Source: Nostoc sp. 106C
GTDB taxonomy: Bacteria; Cyanobacteriota; Cyanobacteriia; Cyanobacteriales; Nostocaceae
Length of the DNA: 64,000 nucleotides
Direction of reading: 5' to 3'
Assembly: GCF_002154725.1 (NCBI RefSeq)
Contig: NZ_MTAW01000053.1
Coordinates: 1-64,000 of the forward strand
Below, one piece after another: positions 1 to 64,000 of this stretch. A program made the position numbers and the translations under genes. The notes under the pieces are model-generated. The model saw nothing but the letters and a program-made list of their open reading frames with translations. It was not told where the DNA came from and made no database searches. Positions within the stretch are counted from its first letter, which is position 1, and every line of letters begins with the position of its first letter.

Positions 1-11
1 TTTAACATATT

Positions 12-797
12 TTGGGTTATTTTTATCAGGTTTTTCTTAACATTCAACGTTTCTGCATCAAAATATATCTGAATGAACAACTACAAAGTGAAGATTGGCA
101 AAAAATAAAACTGCAACTCGGAAGTCGGCTATCATCTTCTTTCCATGCCTATTTATACTCTCAAATAAATTATTTATTTGGGCAATCTTTTCAGCCAGAA
201 GAAGAGTGTAAGATTAATAGTTTGAGGGATTTTATTATCACTTGTGTATCGTTTTCTGAGATTTTCGCAGAATGGTTAATCTATCAATCTTTAATTAAAG
301 AGTGCGGATGGATTTTTGCTTTTGATAAAGCTGCAATTATATGCGATCGCCCGCTTCATCTTCGCTTTGATAATCAAAATCGCCTCCACGCAGAAGGGGA
401 ACCTGCAATAGAGTATGCCGATGGATTTAGCCTTTACTCTTATCACGGTGTCACCTTACCTGAAAAATACGGTAAAGTTCACCCGCAGCAATGGCAAGCA
501 CAATGGTTGTTAACAGAGAAAAATGCCGAACTGCGGCGAGTGTTAATTCAAGGTATTGGTTATGCCCGAATTTGCCAAGAATTACAAGCCATTGAATTAG
601 ATACCTGGGCAGAATATACCCTATTAAAAATTGATGCTGATATCGATGAAGAATCAATTTACTTATTAAAAATGACTTGTCCCAGTACTGGATTCATCCA
701 CGCTTTGCGAGTTCCACCAGACATGAAATCAGCACATGAGGCAATTTGTTGGGTAAATTGGGGAATTGCTCCAGAGGAATTTGCTACTCAAACCTGA
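12..797 (+). CDS. DUF6745-like protein, start uncertain
   Basis: This 261-residue protein has no known function. Its middle and C-terminal parts (an AEGEPAIEYADGFSLYSYHGV block near residue 130 and a block ending in ALRVPPDM and a Trp-Val-Asn-Trp-Gly sequence near the end) resemble what I know as the DUF6745 family: a Pro-Ala-hydrophobic-Tyr-x-Asp-Gly-aromatic core, then a Val-Pro-x-Asp tail. The reading frame opens at a TTG (12), with an in-frame TAA at 3-5 and no ATG before the conserved part. It is therefore either a TTG-started gene or the 3' part of a longer gene broken just upstream. Family assignment is from memory of the pattern. No transmembrane segment or signal peptide is visible. 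Confidence 0.6.
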   Translation: MGYFYQVFLNIQRFCIKIYLNEQLQSEDWQKIKLQLGSRLSSSFHAYLYSQINYLFGQSFQPEEECKINSLRDFIITCVSFSEIFAEWLIYQSLIKECGWIFAFDKAAIICDRPLHLRFDNQNRLHAEGEPAIEYADGFSLYSYHGVTLPEKYGKVHPQQWQAQWLLTEKNAELRRVLIQGIGYARICQELQAIELDTWAEYTLLKIDADIDEESIYLLKMTCPSTGFIHALRVPPDMKSAHEAICWVNWGIAPEEFATQT

Positions 798-1028
798 ATT
801 CTTGATTTGATAGGCATCTGAGAAATTTAGTAGTCAAAATAATAAAAATCATTCTATCATAGCACACATTATCACTAATGGATAAGATTTATAGCTTTTC
901 TAGAAAAAAGTTGTGTTAGCATAAAATTGGAGAAGTTAAATTCGGTGATTAAAGATCTTGTTTTTAGTCATAATTGCAAGCTGCTCTCCGGATAAGCATC
1001 TCTGCATCAATGGATTTTGGAGAGTTTC

Positions 1029-1340
1029 ATGTCTATTTACGTAGGTAACCTATCCTACAGCGTCACACAAGACGACCTCACTAAGGTATTTTCTGAGTAC
1101 GGTGCTGTAAAGCGAGTTCAATTACCAACAGATCGGGAAACTGGACGCGCCCGGGGCTTTGGTTTCGTAGAAATGGAATCATCAGCCGCAGAAGATGCAG
1201 CTATTCAAGCTCTAGATGGTGCCGAATGGATGGGGCGTGTAATGAAAGTTAACAAAGCTAGACCACGGGAGGAGAAAAGTACTCGCTCTGGCGGTGGCAA
1301 TTGGGAAAAAAATGCCAGTGGATACTCCAGACGTTATTAA
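1029..1340 (+). CDS. RNA-binding protein, single RRM domain (cyanobacterial Rbp type)
   Basis: A 103-residue protein made almost entirely of one RRM. RNP2 is IYVGNL at residues 3-8 and RNP1 is RGFGFVEM near residues 42-49. A short tail follows with a GGGN stretch and terminal Arg-Arg-Tyr. Cyanobacterial Rbp proteins of this size bind RNA in the cytoplasm and several are cold-induced; here that is family knowledge. The ATG at 1029 is preferred over a TTG at 1017 because GGAG lies at 1019-1022 and the RRM starts directly after it. The 230 bases upstream hold no gene and could contain the long leader these genes often have. A strong hairpin lies about 100 bases downstream. Confidence 0.93.
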   Translation: MSIYVGNLSYSVTQDDLTKVFSEYGAVKRVQLPTDRETGRARGFGFVEMESSAAEDAAIQALDGAEWMGRVMKVNKARPREEKSTRSGGGNWEKNASGYSRRY

Positions 1341-1446
1341 GTCTTGAGATTATGCATCAAGGCAAAACGATAAAAACCATTAGCTAAACAAAAATTATCT
1401 CATAATAAGCAGATTCAGTAGCTCACTGGACTGCTTGTTTGTATAT

Positions 1447-1483
1447 TAAGCAGTTCAGCTTTATATTTGAACTGCTTATTTTT
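1447..1483 (+). terminator. Rho-independent-like terminator after the RRM gene
   Basis: A perfect 11-bp stem TAAGCAGTTCA / TGAACTGCTTA (1447-1457 and 1468-1478) with a 10-base loop is followed by five T residues (1479-1483). It lies about 105 bases after the RRM stop codon in the right orientation. Confidence 0.7.
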
Positions 1484-1518
1484 CCATGAATGATATCATG
1501 TTCGCTCGCTGATAAAAC

Positions 1519-1581
1519 GTCATTGCGAGCGAAGCGAAGCAATCCCAGCCTTTGCGATTGCTTCGCTCCGCTCGCAATGAC
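1519..1581. repeat. Long imperfect inverted repeat (REP/MITE-like)
   Basis: Two 26-base arms (1519-1544 and 1556-1581) are reverse complements with one mismatch, around an 11-base centre. The arms contain the alternating GCGAGCGAAGCGAAGC pattern, a motif I remember as an interspersed palindromic repeat in many bacterial genomes. It would fold into a very stable hairpin. It sits between the RRM gene terminator and ndhB, so the 1341-1746 gap is explained mainly by the terminator and this element. Confidence 0.85.
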
Positions 1582-1746
1582 AGGTTGCAAATATACCAGT
1601 TCAATCGGCACGATCTGAGGGATGTCTGCTGACAAGAGGCTAATCTATGGAATCAGATAGAAAGGTTTATGGAACTTTAGTTCAGAACAATAGATAGAAT
1701 GAACAAAGTTAGCCTTGATGTCTAATCGCCAAAACCTATACAACTC

Positions 1747-3309
1747 ATGGATTTTGCTAATCTTGCATCCCAGTTAAATGCTGGAACGATTTTGCCAGAG
1801 GGAATTGTCATTCTCACCCTCTTGGGGGTTTTGATTGTTGATTTGATTTTAGGGCGTACATCTTCACGCTGGATTGGGTATCTAGCGATCGCAGGTTTAC
1901 TTGCTTCGATTGTCGCCCTGTATTTTCAATGGGATGCTACCAATCCCATCTCCTTTAGCGGTGGCTTTAATAGTGACGACCTTAGTATCGTCTTTCGCGG
2001 TATCATTGCCTTGTCTGCCGCCGTCACCATACTAATGTCCATTCGCTACGTGGAGCAGAGTGGCACTGCTTTAGCAGAGTTCATCGCGATTTTGCTCACT
2101 GCTACCCTAGGAGGAATGTTTTTATCCGGGGCTAGCGAGTTAGTGATGATTTTCATCTCCCTAGAAACCCTGAGTATTTCCTCTTATTTGTTAACAGGTT
2201 ATACCAAGCGTGACCCGCGCTCTAATGAAGCGGCTCTGAAATATCTGTTGATTGGAGCTTCCAGTACAGCAGTATTTCTATATGGAGTGTCGCTGCTGTA
2301 TGGCTTATCGGGTGGACAAACAGAACTGGGTGCGATCGCCAATGGCATTGCGACAGCTCGGATCGGTCAGTCATTAGGTGTAGTGATTGCCCTTGTGTTT
2401 GTGATTGCAGGGATTGGCTTCAAAATTTCTGCTGCACCCTTTCACCAATGGACTCCAGACGTTTATGAAGGCGCTCCCACCCCAGTGATTGCCTTTTTAT
2501 CTGTGGGTTCCAAAGCCGCAGGTTTTGCTCTAGCTATCCGCTTATTAACCACAGTCTTCCCCTTTGTTGCTGACGAGTGGAGATTCGTCTTTACTGCTCT
2601 TGCTGTTCTCAGTATGGTATTGGGTAACGTAGTGGCCCTAGCACAAACCAGCATGAAACGGATGCTAGCTTATTCGTCAATTGCCCAAGCGGGGTTTGTG
2701 ATGATTGGCTTAATTGCTGGTACCGAAGCTGGATATGCCAGTATGATATTTTACTTGCTGGTCTATCTATTCATGAACCTGTGCGGCTTTACCTGCATCA
2801 TTCTGTTTTCCCTGCGGACTGGAACCGACCAGATTGCTGAATACTCTGGTTTGTATCAAAAAGATCCACTCCTGACATTGGGTTTGAGTATTTCCCTGCT
2901 GTCTTTAGGTGGTATTCCGCCACTAGCTGGGTTTTTTGGCAAAATTTACTTGTTCTGGGCTGGCTGGCAAGCAGGTCTTTACTGGTTAGTCTTGTTAGGC
3001 TTAGTTACCACTGTTGTCTCCATCTACTACTACATTCGTGTAGTCAAGATGATGGTAGTCAAAGAACCTCAAGAAATGTCTGACGTGGTGAAGAATTATC
3101 CCGCAGTAAATTGGAATTTACCTGGATTTAGACCATTACAGGTAGGGTTGATAGTAACTTTAATCGCCACTTCCATTGCTGGGATTTTGTCAAATCCTCT
3201 GTTTACCTTAGCTAACAATTCAGTTGCTAATACTGCTATATTGCAAGCAAGTACTGTTGTTAGCACTCAGGCAAGTGCCGTTAATATCGAGCATCCAGAA
3301 GGATTATAA
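1747..3309 (+). CDS. ndhB: NAD(P)H-quinone oxidoreductase subunit 2 (NdhB)
   Basis: NdhB is a proton-pumping, antiporter-like membrane subunit of the thylakoid NDH-1 complex, used in cyclic electron flow, respiration and CO2 uptake. The 520-residue protein is hydrophobic throughout, with about 14 predicted membrane segments. It has the proton_antipo_M core: a [14 protein letters not shown] segment near 140-153 with the essential Glu, [15 protein letters not shown] near 160-175, and [16 protein letters not shown] near 230-245. Length and sequence match cyanobacterial NdhB. The ATG at 1747 gives the standard N-terminus. It stands alone, 437 bases from its upstream neighbour by ATG, and converges on a histidine kinase gene across a shared hairpin. 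Confidence 0.98.
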
Positions 3310-3320
3310 ATTAGTTATAT

Positions 3321-3355
3321 GTAATGGGTAATTCAAAACAGTAATTACCCATTAC
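3321..3355. terminator. Bidirectional hairpin between ndhB and the convergent kinase gene
   Basis: A perfect 13-bp stem GTAATGGGTAATT / AATTACCCATTAC (3321-3333 and 3343-3355) with a 9-base loop lies just after the ndhB stop. The last codons and stop (3345-3347) of the kinase gene on the other strand lie inside the right arm. There is no clear T-tract, so termination is inferred from position and symmetry. Confidence 0.6.
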
Positions 3356-4637
3356 TTAGGTCTATGATAGGAAGAGTAATCACAAATTCTGTACCTTCAT
3401 TAAGTACTGAATTTACTTCTATACTGCCGCCATGTTTTTCTACAATAATTTGACGAGTAATTGATAATCCCAAGCCTGTACCTTTTCCTACAGCTTTAGT
3501 TGTAAATAAATTATCAAATATTTGGGATTTTATTTCATCTGGAATACCTAACCCATTATCTTTAATCATAATTAAGATATAATTTTCATCTTGATTTAAC
3601 TTAGTTTGAATTTTAATAAAATTTGGATGATCTGCGATTTCTTGATAACTACGACTTATATTTGACTCTTCTAAAGCATCAATAGCATTAGCTAAAATAT
3701 TCATAAATACCTGATTTAATTGTCCAGGAAAGCATTCCACTTCCGGTAAATTATCATAATCTCGTATAACTTCAATAGCCGGGCGAATATTAGAAGCTTT
3801 CAATCTATGCTTAAGAATTAAAATAGTACTGTCGATGCCATCGTGAATATTAAAAGGAATTTTTACTGCGTTATCGGCACGGGCAAAAGTGCGTAGAGAA
3901 ACACTAATATCGCCAATCCGTTCTATTCCTTCATGCATTGAAGTCAGAATATGCGGAAAGTCTTTAAGAAGATATTCCAAATCAATTTTTGCTGCATGTC
4001 GGGCGATTTCTGCTGCCGAAGCCTGATTTTTATAAAGATGAATGTGCTCGATTAGGTCTTGCATATATTTATGAGCATAAATGAGATTGCCTTTAACAAA
4101 GCCAGCAGGATTATTAATTTCATGAGCAATTCCTGCAACCAACTGCCCTAATGAAGACATTTTTTCACTTTGCACTAACCGCAACTGCGACTGTTGGAGT
4201 TGTTCCACAGTCGCAGTTAGCTCTGCTGCTCGTTGTTCCAGTTTTTGGTTGAGGTGGCACAGTTTTAGATGAAGATTGATTCGAGCAAGTACATCTTCTG
4301 GCTGAAATGGTTTGGTAATGTAATCTACTGCACCGAGAGTTAGACCTTTAACTTTATCTACCACATCTGATAGAGCCGTCATAAAAATAACTGGGATGTC
4401 TCGGGTAGCTTTTTCTTCTTTTAAGCGACGGCAAGTTTCAAAGCCATCAATTCCCGGCATCATGATATCTAATAATATGAGATCAGGAGATACTAGTTGC
4501 AGTTGCTCTAGAGCACTCTCGCCACTGTTGGCAACTAAAACGCGAAAACCGGATGCTTGTAAAAAATCAAACATTACCTTGGCATTTGTTGGTTTATCTT
4601 CAACAATCATAATGAGATTTTGTTTATTATTAAACAT
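3345..4637 (-). CDS. Response-regulator receiver / histidine kinase hybrid
   Basis: A soluble two-component protein of 430 residues. The N-terminal receiver has phosphoacceptor Asp57 (LILLDIMMPG) and conserved Lys109 (TKPF). A coiled coil (about 128-160) leads to a HisKA box with His172 (GIAHEINNP). The HATPase_c domain has an N box (NQVFMNILANAIDALEE), a G1 box (IKDNGLGIP) and a G2 box (GKGTGLGLSI). There is no membrane segment, so it probably receives phosphate or signals from a partner kinase. Its kinase module closely resembles the C-terminus of the giant kinase encoded at 11980-17598. It is followed upstream on the same strand by decayed kinase fragments, which may once have encoded its partner. 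Confidence 0.93.
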   Translation of the reverse strand: MFNNKQNLIMIVEDKPTNAKVMFDFLQASGFRVLVANSGESALEQLQLVSPDLILLDIMMPGIDGFETCRRLKEEKATRDIPVIFMTALSDVVDKVKGLTLGAVDYITKPFQPEDVLARINLHLKLCHLNQKLEQRAAELTATVEQLQQSQLRLVQSEKMSSLGQLVAGIAHEINNPAGFVKGNLIYAHKYMQDLIEHIHLYKNQASAAEIARHAAKIDLEYLLKDFPHILTSMHEGIERIGDISVSLRTFARADNAVKIPFNIHDGIDSTILILKHRLKASNIRPAIEVIRDYDNLPEVECFPGQLNQVFMNILANAIDALEESNISRSYQEIADHPNFIKIQTKLNQDENYILIMIKDNGLGIPDEIKSQIFDNLFTTKAVGKGTGLGLSITRQIIVEKHGGSIEVNSVLNEGTEFVITLPIIDLSNG

Positions 4638-4645
4638 ATTTAAGG

Positions 4646-5137
4646 CTATAAAATGTATTGTTTAAGTAGCTTGGGAATAGCTTCTTTATTGAGATATTGA
4701 GTGAGTTTCAAAAGCTTGCCAGTAAAGGCTAGATATTTAATATCTAACTGGTGTAGTCGTGGAGTTTCCTCTTTAACCCCTGCAATATCGCCAATGGTCG
4801 TAGCAGTCCCAAGATTTTGTATATCAGTGATGATTAACTCAGGGTGCCAAGCAAGGGCTTTATTTAATTCTTGTTTTCCGTTGACTGCTTCCATTAGTAC
4901 GAAACCTAGAGGTTCTAACAGATTAACAATAGTAGTACGGTTTTCAACTCTGGTTTTTAGTTCTAAAAAAGATGCTTGCAACTGTGCGGCCATTTGATTA
5001 AAAGATTGTGCCAGACTTTTTAGTTCATCTCTACCCCTAATTTCAACTTTTTAGCCTAGTTTTCCGGAAGCGATCGCCATAGTCGCAGGCTGCAAGCGTA
5101 GAATTAGTCTTGTAATCCAACGAGAAGTTATTAAAAC
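4646..5137 (-). pseudogene. Remnant of a HAMP-containing hybrid sensor kinase
   Basis: Read on the minus strand from 5137, the frame gives a typical HAMP segment (TSRWITRLILRLQPAT, then ATMAIASGKLG), an in-frame TAA at 5051-5053, and then the rest of the HAMP helix (KVEIRGRDELKSLAQSFNQM). From 4993 it continues as MAAQLQASF, a coiled coil ending in RVENRT, and directly a receiver-like stretch (LLEPLGF, EAVNGKQELNKAL, PELIITD) that dissolves into unrelated sequence. The HisKA and ATPase domains expected between the coiled coil and the receiver are missing. So there is one nonsense codon, one large internal deletion and a degenerate end. The frame from 4993 alone could be called a 115-residue hypothetical protein. 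I read it as a relic. Confidence 0.82.
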
Positions 5138-5191
5138 TTACTTCCAGCGCTCATTTGAAAAGTAAAAAATGAGGATAATGCTAATTCCATC

Positions 5192-5278
5192 CTATTGCTT
5201 GGGACTAGCATTTTTATCAAGTTGTAGGATTTTGGCGTAACTGAGAATGATGTTGAGAGGAGTACGAAGTTGATGACT
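5192..5278 (-). pseudogene. Histidine-kinase H-box fragment
   Basis: The minus strand encodes SHQLRTPLNIILSYAKILQ followed by LDKNASPKQ and a TAG. This is a textbook HisKA H box (usual form SHELRTPLN-x-IL-x-YAQIL). Nothing upstream or downstream completes a kinase: a TAG lies a few codons upstream. It lies 5' of the HAMP remnant, the wrong order for one kinase, so at least two kinase genes have decayed here or segments have been rearranged. Confidence 0.8.
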
Positions 5279-6988
5279 CCTTATGCGCATCTATAAAACA
5301 GAGATATTTCACTAATTCCACTGCGGCGAAGATTTGGTTCATAAAGGGAAGAATCAGGATGAGTTGCAGGAGTAATTTTTAGTAATCGTTAACACCGAGA
5401 TGTGTTATGATTTTTACTTTTGCACAGCTTGGTAAATGTGGAGTAAATCTCCTGCATACCTAAGTTTGCCCATTATCCTGGCATAGTTCTCATCAACCTG
5501 ATTAAGTTGCAACCTCAAAGTGTTTTCCCACATATCAAGTTTTCCTGTTTGTCACAGTTTATTAGAGGTATATTTGCCTGATATTACAAACATATTTGCC
5601 TACTGGTTATATTTACTACTTTTGAAAGATGCTTAATTTATGCATCTGCAATTTGATAGAAAATTTTGTATACATTTTGTTTTTATTTGTGAACAGCTAT
5701 CCATAAGCTGGATATCTCTCAAACTTGAAAGAGTGATTTCTAAGAACAAGCTGCACTAACTTTAGCCTTTATCCTAAATTTATTATGTCAACGAATCATA
5801 ACAATTATGTAATTTACTACATTTTGTTTGTGATCTAAATAACTACTTAATATTAATGAATTTTATGTAAAACTATAAAATATTAAAGTAAACTTTATAA
5901 TAATGTTGTTTAGCATACATAATATTGAGTTAATTTAAGCAAAACCTGTAATATTGGTTTAAGTAAAACGAATGTATGTAATACTTCTAAGCTTGAAGGC
6001 TCAATAGTATCCAGTTTGATCAATAATTCGTACTTTTTATTACAAAGTATTTAAATTAAATAAATCTGTTTAGTAATTCCAGGTAATTACGGATATATTT
6101 TTTAATAAAAAATTAAAGAATAGTTACACAGATTAAGTGTTGGAAACATTAAATTTAGCTCTTAAACACAACTCACAGTGGCAGTAAATATTGTTTACAC
6201 ACTGTCTAAATCTTGTTTTGGTTGACTACTGTACAGGACAATGGGTTCAAGTTCCTGTAATTCTGATTCTTATGATCGCTTGAACTTGTTCAGTGATTAT
6301 AGAGAGATTAAGATTATAGACTGTAAGTTAAAGAATTTCAGTGCAATAAAGCGCTGTTGGGCAGATCTCTTTGTAGGAGAAAAAGAAGTAAGAGTAAAAT
6401 GAAGTTTTTAAGTATCTCCCACCTTTGTGAGATGGTTGGATAAGGCAAATTAAATCCATCAAGCTCACTTTAAGCATTTTTGGGTGATAAATAAGTATGT
6501 TGAAGTTCTAGAAGTTAATTCTCTAGAATGAATGCTTAACTTCAAACTACGAGAAAATTAATCTCTTATTTCTAAGAAATTGATGCTCTTGGCGTTTCTG
6601 TATTACAGTCTTTAGGCTGGTGATAGTTGCGTTGCCTACGCTGACTTAAAAATAGATATAAAGTTGTCGGATTATAGTGATTTAGCTTGAGAAATCTTTT
6701 GCATTCAGTGTGATGATTTTTTCATTTTAACTGTTTTGTAATGGCAAATAAGTGTTTCTCATCTAATTACTATCAAGCCATCTTCCCAACTGCATATCTA
6801 ACCATCTTTTATTGAATTAATATCAATTCAATAATCAAAAAATGCTGGCATCGTCATCAAAAATATCAACAGATATTTATTGTTTGGTAATGAAGTTTTG
6901 CATTCAATACTTTCACATACTTGCACAAGACTGTAAAAGTAAAGTAAATCTTCTCACATATTAACCATTGAAATTTGGTGCAATAAAC
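5279..6988. other. 1.7-kb AT-rich region without a convincing gene
   Basis: No long open frame shows protein-like sequence. Two short frames exist. One on the minus strand at 5414-5533 (39 codons, ATG) may be further debris from the decayed kinases. One on the plus strand at 6241-6402 (53 codons, ATG) has AGGA only two bases before the ATG. An inverted pair CAAGTTC/GAACTTG lies near 6247-6285, inside the second frame. The 3' part should hold the promoter of the oxidative cluster that begins at 6989, but I cannot point to a convincing -10/-35 or NtcA box. Confidence 0.5.
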
Positions 6989-7702
6989 ATGAAAGAAGTT
7001 CTAGCATTAATTCAAAATAAAAAGCAGGAATTTTCTCAGTTGCCATTATTTAAATTTATGCAAGATCAAAGCATAGACCCTAAACAAAGGCTGGCTTGGG
7101 CACCATGCGCTGCTCATTTTATTATGAATTTTGGAGAGCTGAATAAGTATTTTTTACGAGTAGAACCAACTAGCGATCCTATTCAAACACTAATTAACAA
7201 ACATACTTATGAAGACGATCACCATTGGCTGTGGTTTTTGGAAGATTTGAAGAATTTAGAACTTGACAAATCTTTGAAATTTAGTGATGCATTAAAATTT
7301 CTTTGGAGTGAAGAAACTAAGAATGCTCGCTGGTTGAATTATCAACTCTATCGATATACTTCACAAGCTACTCCTCTGCAAAAAATAATAGTTATTGAAG
7401 TTACCGAAGCAACAGGTAATATAATGTTTTCCATAGCAGCAGAGATTGGCAAAGAAATTAAAGCAATTACTCAAAAACCATGCCGATATTTTGCAGATTT
7501 CCATTTGGATGTTGAAACTGGGCACATGACAGGTTCATCTGGAATAGAGCAATTGTTACAAGATATTCAACTATCAGAAGCAACGCGACAAGAAGCTCTG
7601 GAATTGGTAGAGAACTTATTTACAGTTTTTACCCAATTTACAAATGGGCTTTTAGTATATGCCAAAAGCCATAAAATTGAGCAGCCATTGAAAGTTGCAT
7701 AA
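6989..7702 (+). CDS. Haem-oxygenase-fold, iron-containing redox enzyme family protein
   Basis: A 237-residue all-helical protein with the look of the haem-oxygenase-like diiron/iron-containing redox enzyme family. It has an early His-rich segment (CAAHFIMNFGELN), a conserved TYEDDHHWLWFLEDL block near residues 70-85, an EVTEATGNIMF block near 145-155, and a late DFHLDVETGHMTG block near 170-185. Glu and His residues in these blocks are the likely metal ligands. Family members in natural-product pathways carry out oxidative cleavage or desaturation; the substrate here is unknown. ATG 6989 is preferred over TTG 6968, though neither has a clear ribosome site. It is first in a + strand run with the halogenase 67 bases downstream, suggesting co-transcription. 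Confidence 0.8.
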   Translation: MKEVLALIQNKKQEFSQLPLFKFMQDQSIDPKQRLAWAPCAAHFIMNFGELNKYFLRVEPTSDPIQTLINKHTYEDDHHWLWFLEDLKNLELDKSLKFSDALKFLWSEETKNARWLNYQLYRYTSQATPLQKIIVIEVTEATGNIMFSIAAEIGKEIKAITQKPCRYFADFHLDVETGHMTGSSGIEQLLQDIQLSEATRQEALELVENLFTVFTQFTNGLLVYAKSHKIEQPLKVA

Positions 7703-7769
7703 ATGAACGAACAAGCTCTTTGAAATTGACAATTAACACCTAATTCAAGTCAGAAGGATAACTTTTACT

Positions 7770-9434
7770 ATGTCACAGTATGTACAAAATATTGTAATTG
7801 TTGGCGGTGGTTCAGCAGGTTGGATGACGGCAGCTTATTTGAGCAAAGCCTTGAAAAAAAATGTTCATATTACGCTAGTAGAGTCTTCTAATATTACAAA
7901 GGTTGGAGTTGGCGAAGCAACTTTTAGTAGCATCAAATCATTCTTTGATTTTCTGGGATTACAAGAGTATGAATGGATGCCAAAATGCAATGCTACTTAT
8001 AAGATGGGGATTAAATTTGTTGATTGGAATTCAGATAGAAGACATTTTTACCATCCTTTTGAAAGATTTGATTTTATTGACGGATTCAGTATCTCTGAAT
8101 GGTGGTTAAAACTTAAGAGTTTCAATGAGCCATTTGATTACTCCTGCTTCATGGCACCGACACTGTGCGATCATCAGAGGTCTCCTAGATATCTTAACGG
8201 CAAAATTTTTGATGACAGAGTTGAACATTTATTCTCAGAGAAACATTTTTCTGAAAAGAATCTAATAACACTTGCTGATGCTGAAGGGCAGTATCCTTAC
8301 GCCTACCATTTTGATGCGAATCTAATTGCTAGGTTCTTAAAAGATTATTCAAGACAGAGGGGTGTGAAACAAATTGTTGATGATGTGGTAGATGTAAATT
8401 TAACTGAGGATGGAAGCATAGATAGTCTCAATACCAAAGAGCATGGCATTGTTAGTGGAGACCTTTTCATTGACTGTACTGGTTTCCGTGGTCTTTTGAT
8501 TAACAAAGCTCTTGGTGAACCATTCATTTCTTATTCAGAATCGCTGCTGTGCGATCGCGCGATCGCTATGCAGATACCATCCGATATTCAGAAAAATGGC
8601 ATCAACCCTTATACTACAGCAACCGCGCTCTCGTCCGGTTGGGTCTGGGATATACCTTTGTATGGTAGAAATGGTACAGGGTATGTTTACTCCAGTGCAT
8701 TTATTTCTGCGGAGGAAGCAGAACAAGAATTTCGCCACCATCTAGGAAATGTCGCACATAATTGCAAAGCCTCTCATATCCACATGAGGATTGGACGTAA
8801 TAGAAACTCATGGGTAAAGAACTGTGTGGCGATAGGACTTTCTAGCGGATTTGTTGAACCATTAGAATCTACTGGCATATTTTTTATTCAACATGGAATT
8901 GAAGAGCTAGTCAATCACTTTCCAGGCAAGTCGTTCAATGAAGAGCTGATCTGCAACTATAATAAAGCGGTTGCTAATTGCATAGATGGTGTTCGGGATT
9001 TTTTGGTACTCCATTACTTTGCCAGCGATCGAGCAGATACAAAGTTTTGGCAAGCAACTAAGCAAGAAATTAAAGTTCCTGCGGAACTGCAAGAAAAGTT
9101 CAAGTTGTGGAGAAGGAGGTTACCAAATAAAAAGAATATCAATCCATATTTTCATGGCTTCGAGACATACTCTTATTCCGTAATGTTGCTTGGACTTAAT
9201 CATAAGCCTGAAGGTAGTCTACCTCTGCTCGAGCATCTTGACAACGAGAAGGCGCTAGCTAAATTTACCGCAATTAAGGAGAAAGCTAGGTACCTGAGCA
9301 CAAATCTGCCCTCTCAGTATGAATATTTAACTTATGTAATCAAGTCTCAAGAACATTCAGAGTATCTCAGCGAAAATCATTTACCTGCTTCATTTGTCAG
9401 CGATAGTGCACATCAAATTCCAATAGCAAGTTAA
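7770..9434 (+). CDS. Flavin-dependent tryptophan-type halogenase
   Basis: A 554-residue enzyme of the PrnA/RebH-like family, which uses FADH2, O2 and halide to form HOCl for aromatic halogenation. It has the N-terminal dinucleotide motif GGGSAGWM (12-19), the KVGVGEAT flavin motif (43-50), a candidate catalytic Lys77 (CNATYKMGIKF; Lys79 in PrnA), the halogenase signature WVWDIP (291-296), and EPLEST near 363-368, where Glu366-Ser367 align with the PrnA Glu346-Ser347 pair. All key residues are present, so it is likely active. The substrate may be free Trp, a peptide or another electron-rich ring. It needs a flavin reductase, and none is encoded nearby. It lies between the haem-oxygenase-fold protein and the monooxygenase. 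Confidence 0.95.
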   Translation: MSQYVQNIVIVGGGSAGWMTAAYLSKALKKNVHITLVESSNITKVGVGEATFSSIKSFFDFLGLQEYEWMPKCNATYKMGIKFVDWNSDRRHFYHPFERFDFIDGFSISEWWLKLKSFNEPFDYSCFMAPTLCDHQRSPRYLNGKIFDDRVEHLFSEKHFSEKNLITLADAEGQYPYAYHFDANLIARFLKDYSRQRGVKQIVDDVVDVNLTEDGSIDSLNTKEHGIVSGDLFIDCTGFRGLLINKALGEPFISYSESLLCDRAIAMQIPSDIQKNGINPYTTATALSSGWVWDIPLYGRNGTGYVYSSAFISAEEAEQEFRHHLGNVAHNCKASHIHMRIGRNRNSWVKNCVAIGLSSGFVEPLESTGIFFIQHGIEELVNHFPGKSFNEELICNYNKAVANCIDGVRDFLVLHYFASDRADTKFWQATKQEIKVPAELQEKFKLWRRRLPNKKNINPYFHGFETYSYSVMLLGLNHKPEGSLPLLEHLDNEKALAKFTAIKEKARYLSTNLPSQYEYLTYVIKSQEHSEYLSENHLPASFVSDSAHQIPIAS

Positions 9435-9629
9435 TAATTGAGGAACACGCAAGATGACAGTGAAACAATTCTGCCTAATGAAGGCTGGAGCTAGGATTTG
9501 GGTATGATTCATTAATTGCGTTAGGTTTGATGTTTCCACTTTTTAGCAATTGTTGGGATGCTTGCAGAGTTATCTTACTCAATCGATAACTCTGCTGTAA
9601 GTAGTGTAATATACCTTCACACTGTTAAC

Positions 9630-11171
9630 ATGAATATTCAACGTATTGGCGTTATTGGCGCTGGTCTTAGTGGTCTAGTCGCAGCTAAGACTTTCATTGA
9701 GGAAGGTTACGAAGTCACAGTATTTGAGAAACAGAAAGGACTTGGTGGCGTATGGGAAAAGTCGAGAAGTTATCCAGGAGTAACCACCCAAAGCCCTCGT
9801 GATATGTATGCTTTTTCTGATTATCCCATGCCTACATTCTATCCTGAGTCTCCTACTGGTGAGCAGGTGCGGAATTACCTAGAGTCCTACGCGCAACATT
9901 TTGGGATTACAGAGAAGATTCACTTCCAAGCAGAAGTTACTCAGGTAGAAAGGAAAACCGCAAAGCAACCAGGATGGGTTGTGAGCGTCAGCTATAAAAA
10001 CAACCTTCAAGGGAAGATAAGACTGGAAAAACAAGAATTTGACTTTATTCTTATATGCAATGGCACTTGCAATATCCCAAAAGTGCCTTCTTTTCCTGGT
10101 ATGGCAGAGTTTATCGACTCTGGAGGATTGGTGTTGCATTCCACCAATATTAACGATGATTCTCTGATCCAAGGTAAACGGGTTGTTGTTGTCGGTTTTG
10201 CGAAATCGGCTGCTGACATTGCAACCTTCGCTGTTGACAAAGGTTCTAAATGTACGCTTGTTTTCCGCCAAGCATCTTGGAAAATCCCTAGATACTTTCT
10301 AGGATTCATCAACATCAAATATTTGATGTTAACGCGCTTGGGACAGGTTTGGTTTCCATACCGCAAATTTCGTGGAGTGGAGCAGGTGTTGCACACAGTA
10401 GGCAAGCCTTTAGTATGGGCTTTTTGGCGAACTTTGGAAATCCTACTACGCCTACAGTTACGTTTAGATGCTTGTGGAATGTTACCTGACGAACCGATCG
10501 AGGGATTTATCAATTGTCCCTTAAGCATAGCTACGAAAAACTTCTATAAATATGTGCGTCAGGGCAAAATACGTGCCAAAAAAACAACCATAGAACGGTT
10601 TGTCCCTGGTGGTGTGGAGTTGGCAAATGGTGAGCGGTTATCAACAGATGTAATGATCTTTGCAACCGGATTCCACCAGAATATCCCTTTTTTGGAGGAG
10701 CAGTACCGTCAGCAAATTATTGATAACCAAGGCACCTTTCATCTATACCGCAATCTTATTCACCCAGATGTTCCTGAAATGGGTTTTGTCGGCTACAACA
10801 GCACTTTTTCTGGGACGCTATCATCGGAGATTGGCTCTCGGTGGCTAGTTGAATCTGTCAAAGGCAACTTAGTTCTACCCTTACGTTCAGAGATGCTCAA
10901 GGATATAGAAGCAGAGTTGAACTGGAGGCAGACTAAAACGCCAAGAGGTTTATACAGTGGAACATGCTTTTTCCCGTTTAGTTTTCATTACTTAGACTAT
11001 CTCATGCGCGATCTGGGTGCTAAAATCCGCCAAACAGGCTCGATCGCGGAAATTGTGAAGCCCTTAAGTCCATCTGCATACAAAAACCTCCGGCAGGAAT
11101 TGCACGCAAAAAGGCTGATATCTATCAATGATTCTAGGATTGGTGAACCAGTAGAATCAAAGAATTCTTAA
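9630..11171 (+). CDS. Flavin-containing / Baeyer-Villiger-type monooxygenase
   Basis: A 513-residue FAD- and NADPH-dependent oxygenase. It begins with the FAD Rossmann motif GAGLSGL (about residues 9-15) and an acidic strand end (VFEK). GGVWEKSRSYPGV resembles the FMO GGxW motif. The second, NADPH-binding Rossmann is VVVVGFAKSAADIA, where the usual GxGxSA glycines are partly replaced. A late ATGF motif (FATGFHQNIPF) is typical of the FMO/BVMO group. The canonical FxGxxxHxxxY/F motif is not clean (an HST sits in that region), so substrate type cannot be given. ATG 9630 puts the FAD motif at the usual distance; an ATG at 9558 would add 24 poorly conserved residues. It follows the halogenase after about 195 bases. 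Confidence 0.88.
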   Translation: MNIQRIGVIGAGLSGLVAAKTFIEEGYEVTVFEKQKGLGGVWEKSRSYPGVTTQSPRDMYAFSDYPMPTFYPESPTGEQVRNYLESYAQHFGITEKIHFQAEVTQVERKTAKQPGWVVSVSYKNNLQGKIRLEKQEFDFILICNGTCNIPKVPSFPGMAEFIDSGGLVLHSTNINDDSLIQGKRVVVVGFAKSAADIATFAVDKGSKCTLVFRQASWKIPRYFLGFINIKYLMLTRLGQVWFPYRKFRGVEQVLHTVGKPLVWAFWRTLEILLRLQLRLDACGMLPDEPIEGFINCPLSIATKNFYKYVRQGKIRAKKTTIERFVPGGVELANGERLSTDVMIFATGFHQNIPFLEEQYRQQIIDNQGTFHLYRNLIHPDVPEMGFVGYNSTFSGTLSSEIGSRWLVESVKGNLVLPLRSEMLKDIEAELNWRQTKTPRGLYSGTCFFPFSFHYLDYLMRDLGAKIRQTGSIAEIVKPLSPSAYKNLRQELHAKRLISINDSRIGEPVESKNS

Positions 11172-11203
11172 AACCAGATTTTGATACTTAAGGATATTTA
11201 ATT

Positions 11204-11968
11204 ATGCAGTTAGCCAATAAAATAGCCCTAATTACAGGAGCTAGTTCTGGTATAGGTCGAGAGACTGCTAAGCTTTTTGCCTCAGAAGGAGCCAAGGTAG
11301 CGATCGCAGACGTAGATACTGTCGGTGGACAAACACTCATCGATGAAATCAAAGCATTTGGTGGTACTGCTCTATTTCATCAAGTGGATGTTTCTGTAGA
11401 AAGTGAGGTTCAGAATTGGGTAGCTGGAGTAGTTCATGAATGGGGCGGTGTGGACATCCTAGTTGCTAACGCCGCCGTGATGGTTATCGGCACTGTAGAG
11501 CAGGCAACAGAGCTAGATTGGGATCGGGTTTTGGCAGTAAATGTCAAGGGTTATGCTTTTTGCGCCAAGTATGTAACTCCCCAAATGCGCCAACGTGGCG
11601 GTGGAGCAATTGTGAATCTTGCTTCTATCAGTTCATTTGTTGCTGTACCAGCATTTGCACCCTATAACACCAGTAAAGGAGCGATTTTACAACTAACTCG
11701 AAGCCTAGCCTACGATTTAGCACCTGATAATATTCGTGTTAACTGCGTTTGTCCAGGACCGATTTATACTCCTGCTGTACAAAAAGTTGCCAATTCTCTA
11801 GGTTTGAGCGATGAAGATATAGTCAAGCAATTCGCACCATTAATTCTCTTGAAGCGTATGGGAAAACCACAGGAGGTCGCAAATGCGATTCTCTTCTTAG
11901 CCTCTGATAAAGCCTCGTTTATTACGGGAACGCCACTCATGGTAGATGGCGGCTATACTGCCTACTAA
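11204..11968 (+). CDS. Short-chain dehydrogenase/reductase (SDR), classical type
   Basis: A 254-residue NAD(P)-dependent oxidoreductase. It has the cofactor motif TGASSGIG (11-18), an NAAV/NNAG-type motif (NAAVMVIG near 88-95), catalytic Ser in LASISSF, and YNTSKG giving the YxxxK pair near residues 154-158. PGPIYTP and a DGGYTAY C-terminus are typical of the FabG-like group. It starts 32 bases after the monooxygenase stop, so it very likely belongs to the same transcript. It probably oxidises or reduces an alcohol or ketone made by the upstream oxygenases. The substrate is unknown. Confidence 0.93.
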   Translation: MQLANKIALITGASSGIGRETAKLFASEGAKVAIADVDTVGGQTLIDEIKAFGGTALFHQVDVSVESEVQNWVAGVVHEWGGVDILVANAAVMVIGTVEQATELDWDRVLAVNVKGYAFCAKYVTPQMRQRGGGAIVNLASISSFVAVPAFAPYNTSKGAILQLTRSLAYDLAPDNIRVNCVCPGPIYTPAVQKVANSLGLSDEDIVKQFAPLILLKRMGKPQEVANAILFLASDKASFITGTPLMVDGGYTAY

Positions 11969-11979
11969 ACAATAAAAAT

Positions 11980-14900
11980 TTACTGTTGCATGGGGATTTC
12001 AATTACAAATTCAGTCCCTTGTCCAGGAGTTGAATCACAGCTTAATTGACCCTTGTGTTTATCCACCACAACTTGATAGCTAATTGACAACCCCAACCCC
12101 GTACCGCTTCCTACTGCCTTAGTGGTAAAAAATGGGTCAAATATTTTCTGCTGTACATGCGCAGTCATACCATGACCGTTATCAGCAATCCGAATCTTCA
12201 GTGTGTTTGCTTCTCCTAGTTCAGTGCGAATGCGAATTTGAGGATTTTTAATTGGAGAATCTCCTTCATGCTTGTACTCCTCTAGAGCATCGATCGCATT
12301 ACTTAAGATATTCATAAATACCTGGTTGAGCTGACCAGCATAGCAACTAACATTTGGCAGTGGTGCGTATTCTTTGATGACCTTAATTTCCGGGCGATCG
12401 CTCTTTTCCTTGAGCCGATGCTGCAAAATCATTAAGGTACTGTCGATTCCCTCATGAATATTTACAGGCTTCATTTCCGATTCATCTAGACGAGAGAAGT
12501 TACGTAAGCTCAGGATAATATTCCGGATACGAGAACTTCCAAGCTTCATAGAATCGAGAACTCTCGGTAGGTCTTCTGTCAGAAAATCCACATCTATGTC
12601 CTGAATTTTTTCCTCCAGTATTGCCGATGGATGAGGATATTCTTGCTGATAAATATTAATCAAATCAAGCAAATCTTGAACATAGTCACTTGCATGAGAA
12701 ATATTACCATGAATAAAGTTAATCGGGTTGTTAATTTCATGGGCAATTCCGGCTATCATTTGCCCTAAGGAAGACATTTTTTCACTTTGAATTAATTGAC
12801 TTTGAGTACTTTGTAATTCTTCTAATGCTGCTTGCAGATGTTTATTCTTTTCGTTAATTTCTGCCGTTCTTACTACTACTCTTTCCTCTAATATATGGCT
12901 GTATTCTTCCAAGCGCTCATTAGCTTCAGTTAAGTTGTTGTAAAGAATAGCATTTTCTAAAGAGATTGTCGCTTGGATAGTTAAGAGTTTTAGAAGTTCT
13001 AGGCGATCGTGTGTAAATGCTTTTGTAGTTAAATTATTTTCTAGGTATATAAGTCCCAGCAATTTGCCTTGATTAAGCATCGGAATACATAATATACTTT
13101 TTGGTTCTTCACGGGTAATATAACTATCTACCGCAAAAGAGGCTTGAGCTTTGATGTCATCAATTACTAATACTTCTTGAGTACGTTTGACATAATTAAT
13201 CAAAGAAATAGGAACACGATCGCTGGACTCTAAAGGAATAGATAAAAACTCCGTGTGAGTAGCTCCAAAAGTTGAACCGGAACTAACTGCGGTAACAGTT
13301 AAGTCTAAGTTATTAGCTTCACTCAATATCAACACAGATTTAGAAGCTCCCGCATTCTCCATGACAACTTGCATTAAAGTAGAAAGAAGCGCCTCTAGTT
13401 CAATTTCTCCTGAGACTGCTTGAGAAGCTTTAATGACAGTTGCCAAATCCAACATATCTGAAATACTGGTGTTGGAGCCAATAACAGTTTCATTCGTAAC
13501 TAAAGTAGATTTATTGCTGAGTGTAGATAGGTGTAAGCTCAGTTCAGGTAGGTTTTTTTCACTGCAAGAATGGCTAAGTTTTTCTTGCTGAATTATGGGA
13601 ACCAGTAATTGAGGATAGCGTTTTTGTAAATCATCAACTTTGGCTAATGCTCCCCAACCAATGTAGCAATAATAAGCATCAGTGAGGTAGAGTTGGGCGA
13701 TTCTGTCTTTACCCCATTCAAGATAGAATTTTGCGGCCAGTTCATAAGCGAGTGCTTCTTCATGAATAAACTCATTTTCTTTGGCAAGCTTGATGGCGCG
13801 ATCGTATGCTTCTATTGCTTCAAGATATTCACCTTTAATCCGATGTATCTCAGCCTCTACCAAATAGAATTTATGCAAGTAATTCATAGGAGCATGATAC
13901 GCATAGTGGCGCATTTTTTCCTGATTAATTGTAACCTTCAGCAGAATCTCTTTCTGTTCCGATTCTGCGCTATTAGGATATAATGCCAGCCGTACCAATG
14001 AATCATATAAATAAAATTGAGGAATAAATAATGTTCCTACTCCAGCATATAAGTACTTTTCTGTTTCTACCGCACGATCAAGGGCTTTATGATAATTAAC
14101 AAACAGATAACAAAGTTGAAGCTTACATAAATGTAAGCGTAAAAGTGCTATGCCATCATTAGCTGTAACATGAAGTGGGAGTTGTTTGACTTCATCATAA
14201 GCTTCACCGATTAAATCACAAGGACTTTCAACGCTTTTCAGCAAATTTAACACTGTTTGGCGATATATTTCATTCCATTGCAATACCATCTCTTGCTTCA
14301 GATGGCTTATAGCATTGCTGTATACTGCCATTTCCTGTTGCAGTGCCGTCAGTTCCCTACCCATAAAAAATGAAGCATAGCAATAAGCATTAATAGAATA
14401 TACTGCAAATTCTAGATCTCCAGTTTCCAGTGCAACCGAGTAAGCCTCTAAAAAAGGCTTGATTATTTCTTTGATATGCTCTTTTCCATGCTTGATATGA
14501 GCATTAAATGTTTCGATAATTTTAGCGGTGATTTTTTTATCTTGGAATTTATCTACAAGACTTTCAGCAAGTTTGCCAAATTGATAACCAGATTCAATAT
14601 CTTCTACTACTCCACAAAGAATCAACCCGTAAACAACATAACCAAAAGCGGATAAAGGAGCATTGCCATATTCGAGCGATAAGTTTACTTGTTTGAAAAC
14701 AATTAGTGAGAATAGCTCGGGAAAAGCTTGACTAGCAAAAACAATGATGCTAGATAAGATACGCATGACTGCTAGCGTTTTATCTTCAGTCATTTCTGGT
14801 AGGTGAATTAAGTCTTCAATGCATCGATTTGCCAAACTTAAAGTGATTTTTTCCATTTCCTGCCGAACATCTAACTGACTGGGATTTTTCGGAAACTCTA

Positions 14901-17598
14901 CTCCAAGTAACTTCAAAAATCCTAGTGCAGTATTGATCGCTTCTAATATTTTATTCTGCGCTCCATAAGCCTGAATTTTTACTTCATAGACTTTGACTTT
15001 TTCTAAAAGTGTTTTAGCTCTTACTAATACCACCTCTGTTAATTGCTCCATCTGCTCAAAGTCACCAGCCAAGTATGCTGCTTCTACTGCTACTTCATAC
15101 AAAGCTAGAGTTAGCCCATACTTTATCTTCCAAGTATCATCTCCTAGTAGCTCAATTCCAGTAGTTAAATACTTAAGTGCAGATGAATAAGCTGTTGATA
15201 CCAAAGCTTTACGCCCAGCAATCAAATTCATTTGGGCTAGCTCATCACGTTTAGCTTGTTCGGTAATAAATTCAACTGCAATATTGAACTGATTTACAAG
15301 CTCAAAAATCCTTTCTTCTTGTTCAGCAACTGGCGTATTCTTAAAAAGAAGCTGCCCAATTTTTAAGTGAATTTTCTTTATTTTGTCTTGAGGAATTAGA
15401 GAATAAGCTGCTTGTTGTACTCGGTCATGTACGAATTTATATTTAGGTAATTGGGAATTAGTAATTGAGAAATTTTCTGATTCTCTATTTGAAAGGCTTA
15501 ATAGTTGCCTCTCATCTTCTGGTATAAGATTATAACCATCTTTCTGAGGTACGATTAAACCTTCAAGTAATGCTTCCCATAAGTCTGATGCAGTGTCTAT
15601 TACAGATTTTTCATTAACAATTGCCAATGTTTTTAAGTCAAACTCATTACCAATACAAGCAGATATTTTTAATACATTTTGTACATTCTTGGGTAACTTT
15701 TCTATTTGGATACCCATGAATTCTACTACATCATCTGTAAGAGACAGTGTTTTAATTTTGGTAATGTCGTACTGCCAATAGCCAGCATCAAAATTTAATT
15801 TAATTAGTCCATCATCATATAATAACTTGAGAAATTGAGATGCAAAGAATGGGTTACCTTTAGTTTTAGCAAACACCATTTGAGTCAGAGGCACAGCAAT
15901 GACCTCTCGGCAACGCAGCGTATCAGCAATGAGATGGTTCAAATCAACTTGACTTAAGGGTGAAAGTTTAATTGTATTAATTACTGCTCCTGTTTTGGCA
16001 ATTTCTTGTAGTATCAAATGTAATGGATGTAGATTTAAGACTTCATTATCTCTATACGCCCCAATCATTAGTAGACTAGCCTTAGTCTCAAATATCTCCT
16101 CTGTGTCACCTGTAAGGCGAGAAGAAGTTCTACTAACTAATAATTCAATAAACTTCAAGGAAGCCGTATCTGCCCATTGCAAATCATCCAGAAAGATTAC
16201 CAGAGGATGCTCTTTAGTAGTGAAAACCTGGATAAATCTCTGAAACAATAAATTGAAGCGATTTTGAGCAGCGCTACCAGCAAGTTCAGTAACTGAAGGT
16301 TGTTTACCAATAATTCTTTCGAGTTCAGGAATTACATCAATGATTACCTGAGATTGTGTACCCAATGCCGATATGATTTTAGTTTTCCACTGTTGAATTT
16401 GGGCATCTGTTTCTGACAGTATTTGCCCAATTAAATCCCGCAAAACTTGCACCAATCCTGATAATGGAATGTCACGTTGGAACTGGTCAAATTTCCCTTT
16501 GATGAAGTAACTACGCTGTCTTGCAATAGGTTTATGGACTTCGTTGACCACAGCAGTTTTACCAATCCCTGAATAACCAGCGACTAAGATCATTTCCGTG
16601 CTTCCGCTCGTCACCCGGTCAAAAGTAGTGAGTAGAATTTCAATTTCTCTTTGACGACCATAAAGTTTTTCAGGAATAACAAAATGATTTGAAATATCCC
16701 GAATTCCTAATTCAAATATCGTAATGTCTCCTTTGTCTTGCCATTGGTTTTGACATCTCTCTAAGTCATATCTGATCCCATGAGCACTGTGATATCGGTC
16801 TTCGGCATTTTTTGCCATTAGCTTGCTGATAATATCAGATAAAATTGTAGGAATATTGGAGTTAATACGGCTGGCTTTTGGCGGTTCTTTGGCAATGTGA
16901 GAGTAGACTAACTCCATTGGTTCAGGGGTATTGAAGGGTAACTGCCCAGTCAGGAGTTCAAAGAAGGTGACACCCAAGGAATAAAAGTCGGTACGGTAGT
17001 CTATACCTCGATTCATGCGTCCTGTTTGTTCAGGAGAAATGTAAGCTAGAGTGCCTTCTAGAACGTTAGGATTTGTGAGAAATTGAATTTCTTTTGGTAA
17101 TAGACTAGCAAGACTAAAATCGATAATTTTAGTCTTACCTGTTATAGGATGAATCAGAATATTGGCGGGTTTGATGTCTTTGTGAATGATACGATGGCAA
17201 TGTAGCCCTTCTAGTGTTGCACTAATTTCCATCGCAATCTCGAAGAATTTACTCAATGAAACAGAATTATTCCCCTTTTTATGCTCTTCTAGTTGCCATA
17301 TATTAAGGGCTATACCACCAAAGTCTTCCATTACTAGAAAATATCTATTGTGGTAGTTTTCTATGCTTATTGGTTTGACTATACCCGGAAGTTGAAGATT
17401 TTGGGTAATCGTGTATTGATTGCGGAACTGATTAATTTCAACGAAGTTAGGATCTTCAGTGCGCATCAATTTTAAAATAACTGATTGCTGGTCTTTTTCT
17501 CTGATAGCTCGATAAACTAAGGTTTTTTTACCTGAATATAATTGCTCAATAATGCGATAGCCAAGTATAGGAGATAATATTTCTGATACTATTAACAT
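11980..17598 (-). CDS. Ser/Thr kinase - AAA ATPase - GAF - histidine kinase giant sensor
   Basis: An 1872-residue soluble multidomain signalling protein of a type common in filamentous cyanobacteria. A Hanks-type kinase (about 12-290) has HKDIKPAN as its catalytic loop and DFS where most kinases have DFG. It is followed by a large ATPase with Walker A GYSGIGKTAV (near 345) and Walker B VIFLDDLQWAD, then a long helical TPR-like region (about 750-1330), a GAF domain (about 1400-1550), a coiled coil, HisKA with GIAHEINNP (His near 1620) and HATPase_c with NQVFMNILSNAIDALEE, RIADNGHGM and GSGTGLGLS. No transmembrane segment is seen. The signal sensed is unknown. It converges on the SDR gene with 11 bases between the stops. 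Confidence 0.95.
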   Translation of the reverse strand: MLIVSEILSPILGYRIIEQLYSGKKTLVYRAIREKDQQSVILKLMRTEDPNFVEINQFRNQYTITQNLQLPGIVKPISIENYHNRYFLVMEDFGGIALNIWQLEEHKKGNNSVSLSKFFEIAMEISATLEGLHCHRIIHKDIKPANILIHPITGKTKIIDFSLASLLPKEIQFLTNPNVLEGTLAYISPEQTGRMNRGIDYRTDFYSLGVTFFELLTGQLPFNTPEPMELVYSHIAKEPPKASRINSNIPTILSDIISKLMAKNAEDRYHSAHGIRYDLERCQNQWQDKGDITIFELGIRDISNHFVIPEKLYGRQREIEILLTTFDRVTSGSTEMILVAGYSGIGKTAVVNEVHKPIARQRSYFIKGKFDQFQRDIPLSGLVQVLRDLIGQILSETDAQIQQWKTKIISALGTQSQVIIDVIPELERIIGKQPSVTELAGSAAQNRFNLLFQRFIQVFTTKEHPLVIFLDDLQWADTASLKFIELLVSRTSSRLTGDTEEIFETKASLLMIGAYRDNEVLNLHPLHLILQEIAKTGAVINTIKLSPLSQVDLNHLIADTLRCREVIAVPLTQMVFAKTKGNPFFASQFLKLLYDDGLIKLNFDAGYWQYDITKIKTLSLTDDVVEFMGIQIEKLPKNVQNVLKISACIGNEFDLKTLAIVNEKSVIDTASDLWEALLEGLIVPQKDGYNLIPEDERQLLSLSNRESENFSITNSQLPKYKFVHDRVQQAAYSLIPQDKIKKIHLKIGQLLFKNTPVAEQEERIFELVNQFNIAVEFITEQAKRDELAQMNLIAGRKALVSTAYSSALKYLTTGIELLGDDTWKIKYGLTLALYEVAVEAAYLAGDFEQMEQLTEVVLVRAKTLLEKVKVYEVKIQAYGAQNKILEAINTALGFLKLLGVEFPKNPSQLDVRQEMEKITLSLANRCIEDLIHLPEMTEDKTLAVMRILSSIIVFASQAFPELFSLIVFKQVNLSLEYGNAPLSAFGYVVYGLILCGVVEDIESGYQFGKLAESLVDKFQDKKITAKIIETFNAHIKHGKEHIKEIIKPFLEAYSVALETGDLEFAVYSINAYCYASFFMGRELTALQQEMAVYSNAISHLKQEMVLQWNEIYRQTVLNLLKSVESPCDLIGEAYDEVKQLPLHVTANDGIALLRLHLCKLQLCYLFVNYHKALDRAVETEKYLYAGVGTLFIPQFYLYDSLVRLALYPNSAESEQKEILLKVTINQEKMRHYAYHAPMNYLHKFYLVEAEIHRIKGEYLEAIEAYDRAIKLAKENEFIHEEALAYELAAKFYLEWGKDRIAQLYLTDAYYCYIGWGALAKVDDLQKRYPQLLVPIIQQEKLSHSCSEKNLPELSLHLSTLSNKSTLVTNETVIGSNTSISDMLDLATVIKASQAVSGEIELEALLSTLMQVVMENAGASKSVLILSEANNLDLTVTAVSSGSTFGATHTEFLSIPLESSDRVPISLINYVKRTQEVLVIDDIKAQASFAVDSYITREEPKSILCIPMLNQGKLLGLIYLENNLTTKAFTHDRLELLKLLTIQATISLENAILYNNLTEANERLEEYSHILEERVVVRTAEINEKNKHLQAALEELQSTQSQLIQSEKMSSLGQMIAGIAHEINNPINFIHGNISHASDYVQDLLDLINIYQQEYPHPSAILEEKIQDIDVDFLTEDLPRVLDSMKLGSSRIRNIILSLRNFSRLDESEMKPVNIHEGIDSTLMILQHRLKEKSDRPEIKVIKEYAPLPNVSCYAGQLNQVFMNILSNAIDALEEYKHEGDSPIKNPQIRIRTELGEANTLKIRIADNGHGMTAHVQQKIFDPFFTTKAVGSGTGLGLSISYQVVVDKHKGQLSCDSTPGQGTEFVIEIPMQQ

Positions 17599-18067
17599 TG
17601 CATCTGCTTCTCATAATTATATTTCTATGCTTCAGTATGCCCATGTCATAGTTACCACTATCATTAAATAGTTATATTTTTGTTTGTTATGTATACTTTA
17701 ATGTTGGATTTAGCAATAAATTAAAATAATTAACTTAGTGTAAGATAGGTTAATTAGAAAAATAGCAAGCGCGATCGCTCTGTAATCGATTTCTAAATAA
17801 CTAAATAAAAAAGCCTGCCTTTATTCTTATTAAAAGAAACTTTGGCAGGTCTATTATGTCTATAGCTGCTTTGCTTAACATAGCAGTTGAGATTACTAAT
17901 CTTTTGCAGTTCGCTCGACCATAAGTATTGATATAAACTTCATCCACTTGCGAGATTAAGCAAAATTTATTACTCTACTAGCACTAGGAATTTTTAACCA
18001 GATGCGATCGCGTATTGGTTATTGAGTCAAGTAATCAGGGTGTTCAAGTTCATATTTAGCGCCAACG
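17599..18067. other. Gap between giant kinase and response regulator genes
   Basis: No gene is visible. The DNA is AT-rich, with a HIP1-type octamer near 17771 and an interrupted inverted pair CCTGCC / GGCAGG (near 17813-17852, with an inner TTCTT/AAGAA pair) that could form a weak hairpin. The part nearest 17599 should contain the promoter of the giant kinase gene, which reads away from it. Confidence 0.4.
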
Positions 18068-18703
18068 CTACTTAATTTTCTGTTTAATAAATGTCACAAC
18101 TTGAGCTAGCTGTTTCTTTAAACCATCAATTTCTACTTGCATTTTGACAATTTTTTCATTGAGGAGCTCAATTTCCGTAGCAGAAGCGGACTCAACAACA
18201 GAGGATTGAACTGCACTATTGACACTACCAGAAGTGGTGACTGTGCCATTACCGTAATTAGAAGTTGAGACTGGACCATTGTTAACAGCAACACCTGCTC
18301 CAACTAAAACTGGTTCTGGGCGTACCTGTTTGGATTTTGCCATTGCTGATTTAATTGCACTAATTAATTGCTTCTGGTCAAATGGCTTCCCAAGAAATTC
18401 AAAATATTCAAAAGGTTCTGGAATTTTCTCCGTCACCTCTTCCTTACGACCAGACATCATCACTAAGGGAATCTTCCTTAACTCTGGCTGGGCTTGAATT
18501 TGCTGAAAAACTTCCCAACCACTCATTTTGGGTAATAAAAAATCCAACATGATCAAGCTAAATTTTTCCTGAAGGATGAAATTGAGTCCTTCCAAGCCGT
18601 CTTTTGCTTCTATAACCTCGAAATTGCCAGGAGGCAACATTTCTCGTACTTTTACCCTGACAACTGTGGTGTCATCAATAACTAGAATCTTGTTACTTGC
18701 CAC
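18068..18703 (-). CDS. Response regulator with C-terminal coiled coil
   Basis: A 211-residue protein. The receiver domain (about 4-125) has the acidic pair Asp10-Asp11, phosphoacceptor Asp54 (LIMLDFLLPKMSG), a Ser in the switch position (MMSGR) and a conserved Lys in GKPFDQ. It is followed by a low-complexity Ser/Thr/Val/Asn linker (about 130-175) and a short coiled coil at the C-terminus (LLNEKIVKMQVEIDGLKKQL). There is no DNA-binding or enzymatic output domain. It probably acts by protein-protein contact, as PatA/CheY-like regulators do. The gene next to it encodes a giant histidine kinase on the same strand, a plausible but unproven partner. Confidence 0.9.
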   Translation of the reverse strand: MASNKILVIDDTTVVRVKVREMLPPGNFEVIEAKDGLEGLNFILQEKFSLIMLDFLLPKMSGWEVFQQIQAQPELRKIPLVMMSGRKEEVTEKIPEPFEYFEFLGKPFDQKQLISAIKSAMAKSKQVRPEPVLVGAGVAVNNGPVSTSNYGNGTVTTSGSVNSAVQSSVVESASATEIELLNEKIVKMQVEIDGLKKQLAQVVTFIKQKIK

Positions 18704-18949
18704 GACTGATTACTCTAAGAGAAACTATAGGTGTAGATGGCAGTTTTGCCGTTGAACCTTGAGAATTATCCCACTATATCCAAAATTTCTCTTGATTGGG
18801 GGAGAGTATATTTCGGTATAAGTGATGTTGCTAGATGTATTTTAAGAAACTTTTGCTTGTGTTCTTTTCAATTTATGTCATGGTGATATTTAAGGCTTTA
18901 ACCTTGCTCTAGAGCATAGGAAACTTGCCTTACATTACCTTTGATGTCT

Positions 18950-19855
18950 ATGACTTCGTCACAACAAGCCCAACTCAAGTCAGAAATTATGGCAATGCCT
19001 AGCTGGTTACGTCGCTCAATCGGCAAAGCCAGTGAAATCTCTACCGTACAACGCATTATCAAGCAGCGCCAAATTCATACAATTTGCGAAGAAGGACGCT
19101 GCCCTAACCGCGGGGAATGCTATGCCCAAAAAACTGCAACTTTTTTATTAATGGGTCCTACCTGCACACGCTCTTGTGCATTTTGTCAAGTAGATAAAGG
19201 TCATGCACCAATGCCTGTTGACCTAGAAGAACCACAAAAGGTGGCAGAAGCAGTGCAACTGTTGGGATTACGTTATGTGGTGCTGACTTCTGTCGCCCGT
19301 GATGACTTAGATGATCAAGGAGCCAGCCATTTTGTCCAAACGATGGAGACTATCCGTCGGTTAAATCCGGAAACTCAAATTGAAGTGCTGACACCAGATT
19401 TTTGGGGTGGTGTGGGGGCTGGGGAAGAAGGTCAACGCCAACGAATAGCAATGATTGTCAGGGCGAAGCCAGCCTGTTTTAACCACAATATTGAGACGGT
19501 GCGACGCTTAACTGGACCAGTGCGCCGGGGAGCGAAGTACGATCGCTCGTTGCATGTGCTTTCAATCGTCAAAGACATAGATTCCTCCATGCTTACAAAA
19601 TCAGGTTTGATGCTAGGACATGGAGAAACCAGCGATGAAGTCATCGCAACAATGGCAGATTTAAGAGCCGTTGGATGCGATCGCCTAACTATTGGTCAAT
19701 ATATGCGACCTTCTTTAGAACATCTGCCAGTCCAAAAATACTGGACTCCAGAGGAATTTGATCAACTCGGCAGCGTAGCATGGAAAATGGGATTCAGCCA
19801 CGTCCGTTCTGGACCTCTGGTTCGTAGTTCCTACCATGCAGGTGAAGAGGCTTGA
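18950..19855 (+). CDS. lipA: Lipoyl synthase
   Basis: A radical SAM enzyme that inserts two sulfurs into octanoyl chains on E2 and GcvH proteins. About 301 residues. It has both LipA iron-sulfur signatures: CX4CX5C ([12 protein letters not shown]) for the auxiliary cluster and CX3CX2C (CTRSCAFC) for the radical SAM cluster. It ends with the conserved RSSY block (VRSSYHAGE) that supplies the Ser ligand to the auxiliary cluster. Alternative starts are TTG 18941 and ATG 18944; ATG 18950 gives MTSSQQ. A lipoyl-dependent E2 gene (pdhC) lies about 19 kb further along. psaX follows 200 bases downstream and is probably transcribed separately. Confidence 0.97.
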
Positions 19856-20055
19856 GTGAACAGAGGGACAAGGAGGACAAGGGAGTGTGGGGAGTTCTTC
19901 CCCCAATCCCCAGAGGGGGCCCCGAGTCTCCCATCTCTTCCCCATGCTCAATGCCCCAATCGCCACCACTACACAAATATTTTTAAAGAATTTGGGTAAT
20001 CGGTACACCTGTTTGGTATGTCTTAAAAAGTCCTGAAATTTAGGAGAACAGACTA

Positions 20056-20193
20056 ATGGCTGATAAAACTGCTAATTCCCCGGTTGCTAACAGTGGTGCT
20101 AAACCTCCATACCCCTTCCGTACTGGTTGGGCATTGTTTTTGTTAGCAATCAACTTCGTAGTTGCGGCCTATTACTTCCATATCATCGAATAA
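20056..20193 (+). CDS. psaX: Photosystem I subunit PsaX
   Basis: A 45-residue protein with a short hydrophilic N-terminus and one membrane helix. The segment PYPFRTGWALFLLAINF followed by VVAAYYFHIIE closely matches my memory of Thermosynechococcus PsaX (AFRTFWAVLLLAINF, then LVAAYYFGILK). PsaX is a peripheral single-helix photosystem I subunit of the thylakoid membrane that binds one chlorophyll and is found only in some cyanobacteria. AGGAG at 20042-20046 gives a good ribosome site nine bases before the ATG. The gene lies downstream of lipA and converges on the permease gene. Confidence 0.92.
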   Translation: MADKTANSPVANSGAKPPYPFRTGWALFLLAINFVVAAYYFHIIE

Positions 20194-20215
20194 CTTAGAA
20201 GTTAAGCGGTGCTGC

Positions 20216-21082
20216 TCAAATCGTGCCTTTGAATAAACCTTTGGGGCGAATGAGCAGCACCAAAATCATAATTAACAGCGCTACACCTTGTTTATATTGA
20301 GATCCCAGCCAAGGGGTGCTGACTTCTTGAGCTATGCCAATAATAAAAGCTGCGGCGATCGCACCATAAGGATTACCAATTCCACCCAAAATCACTGAGG
20401 CGAATAGGGGCAAAATCAAAAACCACCCCATATTCGGACGCACAGCAGTAATTAACCCGTACATACTTCCCCCTAAGGAAGTAAGTGTGCCAGCAATTAG
20501 CCAAGTCCAGAGAATCACTTGATCGACATTAATACCAGAAACCCTAGCTAAGTCCAGATCGTCAGCTACCGCTCGCATCGCCTTGCCAATTTTAGTGTTT
20601 TGCAAAAGGTAATGCAGCGCCAAAATTGCCAGTACTGCTAAACCCAATACCAACAATTGATTTTGCGGCACCTTTAAGCCCCAGATGTCTAAAGCTGGAG
20701 TAACAGGGACACTGTAATTTTGGTTCTTACCACCCCAAATGAGGATAATGCCATTGCGTAAGAATAAGGCGAGTCCGATGGAAATAATAATCAACGTAGT
20801 GGAAGTAGCACGGAGATTCCGCATTCTTGACCACAGCAACTTTTCTGATAACAGCATCGTAGCTACTGTTCCCGCCGCAGCTAGTATCATCGACAACCAA
20901 ATATTTATACCAGTGGTATTCACTAGCAGCGTCAGGTAGGCCCCCAAAGTTAGAAAGTCACCGTGGGCAAAATTTGACAACCGTAAAATTCCATAGGTAA
21001 GAGTAAGTCCGACTGCGGCTAGAGCAATAATACTCCCTACAGCAATCCCATTGATAATTAATTGAGCAAGTTGTATATCCAT
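20216..21082 (-). CDS. Branched-chain/neutral amino acid ABC transporter permease, LivH family
   Basis: A 288-residue inner-membrane permease with about eight hydrophobic segments. It shows the LivH hallmarks: an N-terminal INGIAVGSIIALAAVGLTL stretch, the YGILRLSNFAHGDF motif, and the cytoplasmic coupling motif AVADDLDLARVSGINV where the ATPase docks. It is probably the NatD-like permease of a cyanobacterial N-I neutral amino acid uptake system. The binding protein, second permease and ATPase genes are not in this window, so the system is dispersed, as is usual in cyanobacteria. The exact substrate is inferred. Confidence 0.92.
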   Translation of the reverse strand: MDIQLAQLIINGIAVGSIIALAAVGLTLTYGILRLSNFAHGDFLTLGAYLTLLVNTTGINIWLSMILAAAGTVATMLLSEKLLWSRMRNLRATSTTLIIISIGLALFLRNGIILIWGGKNQNYSVPVTPALDIWGLKVPQNQLLVLGLAVLAILALHYLLQNTKIGKAMRAVADDLDLARVSGINVDQVILWTWLIAGTLTSLGGSMYGLITAVRPNMGWFLILPLFASVILGGIGNPYGAIAAAFIIGIAQEVSTPWLGSQYKQGVALLIMILVLLIRPKGLFKGTI

Positions 21083-21265
21083 AGTCTTAAGTTGGTCTTA
21101 AGAAATTTCGAGCTTAGTGATTTCGTACATTAGATTGTGGGATCTTCGTCACATTCGACACTATAGGTTATGCTTTATAAATAGAAAACAAATGTGCGCT
21201 AATATACATAAGATCCTGTTCGCACTCTTGTGCGAAGCTAAACTTGTTCAGCGGTCTAGTTGACC

Positions 21266-23065
21266 ATGCAGCAGTATTCAAGCTTACCAGAACAGAACTC
21301 ACAGATAGATGCAACTCAAACACTTTTGACCACAATCCAGCAACTTCGGGCCGAGTTGTGGCTGGAGAGCAGCTTGAACCAGTTGCAAAGCCATCTTAAT
21401 GATTGCCTGCTTTCTGCTTGTACTACTTTGCCACAGCAAAGAAGCACAGAAGCAGATATTTTTCAAATTTTGGTCAACGATCTCAACCATGCTTTAAATA
21501 GCACTCAGGTGGCGATCGCTCTGTTCCAACCACAAGAAATAACTGGTAAAGTTTGTTATCTTTCTCCATCCCCATCTCGGCGTTCACAACTTCTACACCT
21601 AGAAGCAATCTCCAAGAAAGGCAGAAAGCTGCACTTGAGATTGAATGAGCCAATAGAACTCGAAGATTTGCAGCACCTTGAGAATCAAGAAACGCCCAGC
21701 GCTTGGCAATTGAGCGACGATTATGGTGGCATAATAGCTTGGCTAATTATTGCTAGGATACCGATTAGATCGGATTGCGATTCATTTCCAGCATTAAAAG
21801 CTCAATTGGGATCGCAACTAGTTGCACGGGCCGTTAAGTACTGCAATGTAGTGTTGGCACAGCTCAGACAAATACAATCTTGGCAACAAAAGACCCAATA
21901 CTTGGGGAGTTCTAATCGGGAACTGGAGCGTACCAATCAACTTAAAAACCAGTTTTTGGCAAATACCAGTCACGAGATCCGCACACCGCTGAGTTCCATC
22001 ATCGGTTTCACCCACCTGCTTTTAGCTCAAGGCTACGATCCAACTAAAGAACGTCATCAAGAGTATTTAAATATTATTCAGTCCAGTGGCAAGCACCTGC
22101 TAGCGCTCATAAATGATATTTTGGATCTCTCTAAAATTGAAGCAAATCAGCTGGAAGTGCAGTGGGAAATAGTGGACGTACCAGCACTATGTCGTAATGT
22201 TTTGGCATTAGTGAAAGAAAAAGCTGCCAATAAGGGTTTAAAACTACTCTTAAATCTAGATACAGATGTGACAACTCTAGTAGCTGACTCCTTACGTCTT
22301 AAACAAATGCTGTTGAATTTACTTTTCAACGCTCTCAAGTTTACGACTACAGGAACTGTTGGTTTACAGGTTGTTGCTAAAGGTAGTTTTGTGCATTTTA
22401 CAGTTTGGGATACTGGCACTGGTATATCTAAAGCAGACCAGACTCAACTATTTCAACCATACTTCCAAATTGCCAACTCCACAGTTAGTCGTAACGAAGG
22501 TACTGGTTTAGGTTTAGTTGTGACTCGCAAACTCGCAGAAGTTCACGGTGGTTGTGTGGAAGTTGAATCTGAGGTTGATTGCGGCTCGCGTTTTACCATC
22601 ATACTGCCCCTAAATCCCGTTGGGGAATTAGAAGGAATTGAGGGTGAAGTTGTTGACTCATCTTCCTCACTGCCTTTGCCTAACGCTCCTAGCTCTTTTG
22701 TAGAAATTTTGCTGGTGGAAAATGACTTAAACAACGCCAAGTTGATGCAAATTTATCTAGAAAAATTGGGCTATCAGGTAACTTGGGCAAAGAATGCTGC
22801 CGAGATGTGGGAAGCTTTGGAAAATATACATCCAGCAGTGGTTTTAATGGATGTGAACCTACCGGATGATAACGGTCTAAACTTAGTACGGCAGTTGAGA
22901 GAAAATCAGCAATACCGCATGACTCCGGTAATTGCCCAAACAGCAATGGCAATGAAAGGCGATCGCGAAACTTGTCTAGCGGCTGGAGTAAATGACTATA
23001 TTTCTAAACCTATTGATTTACCCTTATTAGCCAGTCTGGTGGCAAAATACAGCAAACCATTATAG
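21266..23065 (+). CDS. Hybrid histidine kinase with C-terminal receiver
   Basis: A 599-residue soluble kinase. An N-terminal region (about 20-215) looks like a divergent GAF-type sensor. HisKA follows with ANTSHEIRTPLSSIIGFTHL (phospho-His near residue 240). HATPase_c has LLNLLFNALKFT, VWDTGTGIS and GTGLGLVVTRKL. An acidic/Ser linker leads to a receiver (about 475-595) with AVVLMDVNLPDDNG and YISKPID. No membrane segments are visible. The ATG at 21266 is preferred over a TTG at 21260. A long hairpin follows the gene. The signal is unknown. There is no partner regulator next to it. Confidence 0.93.
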   Translation: MQQYSSLPEQNSQIDATQTLLTTIQQLRAELWLESSLNQLQSHLNDCLLSACTTLPQQRSTEADIFQILVNDLNHALNSTQVAIALFQPQEITGKVCYLSPSPSRRSQLLHLEAISKKGRKLHLRLNEPIELEDLQHLENQETPSAWQLSDDYGGIIAWLIIARIPIRSDCDSFPALKAQLGSQLVARAVKYCNVVLAQLRQIQSWQQKTQYLGSSNRELERTNQLKNQFLANTSHEIRTPLSSIIGFTHLLLAQGYDPTKERHQEYLNIIQSSGKHLLALINDILDLSKIEANQLEVQWEIVDVPALCRNVLALVKEKAANKGLKLLLNLDTDVTTLVADSLRLKQMLLNLLFNALKFTTTGTVGLQVVAKGSFVHFTVWDTGTGISKADQTQLFQPYFQIANSTVSRNEGTGLGLVVTRKLAEVHGGCVEVESEVDCGSRFTIILPLNPVGELEGIEGEVVDSSSSLPLPNAPSSFVEILLVENDLNNAKLMQIYLEKLGYQVTWAKNAAEMWEALENIHPAVVLMDVNLPDDNGLNLVRQLRENQQYRMTPVIAQTAMAMKGDRETCLAAGVNDYISKPIDLPLLASLVAKYSKPL

Positions 23066-23084
23066 GCAATTCAAATTTCCTCTT

Positions 23085-23121
23085 GAAAGTCTAAAAGCAG
23101 GAAACCGCTGCTTAGACTTTC
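23085..23121 (+). terminator. Hairpin after the hybrid kinase gene
   Basis: A stem of GAAAGTCT and AAGCAG paired with CTGCTT and AGACTTTC, with a two-base bulge and a 7-base loop, begins 19 bases after the stop codon. An A-rich rather than T-rich tail follows, so it may be an RNA-stabilising hairpin rather than a classical terminator. Confidence 0.55.
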
Positions 23122-23277
23122 CAAAAAATTTAAAATTGAGAAATATATATATTTAAGCTAGTCATTCCAGCATCTGTTGGCTAATGCTGTTGCCCCCTGA
23201 GTTTTGAGCAATAACTATTGACACCTGACTAAAATAGAATTTGTTGGGTGCTATAAGATTTCGGCAGGACTCTAAAA

Positions 23278-24108
23278 ATGATGCTGACAGAAAAACTTGA
23301 GCAACTAAAAGCTTTATTTGCAGAAATGGAGCAGGCACTAATAGCCTATTCTGGCGGTGTTGATAGTACTTTGGTTGCCAAGATTGCTTATGATGTTTTG
23401 GGCGATCGCGCTTTGGCTGTGACTGCTGTTTCGCCGTCGCTATTGCCGGAAGAGTTGGAAGATGCAAAAATTCAAGCGGCAACTATTGGGATTAAGCATA
23501 AAATTGTCCAGACAAACGAAATGGACAATCCTAATTACACCTCTAACCCTGTCAACCGCTGTTATTTTTGTAAAAGTGAATTGCATGATACTCTCAAACC
23601 TTTAGCTAGGAATTTGGGTTATCCCTATGTGGTGGATGGAGTGAATGCCGATGATCTACACGATTATCGCCCAGGAATTCAAGCAGCCAAAGAAAGAGGT
23701 GCGCGATCGCCTTTAGCGGAAGTCGGTGTTACTAAATTGGAAGTCCGCCAACTTTCACAACAACTGAGTTTACCTTGGTGGGATAAACCTGCTCAACCTT
23801 GTCTCAGTTCCCGTTTTCCCTATGGTGAAGAGATTACTGTAACTAAGTTACAACGAGTTGGTAGGGCAGAAATTTACCTGCGAAAGCTGGGTTTGAAGAA
23901 TTTACGCGTGCGTTCAGAAGGAGATACAGCACGTATTGAACTGCCGCTAGAACAAATCAAAGAGTTTGTGTTGACGACGGATTTACAGCAAGTAGTGTCT
24001 GCTTTTCAAGAGTTTGGGTTTATCTACGTAACATTAGATCTGGAAGGTTATCGTAGTGGCAAGTTGAATCAGGTGTTACAGCCACAAGCCTCAGGCGTTA
24101 AAGCATAA
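23278..24108 (+). CDS. larE: LarE-family ATP-dependent sulfur transferase
   Basis: A 276-residue PP-loop protein. It has the SGGVDS loop at 25-30, which adenylates the substrate carboxylate, and a conserved C-terminal core (PWWDKPAQPCLSSRFPYG). In Lactobacillus LarE one Cys (Cys176) gives up its sulfur while making the nickel-pincer cofactor of lactate racemase. Here Cys175 is the equivalent. Two more Cys (RCYFCK, Cys95 and Cys98) give the three-Cys form that in some LarE proteins is reported to bind an iron-sulfur cluster. No larA, larB or larC lies nearby, so its actual target in this organism is open. Confidence 0.9.
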   Translation: MMLTEKLEQLKALFAEMEQALIAYSGGVDSTLVAKIAYDVLGDRALAVTAVSPSLLPEELEDAKIQAATIGIKHKIVQTNEMDNPNYTSNPVNRCYFCKSELHDTLKPLARNLGYPYVVDGVNADDLHDYRPGIQAAKERGARSPLAEVGVTKLEVRQLSQQLSLPWWDKPAQPCLSSRFPYGEEITVTKLQRVGRAEIYLRKLGLKNLRVRSEGDTARIELPLEQIKEFVLTTDLQQVVSAFQEFGFIYVTLDLEGYRSGKLNQVLQPQASGVKA

Positions 24109-24209
24109 GATTTTGTTGGCGAATTCATCAACTAGTACAGCAGATGCGGAATAATTATCTAGTTGAAAAGATCGTAAAAGTCTACTTTCCTGCCATCTGC
24201 CTTATCCTA

Positions 24210-24572
24210 CTATTTAATTTCAGCTTCCACAGGAATCAGAACGCACCCGTTAATCTTCCAGGTGGTATCAGACTGCTTTTGCATTAAATACAATGCCCTT
24301 ACAGGAACTCCATCAGGCCCAAGTAGCAGTACTAGTTGAGTTATCTTTCCGTGAATGGTTGTTATTTTATCAAAGAATACAGAGCGAGGACGATACACAG
24401 CTGGATAACCAAGTCGCACCATTTGTATAAAGTTTTCTGGATTGCGGAATTGGGCTTGGATCTCTGGACTGGCAAAGGCGAAAGCACCTGCGGTATCATC
24501 CTTTTGAAATGCTTCTAATTGACGTTCAATAACATAACGTATGGCGACGGAATCGCTATCAGTGATTTTCAT
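24210..24572 (-). CDS. DUF4864 family protein
   Basis: A 120-residue protein with an NTF2-like pattern. It begins with an SVAIRYVIERQLEAFQKDDTAGAF helix block and continues through FASPEIQAQFRNPENF and a Tyr-Arg-Pro-Arg segment to a C-terminal strand pair ending in WKINGCVL. This matches my memory of DUF4864, whose function is unknown. The ATG at 24572 is chosen; a TTG at 24602 would overlap the stop of the upstream SGNH hydrolase gene by four bases. The two genes are tightly linked and probably co-transcribed. Confidence 0.8.
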   Translation of the reverse strand: MKITDSDSVAIRYVIERQLEAFQKDDTAGAFAFASPEIQAQFRNPENFIQMVRLGYPAVYRPRSVFFDKITTIHGKITQLVLLLGPDGVPVRALYLMQKQSDTTWKINGCVLIPVEAEIK

Positions 24573-24598
24573 AAATCTAAAATTGCGATCGCGATCGC

Positions 24599-25666
24599 TC
24601 AATTATTGCGCTGAGTTACTCTTAATTCTATCTGCTCTAGTGCTGCTCGCCAAACGTCATAACCATCTGGCGACAGATGTAACCCATCTGTGGTTAACTC
24701 TGGGCGTAAATTGCCTTCAAAGTCTGTAAACCACCTATAAATATTTATATAAGTAACTTTTTCTTGTTTGGCAATCAGTGCAAGTTGTGTATTGAGATGA
24801 CGAATGCGCTGGTTAGAAATTGTTGGCAGGCGAGCAGGTAAAATTGATTGAATAATTATCTGAGCATTTGGGTGAGCCTGCCGTAAGCTGCGCATAATTC
24901 GGCGATGATTGCGCAAAATTACTTCATCACTGGCACCTTTACGGATGTCGTTGATTCCAGCCATAACATAGATTACATCTGGCCGCGTTTCTGAAAATGC
25001 AGCCAATCTTTTTAACACACCACTGGATGTATCTCCAGAGATTCCCTGATTTAACCATAATTTACCAGCAGGCAGTTTTTCTTTTGGAAACCACATGCTC
25101 AAAGAATCACCTACTAAAATGCCCAGACGATTTGCGCCTTTGCTTTGAGCGATCGCTTTGGCTTCCAAAGCTAATAAACGTTTCCAATCGTCATAAGTTA
25201 GTTGACGTTTCTTAGCTGACTCCGACACTGATTGCAAGCTATCTTCATCCAAGCGTTTATTAATTTGGCCTGTTTTTAAAGCTGCTAATCTTTGGTAGTA
25301 AAGCTGACTATTTGAAGCTAGCGTACGGTTAGCGCTTAGGGACGTAGGATTGAGTGATGGCTCTACTGGCGTTAGCAAAACCTGGTTGGTGAATTCTGGT
25401 AAAGCAACACCAAAGTTGGGGATGATTTTCTCACCTACTCTGGGCGGCGAACTTTCTAAAGTTTGCAAAGCTTGGCTGTAAAATTCTGGTAAGGAGATGT
25501 CAACACTGGGGATAGTTTTCTCACCTATTGTTAGTTGCGAACCCTGTTTTAAATCCCAATGGAATCTAGAATTTTCTGGCAGAATAATCGACATCTGTGG
25601 AAGAGCTGATGCTGGTATTGCCAATCCTGTTAACAAGCTTGCTGCCAACAGATAAGGGTCCCTCAT
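24599..25666 (-). CDS. SGNH/GDSL-family hydrolase, exported
   Basis: A 355-residue protein with an N-terminal signal-like hydrophobic stretch (LLAASLLTGLAIPASALP) and a C-terminal SGNH hydrolase domain (about 170-350). The catalytic blocks are present: GDSLS (block I Ser), GISGDT (block II Gly), AGINDIRKG (block III Asn) and DGLHLS (block V Asp and His). The region between the signal and the hydrolase carries two similar segments containing VGEKIIPNFGVALPEF and IGEKTIPSVDISLPEF. It is probably an esterase or carbohydrate deacetylase acting in the periplasm or envelope. It is transcribed with the DUF4864 gene downstream. Confidence 0.88.
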   Translation of the reverse strand: MRDPYLLAASLLTGLAIPASALPQMSIILPENSRFHWDLKQGSQLTIGEKTIPSVDISLPEFYSQALQTLESSPPRVGEKIIPNFGVALPEFTNQVLLTPVEPSLNPTSLSANRTLASNSQLYYQRLAALKTGQINKRLDEDSLQSVSESAKKRQLTYDDWKRLLALEAKAIAQSKGANRLGILVGDSLSMWFPKEKLPAGKLWLNQGISGDTSSGVLKRLAAFSETRPDVIYVMAGINDIRKGASDEVILRNHRRIMRSLRQAHPNAQIIIQSILPARLPTISNQRIRHLNTQLALIAKQEKVTYINIYRWFTDFEGNLRPELTTDGLHLSPDGYDVWRAALEQIELRVTQRNN

Positions 25667-26221
25667 CGTTTTTTCTCTCCTATACTCATTGCTTTCTCTT
25701 ATGACAGTGGTAACTGGCTAAATTCAGGAAAATTTTACTTCGGTATAAGTTCTTATTTTGATTTACTCTGTCTATGTCTGTAAAGCAGGTTCACGGGGTT
25801 CAGTTTGACAATTTACAATCTCTTTAAACCGAATTTTTACGGATATCTAGCCCATTCTCTCTGTGGGAATACTTTCAATACATACATAGATTTTACTGAC
25901 CCTACCGCTTTCCCTTTTGAAAGTTAGGTGTTGTAGCGCTCGCTTGGCTCTACAACAAACTCAAAAACCACAATTTCATTTGTATGCTATTACACTAAAA
26001 TTTTATGTAATTCTACTGTTAATGATTGGAAAATAATTTTTGATTTTATCATCAAGGAGGCTGTTAGCTTTAATGTTGTTAGCATGGTAAATATCTAATT
26101 AACTTTAAGCTCTGTAATTTAGGGAATTTTACTGATTGCCTTGATTTTGCTAGAGCAAGAGGCTATCTATTTTTATTTTCTCATATAAAATTCAACGATG
26201 CTAACGCATCATGTGTCAAAT
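25667..26221. other. Divergent intergenic region without a gene
   Basis: Between the minus-strand SGNH gene and the plus-strand XRE gene there is no plausible gene. A short hairpin GTTGTAG / CTACAAC (25930-25936 and 25950-25956) with a 13-base loop resembles small Nostoc palindromic repeats. Promoters for both flanking genes should lie here. Confidence 0.45.
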
Positions 26222-26434
26222 ATGGGATTAATCAGATTAAAGATTCGAGAACTCGCACAAGAGAAAGGATGGACTTTGAAAGAAGTTTCCGATCGCTCTG
26301 GGGTGATTTACAGTACAGTGAGAAGTTATGCTCGCCGTTCTGGGATGACAACTGTGGATTTTACGGCTATCCACAAATTGGCTCGAACATTTGATGTGAT
26401 GATTGAAGACTTAGTTGAAATTCTAGAGGAATAG
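26222..26434 (+). CDS. XRE/Cro-type helix-turn-helix regulator, small
   Basis: A 70-residue protein that is little more than one HTH_3 domain. Helix 1 is LIRLKIRELAQEKGW, the turn and helix 2 are LKEVSDRSGV, and the recognition helix contains IYSTVRSYARR. LARTFDVMIEDLVEILE closes the fold. It is a DNA-binding repressor-type protein of unknown target. An ATG at 26198 would add eight residues; ATG 26222 starts at the domain. A second small unidentified gene follows on the same strand after 200 bases. Confidence 0.85.
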   Translation: MGLIRLKIRELAQEKGWTLKEVSDRSGVIYSTVRSYARRSGMTTVDFTAIHKLARTFDVMIEDLVEILEE

Positions 26435-26636
26435 TTAACTTTTTTGAATATTATAACCAGAGGAATAGGAAATTTAAATATTTTTCTGCTACTAAGATTT
26501 TGCAAACATTGCTAATAATGCTTAGATTGTAAAATCTGCATTATATTAATTTAAATTGATTACTATAGTTATATAGAAGAACTCCGTTATAAATGCTAAG
26601 ATTTAGGCGAAGTCATTAATATTTACTTGTTATTTT

Positions 26637-26831
26637 GTGGCTAGAGCTAGTACTGCGATCGGTGTCAGTCCCATTATTAAAGAGATTGTGCAAAAACAGG
26701 CACATTCGACACGTTTAACTCTGAAAGAGGTTATACTTATGGGGATGTTAGCAATTGATAAACTCGACGATCAAAGTCGTCAAGAGCTAGCAGACGAAGT
26801 TCATAAAATGCAGGTTAACGGTGAAATATAA
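26637..26831 (+). CDS. Small hypothetical protein (64 residues)
   Basis: I do not recognise this protein. It starts with GTG and reads as a compact helical peptide: a basic/Ser N-terminus, IIKEIVQKQAHSTRL, then LKEVILMGMLAIDKLDDQSRQELADEV. The pattern of an N-terminal strand-like segment followed by two helices would suit a ribbon-helix-helix or antitoxin-like protein, but no motif proves it. It lies between a small XRE regulator and a convergent DNA methyltransferase gene. Confidence 0.55.
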   Translation: MARASTAIGVSPIIKEIVQKQAHSTRLTLKEVILMGMLAIDKLDDQSRQELADEVHKMQVNGEI

Positions 26832-27005
26832 ATCTGCTTTTTGGAACTAAGAATTAAAAGTCCAAAGCGAACATTTTAACTATTCCAAAAGTTATGATTT
26901 GTTAGTTATAAAAATTTGAATTAGAGATTTATACCTCAAAGAAAGTAACATTTGTTGAGGTGAAAAACTCTAAATTCAAATCTAAAAATTGTCACAGTTG
27001 GCTGA

Positions 27006-27911
27006 TTATTGGCTAAAACGGTAACGGCTTCCCATAACATAATCCTCATTGATTTCAAAAGCAATCCATTGACGTTGCAAAATCTCAGCAACAAACCCAG
27101 TTGTGTTAGATCCTGCAAATGGATCTAACACTAGATCACCTTCATCAGTCAAAAATTTAATAAAGAACTCCGCGAAAGCTTGAGGAAAACGTGCTGGATG
27201 GGATTTAATTCCTGCTGCTTTACAGCGTCGTAAATATAGACTATTTGATTCAGTATTAGCCATTTCTAGTAAGTTTGGTGGAATTGCACCTTGGTTATCT
27301 TTTTGAAATTTATCAGAAATATCATGTCCACTAGGACGTATTTTTGCTTTATAGCCATTTTTGAGTAATTGCTTCATACTCTGGCTATAAGGTTTTAATA
27401 CCTTTCTATTGTCTGCTTTAGGATTTGGGGTTTTAGATAACCACCAAACGACATTTACTGAATCTTTTACACGTATTCTTCTGATTGTTACCCACTCAGC
27501 AGGAGTAGGTAATCTTGCCGGATTATAGTGGTAGAATTCTTGCGCGAGAAAAAAGCCAACTTCTTTGCACAACCGCACCAAAAGTTCGTATTGGTAGATG
27601 CTCCGCACAGGATTACCGGGGAGATAAGCACCACCTAAATCTAAAATAAATGAGCCATTTTCAGCCAGAACCCTTTTGAATTCGTATGCAAAAGGTAGAA
27701 ACCATTCTATATATTTTTCAGCGCTTTCGTTACCATATTCTTTTTTGCGTGTAAGAGCAAATGGTGGCGAAGTTAGAATTAAATTAATACTGTTATCAGC
27801 AATGAATTTGAGCAGTTCTATACTATCACCTAGATATACTGCTCCGTTATTTTGAGTATAATAAGGGTTAAAGTTAATAAATGCCTGTGTTTTATTTATT
27901 TTGGCTGTCAA
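27006..27911 (-). CDS. Site-specific DNA methyltransferase, N4-cytosine type
   Basis: A 301-residue amino-methyltransferase. Motif IV is TSPPF (near residues 48-52), the form typical of N4-cytosine methylases, and motif I is DPFAGSNTTG near 265-274, C-terminal to motif IV. That order indicates the beta class. VYLGDSIELL is the motif III-like segment. No endonuclease gene is adjacent, so it looks like an orphan methylase. Cyanobacteria carry conserved orphan m4C methylases (Synechocystis M.Ssp6803II, Anabaena DmtB, both GGCC); orthology is my inference. The start appears to be TTG 27911, because a stop lies three codons upstream and no ATG precedes the domain. Confidence 0.88.
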   Translation of the reverse strand: MTAKINKTQAFINFNPYYTQNNGAVYLGDSIELLKFIADNSINLILTSPPFALTRKKEYGNESAEKYIEWFLPFAYEFKRVLAENGSFILDLGGAYLPGNPVRSIYQYELLVRLCKEVGFFLAQEFYHYNPARLPTPAEWVTIRRIRVKDSVNVVWWLSKTPNPKADNRKVLKPYSQSMKQLLKNGYKAKIRPSGHDISDKFQKDNQGAIPPNLLEMANTESNSLYLRRCKAAGIKSHPARFPQAFAEFFIKFLTDEGDLVLDPFAGSNTTGFVAEILQRQWIAFEINEDYVMGSRYRFSQ

Positions 27912-28044
27912 GACTAGTTAATATTATAAATTTATCGCGTTTTTATATTTATAACTTTTTTAAATTTAAAAGTATTAAGTTCAAGAAAATAGTATTTCTT
28001 GGTATGAGGATAGAAATAAAGTCATCCTATCCAAAAATGGAATC

Positions 28045-28485
28045 TTACCATTTTTTGTAAGGTAAAAATTTCCCAGACATAATAATTTTCACTCGCTCGC
28101 CTTTTGGGTCTTCTTCTTTTTCCACATCCAGGGTAAAGTCAATCGCACTCATAATCCCATCACCAAACTTTTCCTGAATTACATCTTTAATGGGAAAACC
28201 ATACACCTGCATAATCTCGTAGAAACGATAAATCAGTGGATCAGTTGGCACAACTGGGCCTAATCCTTTTACAGGGTATTCGGTCAACTCTTTAATATAG
28301 ATAGGTTCTAAATCCAATGCTTCCACCAGCAACTTCGCCTCATCCTCAGAAGCACTGGCTTGACGATAGAATACAGCAGCAATCCAGACTTCATCGCGTC
28401 TGAGAATTTTTTCTAAATCCGCAAAGCTTAGACCTTTGTCTTTTTTGGCTGTTAATAGCGTTTGCGTAATTTTGGGAATAGACAT
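28045..28485 (-). CDS. cynS: Cyanate hydratase (cyanase)
   Basis: A 146-residue enzyme that converts cyanate and bicarbonate to ammonia and CO2, providing detoxification and a nitrogen source. The N-terminal helical domain (1-75) is HTH-like, and the C-terminal catalytic domain is the cyanase fold. Catalytic residues are present: Arg87 and Glu90 in [11 protein letters not shown], and Ser113 in [10 protein letters not shown]. Length is close to the usual 147-156 residues. It acts as a cytoplasmic decamer. It stands alone here. In many cyanobacteria cynS is nitrogen-regulated, but I see no clear NtcA box. Confidence 0.97.
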
Positions 28486-28684
28486 CTGGTAATTTTTTAA
28501 GAACTTAATTTGTAAGAAGAAATTCTATCATTATTATCTGGAACAGGCGATCGCTTTTTGGTCGAGATTATGTCAGTTGGAAAGTTTGAATCATTAATCT
28601 ATTCAATTGCTGAAGCTTATTAGCTCTAACTAATACAAACAAAATATAAAAAACTACTTACTAAACGAAAAAGGAAATTTTTAT

Positions 28685-29167
28685 TCATAGAACCCTGGTA
28701 ATTAGTTTTTTCATAATACAGGCTACCTCACCATAGCCAGGATTGCCTATTAAACCTTGTAAATTGTTATGCTCTATATCTTCATATTGGCCTAACTTAC
28801 TTGTCCATTTACCATCAGGTAATTGCCTAGCAACATGGGTTGGTATCTTGTTGGAATTGCTGTATATAGCTACTTTTTGAAAGCCCTCTTCTAAGGCATC
28901 ACTTTCACAGATTTCATAATTAAGTTTTTGATATGCTTCTTGAAAAGCCTCTAAAGTCTCTTCTCTGGGAATATCTGGTGGCCAGTAGTGTTGATTTTGA
29001 GCATCTGGCCACCACCAGGTTTCATCATCTTCTGCTGCCCAGGCTACGCAATTATAATCTATTGTGTCTTGACTTGTAATTTTGTAGCCATATATTACTA
29101 GATTTGGATAATTCGATTCTATCCAAGGAACCACATCAGACTTAATCCAAGCATTATTACTTACCAC
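28685..29167 (-). CDS. DUF7689-like protein with papain-type residues
   Basis: A 160-residue protein. The segment DYNCVAWAAEDDETWWWPD puts a Cys at residue 40 in the position of a papain-fold nucleophile. PTHVARQL gives His111, followed by WTSKLGQYEDIEH with acidic candidates Glu129/Asp130. This suggests a Cys-His-Asp/Glu hydrolase of the kind grouped as DUF7689. Activity is not shown. It starts with GTG and overlaps the end of the preceding gene by 7 bases, so it is translationally coupled. It is the last gene of a three-gene operon of unknown role. Confidence 0.75.
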   Translation of the reverse strand: MVSNNAWIKSDVVPWIESNYPNLVIYGYKITSQDTIDYNCVAWAAEDDETWWWPDAQNQHYWPPDIPREETLEAFQEAYQKLNYEICESDALEEGFQKVAIYSNSNKIPTHVARQLPDGKWTSKLGQYEDIEHNNLQGLIGNPGYGEVACIMKKLITRVL

Positions 29168-29712
29168 CGATAGCCCCTATCCCTACCCCAATCAAGCCAA
29201 GCTTTAATCATCTTGTTGACTTTTCCCCTATACTCTGGAGGTACAGGATCTTCTCTAGTAATAGATTTCAATGCCCAGAACCAGTGTCCAGATTTCCTCT
29301 CAAGTTCTCTTAAAAGTAGTGGGATTACTACTTCCCCCATGCCAATAATTTGTTGATACGCAGGGTGCATTGACATTTGATTAATAGATGACATACCACG
29401 CGTTTCCTCTAGCCATTGATTAACAAGTGCTGTAAAGGTGGCTTCTATATCTATTTGTCTCGATAGAGAACGATGTTGAGAACGAGCAGTTTGTTCATGT
29501 TTGAGAGTTTTAGTGCTTCTAAAAAAAATTAAATTATCATTGTTATTTTCATTACGTACTTTTCTTTTATCGTCTAAACAATTCCAGTCAGAGCCAGCAT
29601 TGAAATTGATTTTGCTTTTCTTACTAAATCTTGGTAAATAAAGGAACTCAGATTGCTTTAAATTTTCTTGCTCTTTTGGAAGCCAAGGAGCAAATTTTTC
29701 AGCTACTACCAT
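29161..29712 (-). CDS. Conserved hypothetical protein with atypical N-terminal extension
   Basis: 183 residues. I do not know its function. The C-terminal half (about 95-183) has a conserved look: HPAYQQIIGMGEVVIPLLLREL, then HWFWALKSIT, then EYRGKVNKMIKAWLDWG. This is a compact helical domain seen as a stand-alone protein in many bacteria. The N-terminal 90 residues are rich in Lys, Asn and Ser and look unstructured. It starts 11 bases after the 227-residue gene and overlaps the next gene by 7 bases: the middle gene of a three-gene operon. Confidence 0.75.
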   Translation of the reverse strand: MVVAEKFAPWLPKEQENLKQSEFLYLPRFSKKSKINFNAGSDWNCLDDKRKVRNENNNDNLIFFRSTKTLKHEQTARSQHRSLSRQIDIEATFTALVNQWLEETRGMSSINQMSMHPAYQQIIGMGEVVIPLLLRELERKSGHWFWALKSITREDPVPPEYRGKVNKMIKAWLDWGRDRGYRW

Positions 29713-29723
29713 TTTTATAACCT

Positions 29724-30407
29724 CTACTCTATGTTTTTGTAATTCAAATATGGAATACTTGTTCTTTCGAGCATCAACTCAATAGCTTTTGCTTTTCTTT
29801 CTGCTCTATCTAATTGTTCACTTAGTTGTCCTATATCTATTGAATCTAAAGCTACAAAAAACTCATGTGTACCATTTAAATCAGCATATTCAATTTTTAG
29901 CATATGAACTATTGCGACTCCTGCTGGGCCTTTCTCTATATCTGGTTCAAAAACAGGGCGCATATCTGTTAAAACACGAGAACGTGTGAACAACCGTTCA
30001 TGATCACGCATTACATTGATTGCTTTAGACGTAACACTAAGTACACCGTCAAACTCTAAAAAAGTAGTTAATCTTTGCTCAAATTTGTGTTTTTGTTCTT
30101 CAGTAAGGTTTGGAAGTTCCTCATCATCCTGAACAGCCTGACTAATTTTTTCTACGATTTTATTTATCGGTGCATCAAAATAGTCTCGAAGATTGTAAAG
30201 GGAAATCAATGTTTCTATCAAATCTTCTACTTCTTCTACGGTTAAAGCCTTTACCTGCGAAGCTACTGCGGATGCTAACTCTTCAACCAGTAGCGATGGT
30301 GGTGCTTGGCTTAAAGCATTTATTAATTCATTTACAGTTGTGCGATCAATGTTGACAAGTTGTTCAAACCCAGGTTTATATTTTTCTGGAATTTCCAGTT
30401 CTGCCAT
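29724..30407 (-). CDS. Hypothetical helical protein, first gene of a three-gene operon
   Basis: 227 residues with no family I recognise. Residues 1-120 are predicted helical, with many Leu/Glu/Val heptad-like stretches (VNELINALSQ, VEEVEDLIETLISLYNLRDYF). Residues 130-227 look alpha/beta and end with FFVALDSIDIGQLSEQLDRAERKAKAIE, a strand followed by a long helix. The last part loosely resembles a COMM-type strand-helix end, but I do not claim it. Eleven bases separate it from the next gene. The operon has no typical housekeeping neighbour. Confidence 0.72.
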   Translation of the reverse strand: MAELEIPEKYKPGFEQLVNIDRTTVNELINALSQAPPSLLVEELASAVASQVKALTVEEVEDLIETLISLYNLRDYFDAPINKIVEKISQAVQDDEELPNLTEEQKHKFEQRLTTFLEFDGVLSVTSKAINVMRDHERLFTRSRVLTDMRPVFEPDIEKGPAGVAIVHMLKIEYADLNGTHEFFVALDSIDIGQLSEQLDRAERKAKAIELMLERTSIPYLNYKNIE

Positions 30408-30591
30408 ATTATTCCTACTGCCCTAAAAAGACATAAAAGTCTCATGTAATCGAAAGATAAGTTGAACCCCAATAAAATTTTGTGAGATTAATCAATAAAT
30501 GACAGTTTTTGAGTTAACAAAACTTTATTTTGGTCTATCACTGCAATTTTATCTCGGATTATTCACAAGCCAACAATGCTAATCCTATAAG

Positions 30592-30619
30592 AAATCCCCC
30601 ACGTTGCGGCGGGGGATTT
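30592..30619 (-). terminator. psaAB operon terminator hairpin
   Basis: A GC-rich 9-bp stem AAATCCCCC / GGGGGATTT with a 10-base loop lies about 30 bases beyond the psaB stop. On the psaB strand the right arm runs into ATTTCTTAT, a weak T-rich tail. Confidence 0.7.
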
Positions 30620-30650
30620 TGATTAATTACCTAGAACACTACTAGCCGGA

Positions 30651-32882
30651 TCAACCGAACTTACCAGCGGTGGAGGCAATTAGGAATGCTGCGTAGGTGA
30701 AGACGTAGCCAACAGTAAAGTGAGCTAGACCAACCAAACGACCTTGAACGATGGAGAGAGCAACGGGCTTATCTTTCCAGCGAACTAGGTTAGCTAGAGG
30801 AGTGCGCTCGTGTGCCCAGACAAGGGTTTCAATCAACTCTTGCCAGTAACCTCTCCAAGAGATAAGGAACATGAAGCCTGTTGCCCAAACTAGGTGTCCG
30901 AACAGGAACATCCAAGCCCAAACAGACAAGTTATTCACGCCGTAGGGGTTGTATCCGTTAATCAACTGAGCAGAGTTAGCCCAGAGGTAGTCACGGAACC
31001 AGCCCATGAGGTATGTGGAGTTTTCGTTGAACTGAGCAACGTTACCTTGCCAAATACCCAGATGTTTCCAGTGCCAGTAGAAGGTTAACCAACCTACTGT
31101 GTTTAACGCCCAGAACAGAGCTAGATAGAAGGAATCCCAAGCGGAGATATCGCAAGTACCGCCACGACCAGGACCGTCGCAAGGGAAAGCATAACCGAAG
31201 TCCTTTTTATCGGGCATCAGCTTGGAACCACGGGCATCCAAAGCACCCTTAACGAGAATTAAGGTGGTGGTGTGCAGACCTAAGGCGATCGCATGGTGTA
31301 CCAAGAAGTCGCCAGGGCCAATTGTTAAGAACAAGGAGTTAGTGCCAGAGTTAATGGCATCTAACCAACCAGGTAACCAAACGTTAGCGTAGTTGGGATA
31401 GGCTGTATAAGCAACGCTATCAGAGTTAGACAGTAGGGTGTTTAAGCCGTACAGTACCTTACCATGTGAAGCTTGGATAAATTGAGCAAATACTGGCTCA
31501 ATTAGGATTTGCTTTTCAGGAGTACCGAAAGCAACTACTACGTCGTTGTGTACGTACAAACCTAGGGTGTGGAAGCCTAAGAAGAGAGATACCCAGCTGA
31601 GGTGGGAAATAATCGCTTCTTTGTGCTTGAGCACACGGTCGAGTACGTTACCTTTGTTTTGTTCGGGGTCGTAGTCACGAACCCAGAATATTGCGCCGTG
31701 GGCGAAAGCACCTACCAACAGGAATACAGCAATGTATTGGTGGTGAGTATATAGCGCTGCCTGCGTTGTATAGTCCTTAGCAATAAATGCGTAAGGAGGC
31801 ATGGCGTACATATGCTGCGCCACTAGGGAGGTAACTGTTCCCAATGCAGCTAGGTGAAATCCTAACTGGAAGTGCAGAGAGTTGTTATAGGTGTCGTACA
31901 ACCCTTGGTGAGGCAGGTTGAACTGACCTTCGCTCTTGCTACCGGGTACTAAACCAGACTTGGAGTTCAGCATTTCTTTGATGCTGTGACCAATTCCAAA
32001 GTTAGTCCGGTACATGTGTCCGGCAATGATGAAGATAACAGCGATCGCCAAGTGGTGGTGAGCAATATCAGTCAACCACAGGGATTCTGTTTGGGGATGG
32101 AAGCCACCCAAGAAAGTCAGGATTGCAGTACCTGCACCTTGAGATGTGCTAAATACATGACCTGCTGTATCAGGGTTTTGGGCGTAAACACCCCAGTTAC
32201 CTGTAAAGAATGGTGTTAAGCCTGCTGGGTGGGGTGCGGTAGTTAGGAAGTTGTCCCAACCTACATGCTGCCCGCGAGCTTCAGGGATAGCAACGTGGAT
32301 CAAGTGACCGGCCCAAGCCAAAGAGCTGACGCCAAACAAACCTGCCAAGTGGTGGTTCAGGCGGGGTTCAGCACTCTTAAACCAAGAGAGGCTAGGACGG
32401 AACTTGGGTTGCAAGTGCAACCAGCCAGCAAACAGAAACAATGCTGCTAACAGTAGGAGGAAAACGGAACCGGTGTAGAGTTCGCTGTTTGTCCGCATAC
32501 CGATGGTATACCACCAGTGGTAAACACCAGAGTAAGCAATGTTTACAGGATTGCTAGCGCCAGCTTGGGTAAAAGCCTCAATCGCTGGTTTACCAAAGTG
32601 GGGGTCCCAAATTGCATGAGCGATTGGACGGATGTGAATGGGATCTTTAATCCACTGTTCAAAGTTACCTTGCCAGGCTACGTGGAACAGGAGGCTGGAT
32701 GCCCACAGGAAGATGATTGCCAGGTGACCGAAGTGAGTGGCGAAAATCTTTTGGTAAAGATTTTCTTCGGTAATGCCATCATGGCTTTCAAAATCATTAC
32801 CTGTAGCGATCGCATACCATATCCGACGCGTAGTCGGGTCCTGTGCGAGATCCTGGCTAAATTTTGGAAATTTCGTTGCCAT
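30651..32882 (-). CDS. psaB: Photosystem I P700 chlorophyll a apoprotein A2 (PsaB)
   Basis: One of the two large photosystem I reaction-centre subunits in the thylakoid membrane. It carries half of P700, the antenna chlorophylls and two ligands of the FX [4Fe-4S] cluster. The 743-residue protein has eleven membrane spans. The FX motif is [15 protein letters not shown] near residues 563-577. Many His-containing chlorophyll-binding segments are visible, such as [11 protein letters not shown] and [16 protein letters not shown]. The length is close to the usual 740 residues. It lies 161 bases after psaA on the same strand, and the psaA-psaB operon order is standard. Confidence 0.99.
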
Positions 32883-32960
32883 AGGTTTTGATAATTCCTC
32901 TGACCTTTAGCCATCAGGTTTCAGCTTTTAGAGTCCTGAGTTTTGAGTTTTCACTGATTA

Positions 32961-33029
32961 CTCAGCACTCAGCAACGCCAGTCCGCTCAAGTCGGGAGAC
33001 CCGCCCAAGCGGCTGGCTCCTCAGCACTC
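32961..33029. repeat. Palindromic repeat between psaA and psaB flanked by a 10-base direct repeat
   Basis: A GC-rich imperfect palindrome spans 32977-33017: GCCAGTCCGCT... pairs with ...AGCGGCTGGC around a CGGGAGACCCG core. On both sides is the same 10-mer CTCAGCACTC (32961-32970 and 33020-33029). The pattern looks like a small mobile palindromic element with a duplicated target, or a repeat unit of the local CTCAGCACT-rich DNA. Similar CGCCAGT... sequence occurs at 44784-45020. Confidence 0.7.
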
Positions 33030-33043
33030 TATATAGCTGATTG

Positions 33044-35302
33044 CTACCCTACTGAAAGAATGTGTGCGTGGAAGAATGCCCAGGTGGTAGCAATTCCTCC
33101 TAAGAGGTAGTGAGCTACACCTACTGCCCGACCTTGAGTGATGCTCAAAGCGCGAGGCTGAATTGCTGGTGCTACCTTAAGTTTATTATGCGCCCAAACG
33201 ATGGACTCAATCAGTTCTTGCCAGTAGCCACGACCACTGAACAGGAACATCAAGCTGAATGCCCATACGAAGTGAGCGCCCAAGAACATGAGTCCGTAAG
33301 CAGACAGCGCACTTCCGTAGGAGTTGATTACTTGTGAAGCTTGCGCCCACAAGAAGTCACGCAACCAACCGTTGATTGTGATGGCACTTTGGGCAAAGTT
33401 ACCACCAGTAATGTGAGTTACATTACCTGCTGAGTCTACAGTTCCCCAGACATCCGATTGCATCTTCCAGCTGAAGTGGAAAATTGCGATGGATATGGTG
33501 TTGTACATCCAGAATAGACCAAGGAATACATGGTCCCAACCAGACACTTGACACGTACCGCCACGACCAGGACCATCGCAGGGGAAGCGGAAGCCTAGAT
33601 TAGCTTTGTCTGGAATTAGACGAGAGCTACGGGCAAACAAGAATCCTTTTAACAGAATCAAAACGGTGACGTGAATTTGGAATGCATGAATGTGGTGGAT
33701 CAGGAAGTCTGCTGTTCCCAAAGCAATGGGCGCAGCTGCTACCTTACCGCCTACAGCCAGAATTCCACCACCAAAGACATAGCTAACAGGTTCTAAGGCA
33801 TTGGGGGCAGTTGCACCAGGAGCTAAAGCGTGGATATTTTGTACCCACTGAGCAAATACTGGCTGCAACTGAATTGCTGTATCGGAGAACATATCTTGGG
33901 GACGACCCAATGCACGCATTGTGTCGTTGTGGATGTACAGTCCGAAGCTATGGAAGCCTAGGAATATACATACCCAGTTGAGGTGAGAGATGATTGCATC
34001 TCTGTGACGAAGCACCCGATCCAGCACGTTGTTTTGGTTCACTACCGGATCATAATCCCGCACCATAAAGATGGTAGCGTGAGCCGCGCCGCCTACAATC
34101 AGGAATGCTCCAATCCACATGTGGTGGGTGAAGATACACAACTGAGTAGCGTAGTCGGTTGACAGATATGGATACGGAGGCATTGCGTACATGTGGTGCG
34201 CGACGATAATCGTCAGCGAACCCAAGAAGGCAAGGTTAGTTCCTAACTGCGCATGCCAAGATGTGGTCATGTTTTCATAAAGACCTTTGTGACCTTCGCC
34301 AGTGAAAGGACCTTTATGGTTTTCGAGGATTTCTCTAATGCTGTGACCGATACCCCAGTTGGTGCGGTATTGGTGACCTGCAATAATGAACAGTACAGCG
34401 ATCGCCAAGTGGTGATGGGAAATATCTGTCATCCACAAGCTGCCTGTAACTGGGTTCAGACCGCCCTTGAAGGTGAGGAAGTCAGCATACTGACCCCAGT
34501 TCAAGGTGAAGAAAGGTGCTAAACCATTGGCAAAGCCAGGAAATAGGTCGATCAACAAGTCTTTGTTCAGGATGAACTCGTGGGGCAAGGGGATATCTTT
34601 TACAGCTACCCCTGCATCCAACAGCTTGTTGGTAGGTGCAGACACGTGAATTAAGTGTCCAGCCCATCCCAAGGAACCACAACCTAGCAATACTTGCAGG
34701 TGGTGATTCAGCATCGATTCCACATTCTGGAACCATTCCAGTTTGGGAGCGCGCTTGTGGTAATGGAACCAACCAGCAAACAGGAACAAGCCTGCTAATA
34801 CCAAGCCGCCAATAGCAGTTACGTAGAGCTGGAATGAGTTGGTAATACCCCAGCCACGCCATACGTGGAACAAGCCAGAGGTGATTTGAATACCGTGGAA
34901 GCCACCGCCAACATCACCATTTAAAATGTCTTGTCCCACAATGGGCCAAACGACTTGAGCACTAGGCTTAACATTTAGAGGGTCGCTCAGCCAAGCTTCG
35001 TAGTTAGAAAACTTAGCGCCGTGGAATATCATCCCGCTCAGCCAAATCGTCACTACAGCTAAGTGGCCGAAGTGTGCTGCAAATATCTTGCGGGAGATAT
35101 CTTCTAAATCGCTGGTATGTGTATCAAAATCGTGGGCGAGGGCGTGCAGGTTCCAAATCCATGTGGTGGTTTTGGGACCTCTAGCTAAAGTTCTGTCGAA
35201 GTGTCCTGGGGTTGCCCATCTCTCGAATGAGGTAGGTACAGGATCTTTATCAACTATCACTCTTGCCTTTTTTTCCTCTCGCTCCGGAGGACTAATCGTC
35301 AT
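33044..35302 (-). CDS. psaA: Photosystem I P700 chlorophyll a apoprotein A1 (PsaA)
   Basis: Partner of PsaB in the photosystem I core. The 752-residue protein has eleven membrane segments, the FX cluster motif [18 protein letters not shown] and typical chlorophyll-binding His clusters ([19 protein letters not shown]). The start at 35302 is fixed by a perfect ribosome site AGGAGGT complementary to 35306-35312, spaced 3-9 bases before the ATG on the minus strand. It is the first gene of psaA-psaB and should be light-regulated from the long leader upstream. Confidence 0.99.
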
Positions 35303-35974
35303 TCGACCTCCTCTCTAGATAAGGAATGAGGAATCAGGAAACCACAAAGTTAACCATTATCGCATTCTCCAGAATTTTTCTGGAGGGCGATTTAGACCCG
35401 ATGTGGAAGTTTGTTTCTGTTGAATTATAAAGTCTTCACTTGTACATTGTTGGAGAGAATTTAACAATAATTCAAAATCACTGAAATAATTGTCCAATCT
35501 GCCTTTGAACTTCAAAGCAATGGGCAAAAAGTCAATAGATTATTCATTTTATTTACAAAGCAACACAATTCGTAAAACTTATGGTTTGAAACCGTGTAAT
35601 CAGCATTTCGGCAGTTGGAGTTGTGGCTATTGTGTTTAAATTACTGTTGGCAAAAAACTGTCCAAAAAACTCCACCAAAGACAAAGTAAAAATCCCTATT
35701 CTCTTGTAAGTAGGTTTTTTCAGTAGTCAGTGGTCTGTTGCATTCGTGCAGCGTGTCGTAGCGGGGCAAAAAATCTATATGCTGCTACGCGAGGGGATGG
35801 CGCATTGAACCATATTCAAGAACAACTGACAATTAACAGATAACAAATGACACGCGTAGCGTAGTAAAAATTATGTAGTGTGAAGCAGATTTCATCTTTT
35901 GGGCTATAGTTCCCTATGGACAGTTTGAGCCACAATAATCTGGCAGTTGTTAAGACTATCACTGGGTGGAAGGC
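35303..35974. other. Long psaA upstream region
   Basis: About 660 bases lie between divergent psaA and a lipoprotein gene. No gene is visible. Nearest psaA is a perfect 8-bp hairpin CTCCAGAA / TTCTGGAG (35367-35385, 3-base loop), which would lie in the psaA leader if transcription starts upstream of it. Around 35740-35870 is repeat-like, relatively GC-rich DNA with scrambled GTAGCG/CTACGC pieces, resembling small Nostoc repeats. Promoters for psaA and the lipoprotein gene should be here but I cannot place them. Confidence 0.5.
35367..35385 (-). promoter_or_regulatory. Hairpin in the psaA leader
   Basis: Perfect 8-bp inverted repeat CTCCAGAA-TTT-TTCTGGAG about 65 bases upstream of the psaA start. 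It is probably a 5' UTR stem-loop affecting stability or translation. The role is inferred from position only. Confidence 0.35.
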
Positions 35975-37675
35975 ATGAACTCTTGGCAGAAGACGGTGTT
36001 AGAGAATCTCCTCCCCAGGAGGTTCGCTGTTTTTAGATGGCTGATGACATTGTTAATAGTCTTGAGTTTGGCAAGCTGCGGCGAGAAAGCTGTTAGCCAA
36101 GATATATCTGCTGGTTATACAGACAAGCCACAACAGATTTCTAAAGAATTTTCGGAAGTTTCTCCACCAGCTACGATCCAAGAACTGCGCCCAGCTTTGG
36201 AGAGTTATCAGCCACAGGTTTCGATAGTTACACCTCAATCTGATGAAGTCCTCCAAGACAATAAAGTTACAGTTCGCTTTCAGGTTAAGGATCTACCAAT
36301 ATTTAAGAAAGCGCAACTAGAATTAGGTCCTCATCTCCACGTAATTCTTGATAACCAACCATATATAGCTGTTTACGACTTAGATCAGCCTTTGGTTTTC
36401 TCAGACTTAGCTCCAGGGACTCACACCTTGCGTGTTTTTGCCTCTCGTCCTTGGCATGAAAGTTTCAAAAATGAAGGCGCTTACGCTCAGACAACATTTC
36501 ACATTGTTACCAAAACTGAAGATAATAACCCAGATCCATCTCTACCTCTGCTAACCTACAGCCGTCCTAAAGGTGACTACGGAGCAGAACCAATATTACT
36601 GGACTTCTATTTAACAAATGCGCCCCTCCACCTCGTCGCTCAAGACAACCCCAACGACAATATCAGTGATTGGCGAATTCGTTGCACAATTAATGGTGAA
36701 AGCTTCGTTCTTGATCGCTGGCAAGCAATTTACCTCAAAGGCTTCAAACCTGGTAAAAATTGGGTAAAACTGGAATTTCTGGATAACCAGGGTAATTCTG
36801 TGAAAAATGTTTTCAACACCACGGTTGGACTGATTAATTATCAGCCCAAGGGTAAAGACACACTTTCGAGAATTGTAAGAGGAGAACTGACAGCTGATGA
36901 GGTGCGTGGTATTGTAGACCCGAACTATACGGCTAAGATAGCACCTGCTGAACCAGCTTCCACACCTACCCCTACAGCCACACCTCAAACACAGCCAACA
37001 CCGGAAATTGAGATTCCACAAGTACCCGTAACACCGCCAGCTGAGTTAAAGCAGCCAGAAGAACCAAAGTCAACATTACCAAGGTCTGTACCATCGCCAG
37101 AACCACAGCTACAGGTAACGCCAACACCTTCTGCTACTGAGTTACCTGAAACAGTCTCTCCTAAACCAGAAAAACCAAAGTCTGGCGGATATTTCCAGCG
37201 CCGTCGCTCTTCCACTGCTACACCATCTCCAAGCGTGTCACCAAGGTTACCAGAAATTATCAAGACGCCTCAACCCGAATCAACTGTATCTCCAGAGACA
37301 ACATCAAAGCCACAACTAGAAATAACGCCAACACCTGAAGCTACTGTATTACCTCAACCACAGCCAGAAGTAACGCCAGTACCTTCTGCCACTCCATCAC
37401 CCCAGCTACAGATAAAACAGCCAGGAAAAACCGGATTTAGCAGATATTTCCAGCGTCGTCCACGTCCCACACCTCAATCATCGCCCAGTTTACCGCCCAC
37501 GCTACCAGAAGTTATTGGCTCTCCAGCACCGCAACCAACAGCGCCGTCACTAGAGACTACGCCAACACCTCCAGCCATCGAAGTACCTCAACCACAGGTC
37601 GAAAATACCGAAGAACAACCAAATTCTTCAGAGACAGTATCACCGAATTTATTGCCTACGCCAGTAGCGCCATAA
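35975..37675 (+). CDS. Pro/Thr-rich putative lipoprotein of unknown function
   Basis: 566 residues. An N-terminal hydrophobic segment ends in a lipobox LASCGEK (Cys near residue 32), so it is probably a membrane-anchored lipoprotein. Residues about 60-180 and 180-300 look like two beta-sandwich modules: the first holds SIVTPQSDEVLQDNKVTVRF and APGTHTLRVFASRPWHE, the second WRIRCTINGESFVLDRWQAIYL. Residues about 320-566 are a low-complexity Pro/Thr/Glu/Gln tail with repeated PTP/PEP units and two copies of a basic G-x-Y-F-Q-R-R segment, as if to cross or bind peptidoglycan. ATG 35975 is chosen; a GTG at 35966 is an alternative. I do not recognise the family. Confidence 0.82.
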   Translation: MNSWQKTVLENLLPRRFAVFRWLMTLLIVLSLASCGEKAVSQDISAGYTDKPQQISKEFSEVSPPATIQELRPALESYQPQVSIVTPQSDEVLQDNKVTVRFQVKDLPIFKKAQLELGPHLHVILDNQPYIAVYDLDQPLVFSDLAPGTHTLRVFASRPWHESFKNEGAYAQTTFHIVTKTEDNNPDPSLPLLTYSRPKGDYGAEPILLDFYLTNAPLHLVAQDNPNDNISDWRIRCTINGESFVLDRWQAIYLKGFKPGKNWVKLEFLDNQGNSVKNVFNTTVGLINYQPKGKDTLSRIVRGELTADEVRGIVDPNYTAKIAPAEPASTPTPTATPQTQPTPEIEIPQVPVTPPAELKQPEEPKSTLPRSVPSPEPQLQVTPTPSATELPETVSPKPEKPKSGGYFQRRRSSTATPSPSVSPRLPEIIKTPQPESTVSPETTSKPQLEITPTPEATVLPQPQPEVTPVPSATPSPQLQIKQPGKTGFSRYFQRRPRPTPQSSPSLPPTLPEVIGSPAPQPTAPSLETTPTPPAIEVPQPQVENTEEQPNSSETVSPNLLPTPVAP

Positions 37676-37759
37676 ATTCGGAATTATACTTTTTTGGGCA
37701 AGTTGAAAAGCTCAGAGGTATTAAATCTATCAGTTCGTCTAAAGCTGCGCGATCGCTGA

Positions 37760-38728
37760 TCATCCAAAAATACTTAACTCTAGCTCTTGTGCTAAATTTT
37801 CCACAAAAGCTAGCCCCGCTACTGGGTTTCCCACTGTATCCAAGGCGGGGCTGTAGCAAGCGATCGCTCCTTCATCTGGTACTATTGCTAAAAGCCCACC
37901 ACCAATCCCTGATTTCATCGGTAGACCAATTCTGACGGCAAACTGGGCAGACGCCTCATATAAGCCACAAGTTAACATCACAGCATTAACAATCCGACGG
38001 TGTTTTGATGATACTAAGCGATTTTCGCAAGCTAAGAGTTTTCCGAGCAGAGCTAAATCTTCCACTTTCCCTGATAGACAGCATATTTGCTCGTAAGTGT
38101 CAAGAGATATTTCCAGATTTTCTAAATGCTGGGTTTTGGCAAGATAATTAGCGATCGCTTTATTAGCAGGAGAACGAGTTAATCGTACTGAAGCTAGCAT
38201 AAATTCATCCAACTTTAGCTGACAACCTGCTAATTGGTTCAACCAATTACAAAACTGCTGAGTGCGATCGCTGGCATTTCTTCCTGGTAATTTATCGGCT
38301 AGGGTAATTGCTCCACTATTAAGCATCGGATTGCGGGGATATCCGCGATCGGCAATGAGTTGATCTAGGGAATTAAATGGTGCATCCGATGGTTCAACCC
38401 CTACCCATTGTAAAACTGTCTCTGCTGTGAAATTTTCTAACAGATACAGTAGTGAGAATACTTTGATCGCACTCATCAGTGGAAATACACAAGCCGTATC
38501 ACCTGTACTGTAAGTTTGTCCTGTTGCACAACAGATGTGAACCCCAAACCAATAAGGATTAGCCATATTTAATCTTGGAGTGCGATCGGCAACTCGTCCG
38601 CGATCAGCATAGGGTTTGGCTTGTTGTACCCAAGCTGATAAATCCGTAGTGGTGATTGCTTGAAGTCCTTTCAAAATTGATCTAGCCCTTACAAGATTTC
38701 TCGATAAAGTAAAGTGATGAATTAACAC
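37760..38728 (-). CDS. glsA: Glutaminase (serine-dependent beta-lactamase fold)
   Basis: A 322-residue enzyme that hydrolyses glutamine to glutamate and ammonia. It has the SxxK catalytic pair (PLMSAIKVF, near residues 84-91), the YPRNPMLNSGAI substrate loop, and KSGIGGGLLAIVPDEG near the C-terminus, all diagnostic of the GlsA/YbaS family. Length is normal. It is cytoplasmic. The neighbours (lipoprotein upstream in space, E2 gene behind) are not functionally linked. The start may be slightly further downstream, but the N-terminal helix looks plausible. Confidence 0.95.
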   Translation of the reverse strand: MLIHHFTLSRNLVRARSILKGLQAITTTDLSAWVQQAKPYADRGRVADRTPRLNMANPYWFGVHICCATGQTYSTGDTACVFPLMSAIKVFSLLYLLENFTAETVLQWVGVEPSDAPFNSLDQLIADRGYPRNPMLNSGAITLADKLPGRNASDRTQQFCNWLNQLAGCQLKLDEFMLASVRLTRSPANKAIANYLAKTQHLENLEISLDTYEQICCLSGKVEDLALLGKLLACENRLVSSKHRRIVNAVMLTCGLYEASAQFAVRIGLPMKSGIGGGLLAIVPDEGAIACYSPALDTVGNPVAGLAFVENLAQELELSIFG

Positions 38729-38815
38729 TCAAAGCCAAGAATACCCTAGGGTGTCACGGATTTGATTTGTATTCTAGAAAAGCAAAACGCTATAAATATT
38801 TTCTAATCAAATAGA

Positions 38816-38846
38816 AAGGCTTAGAGTTGATCTAACTCCAAGCCTT
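38816..38846 (-). terminator. Terminator hairpin after the E2 gene
   Basis: A 13-bp stem AAGGCTTAGAGTT / AACTCCAAGCCTT with one wobble pair and a 5-base loop lies 32 bases past the E2 stop codon. On the E2 strand it is followed by TCTATTTGATT. Confidence 0.7.
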
Positions 38847-38878
38847 AAATGTAACTTTCTTTTTTTAAGTAATCTTTG

Positions 38879-40189
38879 TTACAGTGTCAAAGATTGAGGA
38901 TTTGTTTCAATTAACTTAGCTAAATCTTGCAAGAATGCTGCTGCATGAGCACCGTAAATAATGCGATGATCGGAAGTGATATTCACCTGCATTTGTTGCC
39001 GCACACCAAACAAACCATCAGATGTTGCTACAACTTGTGGACGTGAGGCTCCGATCGCTAAAATCGAACCCTGTCCTGTGGGTAAAATCGCGTCGAATGT
39101 GTCTACGCCAAACATCCCCAAGTTAGACACGGTAAAAGTGCCACTATTGTATTCATCTGGTTGCAGTTGTTTTGCTCTAGCACGTTCTACTAAGGACTTC
39201 CAAGTGCGGGATAGAGAATAAATATCTACTATGTCTGCATTCTTTAATACAGGTGTAATCAATCCGCCATCATCCATCGCTACAGCTACGGAAATGTTGA
39301 TATCAGAATGATAAACAATTCCTTGGTCTGAGTAGCTGGCATTAAGTAATGGGTGTTTTTGCAGCGTTACTGCTACGGCTTTTGCCAGTAGCGCTGTCAT
39401 TGTCACTCCCTTGGATTTAATCTGTTTATAAAGCTTGTCAAGTCCATCAGTGGTAATTGTGTAACCTACACGGAAGACAGGTACAGATAAGGTAGCTACC
39501 ATGTTCCGTACTACTGCATTTTGGAAGGTAGTTAAAGGTACTACCTGTCCGGGAACAGCAGTGGCAGTGGGGACGGGTACTGGCGCGGGTACGGGAGTCC
39601 GAGGTGCTGGTGCAACTGGAGTGGTTGTTGGTACAGATGGTGGCGGTACAACTGGTGCAGTAGCGGCTGGCTTACCTTGGTTTGCTGCTGCTTCTACATC
39701 TTCAGCAACAATACGACCATAGGGGCCACTGCCTTGTAGCGTTTTCAAATCAACTTTTAACTCTTTCGCCAACTTGCGGGCACGAGGTGAAACTACGAGC
39801 CTGCCTTCTCGGTGGTTTGAGCCATTTTGAGATGCTAAAGCTGGTACTCCGGCTGAGACAGTTGCGGCAATGGGTTCGGGAGAGGCGGTAGCAGGCGCAG
39901 CAGCGCTACCTGAATTGGCAGCAGACTTAGCAGTTTCGATTTCAGCTTCTGTTTCAGCGATGAAAGCGATCGCATTTCCGACAGCCGCACTTTCACCTGC
40001 TGGCACTAAGATGTGAGCCAGATATCCTTCATAAAAGGATTCCACATCCATATCTGCCTTATCTGACTCGACAACCACCACTGTTTCGCCTTTTTCCACT
40101 TTATCGCCTGGCGACTTCACCCAAGAAACAATCTTGCCTTCGGTCATGGTGGAACTCAGCGCCGGCATAAATACTTCGTAAATGCTCAT
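38879..40189 (-). CDS. pdhC: Dihydrolipoamide acetyltransferase, E2 of pyruvate dehydrogenase
   Basis: 436 residues. The lipoyl domain (about 1-80) carries the lipoylation Lys in VESDKADMDVES. An Ala/Pro linker follows, then the E1/E3-binding domain (VSPRARKLAKELKVDL, about 130-165), a long Pro/Ala/Thr linker, and the catalytic acyltransferase domain (about 215-436). The active-site motif is SDHRIIYGAHAA, where the usual DHRxxDG Asp is Tyr, as in plastid-type E2 proteins that I recall. It transfers acetyl groups to CoA. The lipoyl group would be built with lipA at 18950-19855. A terminator hairpin follows. Confidence 0.96.
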   Translation of the reverse strand: MSIYEVFMPALSSTMTEGKIVSWVKSPGDKVEKGETVVVVESDKADMDVESFYEGYLAHILVPAGESAAVGNAIAFIAETEAEIETAKSAANSGSAAAPATASPEPIAATVSAGVPALASQNGSNHREGRLVVSPRARKLAKELKVDLKTLQGSGPYGRIVAEDVEAAANQGKPAATAPVVPPPSVPTTTPVAPAPRTPVPAPVPVPTATAVPGQVVPLTTFQNAVVRNMVATLSVPVFRVGYTITTDGLDKLYKQIKSKGVTMTALLAKAVAVTLQKHPLLNASYSDQGIVYHSDINISVAVAMDDGGLITPVLKNADIVDIYSLSRTWKSLVERARAKQLQPDEYNSGTFTVSNLGMFGVDTFDAILPTGQGSILAIGASRPQVVATSDGLFGVRQQMQVNITSDHRIIYGAHAAAFLQDLAKLIETNPQSLTL

Positions 40190-40637
40190 AGGGTGGTTTC
40201 AGAATCAATGAATTTATGGACTTTAACAGCTTTTACCAGATCGAATTGTATCTTGGCACGAGAATTTTAGGTTCGAGATTTTTAACTATGGGGAACTAAA
40301 AATTGTGAACTAGGGATCGGGGAAGAGTTTTCTCAATGCCCCATAGCCGATTACAAATCATCTCAGGAACCTAAAGACGAGATGAATGTCTATGTGTATA
40401 GCAATTCTCAATGCTTCCTTACGATGCAATTGCGATCGCTGAGTATGAGTTAACAGCCAATAGCCGCAGCGAGTTGTTCATCAATCAAATGAGTTTGTTA
40501 TCTATCTTTATTTTCCGTATAATCACTCACCAAAATATAAAGGCTGCTGATAACCAGAAGGTAGAGGCTCAGCGGTTAAGCTTCAATTTAAAATTCAAAA
40601 TTGATCATTTACTTGTTTAAAATTTTTGTTTAATTTT

Positions 40638-41198
40638 ATGGCAGTAAAGTGGAAATTGTTCTTGATTGTGATAATAAGTATGTTTGCCACTGCTGGCGCG
40701 GGAGTTTATCTGACTCAACACCAGCCATCTGCACAAAGCCTTGAGACTAGAAATGGGCAAGCACAGCAGGTAGCAGCAACTCAGATATCTCAGGATATTG
40801 AAACTTATCCAGAGCGTAGCCACTATAAAACTATACCGCTTGAAAGTATTAACTCTACTCTCCAAGGTAGCGATCCTGCTACTCTCGCCTTAAGTGCTTT
40901 TGATGATACCGCCTCAGAGACAGGAACACGTAAGGTAGAGGTAGTTTATCCGCAACGCAATCAGGCTTTGGTAACGATTACGCAAATTCAGCAGAATGAT
41001 CGTTTAGTTGGTGCAGTTAAATATCGAGTTGAAATGACCACTTTTGGGCGATCGCTGTTAATTAGCTCACCGCCTGTATGGCAAATTATCTGGGCTGGCT
41101 CCCAAGCAAAATGTGGTACTGAAAATCGGCCCAAAAAGAATTTAATCCTAAGCTGTAAACCCCCTTATGAGGAATTCAAAGCTAGACATTCGTCTTAA
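40638..41198 (+). CDS. Hypothetical exported or membrane-anchored protein
   Basis: 186 residues that I do not recognise. It has an N-terminal basic stretch and a hydrophobic segment (KLFLIVIISMFATAGAGVYL) consistent with a signal peptide or anchor, and then a soluble domain. The latter has alternating strands (TRKVEVVYPQRNQALVTITQIQ, VGAVKYRVEMTTF) and a late Cys pair (KCGTENRPKKNLILSC) that could form a disulfide. The ATG at 40638 is chosen over a TTG at 40626. The gene stands alone between the E2 gene and the YlqD-like gene. Confidence 0.75.
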   Translation: MAVKWKLFLIVIISMFATAGAGVYLTQHQPSAQSLETRNGQAQQVAATQISQDIETYPERSHYKTIPLESINSTLQGSDPATLALSAFDDTASETGTRKVEVVYPQRNQALVTITQIQQNDRLVGAVKYRVEMTTFGRSLLISSPPVWQIIWAGSQAKCGTENRPKKNLILSCKPPYEEFKARHSS

Positions 41199-41367
41199 AA
41201 ATACGGTTGGGTTGAAAAATCCACACCACATGCAGTTTTCCCAATTTTCGCAAGTGGCATGGATTAGAAACAAGAGTGCTAAGTAACGTCAGTAGATACC
41301 TTTGTATAATTCATTGGTTTTTGGTCAGTAGAACAAAAACAATGAACAAAGAAAAAATGACAGATTT

Positions 41368-41820
41368 TTAGATATCGCCACGAATTTCTTCTACAATGCC
41401 ATCGCGCAAAACAATTTCAACCTGAGTTTTACTGATTAGGTTATCACCTGTTTCTATGCGGAAAAAACCTTCCATTTGGAATTGGTTGACTTCCTGATCT
41501 AACTCAAGAAACTGTACTTGCTGGAGATTTTGCAGGAATTGATTTTTTTGCTCTAGCAGTTCGCTTTTCTTTTGATTAACTTGAAGTTGAATATTATCAA
41601 TCTGTTGGAGAGTTTGGGGCCCTGGTGGTTGCAGACTCTGCTTTTGAATCGCAGTGATCGCTCTTTGTCCTTCGATGTCTAGTTGTTGTAATTGCTGATC
41701 GGTTTGATTGATCTGGGCTTGCAGTTGCTGTTGTATTTCCTCTTTCCACAGAGGAGTAACAATGACTTTGACATTAACGATCCGTTTCAAAAGCAATTGT
41801 TGAGATTTGGAGACATCCAT
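41368..41820 (-). CDS. YlqD family protein
   Basis: 150 residues. The protein begins with SQQLLLKRIVNVKVIVTPLWKEE, a strand-like segment, has a central Gln-rich coiled coil (about 30-110) and a closing beta segment (FFRIETGDNLISKTQVEIVLRDGIVEEI). This is the layout of YlqD-like proteins found in Bacillus and cyanobacteria, with no established function. It lies 40 bases downstream of the acyl-ACP synthetase gene on the same strand and may be co-transcribed. Confidence 0.85.
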   Translation of the reverse strand: MDVSKSQQLLLKRIVNVKVIVTPLWKEEIQQQLQAQINQTDQQLQQLDIEGQRAITAIQKQSLQPPGPQTLQQIDNIQLQVNQKKSELLEQKNQFLQNLQQVQFLELDQEVNQFQMEGFFRIETGDNLISKTQVEIVLRDGIVEEIRGDI

Positions 41821-41860
41821 ACAGTTTCACGTTCACTCTATATTTTGGTCAGTGGAATTA

Positions 41861-43837
41861 TCAGGCAAACATGGCGTTAATGATATCGCGATAGCGTTCT
41901 GCAACGACATGACGCCGGATTTTTAGTGTTTGGGTCATCAAGCCATTTTCAATGGAAAACGGCTCGGGAATAAGTTTGAATGGACCAATGCGGTCATCGA
42001 CTCGATAGCCTGGACGATTTTGCACTTCCCGATTCAATTCTTTCCGATATAATTCCTGGATTATTTTACTCTCCATGTCAATTTTTTGACTGGGTGAGGC
42101 GGTAAGATTGTCACCTGGTGTACTCAAGTTGAGGTTTTGAGTTTCTGCCCATTTTTCTAAAGCTTCGATATTGGGGACAATCAAAGCGCCAAGGCTTCGC
42201 TGGTCCTGACCAACAAGCATAATCTGATCGATGTAGGGCGATCGCAAACAGGCATCTTCTATCGGCTGCGGCTCGATATTTTCGCCGTTAGTTAATACAA
42301 TTGTATCCTTGGCTCTGCCAGTCAGCACTAAGTCATTTTGAGGTGTCAGCCAACCCAAATCGCCGCTATCAAACCAACCTTCAGCATCAATCGCTTTCGC
42401 TGTCGCTTCTGGATTTTGGTAATAGCCTTGCATAATTTGTGGACCCCGCAACAACACCAAGCCTCGCTCCCCAACTGGCAGAGGTTTGCGAGTCTCTGGA
42501 TCTACAATTTTAATTTCTGTAGCAGGTAGTGTCGGGCCAGATGAACCGCGCACATTGTGCCAAGGACGGCGCACATTAGTTACAGGAGAAGTTTCTGTTA
42601 AGCCGTAGCCTTGCAAAATTTCTACACCAATAATTTCAAAAAAGCTATCGATGTGTTTAGGAAGTGCGCCACCACCGCTAATTACATGCTTGATTCGTCC
42701 TCCCGTGGCTTCTCGGACTTTAGCATACACCAGTTTTTCTCCTAAGGCATGGATAGGAAACAAACTAGAAGCGAGTAATCTTGCGGATAATCGCTCCATC
42801 GCTGAAGAATCAAGATGTTCTAAACTCAGTCCCTCGGCAATTCGCTGTGCTTTAATATAGCGATCGCTATTGCTTAGTAAAAAGTTAATTAAACGTTGTT
42901 TATTAGCTGGTTGTTCGCGAAACTGCTTTTGTGCTCCTTCATAAATTGATTCCCATAAGCGGGGTACAGCCACCATATAATGTGGTTTAATTTCTTTCAA
43001 ATCCCGTTTAACAGACCGCAAATTAGTGTAAACCTGTGTGCAACCTTGAGATAGTAAAAAGTACTCCACTGTCCTTTCATAGCTGTGCCAACTAGGAAGA
43101 ATACTCAGGGCAATATCACCTACTTTAGGTTGTACTACTGTCCCCATAGTTGTTATTTGGTGAATTAAATTGCCATGAGACAGCATTACACCCTTGGGTT
43201 TACCTGTAGTACCCGAAGTATAAATAAGCGTTGCTAAAGTATCGTAGTTTTGTTCAACTGGTTCTAGAGAATGGTTAGAGCCAATTTCGATCAATTGTGA
43301 AAAATTCAGTACTTTCAGGCTTTCCTCTGTTGGTGCTGCTTCTTGTGAAAGCAAGATTACCAGTTGCACAGGTAAATCCTTGAGCCTGTCTTGCAGTTTC
43401 TTCAGCGTCTTTAAATCTTCAACTACTAGTGCCGTGCTGCCACTGTTAGCCACAATAAATAGTAATTCTTCCTTTTCTGCTTGGGAGCTACGCACCGCAT
43501 CAACGGCTCCAGCCGTCATTATCCCTTGATCGGCAATAAACCACCTGGGACTATTATCGGCAATTAAGGAAATGCGATCGCCTGCCTTGACTCCTAATGC
43601 CTGTAAACCAGCAGCAAATTTTTGAATTTGCTCTGCTAATTGGGTGTAATTAATCACTACCTCTGGTTGGGCATGGGGATTGTGTAGAGCAACGGTATTA
43701 TTAAATAACTTTGCTGCTAATGGCCAAATTTCTGGCAATGAATTCAAATTTGTATAATCAGCTAAACGCTTTAATGCTAAGTGTTCTCGCTCGCTGATAT
43801 TAGCTAAATAAATAGATGCGGATTTGGTTTTTGACAT
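41861..43837 (-). CDS. aas: Long-chain acyl-ACP/acyl-CoA synthetase (AMP-forming)
   Basis: A 658-residue ANL-superfamily enzyme. It activates free fatty acids with ATP and, in cyanobacteria, loads them on acyl carrier protein so that fatty acids released from lipids are recycled. The ATP loop is YTSGTTGKPKGVMLSHGN (near residues 210-227). Further core motifs are GYGLTETSP and GWFDSGDLGWL, and a C-terminal lid Lys/Arg lies in a LKIRRHVV segment. Length agrees with cyanobacterial Aas (about 650-700). It is upstream of and close to the YlqD-like gene. Confidence 0.92.
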   Translation of the reverse strand: MSKTKSASIYLANISEREHLALKRLADYTNLNSLPEIWPLAAKLFNNTVALHNPHAQPEVVINYTQLAEQIQKFAAGLQALGVKAGDRISLIADNSPRWFIADQGIMTAGAVDAVRSSQAEKEELLFIVANSGSTALVVEDLKTLKKLQDRLKDLPVQLVILLSQEAAPTEESLKVLNFSQLIEIGSNHSLEPVEQNYDTLATLIYTSGTTGKPKGVMLSHGNLIHQITTMGTVVQPKVGDIALSILPSWHSYERTVEYFLLSQGCTQVYTNLRSVKRDLKEIKPHYMVAVPRLWESIYEGAQKQFREQPANKQRLINFLLSNSDRYIKAQRIAEGLSLEHLDSSAMERLSARLLASSLFPIHALGEKLVYAKVREATGGRIKHVISGGGALPKHIDSFFEIIGVEILQGYGLTETSPVTNVRRPWHNVRGSSGPTLPATEIKIVDPETRKPLPVGERGLVLLRGPQIMQGYYQNPEATAKAIDAEGWFDSGDLGWLTPQNDLVLTGRAKDTIVLTNGENIEPQPIEDACLRSPYIDQIMLVGQDQRSLGALIVPNIEALEKWAETQNLNLSTPGDNLTASPSQKIDMESKIIQELYRKELNREVQNRPGYRVDDRIGPFKLIPEPFSIENGLMTQTLKIRRHVVAERYRDIINAMFA

Positions 43838-44060
43838 AACACATCACCTAAATAGTAAATGGCTACTTTTTGATAAATGCCTTCAATATACACAATGCCT
43901 TCTGGTATAGCATTTTCGGAAAACTCACGCTTCCATTTACAAAAATTTATGATAATCTTAATTTATATAGTTGAAAAGCAATGGATGTGCTTGCAATTGC
44001 ATATACTTTGCAGACAGCTAACAATAGTGACCACCTATTTATACAGGGGGGTGATTACCT

Positions 44061-44306
44061 GTGGTTTTAAAGGATGCCGCATTACTAACGTTGATCAATA
44101 CTGTTGCTTGTCTGGCATTTCCCAAGCTTCTATCTATCATTCTCTCACCTAAACCCAAACCTACTGAACCATTAGCTAAAGCTTCAAGTTCGCAAAAAGC
44201 TAGAGTCCCAATCACTACCTTTCCTTATTGTACTGCTCACCCACTGACAGGCAGCCCATTCTGTCGATTCCGTCCTCACTTTTGTGCTAGGTGTACGCCA
44301 AATTAA
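44061..44306 (+). CDS. Short hydrophobic protein, paralogue A
   Basis: 81 residues, GTG start. It is preceded by a near-perfect ribosome site (AGGGGGGTGA at 44043-44052). The N-terminal part contains LLTLINTVACLAFPKLLS (residues 8-25), a single hydrophobic helix with a Cys and a Pro. Then comes a Pro/Lys-rich stretch (ILSPKPKPTEP) and a C-terminal tail with four Cys (YCTAHPLTGSPFCRFRPHFCARC). The 18-residue core is identical to that of the second short gene at 45229-45396. Family and function are unknown to me. The Cys-rich tail is absent from the paralogue and may come from a frameshift or repeat fusion. Confidence 0.72.
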   Translation: MVLKDAALLTLINTVACLAFPKLLSIILSPKPKPTEPLAKASSSQKARVPITTFPYCTAHPLTGSPFCRFRPHFCARCTPN

Positions 44307-45228
44307 CAATTATTTGAGGGTAGCAGGATTGAGTTGAAAATTTCAAGAAGAAGTTTTGGAGCAGGAAAAGAATACGCAGCTGCATTCCTATCCTTTTAAA
44401 ATTTTATTTTAAAAAGTCAATATTAAAACATTAATATAATTCTTACTTTATTTTTCAAATAAACGTAAATTTTTCAATATTCAAATCTGATTTCTATATA
44501 GAATTTCCAATATATATTCAACAAAATTATAATAAACTCAGATATTAATAATTCGTTTATTGTCAATAAATGAACTAAATTTGATAATTAGTAAAAAATA
44601 GTTGTTTACTAATCAAGGATTGAGGTTTAGATTCAGGTTTATTCTATCTGTAACTTTTACTTGAAAGACGGTAAAGTTTTCAATACAACACCAAAAGTTG
44701 CTTTTAAGTTGTCTATTTACCTTATAGCATTTCCTAATCTACTGAGGTACAAATTTGTCTGCATTCATCTAGCTTGAAAAGTTTTGCGCCGGGAAACCCG
44801 GACGCGCAACGCCAGTTGCTTTAAGCCAGGGAACCCGACGCCAGTTGCTACAACGGAGGGAACCTCCCTCCGGGTTCACCAGTCCCCTACGGCGGGAAAC
44901 CCGCCTACCCTTCGGGAACGGCTTCGCCGAACAGGGCTGGATTCACCGCAACGCACTGGCTCAACTTTTCGCTGCGTCCATCCTCATTTATCGGCGGTTA
45001 ATTCTTTCTTGCTGTAACTCACCAACGTGGGAATCGCTATAAACGCTACTTTAAATCTGTAGCTAGCTTACCTAGTAGATTCTCTATAGTAAGCAGTTAA
45101 AATCAATATATTTACTTAGCTTATATCAATTAGAAGAAATCCAAAATTGTAAATGTAGTTGAAAGTACAGATTTTGATTCAAAATAAGAAATAGAACCAT
45201 AAAGTGTCAATTAAGGAGGCGATAATCT
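44307..45228. other. AT-rich gap with a GC-rich repeat cluster
   Basis: From 44307 to 44780 the DNA is very AT-rich without a gene. From 44784 to about 45020 it becomes GC-rich, with repeated units: GGGAAACCCG, ACGCCAGTTGC (twice), GGAGGGAACCTCCCTCC palindrome, GGCGGGAAACCCGCC palindrome and CGGCTTCGCCG. This resembles interspersed palindromic repeats typical of Nostoc. Overlapping open frames here carry only repeat-encoded sequence and are not called. Confidence 0.6.
44784..45020. repeat. Composite GC-rich palindromic repeat cluster
   Basis: Several small palindromes and two copies of ACGCCAGTTGC lie in tandem. CGCCAGT sequence is shared with the element between psaA and psaB. It lies between the two paralogous short genes. 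Confidence 0.65.
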
Positions 45229-45396
45229 ATGAGTTTCATAGATTGTATATTATTAACGCTCATCAATACTGTTGCCTGCCTTGCATTTCCCAAGCTGCTA
45301 TCTATGATTTTGACACCCAAAACCAAAAAAGCTGCTTCATCTCCAACTCCCATAACGGCATCAGAATCTAGTTCTGAAATACCTAGTTTTTCCTAA
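45229..45396 (+). CDS. Short hydrophobic protein, paralogue B
   Basis: 55 residues, too short for most gene callers. ATG at 45229 with a textbook ribosome site AAGGAGGCGAT (45213-45223). The protein is one hydrophobic helix (DCILLTLINTVACLAFPKLL) and a hydrophilic tail rich in Lys, Thr and Ser. LLTLINTVACLAFPKLLS (residues 8-25) is identical to paralogue A, and the underlying DNA is also clearly similar. Preserved sequence plus strong ribosome sites on both copies argue that both are genes. No function is known to me; a membrane-associated small protein is likely. Confidence 0.75.
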   Translation: MSFIDCILLTLINTVACLAFPKLLSMILTPKTKKAASSPTPITASESSSEIPSFS

Positions 45397-45830
45397 TACA
45401 GACTAGTTGTGTATAGGTGCGTTTTGACTAGTGCAATGAGGTAGAAAGCAAAAGTTTTGACGTTTTTCATAAATGCATAGTTGTTTTCACCAACCTGCAC
45501 TAAATACTAGAATATTATCTTGATGAGAGTGCAATCCAGCTAGCTTTCGGAAAGCGATTGCATTGAGGGAAAATGAACGCAAGTGGAAAAACCGAACTAA
45601 TACCTTAATCCTTCTCTCTCAACGCGAACTTACGAATCTCGTAATTTGCGCGATCGCCAATTAGCCATGATTAATTACTTTGTCTGAGTTAGGTAGGTGA
45701 GTAAGAATATTTCCAAGGATGTTAAAAATTCAAATGCGGTGCGTTACGCTAAAGCGATAACACACCCAACTTCATATTTACCGAAACAATTTTAGCTTAG
45801 GGAATGTGAAAAGTTATCTTCTTGGCTTTG
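45397..45830. other. Gap before recQ
   Basis: No gene is visible. Near 45738-45766 is a small palindromic repeat of the type GGTGCGTTACGCT ... AGCGATAACACACC, a form common in cyanobacterial intergenic DNA. The rest is AT-rich. Confidence 0.5.
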
Positions 45831-47993
45831 CTACTTGCGATTTTCGCGCCGCCACTTTCCCCTAACTAAGCGAATTTCATCATAGCTATAACCTTCACCA
45901 AGTTGCTCCCGAATTGGAGTTAGAGAAATATCACCTAGCACTTCTAAAACTTGCCAGATTTTTTTCTGTCTTTCTAAAGGAACCAACTGATTTAAATCTA
46001 CAGGCTGATTTTTCTCAATTAAATCTGTAAGGTGATTGATAATTGTAGTAGAGCGAACATTTCTTTTTTGAGCAATTTCGTCAACGCTAAAACCTTGTTG
46101 ATGTAATTGTAATGTTAATAATTCAGTGTTGGAAGGTAAACCAAGGCTGACAATAGGTTTGGAATTATCCTGCGGATCTATTACACCTTGTTCTTGACGA
46201 TAGGCGCGAATTTCTGCGAGGAACTTCTCACCATATTGCGCAAGTTTGTGGCTACCTACGCCAGAAAGTTTCGCAAATTCAGTGAGGTTTTTTGGTTGTA
46301 CCTGAGCCATTAATTTCAAGGTAGAATCTTGAAAAACAACGTAAGGTGGTACAGACTGTTCATCTGCTAATTGTTTGCGAAGCGATCGCAACCTTTGCAT
46401 GAGCATTTCCACTTCAGCAGCTTTTTCACTACCCTCTTCCCAGGTAATCTTTTGTACCACAGGTACAGCTAGGTTAACTGTGCGCTGTCGCTGCATGACT
46501 TCCCAACTCAAGGCGTTAAGTTTCAATACTGAATAACCATCGCTGGTTTGTTCTAATAAGCCTTGATGTAAAAGCGATCGCCCCAACATTCGCCACTCAT
46601 CAACACTTCTATCTTTACCAATACCGTAAGTAGAAAGCTTGTCGTGTTCGTTTTGGGTAATTTTCTGGTTTTTTGCTCCTCGCAACACATCAATAATATG
46701 TAGCATCCCAAATCTTTCTTTACAACGCGCCACACAAGATAAGAACTTCATGGCTTCAATTGTCCAATCTTGCATTGGTTTGGGATGACGGCAATTATCA
46801 CAGTTACCACAGTTCCCAGCAAACCGTTCCCCAAAATAACCTAGTTGAATCGTGCGCCGACAATCTGTACCTTCGGCATAGTCTATCATTTGCCGTAATT
46901 GTTGCTTGGCAATCAACTGCTCTTGCGGATCGGTTTTTTGGTCAATACTCCATTCAATTGTTTTAATATCACCAAAGCTGAAAAAGATTGTACAGCGCGA
47001 TGGTTCACCATCTCTACCTGCTCTACCTGATTCCTGATAGTAACTCTCTAAATTCCGGGGAATATCAAAGTGAACTACCAGCCTCACATCTGGTTTATTA
47101 ATCCCCATACCAAAGGCAATGGTTGCTACCATGACGCGCACATCATCCCGAATAAACCGCGTTTGATTCTGGCTGCGTTCTTCGTCAGGTAATCCGGCAT
47201 GATAAGATAAGGCAGCAATTTTATCATTTTGCAGTTTAAAGGTAAGTTCCTCAACTTTTTTACGAGTTAAACAATAAATAATTACTGAACCTTCTGTTTC
47301 TCGAATTAATTCTAATAACTCAGCGTAAGCATATTTCGTTTTAGAACGAACTTCATAATAAAGGTTTTGGCGATTGAAGCTAGCAACATGGATACTAGGT
47401 TGCTTTAACCCTAGCTGTTGGATGATATCACTACGAACGCGATCGGTTGCTGTGGCGGTAAGCGCAACAGTAGGAACATTCGGATAACGTTTACGCACAG
47501 ATCTTAACTGGCGGTATTCTGGGCGGAAGTCATGTCCCCACTCAGAGACACAGTGCGCTTCATCAATGGCAAAGGTTGAAATACCGATTTGGTGATTTAC
47601 TAAATCTAGAAACGGAAGAAATCTTTCACTAAGAAGACGTTCTGGGGCGACGTAAAGTAATTTAACTCTACCGTTGAGGATGGCTTCTTCCCGCGATCGC
47701 ACCTTATACGCATTCAAACTACTATTGAGGAATGTGGCGCTAATATTATTGTTTCGCAGTCCTTCTACCTGGTCTTGCATCAAAGCAATCAGTGGCGACA
47801 CTACCACCGTTAAACCTTTCTTTAACAGCGCTGGTAACTGAAAGCACAAAGATTTACCGCCACCTGTAGGCATCACCACCAGCAAATCTCGATTTTGCAG
47901 CGCATCTTCGATAATTTGCCGTTGTCCAGGGCGGAATCGGTCGTAACCGAAGTGATATTTCAGCGCTTGTTCGAGATTGGGATACTGAAGCAT
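45831..47993 (-). CDS. recQ: ATP-dependent DNA helicase RecQ
   Basis: A 720-residue superfamily 2 helicase for recombination and replication repair. The helicase core has Walker [22 protein letters not shown] box [19 protein letters not shown], motif III ALTATAT and motif [11 protein letters not shown]. It is followed by a zinc-binding region with Cys residues ([12 protein letters not shown], then CGNCDNC), a winged-helix RQC domain (about 410-515), an HRDC domain (about 535-615) and a further HTH-like C-terminal extension ([19 protein letters not shown]). Length is above E. coli RecQ (about 610) because of that last part. Confidence 0.97.
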
Positions 47994-48152
47994 AGCGATC
48001 GCTTTTTTTGGAGCCTTCTGCGTGAGTAGTTATGAGGATAACAGGATTTTAACAATCTCCCTGATTGAAGTAGCAACGATCTAATTGCACTCATCGCAAA
48101 TAACAGCGATCGCTTCTTGAGAAAGACATGAGGATGAGGAGTAATATGAATC

Positions 48153-48791
48153 TCAAGTTCCAGGTAGATTTCGTAACCGTTCGTTCAAATGTGTACGGTC
48201 TGCCATAGACCGCAAGAGCGGGCCGTGAGAAGTAAATTCTACAACACTGACAGAAGCAACTGGGCAGCCAATTCGATAGCGGAAGCGTCCTACATCAATA
48301 CCTAATAGACTGCACAAGATAATTCTGATGGTTGCTTTATGAGAAACTACTAAAATATTGCCACTAGTGTAAAGCTGCTTGATTTCTTCAATTACCTGCA
48401 TGGCACGATAAGCTATTGTCACTGCCATTTCTCCACCTGTTGGAGCATACCATGCCGGATCGGCTGACCAACGCAGATAATCATCATGATATTCTTGGCT
48501 GATGATTTCTGGCGATTTTCCTTCCCACTTACCATAATTAATTTCCTTCAACCCTTGCCGCAGTTCTGGTTGGATCTCTAACGCTGCACAAAGGGGTGCT
48601 GCTGTCGCCACAGTTCGCTGCATAGGACTGCAAAAAACTGCTCTCCAGGGGGTAGAAGTGTATGCATCTGCAAACGCTTTCGCCATTTCCAAACCCTCTG
48701 GAGTAAGTTCTGAATCTATCGAACCGCAAAAGGCATTTTTAAGGCTGCATCCTGTTTGTCCGTGGCGGAGGAAATAAAGAGTTAGGCTCAA
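48153..48791 (-). CDS. Histidine phosphatase (phosphoglycerate mutase-like)
   Basis: 212 residues. The catalytic motif LRHGQT is at 9-14, with the catalytic His11. VFCSPMQRTVATA has the conserved Arg, and VSHKATIRIILC near 155-165 has the second His. ELRQGLKEINYGKWEGKSPE supplies the conserved Glu. The family includes phosphoglycerate mutases, cobalamin alpha-ribazole phosphatase and broad phosphatases. Which one this is cannot be told from sequence by eye. No cobalamin or glycolysis genes lie next to it. Confidence 0.9.
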   Translation of the reverse strand: MSLTLYFLRHGQTGCSLKNAFCGSIDSELTPEGLEMAKAFADAYTSTPWRAVFCSPMQRTVATAAPLCAALEIQPELRQGLKEINYGKWEGKSPEIISQEYHDDYLRWSADPAWYAPTGGEMAVTIAYRAMQVIEEIKQLYTSGNILVVSHKATIRIILCSLLGIDVGRFRYRIGCPVASVSVVEFTSHGPLLRSMADRTHLNERLRNLPGT

Positions 48792-48855
48792 GATAGTTTC
48801 CCTCTATTAAAAAAATAGGGTCTTGGGCATGGTAACAAAGTTTTTCATAAATTGT

Positions 48856-49227
48856 TTATCCAGCCTTTTGGGGGATCTGTTGTTGGATACGAGCTTTTAG
48901 TTCAGCCATCAGATTTTCCCCACTGCGACGAGCTTCCCAAGGCCCAAAGTGGTGACGACCAATGTTCCACTGTCCCTGTATATAGTCCTCATTTTCTGAG
49001 AGGGTGCCAATGTATTTAATGGGAGCGGGTGAGGTAATTAAATAGCGCTTGGTAAAACTAATACTACGCCCATTAACCTCCCCACTGATTTGGGCTTCTC
49101 CTAAATAATTGTCATCCAAAATAGAGCCACTTAGAGCATTGCCACTTTGAACAAAGACTGCTTCAAAGCGGCTAGGGACTCCTTGTTGCCAGTACGTTCC
49201 TAGCCAAGTACCATTCAGGTCTGCCAT
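48856..49227 (-). CDS. Conserved hypothetical protein (123 residues)
   Basis: A small beta-rich protein: LNGTWLGTYWQQGVPSRFEAVF, then LSGSILDDNYLGEAQISGEVNGRSISFTKRY, and YIGTLSENEDYIQGQWNI. This suggests a lipocalin-like or avidin-like small barrel. It closes with a helical stretch (GENLMAELKARIQQQIPQK). No catalytic motif is visible. The ATG at 49227 starts at the first strand; an ATG at 49254 would add nine residues. It lies alone between the phosphatase and dapL. Confidence 0.7.
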   Translation of the reverse strand: MADLNGTWLGTYWQQGVPSRFEAVFVQSGNALSGSILDDNYLGEAQISGEVNGRSISFTKRYLITSPAPIKYIGTLSENEDYIQGQWNIGRHHFGPWEARRSGENLMAELKARIQQQIPQKAG

Positions 49228-49432
49228 GAGATTTTTCCAGTACTTATATTCCATTTAAGGGTATTCTCATGTCAGAGAACGTAAATATTACAACTTTGAA
49301 AGACCAAGCTTGCGATCGCTAACTTAACTCTATCAATAGACTTGTCGCTAAATCAGAGCTTAAAAGTGGCAAAGATCGGCAGGCGATCGCATATGCTGGC
49401 GATGAGCTACTAATATGCGATCTTGCCATAGC

Positions 49433-50668
49433 CTACAAAGACAAGCGGGTTGTAATTCGATGCATTGCTTCTTCTACATTCTCTCGACTATTAAATGCCG
49501 AAATGCGGAAGTAACCTTCACCAGCAGCACCAAAACCAGAACCAGGAGTTCCCACCACGTTGACATTTTGCAGTAGCTTATCGAAGAATTCCCAGCTCGA
49601 TAAACCATTGGGAGTTTTCACCCAGACGTAAGGTGCATTCACGCCGCCATAAACTGCTAATCCTGCGGCTGTTAATTTCTCACGAATAATTTTGGCGTTT
49701 TCTAAATAGAAACTAACTAGTGCTTTGATTTGCGCCTGTCCTTGTTCAGAGTAAACTGCCTCTGCACCGCGCTGCACGATGTAAGAAACACCATTAAACT
49801 TGGTAGATTGGCGGCGATTCCAAAGTTTCCACAGTTCTACATCGGAACCATCAGCCGCTTTGGCTGTCAGCGTTTTGGGTACGACGGTTAAAGCGCAGCG
49901 GGTTCCTGTAAAACCTGCATTCTTCGAGAAAGAACGAAACTCGATCGCAACTTCTCTGGCACCTTCTATCTCATATATAGAGTGAGGAATTTCCGGATCG
50001 GTGATGTAAGCTTCGTAGGCGGCATCAAAGAATATGATCGAGCCATTAGCTTTAGCATAGTCTACCCATGCCTTGAGATGTTCTTTGCTCGCAGTTGCAC
50101 CGGTGGGGTTATTGGGGAAGCAAAGATAAATTAAATCAACTTTTTGAGCAGGAATCTCTGCGGTAAAGTTGTTCTCTGCGGTAATGGGTAAATAGACTAA
50201 GCCTGCAAACTCGCCTTTATCGTTAGCGTTGCCTGTATTCCCTGCCATCACGTTAGTGTCTACGTAGACAGGATAAACCGGGTCTGTAACGGCGATCGCG
50301 TTGTCATGTCCAAAAATTTCCAGAATATTGCCAGTATCGCACTTGGAACCGTCAGAGATAAAAATTTCCGAGGCGTCTATCTCAGCCCCCCGTGCTTGAA
50401 AATCTTGGGCAGCAATTTTTTCCCGTAACCAAGCATAACCTTGTTCTGGGCCATAGCCTTTGAAGGTAGCGCGATCGCCCATTTCTTCTACAGCTTTAAT
50501 CATCGCTGTGCGACAAGCCTCTGGCAGAGGTTCTGTAACATCGCCAATACCCAGGCGGATGATCTTAGCATCAGGATTGCTTTCAGCAAAAGCATTTACC
50601 CGTCGCGCAATTTCCGGAAACAAATAACCTGCTTTCAGCTTGAGGTAGTTGTCGTTAATCGTTGCCAT
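49433..50668 (-). CDS. dapL: LL-diaminopimelate aminotransferase
   Basis: A 411-residue PLP enzyme that converts tetrahydrodipicolinate directly to LL-diaminopimelate for lysine and peptidoglycan, a route used by cyanobacteria and plants. It is a fold-type I aminotransferase: [14 protein letters not shown] near 39-52, [10 protein letters not shown] near 182-191, and the PLP Lys in [21 protein letters not shown] near 262-282. [12 protein letters not shown] matches DapL. Length is the usual 410 residues. It is preceded by a gap of about 670 bases and transcribed alone. Confidence 0.97.
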
Positions 50669-51339
50669 AGTAGATTGTGAAAAACGCCCTCACACAGCTT
50701 ACTGTAATTGACAGGCGCGATCGCATTCCGTGCTGATGTCTTCTGAAAAAATAGTGTAGACGCCGTGGACGGGTTCTCTGGCATAAAGGAGCCTGCGCCG
50801 TGGGCAGCTCCGCCGACTTGAGGCGACTGCCGTTAACGAGCGTCACCCATAGGATTTGTTGCAGACATCGTCCTCAAGACTGGTGTAAGTCTGTGTTTGT
50901 TCTGACAACGATTCTTAGCTAAATAAACTATATGTGTTGGACTTTCTCCTATTAGGTGAGCAGCTTAATGTTCATCTTCCCGGTCGAGAAATAGTCTAGG
51001 GATTAGGTATTATCTGGCGATTTATACAATTAGTAAATTGCCACAGAATTGTCAAAAAACTCCTGTTGGATTTTAGAGTAATTTAATTGCTCATCCAAAA
51101 TCAACTTTACCAAAGAAAACTTCATCAAATATTTAAAATTTTCTTATATAAATTTCAAACAATAGCCAAAAATTTCTTATATCTCTTCATGAAAAATTTA
51201 TAAATATTTCATTTATATAAAGCTAGAAATTCTTAATTTAAGGTTTAAAGAAAAAATATCAAAAGTTTACAAAAGCTCTTGTGTAAAATACATATTTCAG
51301 TGAAATTAAGTAAGCGATTATTCGTAAATATAAAAAAAT
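50669..51339. other. Gap between dapL and the giant modular gene
   Basis: No gene is visible. Around 50755-50850 is a GC-rich repeat-like piece with hairpins (for example GGAG-CTGC ... GCAG-CTCC) and a TTGAGGCGACTG segment that resembles the interspersed repeats at 32977 and 44784. The last 300 bases are very AT-rich and should contain the promoter of the following gene. I cannot place it. Confidence 0.5.
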
Positions 51340-54300
51340 ATGGTTGCTAAGGCTTCTTTTATTATTAATCCAGGTTCTAGTAACATCAATACAAGTACTT
51401 ATAATCCAGGCTCTTTTAAAATTACTAATGATTCGACTACAGGGCAGAAAATAACAAAAGTACTGATTGACATCAGTTCTAGTATTCTAAAAGACTTGGT
51501 TTTTGATCCTGATGGAGTAGCTGGAGATGTTGTAGCGAAGAATTTTACAGTAGATAGTGAGGGTGGAACAGGCTTTGCTTCCTATCAATTTCTCAAGGCA
51601 CATGATGGCGGCTTTGATGCATTAGAAATAACCTTTAATAGTTTCGATTCAGGTAAAACTTTTACCTTTTCTGTAGATAACGATCCAACAAGTATTAAAG
51701 GTACACAATCTCCAGGTCCCAACGAGTCAGGTAGTGTGTCTGGACTGGAATTATTAGGTTCCAAGGTTACAGTTGATTTTTCTGACACTACTAGTTATAC
51801 AGCGCAGACTTATAGAATTCCCAACAGTGTGGGTGGCTCACAAATTGTTCTTCAAGCAAACGCACCATCTCCGCCAACAATTCAAGTTCTAGATTTAGCT
51901 TCCTCTGCGCCGACAACTGTCTCTACAGCCAACCAAACAGTGAGAGTTAGCGGGACTCCAGGTGCTTCAGTCAGCTTGCTAGTTTTAGAAGCGGGCTTAT
52001 TCATCGCTAATGGTGGCTTTGATATCGATCCTTATGAAGCTAATTCAGTTATCGCTGTTAATGAACTGTCTGCCACTATTGGGTCACAAGGTTATGTCGA
52101 TGTTCCTGTAACCCTCACCCGTTCTCATACAAATGGTGGACTAAACCATATCGTTGCAGCAATTAAAAATGCTGATGGTACGACTAGTTCTCCTTCTCCT
52201 GTGCAGGTTTTAGAGTATAACCCTAACGCTACACCTACTGCACAGGTAGTTGTGCAACAGACAGGGGGTAACACTGCGGTTACAGAAGGTGGCGCTACTG
52301 ATAGTTACTCGTTGGTTCTCAATTCCCAACCTACAAGCAACGTCACGATTAGCCTGGTAACAAATACTAGCCGACTAAATCTAGATAAGACCACCCTAAC
52401 CTTCACCCCTAGTAACTGGAATCAAACGCAAACAGTGAGTATCAATGCTGTTGACGATGCTATCGTCCAGGGAAATCAGACAGTCAATATTACTCACACC
52501 GTTAACAGTACAGATAACCAGTACGACAATCTTGCTGTCCCCGCTATTGCGGTGACAGTTACCGACAACGACACTACACCAACACCAACACCTATGGCAA
52601 CAATTCGTATTGACGCAGGCGCAACTAAGTCTTACACCGATAGTCTAGGTAATCTGTGGAGTGCAGATCAATACTTTATCGGCGGTAATGTTTACTCCAC
52701 AACAGCGGCGATCGCCAACACAACCGATGACCCACTGTATCAAACAGAACGTTACCTCAAAAACCTTTCCTATGCAATACCAGTCACGAACGGTGACTAC
52801 ACAGTTAACCTCAAGTTTGCAGAAATTTACTTTACTGGTAGCGGACAACGGGTTTTTAGTGTCGATGCAGAAAATCAGTCAGTTATCAGTAACCTAGATA
52901 TTTTTGCCCAAGCCGGAAGCAACAACACTGCTTTGGATAAGTCCTTCAATGTCAAGGTTAATGATGGCACGCTGAATTTGGATTTTTTAGCCAGCACTAA
53001 CAATGCCAAAATTGCAGCAATTGAAATAATTCCCGTTAGCACAACTCCTACTGCACAGGTGATTGTGCAACAGACTGGTGGTAACACGGCGGTGACAGAA
53101 GGTGGAGCTACTGATAGTTACTCGTTAGCTCTTAGTTCCCAACCAAAAGCGAATGTCACAATTAGCTTGGCAGCGCCTGGTAATCAACTAAGTTTTGATA
53201 AAACCACCCTCACCTTCACTCCGACAAACTGGAATACAGCACAAGTAGTCACAGTCACAGCCGTTGATGATACTGCTGTTGAGGGAACACAAACAGTCAA
53301 TATTGCTCATACCGTTAGCAGTACAGATAGCAAATACAATAACCTCGCTGTTGGAAATGTTGCGGTTACTATTACCGATAACGACACTGCACCGATACCC
53401 ACAGGAAAAGCGATTCGCATTGATGCAGGTGCGACTAAGGCTTACACTGATAGTCAAGGTAATCTCTGGAGTGCAGATCAATACTTTATTAATGGTAGTA
53501 CCTACTCGACAACAGCAGCGATCGCCAATACTGTAGATGACCCGCTTTATCAAACAGAACGTTACCTCAAAAACCTTTCCTATGCGATCCCAGTCACGAA
53601 CGGTGACTACACAGTTAACCTCAAGTTTGCAGAAATTTACTTTACTGCTGCCGGACAACGGGTTTTTAGTGTCAATGCAGAAAATCAGTCAGTTCTTAGT
53701 AACCTAGATATTTTTGCCCAAGCGGGAAGCAACACTGCTTTAGATAAAGCCTTCAACGTCAAGGTTAATGATGGCACGCTGAATTTAGATTTCTTAGCCA
53801 GCACTAACAATGCCAAAATTGCAGCAATTGAAATAATTCCCGTCAGCACAACTCCTACTGCACAGGTGATTGTGCAACAGACTGGTGGCAACACTGCGGT
53901 TACAGAAGGTGGTACTACTGATAGTTACTCGTTAGTTCTCGGTTCCCAACCAACAGCGAATGTCACCATTACATTGGCAGCGCCTGGTAGTCAACTAAGT
54001 TTTGATAAGACTACCCTCACCTTCACCCCGACTAACTGGAATACAGCGCAAACTGTTAGTGTCGCAGCCGTTGATGATACTGCTGTTGAGGGAACGCAAA
54101 CAGTCAATATTACTCATACCGTTAGCAGTACAGATAGCAAATACAACAACCTCAGCACTCCCAACGTTGGAGTCACAATTACCGATAATGACAGCGGTAC
54201 ACCCACAGTCGGAGCCATCCGGATTGATACAGGTGCAACTAAAACTTACACCGATACTAAGGGTCAAGTATGGCAAGCTGATAACTACTTTGTAGGAACC

Positions 54301-56547
54301 AGTAGTGTCTACAACACAACTGCACCAATCGGTAAGACTGAAGATGACGTTATCTACCAAAGCGATCGCTTTGCCAAAAACCTGGCTTACCAGATTCCGG
54401 TAGCAAACGGCAACTATACTGTAAATCTCCACTTTTCTGAAAATTACTGGACTGATTTCAACAAACGGGTATTTGATGTCTCTCTGGAAGGTGAGAAAGC
54501 GTTTTCTAATGTCGATATCTTTGAACTATCAAAAAATGCTTTCTTTACAGGTAATAACTCTGCCCTAGTTCTATCTGTACCAACTCAGAATGTGAGTGAT
54601 GGCGTACTCAATATTAATTTAGATGCCAGTGTTGATAACGCTACCATCTCAGGGATTGAAATCGTACCACTGACAGCGCCACAAGTAATTTTGCAGCAAA
54701 CAGGGGGTAATACCGCAGTTACTGAGGGTGGTGCTAGTGATAATTACTCGTTAGTTCTCAATACTAAACCCACAGCTGATGTCACAGTTAAACTGGCAAC
54801 TAGTGCTGCTAACCAAATTACCACAAACAAGACTAGCTTCACCTTCACTCCAACTAACTGGAATGTTGCCCAAACAGTAACTGTCAATGCTGTTGACGAT
54901 ACTTTGGCAGAGGGTGCTCAAACAGTCAACATCACTCATACTGTTACCAGCACAGATAGTAATTACAACAATCTCAGCACTCCACAGGTTGCCGTCAACA
55001 TCACAGATAATGATATTGTTGCTGTCAGCTTTACCCAGAAAACTGTAGCAACCTTATCTGGTCATAACCCTACTACAGGAGCTTGGGGTCCAGACGGCAG
55101 ACTGTATGTAGCTTCTTATGATGGTGAAATCAGAGCTTACAGCTTTGATCAAAACTACAATGTTACTAATACCCAAATCATCAACACAATCAAGAATTTA
55201 TCTAACAGTGATATCTTAGGTATCGCCTTTAACCCTTATGATACCTCTGATTCACCAAGTATCTACGTTGCCCATACTAAGCTCTATGGCAATGGTGGTG
55301 GAGCTTTTCCAGACACTGAGCTTTCTGCTTATACAGGTGAAATTTCAATTCTCCAAGGAGCGAATTTCTCACAGAGAACCTCTCTGATTACAGGACTACC
55401 TACTTCCAACCATGACCACGGTGTTAATGGTATGTCCTTTGATAATAATGGCGATTTATATATTGGTATTGGTGGAAATACTAATGCAGGTATTACCAAT
55501 GACAATATAGGTGGTATTCCAGAATCTCCTCTTTCAGCTGCCATCCTCAAAGCTGAGATTTCCAAACCTGGCTTTAATGGCAAGATTAAATATTCTCTGC
55601 CATCTGATTTTAAACCACCAAGTGGAATAACCTTTGACCCAGCTACAAGTCAGAAATTTGGAGATAAGGCAACTGTACAACCTGGTGTTGATGTGTCTGT
55701 CTACGCTGCTGGACTTCGTAATCCTTACGATTCTGTCTTCACCACAAAAGGATTACTTTATTCAACAGACAATGGGCCAAACCCAGGCTTTGGGGATGTC
55801 TCTACCTCAGCAACAACTCAACAACCCACTTATGGTGACAAAGATGAGCTCAACCTGATCAAACAAGGTCAATACTATGGTCATCCCAATCGTAATCGCG
55901 GACGTACTGATACTCGCCAGAATGTTTATCATGGAACATCTGAAGCTAGTATTCCTGGGGTATATACAGCGCCACTAGCGACTTCAGAGTCATCAACCGA
56001 TGGCATTGATGAGTATCGCGCAACAACATTTGCAGGTCAACTGCGAGGGCATTTACTCGCCCAGAAATGGAATCAACAACTCTATGACTTCACCCTATCG
56101 CCAGATGGCTCAAAAGTAACAAAAACTAATACCTACACTGGAGTTACAGATGGTCTGGATGTAGTGACTGGCCCTGGGGGTGCGATCGTTGGTATTGATT
56201 ATGCTGATAGTAGAGTTACAGTCGCAACTCCTAACGATGCAGCAGCAATAGGTGTCACTGCTTACGATATCTTCCCCTGGAGGGCACCAGCAAATAATGA
56301 TGCTGGTAAAAATACCTTCGTTATTGGTGGTAAGAACTTTGGTACTTTAGCAGATACCCAAGTAATTATCGGCGGTAAAGCTGCAACTCTTACCGAAGTT
56401 ACAGGACAAAGAATTAAAGGTATCCTACCAAGCTTTAGCAACCCAAATCCCAATAACCTACTTGATGTGATTGTTAGCAGTCATGGTCAATCTTCAACAA
56501 TCGAAGGTGCCTACTTACCATTGCCTGGTTATGCCACTTTCGTTTAA
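51340..56547 (+). CDS. Giant modular protein: malectin-like and Calx-beta-like repeats with a sugar-dehydrogenase-like propeller
   Basis: 1735 residues, with no signal peptide or RTX repeats visible. The N-terminal beta module (1-165) is followed by a linker, and then an alternating array: Calx-beta-like units (about 297-412, 568-684, 836-952, 1112-1225; each with AVTEGG near the start and a TPxNW...Q...AVDD core) and malectin-like units (about 419-567, 688-835, 955-1110; each starting RIDxGATKxYTD and containing NGxYTVNLxFxE). A GSDH-like propeller (about 1227-1624) has NHDHGVNG, GLRNPYD and DELNLIKQGQYYG. An IPT/TIG-like module ends it (about 1637-1727). It is probably exported or surface-bound and sugar-binding. 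Malectin units 1 and 2 are almost identical, so they duplicated recently. The substrate is unknown. Confidence 0.9.
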   Translation: MVAKASFIINPGSSNINTSTYNPGSFKITNDSTTGQKITKVLIDISSSILKDLVFDPDGVAGDVVAKNFTVDSEGGTGFASYQFLKAHDGGFDALEITFNSFDSGKTFTFSVDNDPTSIKGTQSPGPNESGSVSGLELLGSKVTVDFSDTTSYTAQTYRIPNSVGGSQIVLQANAPSPPTIQVLDLASSAPTTVSTANQTVRVSGTPGASVSLLVLEAGLFIANGGFDIDPYEANSVIAVNELSATIGSQGYVDVPVTLTRSHTNGGLNHIVAAIKNADGTTSSPSPVQVLEYNPNATPTAQVVVQQTGGNTAVTEGGATDSYSLVLNSQPTSNVTISLVTNTSRLNLDKTTLTFTPSNWNQTQTVSINAVDDAIVQGNQTVNITHTVNSTDNQYDNLAVPAIAVTVTDNDTTPTPTPMATIRIDAGATKSYTDSLGNLWSADQYFIGGNVYSTTAAIANTTDDPLYQTERYLKNLSYAIPVTNGDYTVNLKFAEIYFTGSGQRVFSVDAENQSVISNLDIFAQAGSNNTALDKSFNVKVNDGTLNLDFLASTNNAKIAAIEIIPVSTTPTAQVIVQQTGGNTAVTEGGATDSYSLALSSQPKANVTISLAAPGNQLSFDKTTLTFTPTNWNTAQVVTVTAVDDTAVEGTQTVNIAHTVSSTDSKYNNLAVGNVAVTITDNDTAPIPTGKAIRIDAGATKAYTDSQGNLWSADQYFINGSTYSTTAAIANTVDDPLYQTERYLKNLSYAIPVTNGDYTVNLKFAEIYFTAAGQRVFSVNAENQSVLSNLDIFAQAGSNTALDKAFNVKVNDGTLNLDFLASTNNAKIAAIEIIPVSTTPTAQVIVQQTGGNTAVTEGGTTDSYSLVLGSQPTANVTITLAAPGSQLSFDKTTLTFTPTNWNTAQTVSVAAVDDTAVEGTQTVNITHTVSSTDSKYNNLSTPNVGVTITDNDSGTPTVGAIRIDTGATKTYTDTKGQVWQADNYFVGTSSVYNTTAPIGKTEDDVIYQSDRFAKNLAYQIPVANGNYTVNLHFSENYWTDFNKRVFDVSLEGEKAFSNVDIFELSKNAFFTGNNSALVLSVPTQNVSDGVLNINLDASVDNATISGIEIVPLTAPQVILQQTGGNTAVTEGGASDNYSLVLNTKPTADVTVKLATSAANQITTNKTSFTFTPTNWNVAQTVTVNAVDDTLAEGAQTVNITHTVTSTDSNYNNLSTPQVAVNITDNDIVAVSFTQKTVATLSGHNPTTGAWGPDGRLYVASYDGEIRAYSFDQNYNVTNTQIINTIKNLSNSDILGIAFNPYDTSDSPSIYVAHTKLYGNGGGAFPDTELSAYTGEISILQGANFSQRTSLITGLPTSNHDHGVNGMSFDNNGDLYIGIGGNTNAGITNDNIGGIPESPLSAAILKAEISKPGFNGKIKYSLPSDFKPPSGITFDPATSQKFGDKATVQPGVDVSVYAAGLRNPYDSVFTTKGLLYSTDNGPNPGFGDVSTSATTQQPTYGDKDELNLIKQGQYYGHPNRNRGRTDTRQNVYHGTSEASIPGVYTAPLATSESSTDGIDEYRATTFAGQLRGHLLAQKWNQQLYDFTLSPDGSKVTKTNTYTGVTDGLDVVTGPGGAIVGIDYADSRVTVATPNDAAAIGVTAYDIFPWRAPANNDAGKNTFVIGGKNFGTLADTQVIIGGKAATLTEVTGQRIKGILPSFSNPNPNNLLDVIVSSHGQSSTIEGAYLPLPGYATFV
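52597..54672 (+). repeat. Tandem DNA repeats encoding malectin-like and Calx-beta-like units
   Basis: The unit 52597-53390 (malectin plus Calx-beta, about 800 bases) recurs at 53404-54195 with very high nucleotide identity over most of its length, including long identical runs such as the segment around ACGTTACCTCAAAAACC. The third malectin unit (54205-54672) has diverged. Such arrays expand and contract and can be collapsed in assemblies. Confidence 0.85.
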
Positions 56548-56629
56548 CCAGGTCAGCATGATAGTAGTTAGATTTCGATGAAGTGACAGTTGTAATCTGG
56601 CAGTTTTAGATTACTAATTATGCAGAGTA

Positions 56630-56658
56630 GGGGTACAAAAATTTTGTGCCCCTTTTTT
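56630..56658 (+). terminator. Strong rho-independent terminator after the giant modular gene
   Basis: The stem GGGGTACAAAA / TTTTGTGCCCC, with one G-T wobble and only one or two loop bases, is followed by six T residues (56653-56658). It lies about 80 bases after the stop codon. Confidence 0.85.
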
Positions 56659-56840
56659 CCTAAATTTGAAATAATTTTGTTGTAATTGCAATAAACTCAA
56701 CCGTGAGTAATTATCTGATTACTAAGATGATCGCCTGTTGTGGAAAAGTGAGCGATACCTGCGGTAAGCTCTGCTAAGGCACTGCACACACCCAAAATTA
56801 CACCCTTAAAGTGCGATCGCACTTTCTATTTTCATCAAAT

Positions 56841-57416
56841 TTACCAGATGTCTACAAGATTAAGCACAAATCCAGGTAGTATATCTTCTCCTGATAAACT
56901 AGCAGGAGATTGCAGTACTTCAACATCTTGATTGTGGCGATATATTTCAACTCGTTGAGTTTCTAAATCAATTAACCAGCCCAATCTAGAACCGTTATTT
57001 AGATACTCTTGCATTTTGTTCTGTAGCCTTTGCAAACAATCACTAGCAGAACGTAATTCCACTACAAAATCAGGACATACTGGAGCAAATCTTTCTTTTT
57101 GTTCCTGAGTAAGTGCATCCCATTTATCGCTCTTTAACCAAGATGCATCAGGAGAACGAACTGCTCCATTTGGTAAAGTAAAACCAGTAGAAGAACTAAA
57201 AGCAATACCTAGCGATTCATCACGATTCCACAACCAAAGTTGAGTAGTGATATTGGCATTGCGGTTACTAGTTAAACCTCCTAAAAGAGGCATTAATAGC
57301 AATGTTCTATCAGTATTACGCTCAAATCTGATTAGTTCGTTTATCTGACAGATCTGAAAGAATTGCTCATCTGTAAGTTGAATAACTGGGCTTAAATTGA
57401 GAGTTAGAGCATCCAT
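56841..57416 (-). CDS. Uma2 family restriction-endonuclease-fold protein
   Basis: A 191-residue protein of the Uma2 (DUF820) family, very numerous in cyanobacteria. It has the PD-(D/E)xK-type core: RSPDASWLKSDKWDALT, then CPDFVVELRSASD (Asp and Glu of the motif) and a later LGWLIDLETQRVEIYR. Uma2 proteins are predicted nucleases, often duplicated and mobile, with no settled function. ATG 57416 is chosen over a GTG at 57422. It opens an accessory region that runs to chlH. Confidence 0.9.
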   Translation of the reverse strand: MDALTLNLSPVIQLTDEQFFQICQINELIRFERNTDRTLLLMPLLGGLTSNRNANITTQLWLWNRDESLGIAFSSSTGFTLPNGAVRSPDASWLKSDKWDALTQEQKERFAPVCPDFVVELRSASDCLQRLQNKMQEYLNNGSRLGWLIDLETQRVEIYRHNQDVEVLQSPASLSGEDILPGFVLNLVDIW

Positions 57417-57725
57417 TATCACCCAAATAAAATAATAATTGGCTAACTGGAATAGTTAATTCTATGATGGCACGACAAGCGATCGCACTTTCTACAATGC
57501 TTATCAATTTGAAGAAGATGTAGTGTAGCTGAAGCGATCGCACAATACCTAAAAGATAAAATACGCAAGGAAATATAATGAAAGCGATCGCTTGTTGCGG
57601 AAGAGTAGTGCGTAGGCATAGCCCATCGTAGATATCGCTTTGCAGAAAACCTCAAACATAAAGCGATCGCACCCCACACGCCCAAAATCTGCCCTAGTGC
57701 GATCGCCTGTTACTGCATTGTAGTC
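57417..57725. other. HIP1-rich repeat-like gap
   Basis: About 300 bases with several GCGATCGC octamers, a CTTGTTGCGGAAGAGTAGTGCG segment of the interspersed repeat family found at 58371 and 59335, and a scrambled AGAAAACCTCAAACATAAAGCG piece. Open frames here are repeat-encoded. No gene is called. Confidence 0.6.
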
Positions 57726-58022
57726 TTAGGTTCGCGTCTGCCACGATTTTGGATCTCTGCGACCATGAAAAATTGCCGTGACAATCACTCGACTCGAAAC
57801 AATTCGATAGTACACAGCATAAGGAAATCGTCGTACTATTGCTCGTCGAATATCACGGTATGCGACTGCATAGGATTCTGGCATCTGGGAAATTCGATTC
57901 ACAGTCTCGTCTACACATTCCAAAAACTCATCACCCAGACCCAGTTTCTGGCTCTCATACCAACTGTACGCTTCATTGAGTTCTTCTCGAACCTCTGGGC
58001 GAAAGACCAGGACATAATTCAT
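57726..58022 (-). CDS. ParE/RelE-family toxin
   Basis: A 98-residue toxin of the ParE/RelE superfamily. It has VLVFRPEVREELNEAYSWYESQ, a typical N-terminal strand and helix pair, then GLGDEFLECVDETVNRI and a C-terminal core (AIVRRFPYAVYYRI, then VTAIFHGRRDPKSW) in which Arg and His residues are the usual functional ones. Members either cut ribosome-bound mRNA or poison gyrase; which applies here is open. Its ATG overlaps the antitoxin stop in an ATGA arrangement. Confidence 0.93.
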   Translation of the reverse strand: MNYVLVFRPEVREELNEAYSWYESQKLGLGDEFLECVDETVNRISQMPESYAVAYRDIRRAIVRRFPYAVYYRIVSSRVIVTAIFHGRRDPKSWQTRT

Positions 58023-58243
58023 TGCTGTCCCTTAATTGACGCTTTGATTTCCTCCCAAGTCAGCACATTATCTGGATTTGAATCATAATCAGCAATTCGA
58101 CGATCAAGCTCTTGCTTCTGTGCATCCGTTAAATCAGGGTAAACTTGCTCGGCTGCGATGCCATCCCAAATTGCCTGCACAAGACGAATTCTATCTTCAA
58201 CACTCAGAGTTGCAATTTCATTCAAAGTAGCTGTGATATCCAT
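58019..58243 (-). CDS. Addiction-module antitoxin
   Basis: A 74-residue acidic protein of the kind often listed as addiction module component (Unstab_antitox type). It begins MDITATLNEIATLSVEDRI with LVQAIWDGIAAE and ends LDRRIADYDSNPDN with a TWEEIKASIKG tail. This small helical antitoxin is a usual partner of ParE/RelE toxins. The reading frame continues upstream to 58336, but ATG 58243 matches the family start. The stop codon overlaps the toxin start (ATGA), so they are translationally coupled. Confidence 0.92.
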   Translation of the reverse strand: MDITATLNEIATLSVEDRIRLVQAIWDGIAAEQVYPDLTDAQKQELDRRIADYDSNPDNVLTWEEIKASIKGQQ

Positions 58244-58370
58244 GCTGATTAATTTGGAGTAAAAATTAAGCGACTGGTACACCTCAAATATAACGGAGAA
58301 GATTTTGTCTATCAAATTGAACACTGCAATTGTCAATGCTAGCCTAAAAACTTCACAACAAGCCCGTGAG

Positions 58371-58456
58371 CGATCGCCTTGCTGACAAACTCAAAAATAA
58401 GGCGTAGATGCGCAGGGGCTTGTGGTTAGACATCGCCTGTTGTGGAAGAGTAGTGC
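58371..58456. repeat. Interspersed repeat copy 1
   Basis: About 86 bases that align with 59335-59420: CGATCGCCTT, then AACTCAAAAA, then GGCTTGTGGTTAGACATCGC, then CTGTTGTGGAAGAGTAGTGC. Partial copies lie at 56731-56750 and 57580-57670. It is not coding. Confidence 0.75.
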
Positions 58457-58498
58457 GATCGCTTGTTGTGGAGTAGACTTCAGGAAGCGATCGCACTA

Positions 58499-58900
58499 CT
58501 AAGGTATTAATGAATGCTTACTTTCTATAACTTGTTCTTGATTAATTTCTTCTCTCGTAGAACTTTCACCATTACGGAATTGCTCAAATAATTCAAAAAA
58601 GTTATTTAACGCGTCTCTTTCATCCGCAGAATAGAAAAGAATAATACTATCCCATCCATGCGAAGAGGTAATCTTAAATCTTTTTTGTATCCAATCTTGA
58701 AATTGATTAAATTCAATCTCTTGTTGAGTTGGCGGTAATCCTAAATCTTCTCTAGAACTCATGTATCCATCTAAAAAAGCTCTCAGCCGAGTAATTGAGT
58801 ATTTACCTAAAAAAATTCCCGGATTTTGTTTGATTTTCTCTAACATTTCATAGAGATATTCTTTATGAATGATAGTAATCGTATGGTTATTGTCTAGCAT
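58499..58900 (-). CDS. Putative immunity protein for the adjacent papain-fold toxin
   Basis: 133 residues. It is not a family I can name with certainty. Conserved-looking features are an N-terminal EYLYEMLEKIKQNPGIFLGKYSITRL followed by RAFLDGYMSSRE, then FQDWIQKRF, and a C-terminal DALNNFFELFEQF helix. It follows the broken papain-fold toxin gene after 12 bases on the same strand. In polymorphic-toxin loci this position is that of the cognate immunity gene, so I infer that role. The frame is intact. The partner toxin is not. Confidence 0.68.
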   Translation of the reverse strand: MLDNNHTITIIHKEYLYEMLEKIKQNPGIFLGKYSITRLRAFLDGYMSSREDLGLPPTQQEIEFNQFQDWIQKRFKITSSHGWDSIILFYSADERDALNNFFELFEQFRNGESSTREEINQEQVIESKHSLIP

Positions 58901-58912
58901 AATCTTTAATAA

Positions 58913-59287
58913 TTAAAAATTTTCTTCTGTTATTTGAAACTGCTGACCGGAATATAATTTATTATAAAATTGTAAATTACCTAGCCATTGCTCTCTGGTG
59001 AGTCCATCAGGATGGTGATTATCAAAAATTATCTCCACTTCATTTATTATAATGGCAATACCTTGATGACGACCGTTAAGAGAAATTGCATCTCCTAGCA
59101 AACTATCATCATAAATATAACTATTACGTCCTATTGCTGAACCTGTATAAAGCTTTATCCGCTTTCCTGGGATTCCTTGCGATATCAATTAATCTTGGAT
59201 AGCCTGAGCACATTCGACACATTCAAGATTTTTGTATTTTTTAATTATTTCTTGAATTTGGTGGATTTGCTCAATACTAATAGCCAA
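58913..59287 (-). pseudogene. Papain-fold toxin (Tox-PL-2-like), interrupted by an in-frame stop
   Basis: Reading the minus strand from TTG 59287 gives AISIEQIHQIQEIIKKYKN followed by LECVECAQAIQD, with the catalytic-Cys motif of papain-fold toxins. Then comes TAA at 59189-59191, and in the same frame LISQGIPGKRIKLYTGSA, NGRHQGIAIIINEVEIIFDN (the HxG...D/N block with the catalytic His) and a QITEENF end. Intact relatives that I remember run without a break through this point (ECVECA...LISQGIPGK...LYTG...NGRHEAIAV...IFDN). So a single nonsense codon, probably TAT/TAC to TAA, divides the active-site Cys from His. Translation from TTG 59188 alone would give a 91-residue piece lacking the Cys. 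Confidence 0.85.
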
Positions 59288-59334
59288 AATTTTTCCTAGA
59301 AACTTAACTGTGAGTGATTATTTTATCACTAAGG

Positions 59335-59420
59335 CGATCGCCTTACAGAAAACCTCAAAAACAAAGCGTAGACGCGTAGCGGCTTGTCGTTAGACATCGC
59401 CTATTGTGGAAGAGCAGTAC
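59335..59420. repeat. Interspersed repeat copy 2
   Basis: Aligns with 58371-58456 over about 86 bases. The bases just before it (59309-59340, GTGAGTGATTATTTTATCAC) also resemble 56703-56735, so the full element may exceed 110 bases. It lies immediately 5' of the broken papain-fold toxin gene. Confidence 0.75.
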
Positions 59421-59488
59421 AATTGCACCATTTACAGAGTATTTCAAGTAAATTAAGTACACGGGTAAGCATATAATGTGACTTTACT

Positions 59489-60268
59489 TTATAAAGATAG
59501 TAATTCCTGAAAAAATTTTTCAGAAAGCCATAAAAATTCTATAACTCCTTGCGAATACTCTACTATAGAATCTTCATCTTCGGAGAATATTGGATCAATT
59601 TCATGGCAAAATTTATGCCTTAGCTCAAAAATTTTATTAACACTCTTCTTCATTTCTTGATGAAGTTTATCATCTATATTAACTACACCTACTTGATTTA
59701 CTTCATCATATTTAATAATATGTGTAGGTTTGATTTTTGTTCTTGTTAAATACAATTCCTCTAAAAAATTTTTATTTGTTAAAATACTAATGTTTTCGTT
59801 TATTGTTTCTAGATTTTTTGTAGGTAAGAGATGCGCTATAAATTCTCCAATTGAAACTGATTTAAGGTCGAGGTTTATTACCTCTTCAATACTCAGTTTA
59901 ATGTCTTTTAACTTGCCTGCATTTTTTTTATAATTAGAACCATAATCAATTAAATTAGCATATACTTGACGGAAGTAACCCTCTATACAAGCTACACAAT
60001 CTATAGGGATATATCGCAATAGCTCCTTTCTCATTCCGCTTGAGTATTGTACTTTTTCATAAGATTGTTTTATCCACTCATCGTAACCTTCACATTCCTC
60101 TAATCCCGAGAAAGACCAACGCTCTATATCTTCTAGAAAATCTACTACATAACGAATCGAACTTATTTCGTTTAGCCTTCCTGAAACCAATTCCCATCGG
60201 TTGGTTTCAGGTGGCACACGACCTTTTTTTGCTAAAATTTCATTAATATAATTACGCTGCTTATTCAT
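59489..60268 (-). CDS. HEPN-like protein of unknown function
   Basis: 259 residues, mostly helical. The motif IFELRHKFCHEIDP near the C-terminus fits the HEPN signature R-x4-H, and IEGYFRQVYANLIDYG supplies the earlier conserved helix of this fold. Many HEPN proteins are RNases, or the toxin half of defence modules. No partner (such as an MNT nucleotidyltransferase) is adjacent. AT-rich and unlike its neighbours in composition, it looks acquired. Preceded by a 300-base gap that holds a chlH remnant. Function is inferred only from the motif. Confidence 0.7.
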   Translation of the reverse strand: MNKQRNYINEILAKKGRVPPETNRWELVSGRLNEISSIRYVVDFLEDIERWSFSGLEECEGYDEWIKQSYEKVQYSSGMRKELLRYIPIDCVACIEGYFRQVYANLIDYGSNYKKNAGKLKDIKLSIEEVINLDLKSVSIGEFIAHLLPTKNLETINENISILTNKNFLEELYLTRTKIKPTHIIKYDEVNQVGVVNIDDKLHQEMKKSVNKIFELRHKFCHEIDPIFSEDEDSIVEYSQGVIEFLWLSEKFFQELLSL

Positions 60269-60403
60269 AATTATTATTTAAGTTTATTAAACTGAGTGTT
60301 AAATTGTAAGTTTTTATCTTTCAGTAACTTGTAGATTGTTTTTAACGCAATGAAATCTAACAATAAACTAAGAATCACCAGAGTAGACAAAAGGCCTACC
60401 CTT

Positions 60404-60564
60404 TTATGTTAGAGACGACTCAATACCCTCAATCCGTCCTTGCACTTCTTGGTACAACTCGCGTAACAATTCCAAATTGCTTTTGCTAGGTTCCCAATAA
60501 CCGCTTCCATTCACTTCTAATGTTTATACCATTTTACGGAAAAAATGGGGTTAAGATTCATTAA
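60404..60564 (-). pseudogene. Decayed copy of the chlH 3' end
   Basis: On the minus strand this stretch encodes LMNLNP, then a frameshift, HFFRKMV, a stop, TLEVNGSGYWEPSKSNLELL and RELYQEVQGRIEGIESSLT with a TAA stop. The end of the intact chlH product reads [19 protein letters not shown], then [20 protein letters not shown] and [11 protein letters not shown]. The two DNA copies share an identical 20-mer (60444-60463 and 61472-61491). So it is a second, non-functional chlH end on the far side of xisH/xisI. Confidence 0.9.
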
Positions 60565-60593
60565 GTCTTACTGTGATATTCTCACAGCATTTC

Positions 60594-60929
60594 CTAACTC
60601 ACTGCATAGTCTGTAAACTGTCTCATAAAAGGAGACTGGAACCCTAATACAATATCTTCCTTGGGAACCCCCGCAGCTACTAAATTAGCAGCAATATCAT
60701 CTTCTGTAGCATTCCACTGAAGCCAAATCTTTCCATTTTTAATATCAATATGGATGATGCAACTATGTACCCAGTTTTGAGCTTCCCAGCCTACATGAAC
60801 TATTTGATAATGGTCACGTTCTGTATCAAAAATTGTCTCAACTTCTATATTTCCGTAAGCTGGTTTTTGCTCGCTATGGTCGTGTAATATTTCTTGTACA
60901 AGCTGGCGATACCGAGTTAATTTATCCAT
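60594..60929 (-). CDS. xisI: XisI protein
   Basis: A 111-residue XisI-family protein. It has RYRQLVQEILHDHSEQKPAYG near the start, then DTERDHYQIVHVGW, CIIHIDIKNGKIWLQWN and GVPKEDIVLGFQSPF with a typical VPKEDIVLGF end. XisI was found with XisH as a control factor needed for excision of the fdxN element in Anabaena heterocysts, but these pairs are now known in many copies unconnected with excision. No xisF recombinase or fdxN element end is seen here. The start overlaps the xisH end by 13 bases. Confidence 0.95.
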   Translation of the reverse strand: MDKLTRYRQLVQEILHDHSEQKPAYGNIEVETIFDTERDHYQIVHVGWEAQNWVHSCIIHIDIKNGKIWLQWNATEDDIAANLVAAGVPKEDIVLGFQSPFMRQFTDYAVS

Positions 60930-61336
60930 TGGAAAATCACCTCTCGCTCTACATCATAAATCAGCATCTTAACTTTATTTTCTGCTATCATATCTTTGGG
61001 AAAATCAAGCTGAAAAAATGTATTGTAAGTTGTTAAAGGTACGGCTAAATATAAAACACGCTCTGGTTGTACCCTTCTCAATGCACCTCGATAATTAATA
61101 AACTGTCCTAATGCTGTATGAAATTCTGAGATAGCAGAGGACTTCTGTAAAAAACTTTTGATTTCGACTGCTATTTTTTGTCCTTGGCGTTCTGCGGCGA
61201 TCAGCTTTTCTGCGGCTAAATCAATAGAAAGATTAACTCCTCCCACGCTAATTGTGAGTGGATCATTAGTAATTTGCCAACCGTCTTTCTGTAAAGCTGT
61301 TTTGACAACTTCATGAAAAACATCTTTAGCAGGCAT
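60917..61336 (-). CDS. xisH: XisH protein
   Basis: A 139-residue XisH-family protein with a PD-(D/E)xK-like endonuclease-fold pattern: MPAKDVFHEVVKTALQKDGW, LSIDLAAEKLIAAERQGQKIAVEIKSF (Asp ... Glu-x-Lys) and SAISEFHTALGQFINYRGAL. The core catalytic residues D, E and K look intact. Overlapping xisI on the same strand, it forms the standard xisH-xisI pair. Role outside fdxN excision is unknown; a mobile or toxin-like function has been suggested by their multiplicity, which is inference here. Confidence 0.95.
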   Translation of the reverse strand: MPAKDVFHEVVKTALQKDGWQITNDPLTISVGGVNLSIDLAAEKLIAAERQGQKIAVEIKSFLQKSSAISEFHTALGQFINYRGALRRVQPERVLYLAVPLTTYNTFFQLDFPKDMIAENKVKMLIYDVEREVIFQWIN

Positions 61337-61443
61337 ACATATCTATAATTATATTTCTAATTTTTATGCCGTTGTATTCTTTGTCATCTGTAAACACAGT
61401 TGGGAAAATAGAGGCGTACTCAAGAACGCCTCTATTTTGATGA

Positions 61444-64000
61444 CTATTCTATCCCTTCAATCCGGTCTTCAACTTCTTGGTACAACTCGCGCAGACGATT
61501 TAAATTCTCCTCGCTAGTCTCCCAATAACCGCGTCCATTCACTTCCAATAAAGTTGATACAACTTTGCGGAAAGAATGAGGATTAAGGTTCATCAACCGC
61601 TTCTGCATTTCTTCATCTTTGATGAAGGTTTCGTTGGTATCTTCGTAAATCCAGTTATCCACAGCGCCGGCTGTCGCACTCCAACCCATTGTATTTACCA
61701 ATCGCTTAGAGAGTTCGCGCACACCTTCGTAACCGTGAGATAGCATTCCCTCGTACCATTTGGGATTTAATAATTTAGTACGAGCATCTAAGCGCACGGT
61801 TTCTGATAATGTCCGCACTTGGGCATTAGCTGTGGTGGTATCTGCAATGTAAGATGCTGGTGTTTTACCATCACCCCGCAGACTTGCTACCAGCTTGGTA
61901 GGATCTGAGTCGAAGTAGTGGGAAACGTCTGTCAAGCTAATCTCGGAAGAATCGAGGTTTTGGAATGTCGCATCAGCAGTTTTCAAAGTGCTTTCAAAAA
62001 TCTGCCGGGATTCGTCCATGATTCCGGGGTTATCGGAGTTGAAGGCGAAGGATTTCCGCTTCAGGTACATTTCTTGTAACTCGGCTTCGCTGTCCCAAGT
62101 GCTGTTTTCTACCGCCAAGTTGATATTTGACGAGTAGGAACCAGATGCATTGGAGAAGACGCGGGTTGCTGCTTGACGCAGGTTAATACCCATTTCCTCT
62201 GCTTGTTGCAAAGCGTGTTTGCGCACAAAGTTCATTTCTAAGGGTTCGTCTATCTCCGCCGCCATCTTCACTGCTTGATCTAGCAGGTTCATTTGGTTGA
62301 TGAACAAGTCGCGGAATACTCCAGAACAGTTGATTACAACGTCAATTCTCGGTCTGCCCAACTCTTCTAAGGGTATCAATTCTAACTTGTTCACTCTTCC
62401 CAAGGCATCGGGAACTGGGCGTACACCCACCATCCACATGATTTGTGCCAGTGATTCCCCGTAGGTTTTGATGTTATCAGTTCCCCAAAGCACACAGGCG
62501 ATGGTTTCTGGCCATTTGCCGTCGTTTTCGGCTTTGTTTCTTGCCAACAACCGATCCACAACGATTTTGGCTGATTGTACAGCCGCAGTTGTGGGGATGG
62601 ATTGAGGATCGAGGGCGTGGATGTTCTTACCTGTAGGTAATACATCCGGGTTGCGGATGGGATCGCCACCGGGGCCAGGTAGGATGTACTCACCTTCTAA
62701 GCCTTGGAGTAATCCTCCGAGTTCGTTATCTGCACAAACTTGTTGTAAGCAGAATTCCAAATACTCAAATAATGGTTTGAGGGCGGCGGTATCAACTTTG
62801 GTAAAGCCTGCTTTGTGCAATGATTCTATCCAAGGTTCTTTTTTACCCATGTTAAAGAAATTGAGCTTGGAAACGAGGGAAACTCGTCCTTCTGCGTCGG
62901 TTTGCTCTTTTACCAAGGCACTAACTGCACCACGGGTGGCTAAGGTGATGTCTTGCAATAGCTGGACATCTTCTAAAATGCCTCGGTCATTATTTTGGTA
63001 AATATCGTCAATGTTACGCCCAATGCTGTTGGCGATAATTCGGGGTAAGCTGAGAATTTCTTCTTCTTGACGATCTAAGCTAGCAATGTTAACGAGAGTT
63101 GCGATCGCTTCTTCTGCTGTCGGTGGTTTACCAATGATATGCAATCCACAAGGCAACAACCGAGATTCAATTTCCATCAACTTGCGGTAGACGTTGCCAA
63201 CGATATTATCTCGCTCTTCAGCGTCCATATCCTTAGCATCGGTTTCTGGCAAGTTAATATCTTTGTCCAGGTTCACCATCCGGCATTTATCCATGATGGA
63301 GTTGACAATGGGGATACCACGTCCAGTATCTTTCAGGGTTTGGTAAGAAGCAATCAACTCGCTGAGTTCTTTCAAACCCTTGTATAAACCAGCATTCTCT
63401 GCGGGCGGTGTCAGGTAAGAAATTGTCTCTGCATAACTGCGGCGCTTGGCAATTGTCGCTTCGCTGGGGTTATTCGCTGCGTAGTAATACAGATTAGGAA
63501 TTGTGCCAATTAGTTGGTCTGGATAACAATCACCAGACATCCCCATCTGCTTACCTGGCATAAATTCTAGGGAACCGTGAGTACCAAAGTGCAGTACAGC
63601 ATCAGCTTCCCAAACTTGCTCTAGGTAAGTGTAGTAGGCAGCAAAACCGTGGTGAGGGCTAGCAGAACGGGAGAATAACAACCGCATTGGGTCGCCTTCG
63701 TAACCAAAGGTAGGCTGAACACCGATAAATACATTACCGAAATGTTTGCCGTAAATCAGCAGGTTTTGTCCATCGCTGTTGAGATGTCCGGGAGGTGGGC
63801 CCCAGTTTTCTTCTAAACGTTGGGAGTAAGGTGTCAGTGCTTCATATTCTGGCACCGACATTTTATAGGCGATGTTAAGTTCTGGGCTAGCGTACTGTGC
63901 TTGGGCGTCATGGATGACTTCTTGCATCAACGCCTCGGCTGATTCTGGTAATTCCGGTAAGTCGTAGCCGTTATTCTTGAGGGCTTTCATCACCTCGTAA
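61444..64000 (-). CDS. chlH: Magnesium chelatase subunit H, partial
   Basis: The 3' portion, about 850 residues, of an enzyme normally about 1330 residues; the frame is open to the window edge. ChlH binds protoporphyrin IX and, with ChlI/ChlD, inserts Mg to start chlorophyll synthesis. Visible CobN/Mg-chelatase features include [43 protein letters not shown], and [17 protein letters not shown]. The C-terminus is [20 protein letters not shown]. The stop is 107 bases from xisH, and a decayed second chlH end lies beyond xisI. Length of the missing part cannot be stated from this window. Confidence 0.97.

Follow-up and report, generated by a model that had tools for sequence, protein, structure and literature searches.

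Read along the minus strand, the window (the whole stretch of DNA that was analysed, 64,000 nucleotides in length) presents in succession chlH, xisH, xisI, a degenerate copy of the chlH terminus, and a gene for a protein of 259 amino acids. The gene for magnesium chelatase subunit H, chlH, is present as its 3' part (61444-64000, minus strand, as for the features that follow as far as 59489) and extends past the window; NCBIfam models for this subunit confirm that it ends at 61444, as a sequence-only reading of the same DNA had proposed. The intact 3' end (61444-61624), delimited by alignment and BLAST and referred to here as T, is the copy that completes the gene, and a terminator-like inverted repeat is found 6-39 nt 3' of the chlH stop (61405-61438). 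There follow xisH (60917-61336; PF08814, E 3.7e-57, 192.7 bits for a cut-off of 25) and xisI (60594-60929; PF08869, E 4.2e-47, 159.6 bits for a cut-off of 25), and a short inverted repeat recognized by eye (60571-60587) marks the right end of the cassette, between xisI and the element referred to as D (60414-60564), identified by alignment and BLAST as the displaced, decayed native chlH 3' end. The 259-residue gene beyond D (59489-60268) has a weak match to RiboL-PSP-HEPN, at 25.1 bits, below the cut-off of 28.4. Still further along, a 93-nt direct repeat (58370-58462 and 59334-59426, 84% identity) brackets two small ORFs, 58499-58900 and 58913-59188, and the chlH island of locus L140, from another genus, contains at some 2.9-3.3 kb past the gene an ORF that by eye closely resembles the former. 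ARAGORN detected no tRNA within the window, and PADLOC gave no match for either XisH or XisI. Relatives of known structure exist for both proteins: 3d7q, 2nlv, 2nwv and 2nvm for XisI, and 2inb and 2okf for XisH, the latter two of which may be members of the chlH-type XisH lineage, since both match the XisH of the window at approximately 270 bits.

The sequence-only reading had drawn attention to a decayed, same-strand copy of the chlH terminus past xisH and xisI, and this observation is borne out by gapped BLAST, in which D and the terminus of chlH share 77.6% identity across 156 columns, D being situated 880-1030 nt 3' of the chlH stop. Without gaps, 60398-60521 matches 61426-61549 on the same strand over 124 nt at 73%. 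D encodes the last 45 codons of chlH at 73%, and alignment of 60404-60564 with the chlH end reveals short deletions, an in-frame TAA, and a TCG triplet in the place of the stop codon. The 20-mer at 60444-60463 is, as had been claimed, exactly that at 61472-61491, and these are its two occurrences in the plus strand of the window. When the D fragment was used in a DNA search of the whole genome, the matches consisted of D itself and the chlH end, with no third DNA copy of the latter. The DNA that starts 53 nt past D resembles, at 80% over about 880 nt, that which lies beyond chlH and a Uma2 gene in another genus (L112). Within the same genus as the window, five other genomes carry XisHI or XisI near chlH, and the remnants of D, as judged by eye, amount to about 45 nt in G006, about 20 nt in G002, G004 and G007, and none in G003; because so little of the tail is retained in these carriers, the XisHI insertion in this genus is old.

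In order to place the locus within its family, the C-terminus of chlH served as query against 192 genomes, and chlH loci from 120 of them (L041-L160) were examined, these being roughly the loci whose chlH is most like that of the window, and not a random sample. For each locus the DNA considered comprised the end of chlH with at most 7 kb of downstream sequence, extended to 17 kb for L140 and shorter for a few others, among them L071 (300 nt) and L138 of genome G042, which provides the chlH end only and is counted as having no cassette, although XisHI is present on a contig of equal length (L206). Each locus's own chlH tail was compared with its own downstream DNA, the minus strand serving as control. 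Same-strand matches beyond 60 nt were obtained at 25 of the 120 loci, 24 of which display at least 33 nt (a figure that includes the doubtful L058, -13 to 49, and leaves out L110, with a match of 22 nt), while the control yielded matches at two loci, of 25 and 29 nt; displaced tails are thus more than a product of chance.

The chlH end is occupied by more than one type of cargo. With the cassette class defined by the first gene or fragment that begins no more than 260 nt from the chlH stop, 72 of the 120 loci carry a cassette, which is XisHI in 23 cases, Uma2 in 29, and HigB/HigA in 20, fragments included (for instance an XisI piece in L102 and Uma2 pieces in L073 and L105), and 48 carry none. 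Representatives of these classes match PF05015 (HigB), HTH_3 (the HigA-like partner), and PF05685 (Uma2), and L140 carries a restriction-modification pair composed of a C5 methylase (PF00145) and TdeIII (PF09520), the only cargo of its kind among these loci. The suggestion that xisHI is the cargo stands for the window, although xisHI is not the sole cargo at chlH, and a story that involved XisHI alone was rejected in view of the Uma2, HigBA and other cargo in the same slot. Likewise, chlH tails without xisHI, which had been put forward as evidence against insertion, do exist (L061, L087, L145), yet they broaden the insertion reading. Displaced tails are present at 21 of the 72 cassette loci versus 3 of the 48 cassette-free loci (Fisher p 0.002), the latter three being L058, the restriction-modification island of L140, and the tail array of L148, and 51 of the 72 cassettes show no displaced tail. 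In the L148 array (G063), located 120-640 nt after chlH, the final ~61 nt of the gene together with its UTR are repeated three times in tandem at a spacing of 199 nt, and the copies have no cassette between them.

Genera switch cassettes at chlH: genus g6 carries XisHI nine times, Uma2 six times, Hig twice and no cassette nine times, and in genus g39 the corresponding numbers are four, three, three and three. Combinations are also encountered: in L042 (G006), 62-1046 nt after chlH, Uma2 directly precedes an xisH that is truncated and an xisI that is intact, and in L064 and L103 a complete or partial xisI comes after Uma2, so that recombination between cassettes seems to take place.

Comparison of the region downstream of chlH between relatives with and without a cassette, which had been proposed as a check on the insertion reading, produced empty sites with a single copy of the target for five carriers. 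The DNA after D in L131 corresponds to that directly after chlH in L077, at 90% over 1.9 kb with an offset of 17 nt, and the same register is observed between L064 and L050, L056 and L060, and L153 and L085 (offset 0 in each), and between L087 and L109 (offset 1); in L077, L050, L060, L085 and L109 the first slot holds no cassette. Elsewhere the DNA beyond D is itself a cassette: that of L094 is the Uma2 cassette located directly behind chlH in L101, L119 and L084 (93-94%), and that of L121 is the HigBA cassette located behind chlH in L153 and L051 (91-94%). In L094, L121 and L159, the last of which displays two Uma2 layers, the outer cassettes are still preceded by their own chlH tail, and L140 holds about 10 kb comprising the restriction-modification pair, a tail, a HigBA segment and a second tail. 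These layered loci indicate that arrivals stack at the chlH end, the newest cassette being the one that adjoins chlH. In-register empty sites and layers in relatives support what the sequence-only reading had suggested for the window, namely insertion into the 3' end of chlH, with the gene restored by the incoming copy and the old end displaced.

The same arrangement occurs at other genes. The genome from which the window derives holds 89 Uma2 and 9 XisH matches, fragments included, and the flanks of 79 of these loci (all 9 XisH matches and 70 of the 89 for Uma2) were tested for flanking copies. Besides chlH, four loci were found in which the copies are of the 3' end of a neighbouring gene: XisH at the end of a glycosyltransferase family 2 gene (L166, 45.5 bits), and Uma2 at the end of a convergent 410-codon gene (L173, 59 bits), of a 126-codon gene without Pfam match, where 96 nt are copied at 94% with the stop included (L294, 147 bits), and of a DUF2358 gene, in decayed form (L286, 39 bits). 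Cross-pair controls gave 8 of 1482 at 40 bits and 4 of 4830 when position was also taken into account, several of these being overlapping loci or shared cargo. A further candidate, L284, was rejected as a dispersed repeat, which we take to be of the HIP1 type. The gene of L294 is present without that Uma2 in L321-L324, and a search for the empty site of L173 found the target gene in 2 of 19 genomes. With regard to L286, seven loci of the same genus (L335-L341) have no Uma2 but display a tail-like scar, as judged by eye, and L342 has neither, so that the cargo was either lost or arrived later. In another family of the order, L350 (G197) harbours a distant Uma2 (27%) between the DUF2358 gene and an ArsA-like gene, the same slot as that of L286.

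Among the best 80 XisH loci in named organisms, 77 had sufficient flank for the test. At 40 bits and without the position criterion, 11 of 77 XisHI loci and 31 of 470 control windows were positive, a weak test since tandem repeats of other kinds are present in these regions; when the criterion was applied the numbers were 11 of 77 loci versus 53 of 2103 control windows, and 9 of 70 outside the chlH lineage, with binomial p values of 4e-6 and 7e-5, respectively, which are guide values only because the control windows overlap. Examples include XisHI at the ends of a shikimate kinase gene in Nostoc sp. JL34 (L242), an ABC ATPase gene in a Spirulina MAG (L253), and a convergent 290-codon gene in Brasilonema (L214), as well as a whole small gene copied in Leptolyngbya (L210). 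Flanking repeats that are not tied to a gene 3' end were set aside, both in the genome of the window (L161, L169) and among the named loci (L215, L224, L251, L263, L266). Gene-end insertion is hence not confined to chlH and is visible in a minority of cassettes, which answers the question, raised in the sequence-only reading, of whether other xisHI pairs (such as those of L242 and L253) are flanked by gene-end copies. When the upstream neighbours of the best 80 XisH loci were clustered, chlH appeared five times and every other cluster at most three times. chlH lies directly upstream in five of the seven loci whose XisH is at least 86% identical (L200-L206); in L202 it is upstream behind a Uma2, and in L204 it is absent from the 4 kb upstream. 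Outside cyanobacteria, XisH is found at 57-58% in L266 (Chloroflexales) and L239 (a Parabeggiatoa MAG), the former bracketed by a 203-nt direct repeat of 89% identity.

The chlH 3' UTR follows cassette type across genera, with mean local scores of 43.0 for XisHI, 37.2 for Hig and 36.0 for Uma2, versus 17.5 for unlike cassettes and 15.6 for pairs in which neither locus has one. The coding tail follows cassette type across genera weakly. Among 500 shuffles per cassette type, 3 (XisHI), 2 (Hig) and 282 (Uma2) matched the excess of tail over body similarity, and 62, 46 and 48, respectively, matched that of the tail alone; the XisHI signal corresponds to the last 57 nt or so of chlH. Among carriers, which form few and related pairs in these tests, similarity is seen in the stretch that separates the cargo from D (mean score 22.3 for 15 XisHI pairs and 24.2 for 10 Hig pairs), and the 40 nt to the right of D differ (13.1 for XisHI and 12.9 for Hig, with 10.8 and 10.7 for shuffled sequences). 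The right side of T and the left side of D are thus the element-like ones, a reciprocal mosaic that is the pattern expected from crossovers within the tail. In comparisons between genera, the similarity of XisHI DNA slightly exceeds that of the chlH body (0.905 vs 0.892, XisHI being higher in 99 of 152 pairs), and since the difference is small it offers weak evidence for a transfer of XisHI between genera.

To the observed architecture, with its in-register empty sites, its layers and its reappearance both with different cargo and at genes besides chlH, we add a proposal that we consider probable, namely that a cassette consisting of T, the UTR, and xisH-xisI was inserted in the chlH 3' end, and we infer that such cassettes move by host homologous recombination in the flanking tails. 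The incoming T would complete chlH, and the native tail D, along with the native DNA behind it, would be pushed beyond xisI and subsequently decay. The vehicle could be either a circle that results from a crossover between T and D, or linear DNA that bears a pair of chlH arms. Since host recombination would act in the tails, no recombinase would be needed and chlH would be whole after each arrival. Each cargo was probably first joined to chlH by homology-facilitated illegitimate recombination, involving homology on the chlH side and a short chance match at the far end of the cargo; this type of join is assigned to founding events only, because D would be native throughout had the join been made in one step. 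Cargo of all these kinds (XisHI, Uma2, HigBA, restriction-modification) has a nuclease-like or addictive character that would favour its retention. This account of movement is drawn from sequence comparison, and against it stand the majority of cassettes, which have no tail, and the lack of a tail-over-body excess for Uma2.

An alternative that we regard as unlikely is homing, in which the XisH or Uma2 nuclease would cut an empty chlH tail, and repair from a carrier would copy the cassette in. XisH retains D39, E58 and K60, which are conserved across five aligned XisH sequences and which we infer to be catalytic; both XisH and Uma2 have been called PD-(D/E)XK-type endonucleases (PMC4853749, PMC2701414), and XisHI and HigA tails start near each other in chlH, by eye at about -159 and -176, respectively. 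However, HigBA and lone HigA occupy the same place, XisHI carriers have no distinctive chlH allele at -207 to -147, and Uma2 adjoins Uma2 in L158 and L159, which argues against target immunity; an occupied chlH end continues to be a target, as layered insertions adjoin such ends. The wider suggestion that XisHI and Uma2 are recombinase-free units that home to gene 3' ends, where their own nuclease would break the tail while the carried tail guides repair and keeps the gene whole, is likewise doubtful; if true, essential genes such as chlH would be safe, permanent docking sites. More improbable is the involvement of a tyrosine or serine integrase encoded elsewhere and acting on a fixed core in the chlH tail. 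Integrase-borne genomic islands do often insert at gene 3' ends, but the displaced tails of the family start, by BLAST, at many chlH positions (-238, -223, -175, -152, -124, -86, -69 and -28), no fixed short core was found at both junctions, and no site shared by the other target genes is obvious by eye. Furthermore, in the small units the ORFs of at least 60 amino acids that separate T from D correspond to XisH, XisI, Uma2, HigB, HigA or short unnamed ORFs, with no recombinase among them; the large L140 island, which is partly annotated, could hold one. A tandem chlH duplicate deleted down to its tail, with xisHI between the copies by chance, would account for the strand and the decay of D in a single case, but this dying paralogue of the sequence-only reading is highly improbable, since none of the 120 loci holds a displaced copy of at least 33 nt that extends past -238, as a relic of a full second chlH would, and since empty sites are in register, layers exist, and the arrangement is repeated at unrelated genes.

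Insertion with movement through the tails suggests how cassettes that encode no mobility enzyme could nevertheless spread. XisHI and Uma2 have multiplied in cyanobacteria, and the titles and abstract openings retrieved in literature searches on these families mention neither gene-end insertion nor an account of their spread. Target-restoring insertion would explain their harmless entry, their position behind housekeeping genes, and the use of one slot by unrelated modules, and the chlH end would constitute a readable record of successive arrivals.

Integrase islands such as SGI1 at trmE and those at dusA share with the present loci a gene end that is restored by the incoming DNA; here, in contrast, no integrase is seen, there is no fixed core, and the duplicates are long and of variable length. 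In the fdxN element, xisH and xisI are described as helpers of the recombinase XisF in excision (PMC4874684, PMC4853749); the protein families of the fdxN element and of the window are the same, but here the cassette has no XisF and the XisHI pair is the cargo. Uma2 has been described as a likely solo toxin and predicted PD-(D/E)XK endonuclease (PMC2701414). A closer parallel is offered by the type VI effector modules of Vibrio cholerae, for which layered displacement has been described, and homology-facilitated illegitimate recombination followed by homologous spread has been proposed (PMC5361080). In both systems modules enter beside an anchor that is conserved, the previous 3' end is shifted further downstream, and layers accumulate, although the displaced gene in Vibrio is the toxin itself, whereas here it is chlH, whose function is unchanged by the cargo. 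Finally, restriction-modification units are described as inserting with long, variable target duplications (PMC3874152, PMC3031569, citing Nobusato 2000 and Furuta 2010), and the likeness extends to a small, selfish-type unit that has no mobility gene of its own and is flanked by long, variable direct copies of its target, an arrangement found here at 24 of the 120 chlH loci and at some loci of the own genome and some of the named XisHI loci. A restriction-modification island is even among the cargos (L140); unlike those insertions, however, the cargo is here mostly XisHI, Uma2 and HigBA, the end of a single housekeeping gene receives insertions repeatedly, what is duplicated is a 3' end by which the gene is restored, and the insertions stack.
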